Shown here: in pieces, positions 1 through 27,417 of the stretch | Position numbering within the stretch: the stretch's first letter is position 1 | How the letters are laid out: each line of letters begins with the position of its first letter | IMG/VR virus record: IMGVR_UViG_3300033571_006041 | Location: 1 to 27,417 of that record | DNA: 27,417 bases | Source: a virus | Reading direction: 5' to 3' (one strand) | Position numbers and translations under genes: made by a program | The notes under the pieces: model-generated | Told to the model about the DNA's origin: nothing | Seen by the model: only the letters and a program-made list of their open reading frames with translations | Databases searched by the model: none

Positions 1-1398
1 AAGGTCATCATCACTGAGCGGTTGCGCAGCTTTGATTGCCTCAAGGGTAGTCATAAGGCGCTCAGCCTCAACACCGATTTTATCGGCAGAGAGCTTGCGC
101 ACAGCGGTGAGGCCAAGCGTTGCAGGATAGGCGGGGGTTTGCCCAGCGCTCAGCACGCTTACTTCAAACAGGTTGACTTCACGGATGGTGCGCTTATCGC
201 CCTGCCACTCATCACCACCCTTTGGGGTGGTAAAGCCAAAGCTCATACCCATCGCAGCAGCCTCGTGAGTCAACTTAGAAATAACACCGGCGGCATCAGG
301 GTCAGCAGGGTCAAGCTTTGCCTCAACGCGCAAGCCGCGCTCATCCTCTTGAAGTGCAAGCCTGCCGCTTGCCGTAGTGGCGAGTGCGCGGGTTTCATCG
401 TGACCAAACAGGAATGCAATAACCTTGCTGCCAGCGGCAGCGCGGCTCAGTGTGCGCTTAAACGCGCCTGGTGCAATCACCTCAGTGAATGGCAAACCAG
501 CGCTTGGCGTATCAAACAGCGCAGCATAGCCGCTAAAGGTTTTCTGCCCATCCTCAGTATCAGTGACTGTGAAGGCACCCATTGGTAGGGCGCGGCGCTC
601 AAACTCTTTCACATCAAACCTTTCATCATTTGCCAGCGTGTTTAACACGCGGTCTGCCCATTGTAGAACTCTGTCAGCGCCATTTGGGTCAGTAACCTCC
701 ACGCCCCAAAGGTATCCAGCCACCGCGCCTGGGCCTGGGAACTCATCATTGGCTGCATCACTATTGCGCGGTACGCCTTCCCAATCTTGGCGGTGGCGCA
801 GAATCCACGCGCGCATACGCATAATTTTCTCATCCTCAGCCTTACCAGAGCGCAACACGCGCGCCTCATCAACGGTTTCAGGCTGTAGCCCATCGCCGGC
901 ATAGCCGTTTTCAAAGTAGGTCAAGCCCTTGGCTGCGGCTGCGCTGATGTATTCAGGCACATCAATTACCACGCGCGCCTCATCGCTCTCATCCTCATCA
1001 ATATCGTCAGCCTCGCCGCGCAGGATTTCCTCAGGCGTGTAGGCATCAATGCCCATACCCTCAGCGGCATCTCGTGCCTCTGCGTCATTGTCAATCAGCA
1101 GCTCAATCTCATCACCGTATTCCTCTTGCAGTTTGGAATACTTATAAGCCTTAAAGGCTTCGTTTACTGCTGGGTTGCTCTCGCCAAAATCCTGCAGGTG
1201 TATTTCCCTATAGGGCACATCATTGGCATCAAGCCAATCCTTGGTTTCAGCAAAGCGGTCAATGTTGCGTGCGCTCACCACAATCACCTCATCAGCGTAA
1301 TCCTGCACGCGGCTCTTAAGCCAATCAATCAGGGGCTGGCGTGGCGTGTCACCTGTGGTGGTAAGTGTGCCGTCAATATCTGTGATTATGTAACTCAC
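1..1398 (-). CDS. HAD phosphatase - helical domain - HK97 prohead protease fusion (runs off left edge)
   Basis: Frame is open for 466 codons from a GTG at 1398 (GTGA overlap with the portal stop) to base 1. Residues 1-125 resemble a HAD phosphatase of the polynucleotide-kinase 3'-phosphatase kind: D7-I-D9-G-T11 nucleophile motif, S42 in VVSAR, K86/K89, and D103-N-D. An acidic linker (about 128-140) leads to a helical domain (about 143-258) with VPEYI and GAVAGYLWG signatures that I cannot name with certainty. Residues 265-434 are the HK97-type prohead protease, with probable catalytic H333 (FGHDE) and S386 (MGMSFGF). The protease should trim capsid scaffold domains during head maturation; the HAD part would act on a phosphate substrate that is not known. 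The position between portal and capsid is canonical for the protease. If the map is circular, the protein ends two residues later (Pro-Leu-stop) at about 468 aa. Family proteases are usually around 200-250 aa, so the N-terminal half is an addition. Confidence 0.9.
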   Translation of the reverse strand, partial: MSYIITDIDGTLTTTGDTPRQPLIDWLKSRVQDYADEVIVVSARNIDRFAETKDWLDANDVPYREIHLQDFGESNPAVNEAFKAYKYSKLQEEYGDEIELLIDNDAEARDAAEGMGIDAYTPEEILRGEADDIDEDESDEARVVIDVPEYISAAAAKGLTYFENGYAGDGLQPETVDEARVLRSGKAEDEKIMRMRAWILRHRQDWEGVPRNSDAANDEFPGPGAVAGYLWGVEVTDPNGADRVLQWADRVLNTLANDERFDVKEFERRALPMGAFTVTDTEDGQKTFSGYAALFDTPSAGLPFTEVIAPGAFKRTLSRAAAGSKVIAFLFGHDETRALATTASGRLALQEDERGLRVEAKLDPADPDAAGVISKLTHEAAAMGMSFGFTTPKGGDEWQGDKRTIREVNLFEVSVLSAGQTPAYPATLGLTAVRKLSADKIGVEAERLMTTLEAIKAAQPLSDDDL

Positions 1399-2582
1399 GG
1401 CTGTGGCTCCTCACCTACTACGCCAATGTTTAGTGGCTTCCAGTGCTGGTCACCACCAACTGCGAGCTTTGGCAAATCCTCGTATTGGCGCACTTCGTCC
1501 AGCGTGAGAATCCCGTTTTGCAGGGCTACAGCGTAACTATCCATACGCTCCTTTTGCGTTGCGCGCAGCAGCGCGCCGGTGTTGAATTTGATAAAGGTGG
1601 TGTCACCAACAATTAGGCGCTGAAGCCCAGCCTCAATGCGTGCGAGCATTGGCGCGAGCCCCAAAACCAGCCAAGCCTGCCCAAGAACCTCTGCGCTGGA
1701 GTAGCTGGTATTTCCCCCTGGGTACTGAAGGTACTGAAGGGGCACACCGTAGATACGCCCGATGGCCTCCACACCCCAGTGGAGAGTTTCTACAAGCTGC
1801 AGGTCAGAAATCTTAACGCTCATTTGTGAATAGTCAGCGCCGCCAGTGAGCACTGCAACGCGCCACGCGCGGTCAACACCCTCGTGCCTGCGTGCAAATC
1901 CTGCGCGCAGATTCTCTGCTTGGTCTGCGGTCAACTCGCCTGGAACCTTCACCACACCGCCAACTGTTGCGCCCTGCTCGTAGAACTTCGCGCCAAACAG
2001 TTGCGTTGCGCTTGCAAGTCCAAGCGTTACGCGGTGGTGCTCAATTGGTGACATACCGCGCAGGCTCTCGCCCGTTGCAAACAATGGAATATGCACAATG
2101 TTATCAGCGGTCAGTGTGGTTGCGCCCTCAAGTGTGGTTACCTTGTAAAGCGGCTCTCCCATTTCGCCGCGCACAATCTCAACCTTTTGCGGGTCAAGCA
2201 CTCGCGTTTCAACCACATTGCCTGATGAGTCTTTAAGGAAAAGCACAAAGGCATTTCCATCTAGGAGCAAGCTGCTGGTTAGGCGGTGCTTGAAATCAAA
2301 GCTAGTGAAGTTTGGATTATTTGGAATCGGCACATCCATCCAGCGCGGGCGGCTCACCGGCTGGCGCACGCCGCCGCTGCGGATGTAAGCCCCCCAAGGC
2401 AAACTTGCCACCGTTGAACTGTAGAGATTCACTGCCGCCCATACAGCCCCAATAGCAGTTGCGTTTTCCTGTGTGATATGTACGCCAGCAGTTTTATTTG
2501 GATAATCTGAAGGCCACCAAGGCGCTACCACGCGCTGCTCATCTTTAGTTTCTCGCCCAAGGATGCGGTCAACAATGCCCAC
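1395..2582 (-). CDS. Portal protein (HK97 family)
   Basis: The 395-residue product has the length and layout of HK97-type portals, which form the dodecameric ring at the packaging vertex. An early helix-rich segment (ENATAIGAVWAAVNLYSSTV, about 39-58) is the usual N-terminal portal signature, followed by the phrases LLLDGNAF and PQKVEIV in the wing/clip core and by the QYLQYPGGNTSYSS segment near 285. The start is GTG at 2582 behind GGGAG; no ATG fits better. It lies 11 nt downstream of the large terminase gene and overlaps the protease fusion by GTGA, the standard head-gene order. The stop is TGA. Family identification rests on residue patterns and synteny, not on a database search. Confidence 0.92.
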   Translation of the reverse strand: MGIVDRILGRETKDEQRVVAPWWPSDYPNKTAGVHITQENATAIGAVWAAVNLYSSTVASLPWGAYIRSGGVRQPVSRPRWMDVPIPNNPNFTSFDFKHRLTSSLLLDGNAFVLFLKDSSGNVVETRVLDPQKVEIVRGEMGEPLYKVTTLEGATTLTADNIVHIPLFATGESLRGMSPIEHHRVTLGLASATQLFGAKFYEQGATVGGVVKVPGELTADQAENLRAGFARRHEGVDRAWRVAVLTGGADYSQMSVKISDLQLVETLHWGVEAIGRIYGVPLQYLQYPGGNTSYSSAEVLGQAWLVLGLAPMLARIEAGLQRLIVGDTTFIKFNTGALLRATQKERMDSYAVALQNGILTLDEVRQYEDLPKLAVGGDQHWKPLNIGVVGEEPQP

Positions 2583-2593
2583 GCTTTTTCTCC

Positions 2594-4216
2594 CTACAGC
2601 TCAATGTATTGAACCGCAGCCGCCGCCTTTGGCGCAACTGTGGTTGCTAGTGTACCAGCACGGCTGTGCGCCATAATGGCTGCAACAAATAGGTCAATCT
2701 TTTTGTTGCTTTGCTTCGCCTCTTTTCTTACCATCAGCCCATTCCTAGAGTAGTACGGGGTGGCTGAAGCCGCGTGCCTGGCAAGGCGCGGGTCACCCGT
2801 GTGCTTGATATTGCCATTCACCACTGCATCATACATTGCGCTAGTGGCTGGAACCATACGGCTTGGTGTTTGCGGAAACTCCACAATTGGCAGGCCCATT
2901 TGTAGCCACGCCTCCATTGAGCGCTGCCACCTGAACGGGTCACACGCCACCTCTCGCACCGTGAACCCTTGGCAAATCTCCAGCATCTTTGCCTCAACCT
3001 GCTCCACCGGCACGCGCCACGAAAGGTCAGCATCAACGGGGCGCTCCCAATGCCCCAGCACAAATAGCGCCTTATCGGAAATACGGCACGCCACAATGGC
3101 TGTGGAGTCATTGCTAAAGCTGCCGTCAAACGCCAGCACGATTGGGTCAGCCTTATCAAGCGCAAGCGTGTTATCAGTGCACGCCTCCCACGCGCCTGTT
3201 GGCAGAAATGATGTAGCGGTGTTTGTGAATTGGTTGAGCCGCTTGGTGCGGTATTCACTCTCTGGCGTGCGCCGCTTGGCGCTGCGCAAATCGTCAAGGC
3301 TCAAAATCGGCGGCTCGCCAAGTAAACCTGGGTTAGCCTCGTGCCATCGGCTCTCATCCTCGTAGGCATCATCAGCCGCCTCCCACCACGCCATACCAAG
3401 GCTGTCATCATCAGACTCGCCAGCAATGCGCCGCTTGGCAAGCTGGTAGAGCGTGTAGGCAATGGAGTCATTGCCGGTGCTGTCAACGCGCGGGCCGGCG
3501 GTGGTGATTGCCACAAAGAGCGGGCTGCGCCTTGCACCCATTGAAAGGCTGAGCACATCAAAGAGCTCACGGTTAGGCGCAGCCGCCAACTCATCGTAGA
3601 GCACTAGGCTGGCATTCAAGCCCTCTTTGCTGTACGCCTCTGCGCTAATTGCTTTGTATACCGTGCCTGTGCCCTTAAACTCCATTGCATCTCTAAACAG
3701 TTTCACCTGTGCGCCAAGCTCTGGGCTCAATTCAACCGCCCGCTTGGCGTGAGAGAAAACCAATTTGGCTTGCTCGCGCTCATTGGCTGCGCTCAGAATC
3801 TCGCCGCCCTTATCGCCGTACAAGCCAAAAAAAATTGGTAGCGTAGAGGCTAAGGCTGTTTTTCCATTTTTCCGTGCAATGCCCGTTAGGAAAAAGCGGT
3901 GCGTGAAGGTGCCGTCATCCTTGCGTGCCAACATATGGCGCAGCAGGTTGCGCTGCCACACTTTGAATTGCAACGCCTCGCCAGCAAGCCCGCCCAGTGA
4001 GTCTTTGGCAATGGGCACTAGTGCCTCAGCGAAGTCAGCCACCACACCCCCAAGGCTGCGCCCAAGGTCAGCGGGGTCAAGCGGGGTCAGCCAGCGGGGT
4101 GGCCATCCTTGGCTGCCAGCCTCTGCCGAAACTGCTCTACCTTGCTTACGCTTTCCACCATTGCCAGCCCCAGCTTGGTGCGGTCTGCCGGTGTCAAGCC
4201 CAGTTGATTCATCCAC
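2594..4216 (-). CDS. Terminase large subunit (packaging ATPase/nuclease)
   Basis: The protein (540 aa from GTG 4216) carries a Walker A-like GIARKNGKT at 112-120, Walker B with D208-E209 in LVLYDEL, and a C-terminal RNase H-fold nuclease with D364 (AFDGSFSND), D426 (ACDPFRW) and D508 (KIDLF). It pumps DNA into the prohead and cuts the concatemer. The start is odd. The only in-frame ATG/GTG/TTG candidate lies 130 nt inside the small subunit gene, and its SD (AGGA) is almost touching it. The sequence that looks like a family N-terminus (PPRWLTP) begins near residue 39, at the small-subunit stop. Translation may therefore be coupled to terS, possibly from a non-standard codon near 4095; residues 1-38 are doubtful. 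Confidence 0.93.
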   Translation of the reverse strand: MDESTGLDTGRPHQAGAGNGGKRKQGRAVSAEAGSQGWPPRWLTPLDPADLGRSLGGVVADFAEALVPIAKDSLGGLAGEALQFKVWQRNLLRHMLARKDDGTFTHRFFLTGIARKNGKTALASTLPIFFGLYGDKGGEILSAANEREQAKLVFSHAKRAVELSPELGAQVKLFRDAMEFKGTGTVYKAISAEAYSKEGLNASLVLYDELAAAPNRELFDVLSLSMGARRSPLFVAITTAGPRVDSTGNDSIAYTLYQLAKRRIAGESDDDSLGMAWWEAADDAYEDESRWHEANPGLLGEPPILSLDDLRSAKRRTPESEYRTKRLNQFTNTATSFLPTGAWEACTDNTLALDKADPIVLAFDGSFSNDSTAIVACRISDKALFVLGHWERPVDADLSWRVPVEQVEAKMLEICQGFTVREVACDPFRWQRSMEAWLQMGLPIVEFPQTPSRMVPATSAMYDAVVNGNIKHTGDPRLARHAASATPYYSRNGLMVRKEAKQSNKKIDLFVAAIMAHSRAGTLATTVAPKAAAAVQYIEL

Positions 4217-4572
4217 TTCCTAATACCTTCCTCTTGGGTTGCGCGCATTCCAACTGCAGGATTGGCGTAAGCATAGCCTTTGTCAGTAAGCAGCACAGGG
4301 CCCTGCTCCGCAATCTGCTTTGTGAGCTGCGCGTGAAAGTCAAGCGCCTGCACCAGCATCGTCAGGGCTTCGCGGTCACTCGCCGCAATCCAAGTGCTGG
4401 CGTGCCCCAAGATTCTGTGCCAAGCCTCCAGTGCCAGTGGGCTCAAGCCCTCAGGCGGTGGGATATCGGCTGCGCCAATCACCTTAATCGGTGAGTTATT
4501 AACCGGCACGCGGCTGGCTTTGAGAGTGCCGCGCCGCGCTTTGATTTCGTTTGGCACTACCTGCTTGGGCAA
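4087..4572 (-). CDS. Terminase small subunit, P27 family
   Basis: The 161-residue product has the P27-type layout: a basic N-terminus (NEIKARRGTLKASRVP, about 8-23), then PPPEGLSPLALEAWHRI (about 38-54), a central helical stretch with DREALTMLVQALD, and a C-terminal LGLTPADRTKLG signature. It recognises viral DNA and loads the large subunit. The start is TTG 4572, 12 nt after an in-frame stop and behind GGGGG; a GTG at codon 6 is an alternative. The gene is the first in the head operon, preceded by a promoter candidate (4651-4679), and its end overlaps the large subunit reading frame by 130 nt. Confidence 0.88.
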   Translation of the reverse strand: MPKQVVPNEIKARRGTLKASRVPVNNSPIKVIGAADIPPPEGLSPLALEAWHRILGHASTWIAASDREALTMLVQALDFHAQLTKQIAEQGPVLLTDKGYAYANPAVGMRATQEEGIRKWMNQLGLTPADRTKLGLAMVESVSKVEQFRQRLAAKDGHPAG

Positions 4573-4650
4573 CCTAAACCCCCACTAGTAACAAATGCCC
4601 GTGCCTGCGTGGCACTCGGCGCTGGATTAACTGCGTGTGCGTGCGCGCAG

Positions 4651-4679
4651 ATTCTAAACCCCCCTCCCTGCGCGGTCAA
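4651..4679 (-). promoter_or_regulatory. Candidate late promoter upstream of terS
   Basis: On the minus strand TTGACC (4679-4674) and TAGAAT (4656-4651) are separated by exactly 17 nt, a 10/12 match to the sigma70 consensus. The -35 overlaps the stop codon of the glycosyltransferase gene. Transcription would start near 4644 and give a leader of about 70 nt before terS. Unlike the early promoters, it carries no TGCAACG dyad. The rest of the 4573-4675 gap holds only a 5-bp hairpin (4601-4615) and a GC-alternating stretch. Confidence 0.55.
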
Positions 4680-5896
4680 CGCTTTGCCTGAGCTCGCCGC
4701 TGCGCGCGGTTAGGCGCTGGCTGTGCCGGTGCCTTTGTGCGCGCGCTCATCAGCTTGATAAATGGCTTCCACTTTTCCTCATAAACCGTGTCAGCCTCAT
4801 ACTGCGCAGTGGCTGCGCGTACCGCCGCGCGGTCAACTTTTCCAGCCCTGGTTTCCTCATAGACTGCCTGCAGCGCCTTATAGATTTCGTCAACATTTGG
4901 AATGGCGAAAAAGGAAACTTGGAACTCATCCCACTCACGCTGCACCTTCACCTTGTGGCTGTGTGGCCCAATCAACTCAGCCTGTGCACTGAAGTCACTG
5001 ACTATGCACGGGGTACCCGTAGCCATTGATTCAACGGCTGGAATCCCGAAGCCCTCACCCATTGAAGTCAGGAGCTGCACATCAGCCGCTGAATACATTT
5101 GGGCAATGGCGGTATCAGGGATGCCGTTGCGCCAATGCATTGGGTGTGGGTATCGCACGCGCTGCGCGTCAATGCCAACTGCAGACATTAGGCGCGGTAG
5201 GTTTACGCCCTCGCTAAAGCCATTGGGCTCTGTGTGCAACATCCACTTCACATCTTTGCGGTCAGCCATAAAGCGGCTCATTGCGTCAGCCATAGAACCA
5301 AACCCCTTGCGGATAGGGATGCGGCCCCGATTGGCTGCGTTAGTTACCACTACAAAGTCATCAGGCGTAAACCCCATTGCAGCGCGCGCATCCTTGCCCC
5401 TATCGCTGAATACCGCGCGGTCAATGGCGTGCGGGATATAGGTAAGCTCCTCACGCGGCTGCCCAGCATCAAGCAGCATTTGCTCACCGAAGCGGCTCAT
5501 TGCAATGGCGTGATGCTTTCCCTGCAATAGGAATTGCGCAACGCCTGGCGGTACCGGCTCGTGGTCTACTGGAGTCCAGCACGCAAGGTTTAAATCATTG
5601 AATCCCTGTATGCCAAGCAAGGGCCACAAATCAAAGAGCACCACCGAAAACGAGTCAGTGCGGTCACCAATCCAGCCGCGCATATTGTCTGGCGCAGCAT
5701 CAATGCTGTAACGCATCAACCCTTCAGGCAAAATGATGTGACCGTGCGAGCAATTCATCATTACCGCCGCGCCGTGATTGGCGCTCAGCGCAACCTCGTG
5801 CCCATCCTTTACCATCCTGTGAAGCACTTGAGCACTTTGGGCACCGTATCCACTTGGTACGGCGCAGCTATTGGAATACCACGCAATGCGAGCCAT
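4676..5896 (-). CDS. Glycosyltransferase, GT-B fold (GT4-like)
   Basis: A 406-residue protein with an N-terminal glycine-containing loop (PSGYGAQ, 14-20), a nucleotide-phosphate-binding basic stretch (NRGRIPIRKGF, 189-199) and the E-x7-E motif GEGFGIPAVESMATGTP (E281, E289) near the C-terminus, as in retaining GT4 enzymes. It transfers a sugar from a nucleotide donor. The acceptor cannot be told from sequence; virion protein or host surface glycan are the obvious options. The C-terminal tail (APAQPAPNRAQRRAQAKR) is basic and disordered. Start ATG 5896 has an excellent SD (GGGGAGGG). The gene sits directly upstream of the terminase genes and 10 nt after the HNH gene, in the position of an accessory enzyme. 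Confidence 0.88.
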   Translation of the reverse strand: MARIAWYSNSCAVPSGYGAQSAQVLHRMVKDGHEVALSANHGAAVMMNCSHGHIILPEGLMRYSIDAAPDNMRGWIGDRTDSFSVVLFDLWPLLGIQGFNDLNLACWTPVDHEPVPPGVAQFLLQGKHHAIAMSRFGEQMLLDAGQPREELTYIPHAIDRAVFSDRGKDARAAMGFTPDDFVVVTNAANRGRIPIRKGFGSMADAMSRFMADRKDVKWMLHTEPNGFSEGVNLPRLMSAVGIDAQRVRYPHPMHWRNGIPDTAIAQMYSAADVQLLTSMGEGFGIPAVESMATGTPCIVSDFSAQAELIGPHSHKVKVQREWDEFQVSFFAIPNVDEIYKALQAVYEETRAGKVDRAAVRAATAQYEADTVYEEKWKPFIKLMSARTKAPAQPAPNRAQRRAQAKR

Positions 5897-5906
5897 AAAC
5901 CCTCCC

Positions 5907-6221
5907 CTATTTGTGTTTGGTTACCTTACCGTGACAGCGTAAGCATAGTACGCGCAAACGGTGCTCTGGCGCAAGTAGTGCGCCGCCTTGGCTAATGGGG
6001 TCAATATGGTCAACGGTCAGGCGCACATTGGCTGCCCCGCAACCCTCGCACCAAGGGCGCTTGCTGCGCACCATTGCGCTTAGCCGCTTCCACGCAGCAT
6101 TGGCGTATGGGTTAGGCACACCCGCCTTCCAGCGTGTTTGCGCTTCCCTGCGGTGCAGGCTGCAGCGATTCCCCTGCGGGGTCAGGGTGCCACAGTCTAG
6201 GCACGGGCGCTGGAACCTCAC
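5907..6221 (-). CDS. HNH endonuclease
   Basis: The 104-aa product has an N-terminal zinc knuckle (C7, C10, C20, H23) and a C-terminal HNH core: CEGCG (C58, C61), D71-H72 in TVDHIDPISQGG, H87, then CLRCHGK with C93, C96 and H97. HNH proteins encoded next to terminases help the packaging motor make the end-generating cut in HK97-like cos phages; here one gene lies between the two, so that role is an inference. Start is GTG 6221, overlapping the preceding stop by four bases (GTGA). An independent homing role is the alternative. Confidence 0.88.
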   Translation of the reverse strand: MRFQRPCLDCGTLTPQGNRCSLHRREAQTRWKAGVPNPYANAAWKRLSAMVRSKRPWCEGCGAANVRLTVDHIDPISQGGALLAPEHRLRVLCLRCHGKVTKHK

Positions 6222-6625
6222 GCCTTGGGCAGTGCCGGCAGCGGTAGGTGCTGGGCAATCACCTTGGCAATATGGTCAACCGCCCGCTCAGTAGCATCCT
6301 CGTATTGCGGCGAGAATATTGCCCACGCAATCTCACCTAAGGCTTTCTCTAGGTTATCAACCACCGCATCAGTCTGATGGCTGTTTAGGTGCAGCGCCTC
6401 GTGGCACATCACCTCACGCTGGCGCTCTGGTGTTTGGCTCCACCAATCGTGGCTAACCCGCAGCTCAGCGGTGAAGGCGGCTTGTGATGTCACCTGAATA
6501 TCAGCCCAAGCGTCAACATCGGAAGCCTCACGGGCAATGTTCACGCGCCAGTGGGTCAGGTTAAGCGCCTCTTGCACGGTGGCAAGGTACGCCTCAAGCG
6601 CATCCCATTTGTCTACCTTTGCCAT
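6218..6625 (-). CDS. Small HExxH putative metalloprotein
   Basis: A 135-residue soluble protein with the zinc-protease signature H75-E76-A-L-H79 (MCHEALHLN), followed about 30 residues on by an ED-ATER stretch (E109, E113) in a helix that could supply a third ligand. There is no signal peptide or membrane segment. HExxH mini-proteins of this size occur in several phages, but their substrates are not established, so protease activity is inferred. The start is ATG 6625, joined to the methyltransferase stop by TGATG; an upstream start at 6640 in the same frame is possible but overlaps more. It ends four bases into the HNH gene. Confidence 0.72.
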   Translation of the reverse strand: MAKVDKWDALEAYLATVQEALNLTHWRVNIAREASDVDAWADIQVTSQAAFTAELRVSHDWWSQTPERQREVMCHEALHLNSHQTDAVVDNLEKALGEIAWAIFSPQYEDATERAVDHIAKVIAQHLPLPALPKA

Positions 6626-7179
6626 CAGGGCTTCACCCACACCGTCACATATGAGTGCAGTACGGGCCGCACGCCCAGCCAGTTTAGGAATGCTGCCACC
6701 GCTATGTGCTTGCCGTGTGTGTCACTAAAGCAGTCATCAACCGCAATGATGCAGCCGCTGCGCAGCTTGGCGTACACACTGGTGAGCTCAGCCAAGTGGT
6801 GTATGGCTGACTCATTTGTTTCAGTCAGGTCAAATGAATCAAGATAGAGGAAGTCAATAGTCTGCGGATTGGCAAGACTGCGCAAGCCGGTGATTGAGTC
6901 AGCCTGCTCAATCTGCATTTTCTTGACTTGAGTGCGGGCATACGCCGTGCTGACGGGGCTGATGTCAAAGCTTACGCCAGTACCGCCGCAGAAATTAATA
7001 AGCCACTCCCACACGAGCGTGCTCTGCCCGTCCCCCTCCCAGTTATTGGCTTGGCGGGCACACCCAGTTTCAACAATGGTTATTGGGCGCTGAAGCGCCC
7101 ACAGGCTCTTGGCAATAAACTCAAACGCATCAGCTCTGCGCCCTAGCCTCTTGCGCGTATCGCTAAAGTCAATATCCAT
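6625..7179 (-). CDS. Class I SAM-dependent methyltransferase-like protein
   Basis: The 184-aa protein shows a Rossmann-like motif I (IVETGCARQ, 36-44) with a following GDGQSTLVWEWL helix, an acidic post-strand (VSFDISP, 69-75), LYLDSFD (111-117) and IIAVDDC (144-150). This is the layout of stand-alone methyltransferases often found beside sugar-modifying enzymes. Substrate is unknown; a methylated glycan or small molecule fits the glycosyltransferase two genes downstream. ATG 7179 is chosen over TTG 7185 because GGGGAGG lies 6 nt upstream of it. A structured non-coding stretch of 190 nt separates it from the previous gene. Confidence 0.75.
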   Translation of the reverse strand: MDIDFSDTRKRLGRRADAFEFIAKSLWALQRPITIVETGCARQANNWEGDGQSTLVWEWLINFCGGTGVSFDISPVSTAYARTQVKKMQIEQADSITGLRSLANPQTIDFLYLDSFDLTETNESAIHHLAELTSVYAKLRSGCIIAVDDCFSDTHGKHIAVAAFLNWLGVRPVLHSYVTVWVKP

Positions 7180-7293
7180 TTGCAACCTCCCCTAAGTCTG
7201 TTGGAGCGGGCGGGGAGTTGCACCCCGCGTTTAGCGCGCTCAGGCTATGCCTTTATGAGCCGCCGCTGCTACGCCGCCCCGCCGTAATAGTAG

Positions 7294-7326
7294 CGCCCGC
7301 CGCCGGGAGGAAACCAGCGGCGGGCG
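7294..7326 (-). other. GC-rich intercistronic hairpin with CCUCC loop
   Basis: Arms 7294-7303 and 7317-7326 pair over 10 bp. On the minus-strand RNA the 13-nt loop contains UUUCCUCCC, complementary to the GGGAGG core of the SD at the next gene. A U-tract is missing, so an intrinsic terminator is unlikely. Confidence 0.6.
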
Positions 7327-7330
7327 GGGT

Positions 7331-7352
7331 GCCTGTGGAGTGAATCACAGGC
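7331..7352 (-). other. Intercistronic hairpin after the 173-aa gene
   Basis: Perfect 7-bp stem (GCCTGTG / CACAGGC, 7331-7337 and 7346-7352) with an 8-nt loop, 18 nt downstream of the stop codon at 7370. No U-run follows; the GC-rich hairpin at 7294-7326 comes next. Weak termination or mRNA 3'-end protection is possible. Confidence 0.5.
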
Positions 7353-7369
7353 GTAGTTGAGAGCCTACC

Positions 7370-7891
7370 CTAAGCGTCACCCTCTCGCTCATAGGCACGG
7401 TCAGCATCTAGTGGTGGCTTATGGTTTGCGCGGTCAGAGAGCTGCAGCGGGCTGATTGGGCGCAGCGGGCAGGTTGCATCCCAGCACTTGGGGAATCGGT
7501 CATTGCCCTCAGCGCCTACGCAGGTGCGGCACATTTGCTCAACCACCACGCGGTAGCGCCGCAGCTCATCAACTGCGGTGAGGCTTACTTTAGTGGCGAG
7601 CGCATACGCCTTCACCCACTCAACCTCATCAAGCGTTGGCACCACACCGCCAAAGTAACGCTCACGCATCCAGTGCACGCTGCGCTGGTGCATCTCAGTC
7701 ATCCCAAAGAGCCGGTTAGGCTTCACCTTCAAACGGCTGGCCCACATCCTTACGCCACTTTGGAAATCCTCAATGAGCGCTAACGCGGCTGGATTGCTTG
7801 AATGGTTACGCGCACGAGTCCCTGCCCCAGACTTTCCAGCTTTGTGAATGCCGCTGGGCTCAAGTCCAGTATCCTGCTGTTTTTGTGCCAT
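7370..7891 (-). CDS. Hypothetical protein with Cys-containing C-terminal segment
   Basis: The 173-aa product has a low-complexity polar N-terminus (1-35), a helical middle, and a C-terminal part with CRTC (C120, C123), C136 and C141 in a CWDATCPLRP context, suggesting a small zinc-binding site. Similar C-P-L-x-P endings occur in phage proteins of unknown role. Start ATG 7891 has a GGGGGAGAG SD, but it lies 112 nt inside the preceding barrel gene in another frame, so the first 37 residues are overprinted on conserved coding sequence. No standard start codon lies in frame at the end of that gene; the next ATG is at 7747. Last gene before the non-coding gap. Confidence 0.7.
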   Translation of the reverse strand: MAQKQQDTGLEPSGIHKAGKSGAGTRARNHSSNPAALALIEDFQSGVRMWASRLKVKPNRLFGMTEMHQRSVHWMRERYFGGVVPTLDEVEWVKAYALATKVSLTAVDELRRYRVVVEQMCRTCVGAEGNDRFPKCWDATCPLRPISPLQLSDRANHKPPLDADRAYEREGDA

Positions 7892-8163
7892 CTCTCCCCC
7901 GCATCTTTATCGCATCTGCCGCACCAGTCAACCACCGTGACTATCACGCATTTGGTTTTATCATCCTGCCGGCAGACACGCAGCATATACGGTTTCTGCC
8001 CCCAGCGCCAGCCTGCACCTGCCGCGTAATTGATTATGCCCGCCCTGCTGTACCAAGTGCTTTGCCCGTTGCGCTCCGCGTTAAACCAAGAGGCAACACC
8101 GTGTGAGCGCGGTAGGGCTGCTGGGTTGAGCACCAAGCTCAACGCCAGCAGCAGTGCCGTCAT
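7780..8163 (-). CDS. Secreted double-psi beta-barrel (RlpA/expansin-like) protein
   Basis: 127 residues: a hydrophobic N-terminus (2-17, LLLALSLVL) that looks like a signal peptide or anchor although it has no leading Lys/Arg, then a compact DPBB domain. Landmarks are GVASWF (22-27), TVVDWCGRC (76-84) with the canonical Asp at D79, and RILDLSPAAF (97-106) followed by LGQGLVRVTI. Four cysteines (64, 72, 81, 84) could form two disulfides, fitting export. RlpA-type barrels bind or cleave peptidoglycan glycan strands; in a phage early region this could be wall modification, exclusion or lysis help. Catalysis is not shown. Joined by TGATG to the upstream gene; its end overlaps the next gene by 112 nt. 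Confidence 0.78.
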   Translation of the reverse strand: MTALLLALSLVLNPAALPRSHGVASWFNAERNGQSTWYSRAGIINYAAGAGWRWGQKPYMLRVCRQDDKTKCVIVTVVDWCGRCDKDAGERWHKNSRILDLSPAAFTKLESLGQGLVRVTIQAIQPR

Positions 8164-8411
8164 CAGTCAGCCTGTACGGTGGGCTTGCCACCGCCAACGA
8201 TTGCATCACCAAACCAGCGCCCAGCCTTGCTGTCTGCCCAGTAGAAAAGGTCAGACAAATCCCAGCCGTTTGCATTGGCAAACTTCAATAGCTGGCGGTC
8301 ACCGTAAGCCTTTTGCTTAGCGGTCATATATTCCCGGCAGCCTAGGTAGCCAAAGCCACCGCGTGCTGGGTTAAACATCAGTGCCTCAATGTGTCCGATT
8401 TTCAGCTTCAT
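8163..8411 (-). CDS. Hypothetical small protein, first gene after promoter P1
   Basis: An 82-residue soluble protein without a family I recognise. It has a short basic start (MKLKIGHIEALMFNP), a Gly-rich turn (ARGGFGYLGC) and a Trp-rich end (DLFYWADSKAGRWFGDAI). ATG 8411 is preferred to the in-frame GTG at 8417 because AAGGAG is 6 nt upstream of it. The gene lies 53 nt downstream of the P1 -10 box and ends in a TGATG junction with the barrel gene, so it probably heads an operon of three genes. Confidence 0.75.
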   Translation of the reverse strand: MKLKIGHIEALMFNPARGGFGYLGCREYMTAKQKAYGDRQLLKFANANGWDLSDLFYWADSKAGRWFGDAIVGGGKPTVQAD

Positions 8412-8464
8412 TTTCACTCCTTTGGCAGCCCCAGCAACTTGCTGGTTTCCTCGCTGCTGTAGGC

Positions 8465-8494
8465 ATCATACGCATCCTGTTGCAACGCTGTCAA
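8465..8494 (-). promoter_or_regulatory. Promoter P1 (TTGACA-N18-TATGAT)
   Basis: Perfect -35 TTGACA (8494-8489) and -10 TATGAT (8470-8465, 5/6) on the minus strand, 18-nt spacer, 53 nt from the -10 to the ATG at 8411. The -35 lies at the exact centre of the dyad 8481-8503. It starts at the stop codon of the resolvase-like gene. Confidence 0.72.
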
Positions 8495-8503
8495 CCCGTT
8501 GCA
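8481..8503. promoter_or_regulatory. Operator O1: TGCAACG-N9-CGTTGCA
   Basis: Perfect 7+7 bp dyad, arms 8481-8487 and 8497-8503, centred at 8492 on the P1 -35 hexamer. Identical arms and spacing occur at O2. Position over the -35 favours a repressor site. The binding protein is unknown. Confidence 0.68.
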
Positions 8504-8877
8504 TCCTCAGGCTCTCGCGGTGCAACAAACCACGCGCAGAAATCATCTAGGTCAAGCACGATTACCGCACGCCTGCGCCCGCCGCCAGCGCCAGGGCTGT
8601 CCCCAATCACGAGCCCCCTTAGCTGGTCACCCTTCACCGGCACGCTCTGCAGCCAGTCCCACTGCCGCTCACTAAAGCTGCCGCCCACCTTGCACTGCAC
8701 CGCCAGCCAGTCATTGGCAACATCCTGCTTGCCACCAAACTGCCCTACGCGCTGACCGCCTAGGCGCTTGGCAATCTCTCGCTCAAAAGCATTGCCACGA
8801 GCCCTAGCGTTTTTCCCCTTGCGGCTCTTGGCTGGGTCAATGCCCTGCCTAATCGCCTCATCCTTAAAGCGCCCCAT
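8491..8877 (-). CDS. PD-(D/E)XK nuclease, Holliday-junction-resolvase-like
   Basis: The 128-aa protein has the small-resolvase layout: a basic lead-in (KGKNARARG), an acidic helix FEREIAKRLGG (E32/E34), D52 after a GQFGGKQD turn, and Q61-C-K63 in LAVQCKVGG as the variant ExK motif. Such enzymes cut branched DNA or debranch replication products before packaging. Start ATG 8877 overlaps the preceding stop by one base (TGATG). The C-terminus ends over the P1 -35 region. A different nuclease specificity cannot be excluded; the QxK replacement of ExK is common in resolvase-like phage proteins. Confidence 0.72.
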   Translation of the reverse strand: MGRFKDEAIRQGIDPAKSRKGKNARARGNAFEREIAKRLGGQRVGQFGGKQDVANDWLAVQCKVGGSFSERQWDWLQSVPVKGDQLRGLVIGDSPGAGGGRRRAVIVLDLDDFCAWFVAPREPEDATG

Positions 8878-9053
8878 CAGATTGCAAACCCAACCCTGCT
8901 ATCTCGCAGCTTCATCTCATTGCTTTTGTAGGCAAAGCAATCAGTGCAATATAGTTTTTTGCCGTTGTATTTCCAGCTAATGAGCCTCGGCCCATTGCAT
9001 TTGCCGTCATCGCCGGCTTTACGCTTTACACCAATGCAGTTTTTCTTTTGCAT
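8877..9053 (-). CDS. Hypothetical 58-aa Cys-containing protein, first gene after P2
   Basis: A basic little protein (MQKKNCIGVKRK...) with C6, C19 and a C36-x-x-C39 pair, probably one zinc site. No family recognised. Start ATG 9053 is chosen because AGGAG lies 8 nt upstream and promoter P2 is 57 nt upstream. The same frame stays open further up to an ATG at 9215 (112 aa, ATGA-coupled to the preceding gene), but that extension would read through the P2 promoter and both inverted repeats, in clearly AT-richer DNA, so I prefer the short form. Joined by TGATG to the resolvase gene. Confidence 0.6.
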   Translation of the reverse strand: MQKKNCIGVKRKAGDDGKCNGPRLISWKYNGKKLYCTDCFAYKSNEMKLRDSRVGFAI

Positions 9054-9074
9054 TCCTCTCACTCCTTTTGCAGT

Positions 9075-9092
9075 GCAAACCATTTGGTTTGC
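9075..9092. promoter_or_regulatory. 18-bp palindrome in the P2 leader
   Basis: GCAAACCA-TT-TGGTTTGC, perfect 8-bp arms, lying about +12 to +29 from the predicted P2 start. It could be a second operator, different from O2, or a leader hairpin (7-bp stem, 4-nt loop) in front of the SD of the 58-aa gene. Confidence 0.55.
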
Positions 9093-9110
9093 TTCCTCAC
9101 TGCTGACACC

Positions 9111-9139
9111 ATTATACCATACCGTGCAACGCCGTTTTT
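9111..9139 (-). promoter_or_regulatory. Promoter P2 (extended -10 TGGTATAAT)
   Basis: Perfect TATAAT (9116-9111) preceded by TG-G, an extended -10. At 17-nt spacing the -35 position (9139-9134) is AAAAAC, a poor hexamer, so the extended -10 should carry recognition. The -35 position coincides with the centre of dyad O2. It sits in a 158-nt gap (9054-9211) that is otherwise AT-rich. Confidence 0.7.
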
Positions 9140-9147
9140 GCGTTGCA
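9125..9147. promoter_or_regulatory. Operator O2: TGCAACG-N9-CGTTGCA
   Basis: Same arms and same 9-nt spacer length as O1: arms 9125-9131 and 9141-9147, extended by one more pair (C9132/G9140) to 8 bp. Centre at 9136, on the -35 position of P2. Confidence 0.68.
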
Positions 9148-9211
9148 TCATCTTTTACGCTTAACACATTTTGAATTTGTGCGTAAAAAATAAATGGCAC
9201 GGGCATTTTGC

Positions 9212-9505
9212 TCATCCCTCTAAAAGCCTTGCGAGCTGCGCAGTGCCGCCATCGCTCAAAGTAAACCGGCTTGGCTGCAGCTCCATCAGCCCGTGCTTCA
9301 CAAGGTCTGCATTGGTTTTGCGGTTGCCAATGCCCTCGTACAAGAAAAACCACCCTTCAGGCGCAATGGCATCAGCGTAGCGCTGCGAGAGAATGCACCA
9401 CGCGCGCCCGCCAACCCCAGGCTCCTCACACCACGCGTCAGCGCCCTCTTGCACCGCAATCACGCGGTCATCAAGAAAAGGCGCGGCACGCTCTATGCGC
9501 GTCAT
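9212..9505 (-). CDS. Hypothetical protein (97 aa)
   Basis: Soluble alpha/beta-looking protein beginning MTRIERAAPFLDD, with Trp/Cys residues in WCEEPGVGGRAWCIL and an EGWFFLYEGIG strand. I recognise no family. ATG 9505 is selected over an upstream start at 9529 because it forms an ATGA overlap with the preceding stop. It is the last gene of the chain of coupled small genes before the P2 region. Confidence 0.65.
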   Translation of the reverse strand: MTRIERAAPFLDDRVIAVQEGADAWCEEPGVGGRAWCILSQRYADAIAPEGWFFLYEGIGNRKTNADLVKHGLMELQPSRFTLSDGGTAQLARLLEG

Positions 9506-9681
9506 TTGATATGGCCGCCGCAGAGCCACTGCAAGCGCCTGCTCTTTGGCGCGTAGCTGATGCGCAGCACGCGCTTAGCATCTTTGAGATTGAGCAACTG
9601 CTGCGCGCACTCTGCGCAAAGCGTAGGCGTAAACACCGGCGCTTTGCTTGCGCCGCCGCGCGAAGTTTTTACGCCAGCCAT
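9502..9681 (-). CDS. Small putative zinc-binding protein (59 aa)
   Basis: Reads MAGVKTSRGGASKAPVF at the start, then C22-A-E-C25 and, near the end, W52-L-C54-G-G-H57. The Cys/His set (C22, C25, C54, H57) could ligate one zinc around a short basic helix (KDAKRVLRI). The ATG at 9681 lies 13 nt inside the upstream membrane gene and the stop overlaps the next ATG (ATGA). No family recognised; DNA or RNA binding would fit the basic charge but is a guess. Confidence 0.55.
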   Translation of the reverse strand: MAGVKTSRGGASKAPVFTPTLCAECAQQLLNLKDAKRVLRISYAPKSRRLQWLCGGHIK

Positions 9682-9848
9682 ACCGCCCTACCAATCCAAA
9701 GCGCGGCTGCAAAGCTCACCACAGCAAAGAGCAGCGCAATGCCCGCATTGCCAGCCTTGCGGCTCGCCGGTAATGATGCAAGCACCAATCCACCAAGCGT
9801 GGCTTGGAATGCCGCAATGATTAACCCGATTGCATCAAACGCGTTCAA
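9669..9848 (-). CDS. Small two-helix membrane protein (59 aa)
   Basis: Two hydrophobic segments (about 6-27 and 35-53) separated by a short polar loop (PASRKAGNAG), like a small holin or inner-membrane peptide. Start TTG 9848 overlaps the previous stop (TTGA), the only possible start since an in-frame TAG lies 12 codons upstream; AAAGGTGG precedes it. It sits in the early replication region and not in the lysis cassette, so I call it only a membrane protein. Confidence 0.55.
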   Translation of the reverse strand: MNAFDAIGLIIAAFQATLGGLVLASLPASRKAGNAGIALLFAVVSFAAALWIGRAVWLA

Positions 9849-10042
9849 TGTGCCACCTTTCCCGTCAGCTCTGCCAGCCTGCTAATGGCTGCTTCAACTG
9901 CCGCCTCTGGCGTATTGCCAGAAAAGACTAACTCACCGCCTAGGGTATCAGCCAGCACACAAAGGTAGCGGTCAGGCTCGCTAAGCAGCGCGTCAAACCG
10001 ATAGCCAACCTGTGCGCACAGCGTGTTTAACTGCTCAAACAT
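9845..10042 (-). CDS. Hypothetical protein (65 aa)
   Basis: Starts MFEQLNTLCAQVGYRFDALL, followed by a short beta region and a C-terminal helix (TPEAAVEAAISRLAELTGK). Soluble, acidic, no motif recognised. ATG 10042 lies 8 nt inside the kinase gene end; a longer reading from 10168 would overlap conserved kinase codons and is unlikely. Confidence 0.6.
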   Translation of the reverse strand: MFEQLNTLCAQVGYRFDALLSEPDRYLCVLADTLGGELVFSGNTPEAAVEAAISRLAELTGKVAH

Positions 10043-10607
10043 TTGCCCTCCCCTCAATCGCTGCGGCAAGCGCCGCGTATGAATCCTGAGGCGTGCGGTG
10101 CGTGGTGTCAATCGTGGCATCAAAAGGCGTACCTTCCCACGCCAGCTCAGTGATATCGCCGGTGCCAATCAGCGAGCCGCCACGCCTTGCGCGCCTAACC
10201 TCAGGGTCAGCGTATACCCGCACCACCAAGGCGCTGGGCTCAATGATGCGGAGCATTTGCGCCTCGCTAGGTAGCCGCACATCGTCAACCACCACGCTGA
10301 TGCCCCTGCTGCTCAGCGCGCTATACCCCGCTGACCAAATGCGCAACCAAAAGTGAATGTCAACATCTCGCAGCGCCGCCCCAACCTCTTGCATCAACTC
10401 ACGCCCTGTTAGGCGCACCTTGCCGCTGAAGCGCTGTAGCTCAAGCACCTCATCCTTGGCAATGGGGTCAGGATATGCCTGCTGAATCACGCCCCTGATG
10501 CCGTCAGCAATGCCGTGCCGGTGATAGCCGCCGTGCTCTACCAGCATCTCAGCCAATGTGCTCTTGCCGCTGCCTTGCGGCCCCATCAGCGCAATCAACC
10601 TGCTCAT
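10035..10607 (-). CDS. Deoxynucleoside monophosphate kinase-like P-loop protein
   Basis: 190 residues with Walker A at 9-16 (GPQGSGKS) right after a hydrophobic strand (LIALM), a helical lid region, VVVDDVRLPSEAQ (about 105-117) as the second conserved block and R-rich VRRARRGG (about 137-144) near the lid, as in phage dNMP kinases. It would phosphorylate dNMPs from degraded host DNA to dNDPs, feeding replication. ATG 10607 overlaps the preceding stop by four bases. A more general AAA/NTPase role cannot be excluded. Confidence 0.78.
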   Translation of the reverse strand: MSRLIALMGPQGSGKSTLAEMLVEHGGYHRHGIADGIRGVIQQAYPDPIAKDEVLELQRFSGKVRLTGRELMQEVGAALRDVDIHFWLRIWSAGYSALSSRGISVVVDDVRLPSEAQMLRIIEPSALVVRVYADPEVRRARRGGSLIGTGDITELAWEGTPFDATIDTTHRTPQDSYAALAAAIEGRANV

Positions 10608-11002
10608 AATCCGCCCCCATCAACCTTGGCGTACCAGCCCTGAATGGCGCGCTGAAGGTCAGCCACGCTGTTGCCAATGTGCGTGAGTTGCCCGCTGCCA
10701 CCATCCCAGCGTGCCGCGCTGAGCTTTGGCAGGTAGTCAACACTCTCCACCGTCATTGCCGTACCATCCGTGTAGCCGGTCACGATTAGCACCGTAAACC
10801 AAGGCGTAGCTGCCAGAGCGCTGAGCAGCCCACGCTGCCCTACGCTAACCCCCTCATCAGGGCGCTTCCACTCTTGAATAAGAAACTTGCCCTTGCGCTC
10901 AGCGATTAGGTCAACATTGCTAAAGCCCCATTTAGGGTTTCCCTCAATGAGCCCGTCAATCTCCGTAGTGTCAATGTGCTTAGCCTCACTGTTTCGCATC
11001 AT
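10604..11002 (-). CDS. Putative PD-(D/E)XK nuclease (132 aa)
   Basis: The core D31-L-I-A-E-R-K-G-K-F-L-I-Q-E44-W-K46 matches the beta-hairpin with D and ExK of the restriction-endonuclease fold, with Q56 downstream as often seen in VRR-NUC and resolvase-like proteins. The rest is alpha/beta with no second domain. Probable role is DNA processing in replication or recombination, given the neighbours (winged-helix replication protein, dNMP kinase). ATGATG at 11002 follows GGAGGTGG and overlaps the upstream TGA. Motif-level evidence only. Confidence 0.6.
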   Translation of the reverse strand: MMRNSEAKHIDTTEIDGLIEGNPKWGFSNVDLIAERKGKFLIQEWKRPDEGVSVGQRGLLSALAATPWFTVLIVTGYTDGTAMTVESVDYLPKLSAARWDGGSGQLTHIGNSVADLQRAIQGWYAKVDGGGL

Positions 11003-11439
11003 CGCCCACCTCCGCGCAGAATTGCGCCAACGCTCAGCGGTTTAATATAAGTGTCACTCTCTTTCTCTTTCTCTCTCTCTATCTCTTTCTCAGACCGTTG
11101 CACAACCGTTGCATAACCGTTGCTTTTGGCATTTCTCCATCGTGCGGAGCGCTCTGTAACAGTTGGGTCAACTTGGTACTTAGAAAAATTACGCAAATAA
11201 ACGCGCTCATCTTGTAAAAAAATGAGCCCTACTTTCTCCAATGTTGATAAATGCCGGTGTAGGTTTTTAGGCATCAGCGCCTTCAGGTGTGCCATTGAGC
11301 CAAACGAGCCCTGCGGGCGCTGCCGCTTAGCACGGGTGAGCAGCTTGATATACGCCAGCTGCGCCCCATCAGGCAGCAACGCAATCTGCTCATCCTCATC
11401 CCAGCCTACCGTTAGTTTTATCCACGCGCCTTGTGACAT
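10999..11439 (-). CDS. Winged-helix replication initiator / replisome-organiser-like protein
   Basis: 146 residues. The N-terminal 95 look like the wHTH of phage replisome organisers (MSQGAWIKLTVGWDEDEQI, LLPDGAQLAYIKLL, then KNLHRHLSTLEKVGLIFL as recognition/wing). A charged tail (EKEIEREKEKESD, 113-125) follows, then a basic end. Such proteins bind an origin, often inside their own gene, and recruit host helicase. Consistent with that, the codons for residues 105-115 are three 11-bp iterons and those for the charged tail form a polypurine tract. ATG 11439 has GGAGG 7 nt upstream; an upstream start at 11487 would lie in an intercistronic hairpin. No helicase gene is present nearby. Confidence 0.68.
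   Translation of the reverse strand: MSQGAWIKLTVGWDEDEQIALLPDGAQLAYIKLLTRAKRQRPQGSFGSMAHLKALMPKNLHRHLSTLEKVGLIFLQDERVYLRNFSKYQVDPTVTERSARWRNAKSNGYATVVQRSEKEIEREKEKESDTYIKPLSVGAILRGGGR
11041..11092. other. AT-rich and polypurine/polypyrimidine tract beside iterons
   Basis: The plus strand is pure pyrimidine from 11056 to 11091 apart from one A at 11081, and TTTAATATAA occupies 11041-11050. A strand-asymmetric tract followed by AT-rich DNA, directly adjoining the iterons at 11094-11124, is what a replication-origin unwinding element would look like. It lies inside the coding frame. Confidence 0.5.
11094..11124 (+). repeat. Three tandem 11-bp iterons, ACCGTTGCA core (candidate origin)
   Basis: Copies at 11094-11102, 11105-11113 and 11116-11124 (last base changed to T), phased exactly 11 bp, about one helical turn. 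The core CGTTGCA is the same heptamer as the arms of operators O1 and O2. They lie in the replication-protein gene, as origins do in lambda O and in several replisome-organiser genes. No fourth copy is visible on either side. Confidence 0.6.
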
Positions 11440-11458
11440 TTCGTACCTCCATCTTGGC

Positions 11459-11490
11459 GGGGTGCCAGCGTAACCCGCCGCTGGCACCCC
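11459..11490 (-). other. Intercistronic hairpin between annealing and replication genes
   Basis: Perfect 12-bp stem (arms 11459-11470 and 11479-11490) with an 8-nt loop, 13 nt after the stop of the annealing-protein gene and about 20 nt before the next start. No U-run follows on the minus strand. More consistent with RNA processing or stabilisation than with an intrinsic terminator. Confidence 0.65.
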
Positions 11491-11502
11491 AAGTGCTACT
11501 GC

Positions 11503-12237
11503 CTAAAAGGGCAGCTCCTCTAGTGAATCCTCAGGCACAAACTTTGGTGCCGTAGGCTCCGTGTGCTCTTTTACCCACTTGGCGCTTGGCTTATCCTTGC
11601 ACCAGGTGCCGTCAGGTGCCTTATGACTTGCCGCCCAAAACGGCTGGTATGGCTTGCCGGTTGCCTTGCTCACGCCCCCAGGCTTCAGGCTCCATTTCTG
11701 CCCGTGTGAGCAGGCATCATCAGCGGCTGACTCCGCAAAAATCATTGCCGCCCGCAGGGCAAGCTGCGCATCATCCGTAGGGGCTGTCACCCCCTCGCTA
11801 AAATCGCCGTATTTGCCCTTTTCCGCAACGCTGGCGAGCGTTTGTGGCTTGGGTGGCATCTTGATACCCCCAGCGGCTTTATCGGGGCTGTAAAGGCTGC
11901 GCCCCACGCCCACCTGAGCCGCGCACCGGCGGAGGGCATCGCTCGCAGCTGACTTTAAAGGCTCGTCATCTTGCGGCCCGTTGGGATAACCGAAGTCCTG
12001 TTTTATGGTGGTCTTGCCATCAATCACCAGGCACAAGCTGCCGTGCACCACTGAGCGAGCAGGGTCAGCCACCTTTACCTCAAACTGCCAGCCCTCAATC
12101 CCTAGCGTGTCATCCAAACGCTGCGCCACCGCCCGCGCGTCAGCGTATGTGAACACCAGCCCGGCACGCCCAGGGCGGTGCTTCAAATCCTTTTCCTCAA
12201 ATGGCGCTGCCAGCGCCGCTGCGATTTCCTTGCTCAT
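11503..12237 (-). CDS. Rad52/Rad22-like single-strand annealing protein
   Basis: 244 aa. Residues 1-118 fit the Rad52-type annealing fold: MSKEIAAALAAPFEEKDLKHRPG lead-in, YADARAVAQRLDDTLG helix, GWQFEVKV strand, and the diagnostic EPLKSAASDALRRCAAQVGVGRSLY helix (92-116). A linker leads to a small possible zinc module (C176, H178, H205, C213; GKPYQPFWA). The protein ends in EDSLEELPF, resembling the acidic LPF/IPF tip of SSB proteins. It should anneal complementary single strands made by the YqaJ exonuclease encoded just upstream (ATGA overlap), forming a two-component recombinase. The zinc module and tail function are inferred. Confidence 0.82.
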   Translation of the reverse strand: MSKEIAAALAAPFEEKDLKHRPGRAGLVFTYADARAVAQRLDDTLGIEGWQFEVKVADPARSVVHGSLCLVIDGKTTIKQDFGYPNGPQDDEPLKSAASDALRRCAAQVGVGRSLYSPDKAAGGIKMPPKPQTLASVAEKGKYGDFSEGVTAPTDDAQLALRAAMIFAESAADDACSHGQKWSLKPGGVSKATGKPYQPFWAASHKAPDGTWCKDKPSAKWVKEHTEPTAPKFVPEDSLEELPF

Positions 12238-13175
12238 TCTGCGCCTCCATCCTTAAACTTGAACACCCGCGCCCCAGGTACTTCCTGAGTATGCGCATCA
12301 ACGATTTCCTGCGGCACCTTTGCCGCTTCAGCCACCGCGCGCCAATCGGTTTTGCGGCTGGCTTTGTTTTGCTTCCAAGTGGCTTGCCACCCAGCGCCCA
12401 CAATTCCTACGCCCTTGCCGATTGCTTCCTTCAGGCTGATGGCAAGGTTTTGTAGCTCTTGGTCAAGCAGTTTGCTCTCATAAAGTTTCTCAGCGTAAAG
12501 CGCCGCCACGCGCTCAATGCTGCCGCTTGCCTGCGCCCATTCCTCTGTGCTCTGCGGCACCACCTTGGCAAGCGTGTCTGAATCCTCGCCTACCAGTTCA
12601 GGTGCCCAGCCGGTGGCAATCAGGTTGCGAAACTGCACCGCCTTTTGGTACAGCTCAGTTTGATAATTCAGGTCAGCCTTCACGCGCTCGCACCTAAACT
12701 TGAGCCCGCCAAGTAGCACTGCAACATCAACCCAAGGTGCACCTGTAATAAACATTTGCCACTGTACCTGCGCCACAAATTCAGGGGGCACTGGGTACAA
12801 GCTCCAGCGCGGGCTCACGCTGGTTTTGATTTCCACCAGCCCAGGCTCACCAACCACCGTGCGGTCAAGGCTCGCCATTGCCCAAGGAATCTCAACCAAG
12901 CGCACCACGCCATTGCTGCGCTTCAACTTGCGCCCTGTTTCCAGCGTGTACCAGTCAGCCACTGCCTGCTCAAGCAGGATGCCGCGCGTTGCGGCCTCAC
13001 CTGCGGGCTGCTCATCAACCGCGCCGGTCTTTTCTGCCCAGAGTTGAAACCGCGTTTTATATTCACTGAGCCCAGCGATAACCGCCGCATCAGTGGCAGT
13101 GATGCCGCCCTTACGCAACGCAAACCATTCTGGGCTGCGCTGTGGTGCCTTCACCAGTTCCCATTGCTTAGCCAT
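12234..13175 (-). CDS. YqaJ-type recombination exonuclease (lambda exonuclease fold)
   Basis: 313 aa. RSPEWFALRKGGITATDAAVIAG (13-35) is the N-terminal YqaJ signature with R21. The nuclease core follows: E69 in RGILLEQAVADWY, D104 in AMASLDR, E115-I-K117 in GLVEIKTS, and Q138/Q140 in FVAQVQWQM. The C-terminus is helical, ending in a basic KQNKASRKTDWRAVAE region. It resects dsDNA 5' to 3' to give ssDNA for the annealing protein encoded next. ATG 13175 directly abuts the TAA of the preceding gene. Length is normal for the family. Confidence 0.92.
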   Translation of the reverse strand: MAKQWELVKAPQRSPEWFALRKGGITATDAAVIAGLSEYKTRFQLWAEKTGAVDEQPAGEAATRGILLEQAVADWYTLETGRKLKRSNGVVRLVEIPWAMASLDRTVVGEPGLVEIKTSVSPRWSLYPVPPEFVAQVQWQMFITGAPWVDVAVLLGGLKFRCERVKADLNYQTELYQKAVQFRNLIATGWAPELVGEDSDTLAKVVPQSTEEWAQASGSIERVAALYAEKLYESKLLDQELQNLAISLKEAIGKGVGIVGAGWQATWKQNKASRKTDWRAVAEAAKVPQEIVDAHTQEVPGARVFKFKDGGAE

Positions 13176-13415
13176 TTAGTTTTCCTCCTTCAATAGTTGC
13201 CAAGTTCCCTTAACCTCAACCATTTGCCCATCACAGACAAATACAGCGGTGTTCATAATGCACCTGCTAGAAAACCACCCATCAGCCCGCTGCCGTGGAG
13301 GGGAAAGAAACAAAAACTGACGCGTTCCACATTCCGTGCATACCAACTCAAATGAACACCCAAATCGCTCAAGTTCCTTTCGTGTCATCTCAACAAATGA
13401 CGGTTTACGCGCCAT
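13176..13415 (-). CDS. Hypothetical Cys-containing protein (79 aa)
   Basis: Begins MARKPSFVEMTRKELERFG and has C20, then C26-x-x-C29 in VCTECGTRQ, and C52 and C61 further on, suggesting a zinc-ribbon-like fold. The ribbon C26/C29 pairs poorly with the later cysteines, so the fold is uncertain. GGAGGGG precedes ATG 13415; it overlaps the end of the FmdB-like gene by 11 nt and abuts the exonuclease gene. No family recognised. Confidence 0.65.
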   Translation of the reverse strand: MARKPSFVEMTRKELERFGCSFELVCTECGTRQFLFLSPPRQRADGWFSSRCIMNTAVFVCDGQMVEVKGTWQLLKEEN

Positions 13416-13599
13416 TGTTTCCCCTCCTATCTTTTTTTGCCCAGCCTGTGCCCTTGTAAACCGTTGCGGGTGCTGAATACAGCAGCCGCATTACGCGCCC
13501 ACATTTGCCGCAGCGCTGGCTTTCCGTTGCGCTCATTGGGTGCTGCCTTTCCTCACCACCCCCGCCGCATTTATCGCAGCGGTACAGATATGCCGGCAT
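13405..13599 (-). CDS. FmdB-like zinc-ribbon protein (64 aa)
   Basis: MPAYLYRCDKCGGGGEERQ with C8-x-x-C11 and RCGKCGRVMRLLYSAPAT with C30-x-x-C33 is the layout of the FmdB/CxxC zinc-ribbon family. The function of that family is not settled; a regulatory or nucleic-acid-binding role is usually assumed. ATG 13599 overlaps the upstream stop (TAATG), placing it in the chain of small coupled genes below promoter P3. Confidence 0.72.
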   Translation of the reverse strand: MPAYLYRCDKCGGGGEERQHPMSATESQRCGKCGRVMRLLYSAPATVYKGTGWAKKDRRGNNGA

Positions 13600-13760
13600 T
13601 AGCCAATCAGTGCCGCTACGAAAATGAGCCCAGCAAACGCAAAGCAGAGCTGCGCGATAAAGCCCAGCATCTCTGCGCGCTGCTGCTGCTCGCGCAGCAC
13701 GCTGGTGCTAATCCGCATTTGTGTGTAGGTCTTTGGTTGATTCCTGCGGTCAAGTTTCAT
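13599..13760 (-). CDS. Small single-span membrane protein (53 aa)
   Basis: A charged, Gln-rich N-terminus (MKLDRRNQPK, REQQQRAEM) of about 30 residues precedes one hydrophobic helix (about 31-53, LGFIAQLCFAFAGLIFVAAL) that ends at the C-terminus. Start ATG 13760 overlaps the previous stop (ATGA), and its TAA overlaps the FmdB-like start (TAATG). It is a tail-anchored topology. No family recognised. Confidence 0.6.
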   Translation of the reverse strand: MKLDRRNQPKTYTQMRISTSVLREQQQRAEMLGFIAQLCFAFAGLIFVAALIG

Positions 13761-13843
13761 TGCATCCCTCCCGCTGCAAGTAGCAGCACCATCGCAAACA
13801 TAAATAGCGCCACACTCAGCGCCTCAGCAATAACGGTAAGCAT
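13757..13843 (-). CDS. 28-residue membrane peptide
   Basis: MLTVIAEALSVALFMFAMVL followed by LLAAGGMQ, almost entirely hydrophobic, one membrane span. The ATG at 13843 overlaps the upstream stop (TGATG) and the stop overlaps the next start (ATGA). Exact coupling on both sides supports reality despite the size. Role unknown; hydrophobic micro-peptides in phage operons can act on membrane proteins of the host. Confidence 0.5.
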   Translation of the reverse strand: MLTVIAEALSVALFMFAMVLLLAAGGMQ

Positions 13844-14100
13844 CAGCGCACCCCCATCATCAGGTTATTAATTGCATCGGCGCTGTTCTTATCGCCATAC
13901 TTAGCAAGCCAATATGAGCCGCGCACCGCAGCCGCTGCAAGGTCATAGTGCGAGCGTGCGCGCTTTGCAGCGGTCTTGGTTGCAAGCGCTACGCTTGCCT
14001 GCTCAACATTCACCGGCTCCATAAGTGCGCCATCGCAAATGTTGCCAATGATTTCTGCCAGCTCTTTTACCGTGCCCTGTGCGCTATGTGCCTTTGCCAT
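13843..14100 (-). CDS. Hypothetical protein (85 aa), first gene after P3
   Basis: Starts MAKAHSAQGTVKELAEIIGN and contains two basic helical stretches (ALATKTAAKRARSHYDLAAAA, GSYWLAKYGDKN). No clear HTH or named family; the charge pattern would allow DNA binding. ATG 14100 is chosen over an upstream GTG because GGGAGAG is 7 nt before it and it stands 55 nt behind the P3 -10. TGATG couples it to the 28-residue peptide. Confidence 0.68.
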   Translation of the reverse strand: MAKAHSAQGTVKELAEIIGNICDGALMEPVNVEQASVALATKTAAKRARSHYDLAAAAVRGSYWLAKYGDKNSADAINNLMMGVR

Positions 14101-14155
14101 TTTCACTCTCCCTATCAGGCCCACCGGTCTGGTGGATTCACTCCCTGACTCCCAC

Positions 14156-14184
14156 AAGGTACACCCCCCTGCAACGGCTGTCAA
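14156..14184 (-). promoter_or_regulatory. Promoter P3 (TTGACA-N17-TACCTT)
   Basis: Perfect -35 TTGACA (14184-14179), 17-nt spacer, and a -10 TACCTT (14161-14156) that matches TATAAT at only three bases but fits the TANNNT form used by many actinobacteria. The -10 is 55 nt from ATG 14100, nearly the same as at P1 and P2, and the -35 lies under the imperfect dyad O3. Confidence 0.55.
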
Positions 14185-14192
14185 GCGTTGGC
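14170..14192. promoter_or_regulatory. Operator O3, imperfect TGCAACG-N9-CGTTGGC
   Basis: Left arm identical to O1/O2, right arm 5 of 7. Further half-site-like sequences follow: GGCAACG (14190-14196) and TGTTGCG (14199-14205). The cluster is centred on the P3 -35. Confidence 0.5.
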
Positions 14193-14253
14193 AACGCCTG
14201 TTGCGTGGCTATTTTTTATGCAGGCTGAATACTGTAACAATCGTGCGTGGGGT

Positions 14254-14286
14254 AGCCCCTCCCGTGAGGAGGTAACGGGAAGGGCT
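14254..14286 (-). other. 12-bp hairpin with anti-SD-like loop
   Basis: Arms 14254-14265 and 14275-14286 pair fully only in the minus-strand RNA, where the single mismatch becomes a G-U pair. The 9-nt loop is UACCUCCUC, which contains ACCUCC of the 16S 3' end. It lies upstream of P3 and 20 nt after the stop at 14306. No U-run follows. Confidence 0.6.
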
Positions 14287-14287
14287 C

Positions 14288-14305
14288 GCAGCCTCTCAGG
14301 GCTGC
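14288..14305 (-). other. Short hairpin after the Cys-rich gene
   Basis: Perfect 6-bp stem GCAGCC/GGCTGC (14288-14293, 14300-14305) with a 6-nt loop, adjoining the stop codon at 14306 and forming a tandem pair with the hairpin at 14254-14286. Together they may end or stabilise the transcript before P3. Confidence 0.45.
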
Positions 14306-14527
14306 TTAGTCATCCTCCGGCATATCAGCCAAGCGCAGTGCCAAGCTGATGCATTCCTTGCAGTAACCCTCACCCTCCACCACCGCAAAGCCTGCGCCTA
14401 AACTAACAATACGCTCATTGCAGCGCCAAACGCGGGCAACGCCTCCACACCCCTCACAGTATCCGTAGGGCGGGTATTCCTTACGCGCGTGGAGTGCCGG
14501 CATCGCAAGGCAAAACCCGCAGGTCAT
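14306..14527 (-). CDS. Hypothetical Cys-rich protein (73 aa)
   Basis: MTCGFCLAMPALHARKEYPP opens with C3-x-x-C6; then C24-x-x-C27 in YCEGCGG, C36, and C56-x-x-C59 in YCKECI: probably two zinc sites. The acidic end is ADMPEDD. ATG 14527 lies 47 nt inside the phosphoesterase gene; a TTG at 14545 or ATG at 14503 are alternatives, the last losing the first CxxC. No family recognised. Confidence 0.6.
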   Translation of the reverse strand: MTCGFCLAMPALHARKEYPPYGYCEGCGGVARVWRCNERIVSLGAGFAVVEGEGYCKECISLALRLADMPEDD

Positions 14528-15674
14528 CCCACGAGCCGTTGCCAACCACCACAGAGAGCAGGCCCGCTGGCGCGATTACGCCCGCCTGCTCAGTAAACCA
14601 TTGGCTGCCGCCATCAAGCGCTGGCGCTTGGATATGCGTGCGCGCCCCTGATTGCTTCACCATCAGGTGGTGATAGTGCCCTGTGAGCAGTAGCTGCGCA
14701 TCGCCAATGGGCTGGAAGCCCAGCGCCTGCTTTGCCCACCACGCCTCACTGGTGCCCTTCATTTGGTGCCCGTGCGCCAAGCCAACAATGGTGCCGCACA
14801 CATCAATTGTCAGTGTCAACTCATTTTTAGGAAACACAAACGCAATGTGGTCATAGGCTGGGTTGGCGCGGATTACCTCGCCCACCTGCTCAATGGTTGC
14901 CACATCATCGTTATCACCAAAGGTGGTGTACGCCTTGCCGCTCTGCCGATTCTCGCCGTGATTACCAGGCACCGCCGCAACAATGATTTCAGGCGCAAAG
15001 GTTGCCCAGTGCGTCAGCGCTTTCACCATCAAGCGCCGCACCACCGTCACCTGCTCGCGCCTATCTAGGTCAGCTTGGAATGCCTGCATTGCGTAGTGCC
15101 CGCTGCAGGATTCAACCAAGTCACCTAAGCCAACTACCACCAAGCGCTTGAGCGGTCTGCCTAATTTCACAAGCTCACGCCATCGCTGCTCAACCTCGCC
15201 AATGCCTGCCAGGAATCGCTGCACAATGCCAGCGCTACCGCCGCCCTCACCCTTGCCCATTTGCAAGTCACTCACCGCCACCAGCAGCGCCACGCCATCC
15301 TCACGGATTGCTGGGCGCTTTGGCTTATAGCGCTTAATCTCTGCAATCAATGCCGCAACATCGCCATCAGCGGCAACGCGCTTTTGCACCACCTTGCCCT
15401 TCCACTGCCGGTTGAGTTTCCCTAGCGGGTCACCCCAGACATTGAACAGCACAGGCTCAACCACCTCAAACAGGTCTGGGTTTAAGCCCCATACCTTCAG
15501 GATGGTTGACCAATCTGGCGCATTCTCAGCGGGCAGCGCGTCAGTGGTAATGGTGCCCTGCTTGCCATCCCATTGAATCCCAGGCTCCCAGCCCTCAGCG
15601 TGCTTGCGCTCTGGGCGCTTTGCAGCGTCAAGCTCTTGCTGCACTTTTAGGATTTCATCAAGCCCCTCAGACAT
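14481..15674 (-). CDS. Calcineurin-like metallophosphoesterase
   Basis: 397 aa from ATG 15674 (8-nt overlap with the HTH gene; an upstream GTG/TTG frame to 15758 would overlap more). The five metallophosphoesterase blocks are visible: D136-L-Q138 (variant of DxH), GD185-L-V-E188, GN238-H239-G-E, H301-G-H303 and GH333-Y-H335. The N-terminal 120 residues are a separate, mostly helical region. DNA exo/endonuclease activity of the Mre11 kind is often assumed for phage members; the reaction is not shown here. The DxQ and GDxxE variants are typical of a phage subgroup as I remember it. Paired with a small HTH protein as in actinobacterial phages. Confidence 0.85.
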   Translation of the reverse strand: MSEGLDEILKVQQELDAAKRPERKHAEGWEPGIQWDGKQGTITTDALPAENAPDWSTILKVWGLNPDLFEVVEPVLFNVWGDPLGKLNRQWKGKVVQKRVAADGDVAALIAEIKRYKPKRPAIREDGVALLVAVSDLQMGKGEGGGSAGIVQRFLAGIGEVEQRWRELVKLGRPLKRLVVVGLGDLVESCSGHYAMQAFQADLDRREQVTVVRRLMVKALTHWATFAPEIIVAAVPGNHGENRQSGKAYTTFGDNDDVATIEQVGEVIRANPAYDHIAFVFPKNELTLTIDVCGTIVGLAHGHQMKGTSEAWWAKQALGFQPIGDAQLLLTGHYHHLMVKQSGARTHIQAPALDGGSQWFTEQAGVIAPAGLLSVVVGNGSWDDLRVLPCDAGTPRA

Positions 15675-15897
15675 TGGTGCACCTGCACTCACCGCGCCGG
15701 TGGCGCGCAATCGCAAAGTAGCGCCAGCGGTGCCCGCGCTTTTCCAGCCAGAGCTCAATGGCTTTGCTGGTAATGCTCACGGTCTGTAGCGCCTCATCAA
15801 GCGCCGCACGGTCTGATGCCTCTAACTCCATCAGCTCGTAGGTACAGCGCGGCCCTTTTAGGGGCTGCAGCGCCCTAAACTCATCAAGCCTATCCAT
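15667..15897 (-). CDS. Small helix-turn-helix protein (76 aa)
   Basis: Residues 30-73 read as an HTH unit: SDRAALDEALQTVSITSKAI, then LWLEKRGHRWRYFAIARHRR, ending in GECRCTNV. The pattern of acidic helix, S/T-x-x-A-I, RGH and a final ARHRRGEC is common to small phage proteins encoded beside metallophosphoesterases. DNA binding is inferred; it is one candidate for an early regulator. ATG 15897 has an excellent GGGGAGG SD. It follows a 67-nt gap after the holin gene. Confidence 0.68.
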   Translation of the reverse strand: MDRLDEFRALQPLKGPRCTYELMELEASDRAALDEALQTVSITSKAIELWLEKRGHRWRYFAIARHRRGECRCTNV

Positions 15898-15964
15898 TTC
15901 AAACCTCCCCTATAGGCGGCAGACTACGCCGCATATGCATCGTGAATGGGTAGGGTTTAGTTTG

Positions 15965-16300
15965 TCAAGCCCCTAGGCGCACGCGCTCTTGGTATACCGC
16001 CGCCTCAACGGCTGCGCTGATGGCTTCCTCATTGAGCCTAATGCCCCGCTTTAGAGCTTCAGAGCGCACCAGTGCCATAGCGGCAATGCGCTTGGCTTCA
16101 CCTTCCTCGCTCTTTAGGGTCTGCTCAACGCTGCGCACAGCCGTGCGGGCAAGAGCCTCAAGCATCGCAAACTGCTCAGCATTTAGGCGTGCCTTCAGGT
16201 AGTTAATCACCGCGCGGGCAAGGTACCCAAGCGCGCCAATGGCAACCGGCACCAATCCCACGATTAGGGCATTGAGCAGGTCATTGATTATCTGATTCAT
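15965..16300 (-). CDS. Holin, LL-H family
   Basis: 111 aa. One hydrophobic N-terminal helix (about 7-30, LLNALIVGLVPVAIGALGYLAR) followed by a long amphipathic, Ala/Glu-rich helix (NAEQFAMLEALARTAVRSVEQ) and a charged C-terminus: the phage holin LL-H layout. It would set lysis time by opening or depolarising the membrane. ATG 16300 forms TGATG with the peptidase stop; GTG 16303 is an alternative. Last gene of the late region. Confidence 0.75.
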   Translation of the reverse strand: MNQIINDLLNALIVGLVPVAIGALGYLARAVINYLKARLNAEQFAMLEALARTAVRSVEQTLKSEEGEAKRIAAMALVRSEALKRGIRLNEEAISAAVEAAVYQERVRLGA

Positions 16301-16872
16301 CACGCTCCCCTTTTGCTAATCAACACCATTGCGGGCGGTGTTGGAAACCCAGCATTACCCTTGCTATCCCGCAGGGCTTTGACTTCCTCAGGCATCGCCC
16401 AGCGCCCAGGGTTGCCCTCCCTCATTGTAGGGCACGCATATTGCCACCCTGTGCCATCGTGCGCCAGCACCACCCAGTGCCCATAGGTTGCCAGCGGCTG
16501 CTTGCGCCAGTAATCGCGCTGCCACTTGGAGCGCAGGCGGTCAGGCACCACCTTTTGGCTGGCTTGGATATTCAAAATCATAATGCTGCCGCCCTTAACC
16601 TGATTGCTTGCGTCACTCCAGTCATACACAATGCGCCCCTTTAACCCAAGGATATTGGCGGCATCCCTCAGCTGCGCTGCGCTCGTACCCTCTGCGCCGG
16701 TAGGCGTGTCAATACGCCCAGCCTGCTCACACGCCTTGTGCGCCTGCTTGGTACTGGTATCAACACCAAGCGCAGTAGCTGCGGTTGCAAGGCTTGCAGG
16801 CCCACAATCGTCCATAGCCTTAACGCCAAGGCGCTCTGCCAAGCCAAGCTGAGAGCGTACCTTTAGCATCAT
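16300..16872 (-). CDS. C39-like cysteine peptidase, candidate endolysin
   Basis: 190 aa with D21-D-C23-G-P in a DDCGPASLATAATALG helix, and G131-H132-W-V-V-L as the catalytic His strand: the papain-fold C39-like arrangement. The usual third residue strand (xDP) is replaced by A-C147-P. No signal peptide, no cell-wall-binding domain. It lies between two membrane proteins of holin type, where phages encode their lysin, and no other lysin is visible, so peptidoglycan-peptide cleavage is the inferred role. A protein-processing role for the virion is the alternative. The start is ATGATG at 16872, overlapping the preceding stop. Confidence 0.72.
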   Translation of the reverse strand: MMLKVRSQLGLAERLGVKAMDDCGPASLATAATALGVDTSTKQAHKACEQAGRIDTPTGAEGTSAAQLRDAANILGLKGRIVYDWSDASNQVKGGSIMILNIQASQKVVPDRLRSKWQRDYWRKQPLATYGHWVVLAHDGTGWQYACPTMREGNPGRWAMPEEVKALRDSKGNAGFPTPPAMVLISKRGA

Positions 16873-17081
16873 TTGCTTTGCTGAATCATCCAGGTAAGCA
16901 AGGCACCAAGCCCACCCACGCCAAGCAGCGCGCCGATTGCACGCAGCACAGCCAATCCGCCCTTCATTTGGTCAATATCGCTAGTGAGCGCATCAATTTT
17001 GTCAGACTGCGCGTTTAGGCGCGTATTCATCAAATCAAGGCGCTTTAAAATCTCTGCGTTTTGGCTAATTCTTGGGCTCAC
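16869..17081 (-). CDS. XhlA-like membrane protein (holin-associated)
   Basis: 70 residues: a coiled-coil N-terminus (ILKRLDLMNTRLNAQSDKID, heptad-like Leu/Ile) and one C-terminal membrane helix (about 42-66, GGLAVLRAIGALLGVGGLGALLTWMI). This is the topology of XhlA/hemolysin-type lysis proteins. GTG 17081 is coupled to the upstream stop (GTGA). Together with the peptidase and the LL-H holin it forms the lysis cassette. Confidence 0.7.
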   Translation of the reverse strand: MSPRISQNAEILKRLDLMNTRLNAQSDKIDALTSDIDQMKGGLAVLRAIGALLGVGGLGALLTWMIQQSK

Positions 17082-17368
17082 GGCTGGGGCTCCTGTAGCT
17101 CAATTGGCTGCTCCTGCTGTATCAGTGTAGCAGTGCCATCAACAATTTCAGGCTCTACTGGCGGCACAAACCCAGCGTCATTCTCATATTTCCCACCAAT
17201 CCAGATTGGAACCGTCGGGTCATCTACCTGCATCCCAAACACAGCGTCTGAGGTTTTAGCGTAATAATCAACAAAAGTACGCATCATCTGCTCATCAAAA
17301 TCGCCAACAATCACATTTAGAACAGTATTGTTTCCGTCAATAAAAACTACTCTGGAGTTATGCAACAT
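17078..17368 (-). CDS. Small tail-associated hypothetical protein (96 aa)
   Basis: Beta-rich start (SRVVFIDGNNTVLNVIVGDF), a WIGGKYENDAGFVPP turn typical of short proteins encoded after tail fibres, and a Pro/Glu/Gln-rich tail (EQPIELQEPQP). No family named. ATG 17368 overlaps the adhesin gene by 11 nt. May be a fibre chaperone or a virion component. Confidence 0.65.
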   Translation of the reverse strand: MLHNSRVVFIDGNNTVLNVIVGDFDEQMMRTFVDYYAKTSDAVFGMQVDDPTVPIWIGGKYENDAGFVPPVEPEIVDGTATLIQQEQPIELQEPQP

Positions 17369-19100
17369 AGGTAATCACCACAAAGCCGGAATCTCCGTTT
17401 CCTCCGTTTCCTGCAACTGCTGTAAATGATGACGCTGAATAACCCTGTCCAATAGCAGTGCCGCCTGTGCCAATGCGCGTTGCAATTCCGGCTGCGCCTC
17501 CACCTGCGCCACCGTTGCCGCTGTTCGGAGTGCCTGCGTTTCCACCATTTCCAGCAGTCACCGTGACATCGTATGCATTGACAGTCACTGAGCCCGCCGT
17601 GCTGATTACAAGTGAAGCACCATTGCCACCCCAGGCACCGCCAAGACCAGAGGCAGGGAAGTTATTTCTAGTTGTACCAGCGGTTGCAGTGTTGGTGCTT
17701 GTATTCATATTTACTCCAGCGCCTGAGCCGCCACCAGTCATCCACCCAGAGCCAGGAAATACTGAAACTTCAGAAACTGAGCCAGCAGAAAATGAATATA
17801 CCCAGGCAGCAGTTCCTGAGTTTTGTGTGACGGTATATGTTCCTGCAGTTCCAGGTGCTGAATGCGTCACAACTGCCTGTTTTGGAACATTTAGAAATAC
17901 ATTTGTGCTGTAAGAAACACCATAGCCAGTAAGCGACGGCGGAAGGTTTCCGGATGCTCCAGGAGTCGCAACAACGGTGCCGATAACGGGGATTGCGCTG
18001 CCAGAAACAACATCACCAGAGGATGCAAGATATCCGCCAAACGAGGAGGTGCCACCCGCCGCGCCTGCTGTTCCGTTTGATACCACTGTGCCGGCTGCTG
18101 CTGCTCCAACTGCTCGGACTGCGCTACCGCCACCACCACCTGCCCCGCCTGCGCCAACGCTGATAATTACCGAGCCAACATCGCCAACATAAACATTGGG
18201 AACATATGCATAAATGCCAGAGCTTCCGCCGCCGCCGCCGGTGCCCGGTAGGGTTGAGTTAGACGCAAGTTGCCCATAAATCCTTGCATCTCCGCCCCTG
18301 CCGCCGCGACCGCCTCCAACTACCGCAACATTTACATAGTCCACGCCAGTTGGCCGCACCCAGGTTGCACTGCTGGTGAAGTATTCAGTGATAAGAAATG
18401 ATTGCGAGCCGCCACCACCAGCGGTTGCAGTCTGCAGCAGCACGCTAGTCAGGTCAACCTTTGCCGTCCCGGTGACTGCTGCTGACGCGGTAAGAACAAG
18501 GCTCAAATCAACATACTGCGCTGCTGCGTTAATGATTGCGGTGCCGCTTGTGGTAAAGCCATTAATGCTCGTCCAGGTAGTGCCGCTGTTTGCGGTGCCG
18601 ATTGCATAAGTGCTGAGTGCAGAGCCTGAGGCTGAGTAGTATGTTGCACTCATCACTAAATCCCATTGATTTGTAGCCATCGTTCCAACCTTTGTGATTG
18701 CGGCAAAAGCTTTTTGGCGTAGTGTTAGGTTTGTATCGTTAAGCAAGTATGAGCGCGTAGTAAGCGTCAGGCTATCGCCTGAGCCAGCAGCACTTGGGTC
18801 AAGCCGCACAGCCCACGCCTGAGCGGTTTCGTCATAGTTCATCTTTGCGGTGATGCCGCCAAGATTGACTATTTGCCAATACGGCAACTCATTGCCGGTT
18901 GCAATTTCTGCAACCTCATCTGGTGGCAGGAGATTGAAGTTTGCGTTTGGGATGCCATATAGCGCCTGCGTGCGGGCGGCAATTCCCAATGGTGATGCGC
19001 CAAAGGAATTATCAGGGGAAACGATAAGGTTCCCCTGAGGGTCTTGCACTGCGCTGAGATTCTGCGCAGTGCTGTCATATCGTGAGCCAAACTGTGGCAT
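17358..19100 (-). CDS. Glycine-rich tail adhesin
   Basis: 580 aa. Residues 1-100 form a connector; 100-235 a Ser/Thr-rich beta region; from about 240 (SFLITEYFTSSATWVRPTGV) the classic glycine-rich domain begins: VNVAVVGGGRGGRGG, GTGGGGGSSGIYAYV, SVGAGGAGGGGGSAV, and ends SGFVVITYV. Such domains, probably Gly-rich beta/polyglycine-II sheets with variable loops, form the receptor-binding tips of tail fibres. The gene is after the tail hub gene, 9 nt downstream, and 17 kb of the late operon precede it. Host specificity is likely set here. Codon use is richer in A/T at third positions than in the early genes. Confidence 0.8.
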   Translation of the reverse strand: MPQFGSRYDSTAQNLSAVQDPQGNLIVSPDNSFGASPLGIAARTQALYGIPNANFNLLPPDEVAEIATGNELPYWQIVNLGGITAKMNYDETAQAWAVRLDPSAAGSGDSLTLTTRSYLLNDTNLTLRQKAFAAITKVGTMATNQWDLVMSATYYSASGSALSTYAIGTANSGTTWTSINGFTTSGTAIINAAAQYVDLSLVLTASAAVTGTAKVDLTSVLLQTATAGGGGSQSFLITEYFTSSATWVRPTGVDYVNVAVVGGGRGGRGGDARIYGQLASNSTLPGTGGGGGSSGIYAYVPNVYVGDVGSVIISVGAGGAGGGGGSAVRAVGAAAAGTVVSNGTAGAAGGTSSFGGYLASSGDVVSGSAIPVIGTVVATPGASGNLPPSLTGYGVSYSTNVFLNVPKQAVVTHSAPGTAGTYTVTQNSGTAAWVYSFSAGSVSEVSVFPGSGWMTGGGSGAGVNMNTSTNTATAGTTRNNFPASGLGGAWGGNGASLVISTAGSVTVNAYDVTVTAGNGGNAGTPNSGNGGAGGGAAGIATRIGTGGTAIGQGYSASSFTAVAGNGGNGDSGFVVITYVA

Positions 19101-19109
19101 ATATTCCCC

Positions 19110-21236
19110 CTACGCCTTATTGTTTGCAATCAGACTTGCAAGGTCTGACGGGTTTTTGCGGTTGAAGTATACGGTAATAATTTGCTGGTAGCTTCCAGGC
19201 TCAAGTGACCATTCTACCTGCTCAACCCTGTACAAGCCGGCCAAACCTAAGGAAGCGCTATTTATCTCACACCATTGCCCAGGCTCCCAGCGATTTACCA
19301 GCGAGTAGCTTGCGGTGCCGGTCTGCGCATACCCAGCACTAAAACCGTATTTGTTGAAGCTTTGAGTACCCGCACCGCGTACAGTGAATTGCCCAATCTG
19401 TAGGGGTTTATGCCGCTCCAAAAACCAGGCTGCTGACGCTGAAGCAATGCGTGAGGCAGCATCTTTTACCACCGTTGGATAGTCAACAATGGCGGCAAGC
19501 CTTGGCCCGCTTCGCGCAGCATAGGCAGCCGTGCCGTCCATCCTTAGGGCTTGGTCAAAGTCAACAATGGCGCTGACCGCAGTGCCAGTTGATGATGGAA
19601 TGGTGAACATTGCGCGCTTTGTAATCTCGTGGTCATAGCTGACAGTGAGCGAGTATGGCGCAATTGATGCCTTGCCGGTGGTGGTGTTTGGAGTGCCAGC
19701 GCCTGAGTCAGTAGTTATCACATACGGAGATGTGGCGTAAGTGGGTTTTGAGGCTGGGTCAACTAACTCATATACAATCTGCCCAGCAAGGTTCACATAG
19801 TAGCGGCGGTCTTTTGCGTCATTGCCGCTGTAGGTTTCAATGATAGTTTCAATTGATGAGCGCAAAGAATCAGCGCTAAACTGAATTGCGTCAGAGTTAA
19901 TGTAGGTGGTGCCGCCAACAATCTTGCTTACATCTGATGTGCTTACCAAGCGCTGAAGCGCCGCGTCATCGGCAGAATACGCATTTGCAACCGTCATAAG
20001 CCGCGCCATTGCAGTATCCTCAGTCAGGCCACCAGGAATTGTCACCACGAGTTGCCCGTTAAATCCCTCGGCTGACACCACCGGTCTGCCAACATAGACA
20101 TCACCTGTAGCGGTAAGAGTTGGCATTGAGCCGCTGTAGGCGCTTGGAAGCACAAGGATGACACTGTTTATGCCATTGTTGATAACGCGCGCCCCGTTAT
20201 AGCCAGTGCGAATAAGGCGCAAGAACGCGGCAGGATTACTTCCGCCGCTCGCGCCAAAGCCAGTGATGCCAAGTTGCGTGCCGCTGTCAATGTTTAAGTC
20301 AACAAATCGCCCACTGATTTGGATTCTGTCCTTGGAGCCTGAAACTACTGAGCCGTTGATTGCTGCGCTTGTGAGGCTGACGGCTGATGGGCCAGCATTG
20401 TCATAGGTAAGCGTGCGCGCATCAGGGACGCTCTTAATTTTGAATACACCATTGAAGCTTGCGCCAGAGCCGCCAGCGCCACCACCCATCGCCCCAGTAA
20501 CACGGATGGTTTGCCCCTGAACAAAGCCGTGCGAAACGCCAAAGGTGATAGTTGAAACATTACTTGAGCGGCTGATGCCTGTTGTTTCAATACTGCGTGC
20601 GCTGACCATTTGTCCAAATACGCCAATGCGCTCAAGCAGCCAGTTTGCATCACTGAGGTTTACGGTGGTAATGGTGCCTTGCCCTGAGCCCGTCATTTCT
20701 ACTGATAACGAAGTGAGCACGCCAACAAAACGGCGGTCTGCAACCACTGAGGTAGAGCCCGTATCTTTTTGCACCAGCCTAAAGCGGGTGTTATCTGGCA
20801 CCGTGCTAAACCAAGGGCCTGCCGTTGGCGTGGTTTCCTGCATAATCTGCAGCGACATTGTTGAGCTTGAGCCGTCACCGTTGGCGCTCATTGAGATTCC
20901 GTCAAGCAGGGCAATCATTGCCTGCTGCCGTGCGGTGCCTGCCGCAAGGTTGATTGGCGGGTTTAGCAGGTCAACTGAGGCATAGGCTGAGCCTATGGTT
21001 GCCGTACCCGCACTGCCTGCGGCTGTATAGGTAAAGGTGGTGCCTGAGGTGGCGGTGATTTGCCATACGCCAGCCATCGTGGTGCCTGCTGCGCCGGTGG
21101 TATTTCCAATCTCTACATAGGCACCAGTGGTGAGATTATGGGCAAGTGCCGTAGTTACCGTAACGGTTGAGCCGCTGCGTGACGCTGACGCAATCGGCGC
21201 AATATCCATAAGCAGCTGAAATGGAGCGGTAGCCAT
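19110..21236 (-). CDS. Tail hub / minor tail protein with Ig-like inserts
   Basis: 708 aa, immediately after the tape measure gene (TAAATG), the place of distal tail and baseplate-hub proteins. Two related Ser/Thr/Gly-rich beta domains are seen: about 12-90 (VTVTTALAHNLTTGAYVEIG, GVWQITATSGTTFTYT) and about 217-297 (ITFGVSHGFVQGQTIRV, GVFKIKSVPDARTLTY). Both follow the xxHxL/FxxGxxVxI...GVxxI pattern of Ig-like carbohydrate- or surface-binding modules in phage tails. The middle and C-terminal parts (DAALQRLVSTSD, LERHKPLQIGQFTV, WEPGQWCEI) look like hub core. No catalytic domain seen. Confidence 0.78.
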   Translation of the reverse strand: MATAPFQLLMDIAPIASASRSGSTVTVTTALAHNLTTGAYVEIGNTTGAAGTTMAGVWQITATSGTTFTYTAAGSAGTATIGSAYASVDLLNPPINLAAGTARQQAMIALLDGISMSANGDGSSSTMSLQIMQETTPTAGPWFSTVPDNTRFRLVQKDTGSTSVVADRRFVGVLTSLSVEMTGSGQGTITTVNLSDANWLLERIGVFGQMVSARSIETTGISRSSNVSTITFGVSHGFVQGQTIRVTGAMGGGAGGSGASFNGVFKIKSVPDARTLTYDNAGPSAVSLTSAAINGSVVSGSKDRIQISGRFVDLNIDSGTQLGITGFGASGGSNPAAFLRLIRTGYNGARVINNGINSVILVLPSAYSGSMPTLTATGDVYVGRPVVSAEGFNGQLVVTIPGGLTEDTAMARLMTVANAYSADDAALQRLVSTSDVSKIVGGTTYINSDAIQFSADSLRSSIETIIETYSGNDAKDRRYYVNLAGQIVYELVDPASKPTYATSPYVITTDSGAGTPNTTTGKASIAPYSLTVSYDHEITKRAMFTIPSSTGTAVSAIVDFDQALRMDGTAAYAARSGPRLAAIVDYPTVVKDAASRIASASAAWFLERHKPLQIGQFTVRGAGTQSFNKYGFSAGYAQTGTASYSLVNRWEPGQWCEINSASLGLAGLYRVEQVEWSLEPGSYQQIITVYFNRKNPSDLASLIANNKA

Positions 21237-22508
21237 TTATGGCCCTCTACGCGTTACACGCTGCCCATTGGTGTTGGCGGTGTAGCCGCCAAGGTAGCCG
21301 CTCGTGCTCTGTGCAATTGTTTTGCCGTCAAGATTCACACTCAGATTTGCAGTGAATCCGCCGCCTGTGGTTGCACCCATTCCAAACACATTGCTGCCAG
21401 CGGCGCTGCCCTGCGCGGTTTTAATCTTTGCCTGAGATTCTGCGCTACCCACTGCGGTCAGCGCGTCAACCACCTTGGTGATGTTATCCACCAGCCAAAT
21501 GAGCGCGTCAAAGAATGGCTTGGCAATGGCAAAGGCTGCCTCAATTGCAGCGCCTAGCAGTTTGAATGCGCCAGCAAGTGCGCCATCACCGTCACCCCAA
21601 AGCGCAGCGATAAGCTCGCCAACCTTGCCAAACAGGATGCCCAGAGAGTCTGCAGCCGCCTGCATCTCAGGCTTGAAGTTTTCCACCACCTCGCCAACCA
21701 CCTTGCTGACTGAATCAAACAGCCCGCCAGGCTCAGCAAGCCCGCCAATAACCTCTGCCATCTTATCGCCAAGGACTCCAAGCCCCTGCTCAACGCCAGG
21801 CAGCACATTGGTGGTAAGGAAATCAAGCCCCTCATTAACGATAGGCAGCAGCTTTGCGCCCATATTTTCCATTGCCTCATTGAGCCTGATTTGCGCAGCT
21901 TCAAACTTTACGGCTGTGCTGTTGGCAATCTCATCGGCAACGCCTGCATACTTTTCGCTGGCAGCGCGCAAAATATCCTGCTTGCTTGCGCCCTTTTCAA
22001 CCTCAACACCAAGGCTTGCAAGCCCGCGCATACTCCCTTGTGCTGCCTTGCCAAGCGCCATCATCACCGTGCCAACATCCTTGCCGGTTGCGGCAGAGAT
22101 ATCTGCGGCAATCGCATTTGCCTTGAGTAGCTGGTTTTGCTTGGTAAAGAATCGGCTGCCTACCTCCAGCCCCTTGCGCACATCGTCATCAGTCATCCCA
22201 AGGCGCTGGAACGCCTTAATCTGCTCCTCAACCTTGGGGTTGAGTTTGTCCATCTCAAAGCCGCGCGCTTTCAGGGCGGCATTGAGCCTGATGGTGGCTT
22301 TCTCATCCTCTGCCGCGCTCTTGATTGCTGAGATTGCAAGCGCGCCAAGGGCTGCTGCGGCTGCGGCTGCACCGGCAACCATAGCCTTAAACGCAACGCC
22401 AGCCGCGCTGCGAAGCCTGCCCATTGACTTGCCAACCTTGCCCATCACTGAGCTGGCGGCATCTTTTGCAATGATTGCAAATACTGCGGTGCTAGTTGCG
22501 CTTGCCAT
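21237..22508 (-). CDS. Tape measure protein
   Basis: 423 aa. N-terminal membrane-like Ala segment (VAGAAAAAAALGALAISAI, about 45-63) after a KVGKSMGRLRSAAG linker, then the TMP core: NPKVEEQIKAFQRLGMTDDD, SAATGKDVGTVMMALGKAAQGSM, SLGVEVEKGASKQDIL. It ends with hydrophobic and Gly-rich segments. It sets tail length and probably enters the host envelope. At about 0.15 nm per residue (general rule) the tail would be near 60 nm. It follows the gp10-like gene without spacing (TAAATG). The antisense 345-codon open frame on the plus strand is a composition shadow. Confidence 0.9.
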   Translation of the reverse strand: MASATSTAVFAIIAKDAASSVMGKVGKSMGRLRSAAGVAFKAMVAGAAAAAAALGALAISAIKSAAEDEKATIRLNAALKARGFEMDKLNPKVEEQIKAFQRLGMTDDDVRKGLEVGSRFFTKQNQLLKANAIAADISAATGKDVGTVMMALGKAAQGSMRGLASLGVEVEKGASKQDILRAASEKYAGVADEIANSTAVKFEAAQIRLNEAMENMGAKLLPIVNEGLDFLTTNVLPGVEQGLGVLGDKMAEVIGGLAEPGGLFDSVSKVVGEVVENFKPEMQAAADSLGILFGKVGELIAALWGDGDGALAGAFKLLGAAIEAAFAIAKPFFDALIWLVDNITKVVDALTAVGSAESQAKIKTAQGSAAGSNVFGMGATTGGGFTANLSVNLDGKTIAQSTSGYLGGYTANTNGQRVTRRGP

Positions 22509-23078
22509 TTAGTATTTAACCAGCCTTCCAATCATCCCGAAAAAGTCCTTGGCAGTGGTGCCCATCCCTGCGAGCTGCCCGCCGCGCCTGAACTGTAAAA
22601 TCCTACCCCTGAAAACATCGTTATTGTAAAAGGCTTCCACAGTATTGTGGAATGCATCAACAGCCTTTTGCTCATTGGTGCGGTTATCCACCGCCTTATT
22701 GACAAACTTATTGGCGGTAATTGGCTTGACTGCAAATACGCCCTTTTTGGTGACGCGCTTGCCGCTGGTGCCCTTCACCACAATCCACCTGTACCAAGGG
22801 TTTTTCTTTGAGCCTCTGCCGCTAAAGAGCGAGCCCACCACCGCGCTTGGCTTGGCGTATCGCCCCGCCTTTGCTTTTACGCCGGTTGCGAGGTTGCCAG
22901 TTTTGCCACGCGGGGCAAGTGCCTTAATCGGCTTTGAATAGGTGCGGGCAGCATTCACGGTAGCCATAGACATTAAGCGCCTATAGGCAGTAGGGTTAGA
23001 GCCCGCTAAAAAGCCAAGCTCAAAGGCTTTAAAGTTTGGGTCAACCTTAAGCGTAAAGTTAATGCCGCCTTCAGCCAC
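22509..23078 (-). CDS. HK97 gp10-like protein
   Basis: 189 aa, basic. MATVNAARTYSKPIKALAP and GKTGNLATGVKAKAGRY match the SLP-Lxx-I and GxLxxSxxxR-type blocks of HK97 gp10-like head-tail/tail-completion proteins. It is normally encoded before the major tail gene; here it lies after the chaperones and before the tape measure, an unusual order, so a minor tail role is possible. GTG 23078 overlaps the upstream stop by 8 nt. Confidence 0.7.
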   Translation of the reverse strand: MAEGGINFTLKVDPNFKAFELGFLAGSNPTAYRRLMSMATVNAARTYSKPIKALAPRGKTGNLATGVKAKAGRYAKPSAVVGSLFSGRGSKKNPWYRWIVVKGTSGKRVTKKGVFAVKPITANKFVNKAVDNRTNEQKAVDAFHNTVEAFYNNDVFRGRILQFRRGGQLAGMGTTAKDFFGMIGRLVKY

Positions 23079-23549
23079 GCGGGTATTTCTCCTTTGGTTG
23101 CAGGTCTGCCATCAGCATAAAAGTGCGGAGCAAATCGCCAGCATCCCAATCCATTACCTCGTGCGGGGCAATGCCAAACTCTTTTCCAACGAGGTGCGCC
23201 ATCAGAATTGGGTGCGGCTGGATTGCGCGGCCTGCAGCCATACGCTGCGCATCCAGCCTCAACGAGGGGGGAGTGCTGCTACCCCTGCGCTCCACTGCTC
23301 AATGGTTGCGCTGAGCGCGTCCATCGGGCAATCAAGCACTGATGTTGCGGCTTCGCCGTCAGTGTTGAGATAATTGTGCTTAACAATCAGTGACTCAACC
23401 GCTTTAAGGCTGCGTGCCGCATCGCCGCTCTGCAGCTCAATCAGCACGCGGGCGCTCACGCCCTCAGCCTTCATTGTTGCCGTCCAGCCCTCGTATGGTG
23501 CTGGCAGCGTTACTTCAATCGTGCGGTATTGCGGTTTGCTCTGTGCCAC
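23071..23549 (-). CDS. Tail assembly chaperone GT fusion made by -1 frameshift
   Basis: Fusion of the 96-aa G frame (through its Pro95) with 64 residues of the -1 frame (SLRLDAQRMAAGRA ... QPKEKYPRG) gives about 159 aa. The T part is acidic-helical and contains MAHLVGKEFGIAPHEVMDWDAGDLLRTFML. The T frame has no good SD or start of its own; the only in-frame start is a GTG inside the overlap. In lambda and many siphophages G and GT bind the tape measure and bring tail-tube subunits. Its position between the major tail and tape measure genes fits exactly, apart from the intervening gp10-like gene. Confidence 0.82.
23259..23549 (-). CDS. Tail assembly chaperone G
   Basis: 96 aa from GTG 23549 behind GGGGGG: YRTIEVTLPAPYEGWTATMK at the N-terminus and a Leu-rich helix (LKAVESLIVKHNYL), ending VAALPPR. 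Gene position directly after the major tail gene, size and the overlapping -1 frame identify it as the G-type chaperone. Non-frameshifted product should be more abundant than GT. Confidence 0.78.
   Translation of the reverse strand: MAQSKPQYRTIEVTLPAPYEGWTATMKAEGVSARVLIELQSGDAARSLKAVESLIVKHNYLNTDGEAATSVLDCPMDALSATIEQWSAGVAALPPR
23265..23271 (-). other. Programmed -1 frameshift slippery site C-CCC-CCT
   Basis: On the mRNA the G frame reads CTC-CCC-CCT two codons before the stop. The heptamer C-CCC-CCT allows both tRNAs to slip back one base onto CCC-CCC, after which the -1 frame (TCG-TTG-AGG) continues into the T sequence. Only a weak 4-bp hairpin follows, which is common in phage tail chaperone sites. 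Confidence 0.82.
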
Positions 23550-23571
23550 TTAAACCCCCCTCTGCCTAGCC

Positions 23572-24579
23572 TTATGGCAAGGCGCTCAAATCACTATTCA
23601 CCACAATCTGCAGGCTCTTGGCGCTCGTAGCGTCATATACCAGCGTGCCGGTTACCGCCATCGTGGTTAGCCCATCCTCAGCGCCAGCCATTGGCTGCAC
23701 TTCAGTTGGCACCACCATCGCAAGGATGTGGGCGCTGTATGTGCCGTTTGTCCAAGTCAGGCGTACGCCTACTGGAGTTGCGGCGCGGTATGCGTCATAC
23801 CAAGTGCTTACGGCTGAAGCCGTGCTGCTCACCGTCATCGTCAGCGTGCCAGTAAATGGGTTGCTTTCGCTGTGCGTGCTAAAGGTGGTGGTGCCAGCAA
23901 GGTATGCCTGCTTTGTAATGCCACTTGAGAATTCCAAACTGAAATCAAGTAGATACTGGTAGGCCGTACCATCAGCGGTGCCTGGAAATACCGTGCCGTG
24001 CTGGTAGGCATTCCACAAGCGCCCAGCCATAAATGGTGAGGTTGGCGTGCCCTCAGCGAGCGTGTCGCTATTCTTAGTAATATCCTGACCAAACAGGTTG
24101 GCGCTCAGCGTAGTGAGCCCGCTGCGGTCAGCCGCAATAGTGATTGACTCAGCCAAGCAGTAATCAACCACATACTGCTGCTGCCCGTCAGTTGCCACAA
24201 GGCTGTAGCTCTTAGGGTCATTGGCGGCTGTCATTGAATACGAGTAATTCCAGCCATACGGAGCGGCAGTGCCGCTTGGCGAAACAGTCTTAGTCATTGA
24301 AAGCCAAATTGGCAACTCTCCAATGCTGACTGCTGGAACCGTTGCGCTAAGCGTTGGCTCAACGCTAACCACCACGCCAGTATTTGACAGCAGTGGGTTG
24401 CGGAGTGCAACGCTGCGCTCTGCCCCAAGCTCAATGGTGGTGTTAGGTGACAGCACACCCGTAGGGCTCACAAGTAGCTTTCTGCCACCTGAAGTCAGGG
24501 TTGGTGTAGTGCCTGGTGTTGCCTCGCTGAAGGCCACCAGCTTGCTAAAAATCACATTACCGGCAGAGGCTGCTGGCAT
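23572..24579 (-). CDS. Major tail (tube) protein
   Basis: 335 aa, Ser/Thr/Gly-rich, beta-dominated: FSEATPGTTPTLTSGGRKLL near the start, alternating strands, and TMTVSSTASAVSTWYDAYRA towards the end, with VTWTNGTYS-like strand pairs. It forms the tail tube hexamers. ATG 24579 joins the preceding stop (TGATG). No clear C-terminal Ig domain is added. Gene position just before the chaperones agrees. Confidence 0.85.
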   Translation of the reverse strand: MPAASAGNVIFSKLVAFSEATPGTTPTLTSGGRKLLVSPTGVLSPNTTIELGAERSVALRNPLLSNTGVVVSVEPTLSATVPAVSIGELPIWLSMTKTVSPSGTAAPYGWNYSYSMTAANDPKSYSLVATDGQQQYVVDYCLAESITIAADRSGLTTLSANLFGQDITKNSDTLAEGTPTSPFMAGRLWNAYQHGTVFPGTADGTAYQYLLDFSLEFSSGITKQAYLAGTTTFSTHSESNPFTGTLTMTVSSTASAVSTWYDAYRAATPVGVRLTWTNGTYSAHILAMVVPTEVQPMAGAEDGLTTMAVTGTLVYDATSAKSLQIVVNSDLSALP

Positions 24580-24794
24580 CAGTCAAACTCCTTTACATCA
24601 GCCGCTGGTGCGGCACTTACATTTGCAGGCTTGGCAATGCCAGCCTGAATCCACGCCTGTGCGATTGTAGCAGGCACGCTGATTGTAGAGCCATCGGCTG
24701 GCAATCCATTTACAAACTCTCCACTAGGTAGAGAGCCCTGCACAAACTGCACCGCAATCTGCTCTGGTGTTTCCGCTACTTTACGCGCTGGCAT
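24579..24794 (-). CDS. Hypothetical small protein before the major tail gene (71 aa)
   Basis: MPARKVAETPEQIAVQFVQG, followed by PSGEFVNGLPADGSTISVPA and an Ala-rich acidic end. Possibly a small virion or assembly factor; not recognised. ATG 24794 lies 14 nt inside the terminator-like gene, and TGATG couples it to the major tail gene. Confidence 0.65.
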   Translation of the reverse strand: MPARKVAETPEQIAVQFVQGSLPSGEFVNGLPADGSTISVPATIAQAWIQAGIAKPANVSAAPAADVKEFD

Positions 24795-25224
24795 TGATAG
24801 CCTCCACTGCTGAGATTTCCACCGTAGCCGTCACGGTCAAATAATCTTGGTCTGCCCATTGGTCATTGCCAATGCTCGTGCCAGTCACGCTGGCTTGCGC
24901 CACCGCGTCAGTACCGTTGAGCGTCACGCCGTTAATCAGGCTATCCCGCAGCCAAGTGCGCCAAGTCATCAAATCCTGATACTTGCGCGCAAGGTCAGCC
25001 TGCGGGTTTAGGTACAAGGTGACTGCAAGGTTAAGCGTAATCTGCCGATTGGCAGCGCCGTAGCTCACCGTGTCATCGGCTGGCACAATCACCGCCGCTG
25101 GCACCACCGCAAGATTATCTGGCGGGTAGGCGTGCACCTTGCGAAGTGTGTAGCCGGTTGGCGGTGTTGCCGCCTCTAGGTGCGCAGCGAGCGCATTGAT
25201 AACGGTGACATCGTTGAAGCTCAC
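24781..25224 (-). CDS. Tail terminator / tail completion-like protein
   Basis: 147 aa: VTVINALAAHLEAATPPTGY helix, DNLAVVPAAVIVPADDTVSYG, LNLAVTLYLNPQADLARKY strand-helix, TWLRDSL, and QDYLTVTATVEIS as the final strand. The alternation of one long helix and a central beta sheet, with the place between connector and major tail, fits tail terminators that cap the tube. Start GTG 25224 (GTGA with the connector stop). Moderate certainty from layout and synteny. Confidence 0.7.
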   Translation of the reverse strand: MSFNDVTVINALAAHLEAATPPTGYTLRKVHAYPPDNLAVVPAAVIVPADDTVSYGAANRQITLNLAVTLYLNPQADLARKYQDLMTWRTWLRDSLINGVTLNGTDAVAQASVTGTSIGNDQWADQDYLTVTATVEISAVEAINASA

Positions 25225-25826
25225 CGCGCCAACCCATCACGCTTGCGGTATGCATCAAGCAACACCTGCGCCTCAGGATGCAGCGCGCGTGTCTGTCGCA
25301 AAATTCCACCTAGCTCCTGCGAGCCAATCACACCAAATGGCGAGGTACGAGATGACCACACTGCGCCTGCTTGGATTAATGCGCTTTGCACCACAGCCTG
25401 TGGCACTGTGGGCCAGCCAAATACACCGGTCACCTTCACGCCAAGATAGACAGCAACAGGGAATGCGCGTGGCGCTGCGGTGCTCGTGTCAATCTCTGTG
25501 TACGGCCAGCCATCAAGCGCAGCATTGCGCGGTGCAAGCACATAGTCAGTGCCAGCAGTCCAAGTGGTTTCATAAGTACCATCGCCGTCATCATCAGTCT
25601 GCAGACTGCTTACGCTCACAAGGTCATCAGTGAGGATGTATGACCAATCACCAGCGGTGTAATAGCGCGTTTCTGTTGCAGTGCCAAAGCCCTGCTTGCG
25701 GTCTGTGTATAGGTCAATCAGCGCATCAGTTGCGTCAAGCACAGACTGTAGCGCGGTATCGTCAGTGGTATCAGCCGTGCCAATGCCAATGCTCTGCTTG
25801 AACTGTGCCAGCGTTGCGTAGCTCAT
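25221..25826 (-). CDS. Head-tail connector (gp6-like)
   Basis: 201 aa. MSYATLAQFKQSIGIGTADT and LQSVLDATDALIDLYTDRKQ are the N-terminal helices of the gp6/head-tail connector fold, followed by beta strands (TWTAGTDYVLAPRNAALDGWP) and a C-terminal helix (VVQSALIQAGAVWSSR, VLLDAYRKRDGLAR). The protein forms the ring below the portal. ATG 25826 (TGATG) is chosen over TTG 25829. Confidence 0.85.
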   Translation of the reverse strand: MSYATLAQFKQSIGIGTADTTDDTALQSVLDATDALIDLYTDRKQGFGTATETRYYTAGDWSYILTDDLVSVSSLQTDDDGDGTYETTWTAGTDYVLAPRNAALDGWPYTEIDTSTAAPRAFPVAVYLGVKVTGVFGWPTVPQAVVQSALIQAGAVWSSRTSPFGVIGSQELGGILRQTRALHPEAQVLLDAYRKRDGLAR

Positions 25827-26101
25827 CAAATACCCCCAACTTGTAATACATAGACAGTAGCGCCTGCCGCGTCAGCAATAGCATACAACTGCACCCTTTC
25901 AGGTATGCGGATTGTAATATGCTCATCCTTGTGGAGCAAAAAGCCGGTTGCCGTAGTTACTGCAGAGCCGCCAACATATACCGTCTGGTTTCCACTCGCC
26001 GTGCAATATAGGTGGAACTCAGAGCCTGAAACAAACCCCTCACCCAAGGCTGTAGCTGCGGTGCCAACTGATACCTGCTTGCTGCTCATATGCTGGGTCA
26101 T
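25826..26101 (-). CDS. Small beta-rich head protein (91 aa)
   Basis: Sequence begins VSVGTAATALGEGFVSGSEF after a short lead, with VYVGGSAVTTATGFLLHKDE and RVQLYAIADAAGATVYVLQV strands: a compact beta-sandwich typical of small proteins encoded between capsid and connector, some of which decorate the head. No family named. ATG 26101 overlaps the upstream stop (ATGA). Confidence 0.65.
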   Translation of the reverse strand: MTQHMSSKQVSVGTAATALGEGFVSGSEFHLYCTASGNQTVYVGGSAVTTATGFLLHKDEHITIRIPERVQLYAIADAAGATVYVLQVGGI

Positions 26102-26346
26102 TGGGCGCTTTTCCCTCTCTTAGTGCGCTTCAGGGTGGCACTCTCCCTAGCCTCGTGGATTAAAGCCGCCTCTACGGGCTCCGTAGGGGCAAATGCGGGG
26201 GTTTTAGCAGGGGGTACAGGCTGAGCGTAACCGTGCGCAAACAGGGCAAGCGCCTCATTATCTGGCAAGTCAATCACCCCGCCGCGTGGCGGCCAAGGTT
26301 TGCCATCCCGCGTGCCAAGGATTCTCTCAAGCATCCGTACCAGCAT
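26098..26346 (-). CDS. Hypothetical head-region protein (82 aa)
   Basis: MLVRMLERILGTRDGKPWPP, then GGVIDLPDNEALALFAHGYA, a phrase seen in short phage head-region proteins, and a Pro/Ala/Lys-rich tail ending KRTKRGKSAQ. ATG 26346 has GAAAGGAAG upstream. It is the first gene after the capsid gene and two hairpins. Function not known. Confidence 0.65.
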   Translation of the reverse strand: MLVRMLERILGTRDGKPWPPRGGVIDLPDNEALALFAHGYAQPVPPAKTPAFAPTEPVEAALIHEARESATLKRTKRGKSAQ

Positions 26347-26366
26347 TTACTTCCTTTCTAAGACTT

Positions 26367-26392
26367 AGGGGCTGGGCTTTCGCCCAGCCCCT
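26367..26392 (-). other. 11-bp hairpin with GAAA tetraloop after the capsid gene
   Basis: Arms 26367-26377 and 26382-26392, GC-rich, perfect. On the minus-strand RNA the loop is GAAA, closed by C-G. The sequence that follows is UAAGUCUUAG, not a U-tract. It sits 29 nt after the capsid stop and 20 nt before the next start; partial termination or mRNA stabilisation would keep capsid mRNA abundant. Confidence 0.68.
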
Positions 26393-26401
26393 TTCGTCAT
26401 C

Positions 26402-26422
26402 AATCTCTAACTCTTAGAGATT
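26402..26422 (-). other. 9-bp hairpin spanning the capsid stop codon
   Basis: Perfect arms AATCTCTAA (26402-26410) and TTAGAGATT (26414-26422) around a 3-nt loop. It includes two bases of the capsid TAA stop and precedes the tetraloop hairpin, giving a tandem pair. Confidence 0.5.
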
Positions 26423-27417
26423 AGACATTTGCGCTCTTGTAGCTCTTGACAGCCGAAGCCTGAACAAGTGCTGACGCGCCGCGCACTTCAGCTCGGTACG
26501 AAACCAAGCCAAGGTTAAACGCATACTCGCGTGAAACATCAATGCGCACGCCCCCAGCAAGTACAGTCACAATCTGCGACAAATCGCCGAAGAGGATTGC
26601 ACCTGCTGTGTTATCGGTAAGGTCAATGAGTGCTGCAGAATAAACTGGCGCGCCAAGGAGGCGGTCAGCATTATTTGCATCACCTGGGCGGAAAATCGGC
26701 TGACCAGCGGTGTCAACCAATCCCGTCACAACACCAAGCGTGGTGTCATTCATCAACCAACCAGCCTTAGGCGCTCGCCTGTAGACCTGATTGACTGATG
26801 CTTTTAGCACTGCCAAATCGGTAAATGTAGGATTTACCGAAACGGTGCCTGAGCCCGTTGCGCCAACCGTTGCCGCTGCAGCAATCGCTGTGCCAGCAAA
26901 CGCGCCGTGCGCAATTGCAACTTCCTGACCGCACTTATCGGCAATCATTCCTGCAAGGTCAAAAGCCGCATCCTGCGCCAGCTCGTCTGACACCTGGATG
27001 AGGGTTGCATACTTGACCACTGATAGGTCGGCCTTGGAAAGTGTGCCATCGCTCTCAGCAATCGTGCCAGCCTCAGCAACGCTGCCAGCCGTACCAAGGG
27101 CCGTGACCCGCGGAATGCTGAAGGTATTGCCGGTGCTCGCGCGGATAACCGTAACGATGTCTGGGTTAATGAATGGGTTGAACTGTCCCGCAACAACATT
27201 GACGCGGTCAGCAATCGTGACTGGGTTGCCCAGCCCCGTTGACTTCGTCACATCGCGGTATTCAAAGGTGCGTGCGCCGCCTGAGCGAGCAAGAGCGCGG
27301 AGCTCTGCATTCTCATCAGCATCAGCCTTTGCAGCAGCCGGAGCAATCACAGCAGCAAACTCTGCGCGTGCAGCGTCAGCAGCGGTGCGGGCTTCGGTGG
27401 CTTCCTTTTCAGAGCGG
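26421..27417 (-). CDS. Major capsid protein, HK97 fold (start beyond right edge)
   Basis: Open from base 27416 to the TAA at 26421. The part visible begins with a charged Ala/Glu helix (RSEKEATEARTAADAARAEF), the remnant of a delta/scaffold domain. Then come ADENAELRALARSGG and the capsid fold: NPFINPDIVTVI, VPR-type beta strands, AQDAAFDLAGMIADKCGQEV, SVNQVYRRAPKAGWLMN, IFRPGDANN, GAPVYSAALIDL and FGDLSQIVTVLAGGVRIDVS. The normal cleavage by the protease would fall after the charged region. Joining base 1 to the right edge gives ATG at bases 8-6 and a protein of 334 aa. The GTG at 27350 is an internal codon. Confidence 0.93.
   Translation of the reverse strand, partial: RSEKEATEARTAADAARAEFAAVIAPAAAKADADENAELRALARSGGARTFEYRDVTKSTGLGNPVTIADRVNVVAGQFNPFINPDIVTVIRASTGNTFSIPRVTALGTAGSVAEAGTIAESDGTLSKADLSVVKYATLIQVSDELAQDAAFDLAGMIADKCGQEVAIAHGAFAGTAIAAAATVGATGSGTVSVNPTFTDLAVLKASVNQVYRRAPKAGWLMNDTTLGVVTGLVDTAGQPIFRPGDANNADRLLGAPVYSAALIDLTDNTAGAILFGDLSQIVTVLAGGVRIDVSREYAFNLGLVSYRAEVRGASALVQASAVKSYKSANV

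Follow-up and report, generated by a model that had tools for sequence, protein, structure and literature searches.

The locus described here raises the question of what binds an inverted repeat that recurs at three promoters of one phage genome, and what such an arrangement does for the genes behind them. The window, meaning the whole stretch of DNA that was analysed, is an IMG/VR record of 27,417 bp in which all identified genes lie on the minus strand. It comes from an uncultured, freshwater phage belonging to a large uncultivated lineage. Portal and protease genes run off one end of the window and a capsid gene is located at the other. In the relative G006, which carries a terminal repeat of 127 bp, about 0.46 kb separates the protease from the capsid gene, and on this basis the window is considered nearly complete. 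The protease-like ORF (1-1398) seems, by eye, to contain an N-terminal HAD-phosphatase-like domain with a DIDGTL motif. In family searches conducted with a subset of the ORFs of this near-complete window, no integrase, cI or cI/cro pair was found, nor any classical-type phage repressor gene; apparently, the phage is devoid of lysogeny genes. A near DNA search against named phages gave no match. The closest TerL among them (45%) is that of Pontimonas phage phiPsal1, which is lytic (PMC6106888), and for this reason an aquatic Microbacteriaceae host can be guessed. Neither the core pattern of the leader hairpin described below nor an exonuclease alignment revealed a relative in bacterial genomes.

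Operator dyads at three early promoters

The three dyads (operators O1-O3) and the promoters (P1-P3) are as follows.

8481-8503, unstranded: O1, operator dyad TGCAACG-N9-CGTTGCA, exact match, centred on the P1 -35
8465-8494, minus strand: P1, TTGACA-18-TATGAT, 11/12 consensus match
9125-9147, unstranded: O2, operator dyad, exact match, placed relative to the P2 -10 as O1 is relative to that of P1
9111-9119, minus strand: P2, extended -10 TGGTATAAT without consensus -35, read from sequence, kept in L124, L126, L127 and L131
14170-14192, unstranded: O3, imperfect operator dyad on the P3 -35, 2 mismatches
14156-14184, minus strand: P3, TTGACA-17-TACCTT, main early promoter, read from sequence, kept in 12 relatives

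The first-pass annotation of this DNA had described a dyad shared by the three promoters, and the sequence TGCAACG-N9-CGTTGCA is indeed present with 0 mismatches at O1 and O2 and with 2 at O3, just upstream of which additional GCAAC/GTTGC half-sites are found. The same 7-bp arm did not appear twice at gap 9 in any of 300 first-order Markov sequences, and it appeared twice at any gap from 0 to 20 in 5 of 300; the dyads are confirmed as real and beyond chance. P1 is the top promoter match of the region. The late promoter at 4679-4651 lacks the dyad, as had been stated. Two details of the annotation require correction. The -35 hexamer assigned to P2 does not exist, as AAAAAC/AAAACG is found at its place and the promoter has the extended -10 instead. 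O1 is only partly intergenic, overlapping the final 13 bp (8491-8503) of gene 8491-8877, which stands upstream of P1.

The exact dyad pattern was scanned in 2.9 million viral contigs, and relatives of the phage were among the matches. The annotation had proposed this search of related phages, and the dyads are kept in them; the opposite pattern, conserved promoters with lost dyads, was not observed. In relatives 75-93% identical to the window, O1 retains 14/14 arm bases while its flanks diverge, and O2 and O3 are retained with small changes. Conserved copies of O1 are present in L121, L016, L123, L124, L127 and L131, and likewise in L060 and L076. The O2 of L124, L126, L127 and L131 has the 1-mismatch form TGAAACG-N9-CGTTGCA, and O3 in relatives reads TGCAAACG-N9-CGTTGCA, with one extra A in the left arm. 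The dyads could, in principle, be relics of a lost temperate-type immunity repressor, in keeping with the failure of searches in the near-complete window to show an integrase or a cI-like gene; however, the O1 arms are identical (14/14) even between phages with about 20% difference in their genes, and we regard this explanation as very improbable.

Operator classes across the lineage

Eighty promoters were grouped into 10 clusters. The pattern ACG-N9-CGT ranked first among 1088 triplet-by-gap patterns, being present in 7 of the 10 clusters, compared to 4 for the next pattern. It is found in 6 of 8 class representatives, with a nominal P of about 1e-10 that ignores some after-the-fact choice and the kinship of C and L152. 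The inverted-repeat scores of single sequences are not significant for most classes other than A, whereas the joint pattern test is. The operators of the individual classes are listed below.

Class A: TGCAACG-N9-CGTTGCA, on the -35
Class C: TGTCACG-N9-CGTGACA, on the -10
Class E: AGAAACG-N9-CGTTTCA, on the -10
Class X: GGGACG-N9-CGTCACA, on the -35
Class F: GGGACG-N9-CGTTTAC, in the spacer
L185: TTGACG-N9-CGTTGAG
Class B: left half of the operator is TTGACA

There are three sites per genome in class A and one in classes C and E. By these comparisons, the dyad of the window is one class of a lineage-wide operator, with a shared core and spacing and class-specific outer bases. A single family of regulators that co-evolved with its binding site would leave such a pattern, and in the classes nature provides a series in which the joint change of a regulator and its DNA site can be studied. 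The annotation had read the dyads as sites of a dimeric repressor blocking -35 recognition. A dimeric regulator is well supported by the conservation in relatives and by the ACG-N9-CGT core across the operator classes; the blocking of the -35 does not hold as a general rule, because other classes have dyads of the same architecture that cover the -10 or fall within the spacer. Class-specific operators over early promoters resemble the architecture of lambdoid-type immunity classes; in contrast to those, no integrase or cI/cro pair was found here, and the classes share the ACG-N9-CGT core.

Class D has neither the ACG-N9-CGT pattern, nor the hairpin, nor the gene at 9212-9529 considered below. 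Its early promoters (L170:9132, L166:9054, L167:8920) have different leaders, e.g., GGAGGG-AAGACAG-CCCTCC, and a GTAC-type dyad. A block at 14193-14230, CTGCATAAAAAATAGYCACGCAAC, located upstream of P3, is common to classes A and B. Contig G014 (L206/L207; 37177 bp), which exceeds its kin in length by about 9 kb and contains both class-B and L152-type genes, is probably a chimeric assembly joining two phages and was set aside.

A structured RNA at the start of early transcripts

The first reading of this DNA missed an RNA hairpin following every one of P1-P3, which is conserved more widely than the dyad sequence. It covers about 36 nt at the predicted mRNA start and consists of an outer stem, a GAGGAA-type bulge and an inner stem-loop, after which the Shine-Dalgarno sequence follows. 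The three leaders have a like fold with differing stem sequences.

8424-8458, minus strand: P1 leader hairpin (GAGGAAA bulge), matched by model R1 without the P1 hairpin in its seed; R2 E 6.7e-6
9069-9104, minus strand: P2 leader hairpin, R2 E 1.3e-6, fold z -2.86
14113-14150, minus strand: P3 leader hairpin, R2 E 1.1e-5; R1, with no P3 in its seed, found the element in relatives

The first covariance model (R1), whose seed contained neither P1 nor P3, recovered both of these hairpins together with further groups, and the second model (R2) found all three hairpins of the window. In 737 kb of other viral contigs, R2 gave no stray matches, detecting only L060 and L076, both of which are dyad-bearing relatives. 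Among 39 distinct sequences, 93.2% of cells are paired, compared to 73.0% when shuffled, and double changes occur in 100 cells (31.5 shuffled) and at 10 of 12 pairs. The alignment behind these numbers was fitted to the model and is biased towards it, the safeguards being the seed-free recovery and slid pairings, in which at most 47% of cells are paired. The hairpin strongly covaries and is a structured RNA with compensatory changes on both sides of its stems. Its position is equally constrained: in 61/61 distinct sequences, 5-7 nt separate the end of the -10 from the hairpin, after which the Shine-Dalgarno sequence begins within 0-3 nt, and a TTGACA-like -35 is present in 57/61. Three hairpins per genome are found in class A, one in most other near-complete relatives and none in class D. 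A search of Rfam 15 gave no match for the hairpin and nothing relevant. The hairpin model locates early promoters of uncultured phages straight from sequence, and the hairpin gives studies of phage early gene expression a new conserved leader RNA to examine, in a group that is little known.

As to its function, the hairpin is probably a 5'-end and ribosome-site element that would protect mRNA and present the ribosome site. The predicted accessibility of the Shine-Dalgarno sequence counts against this, being only slightly higher with the hairpin (0.67 vs 0.61). A purely passive role, in which any 5'-terminal stem would do by slowing mRNA decay, is a minority possibility that deserves consideration. 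5'-terminal stem-loops are an established means of mRNA stabilisation, the stem begins 5-7 nt past the -10, approximately at +1, and its sequence varies freely; however, a passive stem does not need the GAGGAA bulge, the C-G pair at columns 20-38 and the loop A (invariant, 38/38), which are all conserved while the stems vary. Conservation at the bulge and loop points to additional recognition of the hairpin, either by a protein or by the ribosome. An alternative is that the hairpin works as put RNA does in HK022, as an antiterminator that acts on RNA polymerase when it leaves the early promoters. The putL site is located just downstream of PL, and put RNAs comprise about 70 nt with two stem-loops (PMC9378689). 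Both elements lie at the start of early phage transcripts and include a bulge, which is functional in put; the hairpin is conserved across classes while the operators vary, and no trans factor would be needed. Unlike put, the element described here is 36 nt long, has one stem-loop and lies directly against the ribosome site, and a scan of the early-region coding strand showed no strong intrinsic terminator for which read-through would be required. A put-like role is quite unlikely.

Exchangeable genes behind the hairpins

The first gene behind each hairpin is small.

8163-8417, minus strand: first gene behind P1, 84 aa, 95-99% identical where present
8877-9062, minus strand: first gene behind P2, 61 aa, in a cassette present or absent among relatives
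13843-14106, minus strand: first gene behind P3, small exchangeable ORF, 87 aa, near-identical gene in L136

Operator and hairpin are both kept in dozens of related phages, and the small genes behind them are swapped. The P3 gene of the window is near-identical in L136, where it stands behind a class-C promoter, and relatives carry different genes in the P3 slot. Similar swaps of first genes are seen for L124/L142, L131/L190 and L127/L147. The segment 8880-9224 is missing whole from L121, L016, L123 and L122, showing that the P2 promoter, operator, hairpin and gene come and go together. None of the first genes behind hairpins has a clear family or a match to a known anti-defence protein; taken together, they form a collection enriched in candidate genes for host takeover or anti-defence.

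The candidate regulator

The gene of the candidate binder and that of a possible partner are as follows.

7370-7891, minus strand: candidate operator-binding regulator, 173 aa, third gene behind P1, from locus comparison and modelled core
9212-9529, minus strand: conserved 105-aa protein, accompanying hairpin-bearing classes and absent from class D

At the locus downstream of 7780-8163, proteins of the 7370-7891 type are encoded in classes A, E and B, L185 and L182. Classes C (L331:7863-8483), L152, X and F have there a protein of 206-211 aa whose N-terminus contains an HTH, and D has a distant one. The type of operator half-site largely tracks the type of protein at this locus, with the exception of class F, in which a CGTT half-site goes with the HTH-type protein. 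A search by sequence found no HTH in the class-A candidate, and a profile comparison with the HTH protein of the same locus gave no similarity. In the model of the candidate (mean pLDDT 66.5), about 32 of the 50 PDB matches listed for the core are XRE/lambda-repressor-like, including ClgR, DdrO, P22 c2, C.Esp1396I and Aca7, all at E >= 0.45. Considering these data, the 7370-7891 protein may be the repressor of the dyads, with a chance that we place somewhat short of even.

Other proteins fit less well. The 76-aa HTH protein (15667-15897), one of the binders that the annotation had put forward, is unlikely, being absent from the class-A relatives G006, G008, L123 and L124, which keep the dyads. 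The product of 8163-8417 is missing from G006, which retains them too. No homolog of the replication protein (10999-11487) was found in class-C genomes, which argues against it as a lineage-wide binder. The 9212-9529 protein is too conserved across classes for a class-specific DNA binder, and its wing-like fold matches are weak; it is a possible partner. The dyads might also be bound by a host regulator, the phage borrowing host control. That the phage binder is still a candidate and that no classical repressor or integrase was found would suit this, but the outer bases and position of the operator are class-specific while its core and spacing are constant, and a phage gene varies along with the half-site type; a phage protein that co-evolves with its site would be expected to show this. 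We consider a host regulator unlikely.

Proposed mechanism

The dyads, promoter positions, RNA structure, spacing, conservation and gene swapping were computed; from these we infer the transcription start, repression, the binder and the function of the hairpin. We lean, by a little over even, towards an autoregulated early regulon in which 7370-7891 would be the best-candidate regulator and the hairpin would shield the 5' end and present the ribosome site. It assumes that the window contains three copies of an early-gene start cassette, ordered as an operator over a sigma-70-type promoter, a 36-nt stem-bulge-stem-loop at the transcript start, a Shine-Dalgarno sequence and an exchangeable small gene. 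A dimeric HTH-type regulator of the phage, made early, would bind TGCAACG-N9-CGTTGCA and shut the early promoters by negative feedback; the candidate itself is within the P1 operon. The hairpin would bury the 5' end of the message and leave the ribosome site presented. The cassette has the appearance of a conserved switch that turns early phage genes on and off, and what began as the dyads of one genome becomes a lineage-wide rule, with the operator core and the promoter-hairpin-ribosome-site spacing fixed and the gene variable. It is also conceivable, with a low probability, that one phage regulator controls the early genes twice across the lineage, through DNA binding at the promoter dyad and RNA binding at the leader hairpin. 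Aca2 reportedly binds DNA and RNA hairpins alike. If such dual control were true, the leader would mark exchangeable host-takeover or anti-defence genes.

Comparison with known systems

Start Associated Sequences (SAS) and Extended SAS (ESAS) were described for cluster K mycobacteriophages and cluster EF Microbacterium phages (PMC3203893, PMC7302621). In these phages of actinobacterial hosts, as here, an element is repeated at the translation start of small early or non-structural genes, an inverted repeat lies directly upstream of the ribosome site, the consensus varies by subgroup and the downstream genes come from different families. In contrast, the element of the window is a 36-nt stem with a purine bulge, supported by covariation and tied to a promoter and transcription start, and there are 1-3 copies per genome rather than 11-19. 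The SAS itself is a 13-bp GGGATAGGAGCCC-like sequence at the start codon, whereas the leaders read here contain AAAGGAGTG or AGGAGGTCA. The R2 model gave no match on cluster K phage Pixie (24-61 kb).

Similarities are also seen to the anti-CRISPR-associated (Aca) autorepressors and to the early anti-defence regulons of archaeal viruses (PMC9410906, PMC11065993), in which inverted repeats lie over the core promoter of early small-gene operons, small genes rotate behind a conserved regulatory sequence and a candidate HTH repressor is encoded downstream. The gene 7370-7891 lies behind P1, and its product may be a repressor of this type, its XRE-like fold matches being only at E >= 0.45. However, no Aca homolog was identified by sequence, and the conserved RNA leader is not part of these regulons as described in the two papers. 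The module shares parts with SAS/ESAS, Aca-type repression and the archaeal regulons, and it fails at least one tested feature of SAS/ESAS and put.

Other small ORFs of the region

The segment 14481-15897 contains a metallophosphoesterase gene and the 76-aa gene, absent from most class-A relatives. Two small membrane-peptide ORFs are located at 13757-13843 and 13599-13760. The block 13753-13843 was considered as an RNA and rejected, since it corresponds to the ORF of a 28-aa membrane peptide, MLTVIAEALSVALFMFAMVLLLAAGGMQ, which shows 91-93% DNA identity, compared to about 75% for the flanking genes.

Follow-up and report, generated by a model that had tools for sequence, protein, structure and literature searches.

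Several phages are described as replicating from an origin inside the gene of the protein that binds it. According to the available part of PMC8965321, the replisome organisers ORF13 of TP901-1 and Rep2009 of Tuc2009 bind direct repeats within their own genes, and these repeats serve as the origin. In SPP1, direct repeats inside gene 38 adjoin an AT-rich unwinding element and are bound by gp38, forming oriL, and in lambda the initiator gene O contains iterons and an AT-rich region that make up ori-lambda (PMC6316719 and PMC7466680, respectively, as far as their text is available). In the accessible portion of PMC13028717, the F plasmid protein RepE binds direct iterons at the origin, while its dimer binds inverted repeats and autoregulates the repE gene.

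Here we describe a locus in the window, which is the whole of the IMG/VR virus record IMGVR_UViG_3300033571_006041 (27,417 bases) of a small aquatic phage, where phased direct repeats of the word GCAACG lie inside a gene, rep, assigned as the replication-initiator gene (Table 1). In the reading that we consider quite probable, the 11-bp repeats would be iterons bound by the phage's own Rep, and a replication origin inside rep would consist of these repeats and the polypurine/AT-rich stretch next to them. Rep would also bind the same hexamer as inverted pairs with a fixed 9-bp gap on the -35/-10 elements of early promoters, including the promoter heading the genes that lead to rep, and we infer that it most likely represses them. 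Rep would then start replication while limiting the expression of its own gene and of other early genes, and fresh copies of the origin could pull it off the operators by titration.

The direct repeats inside an organiser gene are a feature shared with TP901-1 and Tuc2009. The window differs from these phages in sharing the repeat word with promoter operators, a promoter operator not being mentioned in the available part of PMC8965321, and Rep differs from their organisers in being a 146-aa protein whose matches to replisome organisers are at best weak. In SPP1 there is a further origin, oriR, and the available text of PMC6316719 does not state an operator role. As with RepE, direct iterons are combined, here by sequence, with inverted repeats at the promoter of the initiator's own operon, but the F plasmid iterons lie outside repE whereas the array of the window lies inside rep. 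By analogy, the system would work like RepE without being a member of its family. In the F plasmid, iteron and operator have a common core; lambda iterons are longer, about 18 bp. In-gene origins are known already (lambda O, SPP1 gp38, TP901-1), and the co-evolving origin/operator word is judged new because our search of the open-access literature (titles and the starts of abstracts, with most subscription papers outside its scope) showed no phage organiser whose origin word doubles as an early operator. If this is true, one protein and one 6-bp word would couple origin firing to early gene control by the logic of iteron plasmids, natural word changes would provide matched protein/origin/operator triples for direct tests of origin recognition by organisers, and phage origins would become predictable from sequence.

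Table 1. Features of the rep locus and of the early promoters, with positions in the window
Feature	Positions	Strand	Basis
rep, 146-aa replisome-organiser-like protein	10999-11439	minus	weak profile matches and structure model
Predicted basic helix VTERSARWRNAKSN (codons 94-107); residue 98 is class-specific	11119-11160	minus	model and alignment
Iteron 1, GCAACG	11118-11123	minus	phased-pair count; kept in relatives
Iteron 2, GCAACG	11107-11112	minus	phased-pair count
Iteron 3, GCAACG	11096-11101	minus	phased-pair count
Polypurine tract (coding strand), codes EKEIEREKEKES; possible opening/loading element	11056-11091	minus	conserved codon skew
AT-rich stretch TTTAATATAA	11041-11050		AT-rich position kept in relatives, sequence varies
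Operator O1, TGCAACG-N9-CGTTGCA; holds -35 TTGACA (8489-8494), -10 TATGAT at 8465-8470	8481-8503	minus	palindrome
Operator O2, TGCAACG-N9-CGTTGCA; upstream of extended -10 TGGTATAAT (9111-9119)	9125-9147	minus	palindrome
Operator O0, degenerate, CCAACG-N9-CGTTGC around TTGACA (14179-14184)	14170-14192	minus	recurs in relatives

All recognised genes of the window are on the minus strand. In the order of transcription, the locus encodes a RecE-like exonuclease, an Erf/Rad52-like annealing protein, the 146-aa Rep, a 132-aa protein without a family and then a 190-aa protein, which, judged by eye from its sequence, resembles a nucleotide kinase. The host is suggested to be actinobacterial because the named phage nearest by large terminase is Pontimonas phage phiPsal1 (45%); the RepO of phiPsal1 contains no 11-bp array. 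No relative of the window phage was found in the collection of genome contigs searched, nor any relative of Rep in the phage collection searched. A 105-aa protein of no assigned function (9212-9529, minus strand, GWFFLYEGIGNRKTN) is very conserved, being 77-87% identical in six relatives and still present where Rep is 30% identical or undetectable, and has 213 relatives in the viral collection. The GC skew climbs to around or above zero only at 18500-21500, in the tail gene region.

Profile searches with Rep gave matches to the PHROGs families phrog_186 (DnaD-like helicase loader, E 2.3e-5) and phrog_4880 (replisome organizer, E 6.2e-5), to PF09681 (Phage_rep_org_N, E 3.5e-4) at 21 bits, below the cut-off of 23.3 bits, and to TIGR01714 at 16.7 bits, below the curated cut-off of 49.8 bits. 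The Pfam and PHROGs matches are weak but concordant, agreeing on phage replisome organisers or DnaD-like loaders. The Pfam search (E up to 1) returned no plasmid-initiator domain of the Rep_3 type and no match to a lambda O family, in which respect Rep differs from lambda O. A structure model built from 18 family members (mean pLDDT 69.8) showed a winged-helix-like core at approximately residues 20-90; after it come a basic helix (94-107) and then a charged tail. Residues 23-88 of this model aligned to winged-helix domains with a middling best Z of 7.9 (2.4 A over 64 residues), and a Foldseek search gave E values of 0.03-0.06 at best; the VIA-align matches listed for the model include no DnaD or lambda O chains, which excludes nothing.

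The array had been annotated initially as three identical copies in exact 11-bp phase, each with the core CGTTGCA. The phasing was borne out, and ACCGTTGCA is present at 11094-11102 and 11105-11113, but the third copy is ACCGTTGCT (11116-11124), with one mismatch; CGTTGCA is likewise exact in two copies, the third keeping only the hexamer CGTTGC that is found in all three. On the coding strand the array reads GCAACG-GTTAT-GCAACG-GTTGT-GCAACG. CGTTGCA by itself is not rare in the window (13 matches vs 8.8 expected); pairs of the form GCAACG-N5-GCAACG were observed twice against 0.03 expected, a number reached in none of 100 shuffles, and the array is the best lag-11 self-match in the 27.4 kb (23/34, next best 18/34).

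Twelve relatives were found first, one of which ends before the array, and all 11 that reach it keep three GCAACG at 11 bp. In five relatives, the codons of N107, A110, T111 and Q114 are identical (4/4 in each), compared with 34-41 of 70-71 same-residue codons in codons 1-105 of the same five. Replacements spare the word (S106 to R by AGC to CGC, V113 to M by GTG to ATG), and the change of the R115 codon from CGG to CGC falls outside it. Relatives of the GAAACG type, 53-58% identical to Rep, carry a changed word: GAAACG stands at all three places in L233, where A becomes E and Q becomes K in different frames, and in two of three copies in L238 and L239, the third being GAAACA, while L227, L230, L231 and L234 have two GAAACG copies 22 bp apart. 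L228 has no recognisable array. The alignment of homologues, which the initial annotation had proposed as a check, thus came out opposite to the refuting result named there: the iteron bases are either kept or replaced in concert in every copy, at the expense of the amino acids. The operators change along with them, as L233, L238 and L239 have perfect GAAACG-N9-CGTTTC operators and L232 and L234 have GAAACG-N9-CGTTCC.

It had also been considered that the DNA repeats are a by-product of a peptide repeat, and N, A, T, Q and R residues do recur in the GCAACG group. However, a period of 11 bp is not divisible by 3, the single-base change shared by all copies in L233 gives different amino acids, and the same word is found kilobases away at promoters. 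The peptide reading fails because the three copies occupy three different reading frames, in which one base change common to all of them replaces different residues, and we give it hardly any credence.

The proposal that the iteron core is the arm of early operators was confirmed: GCAACG-N9-CGTTGC occurs twice in the window (O1 and O2) against 0.005 expected, each site being extended by a flanking T and A to a 23-bp palindrome, and among hexamer pairs at gaps 0-40 in both orientations only gap 9 was found. The operators coincide with promoter-like sites. The TTGACA in O1 belongs to the top promoter-like site of the scanned 9.4 kb (11/12 matches), O2 accompanies an extended -10 without a good -35, and O0 sits upstream of the genes leading to rep, so that by sequence an inverted-repeat operator sharing the iteron word is present at the promoter of the initiator operon. 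O0, O1 and O2 all recur in relatives, with two mismatches in the upstream site of L005, L009 and L010.

We regard it as very improbable that the palindromes are RNA hairpins or terminators. Covariation of the arms alone would fit such structures, and one palindrome is listed as terminator-like on the plus strand, but the word is common to the palindromes and the in-gene direct repeats, the 9-bp spacing is kept over -35/-10 elements, and the palindromes lie ahead of genes. The hairpin reading, like the peptide reading, was rejected.

Of the 213 relatives of the 105-aa neighbour, 80 were kept as family loci; the rep region is outside the contig in 11 of these 80, and several repeat earlier contigs. 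Further contigs account for 52 of the 80; at the same place they encode a Rep whose identity is about 30% or undetectable, and their arrays are nearly all GTCACG-N5-GTCACG. The operator GTCACG-N9-CGTGAC, predicted from these sister iterons alone, was found as 14 perfect sites in 46 genomes (479 kb), with no such head-to-head GTCACG pair at any other gap from 0 to 40. At 2.2-4.2 kb upstream of rep, where they coincide with promoters resembling TTGACA-N18-TACCAT, these sites give the sister genomes a palindrome built from their own iteron word. The tail-to-tail arrangement CGTGACGTCACG occurs 17 times at gap 0 in the sister genomes, with an extra half-site abutting the operator in inspected loci. 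In L298, L299, L307 and others, an extra CGTGAC half-site directly abuts the operator (CGTGACGTCACG-N9-CGTGAC) 2.4-4.3 kb upstream of rep.

Activation, with Rep as an early activator, would suit O2, which precedes an extended -10 that has no good -35. O1 and the operators of the sister group, however, overlap the -35 or -10 element of what would otherwise be good promoter-like sites, and we consider activation unlikely and repression the preferred reading.

Array words and operators, the latter allowed at most one mismatch, were compared in 75 genomes, many of which are near copies representing approximately three independent word changes. An operator matching the array was present in 35/49 GTCACG, 10/13 GCAACG and 3/3 GAAACG genomes and in 2/5 of those with the 22-bp GAAACG spacing. 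Most genomes without one lack flanking sequence: in 12 of the 14 operator-less GTCACG genomes, the upstream sequence is shorter than the nearest operator distance seen (2188 bp), and L300 and L319 have 2340 and 3479 bp upstream. GCAACG operators were missing from all GTCACG genomes, and GTCACG operators from all genomes of the GCAACG and GAAACG types. The GTCACG genome L344 has an additional one-mismatch GAAACG site, a mixed O2 (GAAACG..CGTTGC) in five GCAACG genomes fits both words, L350 combines a GTCACG-like operator with an array that is not clear, and L304 and L228 have neither array word nor operator.

Since array and operators share their word, which from relative to relative changes at both in parallel, these comparisons strongly support the view, implied by the initial annotation, that one protein reads both the array and the operators. 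This protein is likely Rep. There is a small probability that a different protein, encoded by phage or host, reads the word at both places and that Rep merely carries the sites; several neighbours are conserved alongside Rep, such as the 105-aa protein with the identities given above. Against this, among the window genes compared in relatives, Rep is the one product with a recognisable DNA-binding fold (from below-cut-off matches and the model) found in all, its residues 98-99 track the word whereas the 105-aa protein hardly varies, and the in-gene origins described in the available parts of PMC6316719 and PMC8965321 are each bound by the protein that the surrounding gene encodes. A small Arg/Cys-rich protein of 76 aa (15667-15897, minus strand), encoded ahead of a phosphoesterase-like exonuclease gene, presumably resembles small phage DNA-binding proteins. 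This pair was not found in the searched relatives L003, L004, L006, L010, L011 and L013, and all of these except L010 keep perfect operators. Apart from L002, GCAACG relatives of the window with retained operators yielded no copy of the 76-aa protein.

In the family alignment, residue 98 of distinct Reps is S in 10/10 with GCAACG, V in 7/7 with GAAACG (8/8 counting L295, which has V) and, of 34 with GTCACG, Q in 33 and K in 1, a correspondence in which word class is partly confounded with ancestry and L295 provides the only change inside a clade. The rep DNA is the same in L295 and L296 and carries the iterons GCAACG and GTAACG, and the L295 operator, GCAACG-N9-CGTTAC, is built from these two words. 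L295 is nested in the GTCACG clade when the tree is made from residues 1-92, which exclude both the array and residue 98, and before residue 105 only positions 39, 98 and 99 set it apart from all GTCACG Reps. Residues 98 and 99 are V and A in L295, whereas both are Q in the GTCACG Rep of L325. Judged from these sequences, the L295 lineage is one that changed iterons and operator together, independently. The L296 operator is GTCACG despite the rep DNA shared with L295 and was counted as an exception. The two contigs have identical sequence downstream of a point about 1.5 kb ahead of rep and switch sharply to unlike sequence on its far side, as a recent exchange would leave them; recombination likely separated the L296 rep from its operator.

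Next to the array, the run of plus-strand pyrimidines with one exception was found as annotated, except for its start: it extends over 11057-11091 with A11081 as the sole purine, position 11056 being A. In the charged tail encoded by 15 family genes, Arg is AGA/AGG in 27/27 cases (AGA 26) vs 67/196 in the rest of the genes, Ile is ATA in 13/13 vs 8/97, and Glu is GAG in 83/83 vs 79/89; in the tract of 35 sister genes, Arg is AGA in 92/92 vs 20/499 elsewhere. These counts come from related rows and are therefore not independent; the skew points to selection on the DNA. TTTAATATAA was located exactly where it had been noted, and its letters are not conserved among relatives whereas an AT-rich stretch at the same place is. 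The AT content is 50% in the rep gene of the window and 62% in the 55 nt over the tract. In the sister clade, the tract is followed by ACTCTTACTAA or a near copy, and the 12 nt after the tract are 70% AT vs 43% for the gene.

Instead of an origin, the in-gene array could be a titration or regulatory site of Rep. It has just 2-3 copies, the AT-rich element is weak in the window, and the GC skew, suggested earlier as a check on the origin, has no sign change near 11 kb. On the other hand, the adjoining tract codons are strongly skewed in all groups, and the available parts of the sources cited above describe the repeats within the TP901-1, Tuc2009, SPP1 and lambda genes as origins. We therefore rate a purely regulatory array as rather unlikely and prefer to view it as a candidate origin.

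Arrays of this kind also occur outside the family. In the viral collection, GCAACG is repeated three times at 11 bp in 101 stretches vs 6 at a 13-bp phase. The 101 loci correspond to 72 distinct genes (9 lack a gene and the rest are repeats), of which 23 passed a filter on array position and length, with the array on the coding strand at nt 240-620; 2 of the 23 are relatives of the window itself. Among the 25 PHROG families most often matched by the array genes, those with a name are replication, primosomal or DnaD-like. The scrambled word GACACG was rejected as a null, as it was found at 11 bp in 35 stretches (26 genes, 14 of which passed the filter), also in replication genes. Because GACACG arrays sit in replication genes as well, 11-bp arrays of various words are, as far as sequence comparison goes, a general feature of phage replication genes. 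The TIGR01714/PF09681 family text holds that a low-complexity region reflects DNA repeats acting as origin. Among 11 named initiator genes, the lag-11 repeats of Shimadzu, IFTN2 and Vibrio 1.184 were matched by at most 2/200 codon shuffles, that of BA3 by 6/200 and those of the other 7 by at least 17. In 35 short loci outside the family, no conserved 9-bp inverted operator was found, and 3 head-to-head gap-9 pairs lie in or beside arrays.

The basic helix was surveyed outside the family in hand-picked genes with arrays of GCAACG (35/72) and GACACG (22/26). It is present in 11 of 33 coding-strand GCAACG genes, with S in 9 and M in 2, and two GACACG genes have Q; among named phages, V goes with GTAACG in Silvergun and K with GTCACG-like repeats in Harrison. 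A genome scan for STERxRRYR gave 119 stretches, 18 in long enough frames and none with repeats, and was uninformative. We tentatively suggest, with less confidence than for the origin and operators of the window, that a basic helix ER-x98-x-R-x-R after the winged helix may read an 11-bp-phased hexamer in otherwise unrelated phage organisers, S corresponding to GCAACG, V to G(A/C/T)AACG and Q/K to G(A/T)CACG. Were this code true, the origin, and in the family of the window also the early operators, could be read from the protein. Three unrelated phage initiator genes (L024, L041 and L089) contain 11-bp GCAACG arrays that also hold inverted copies.
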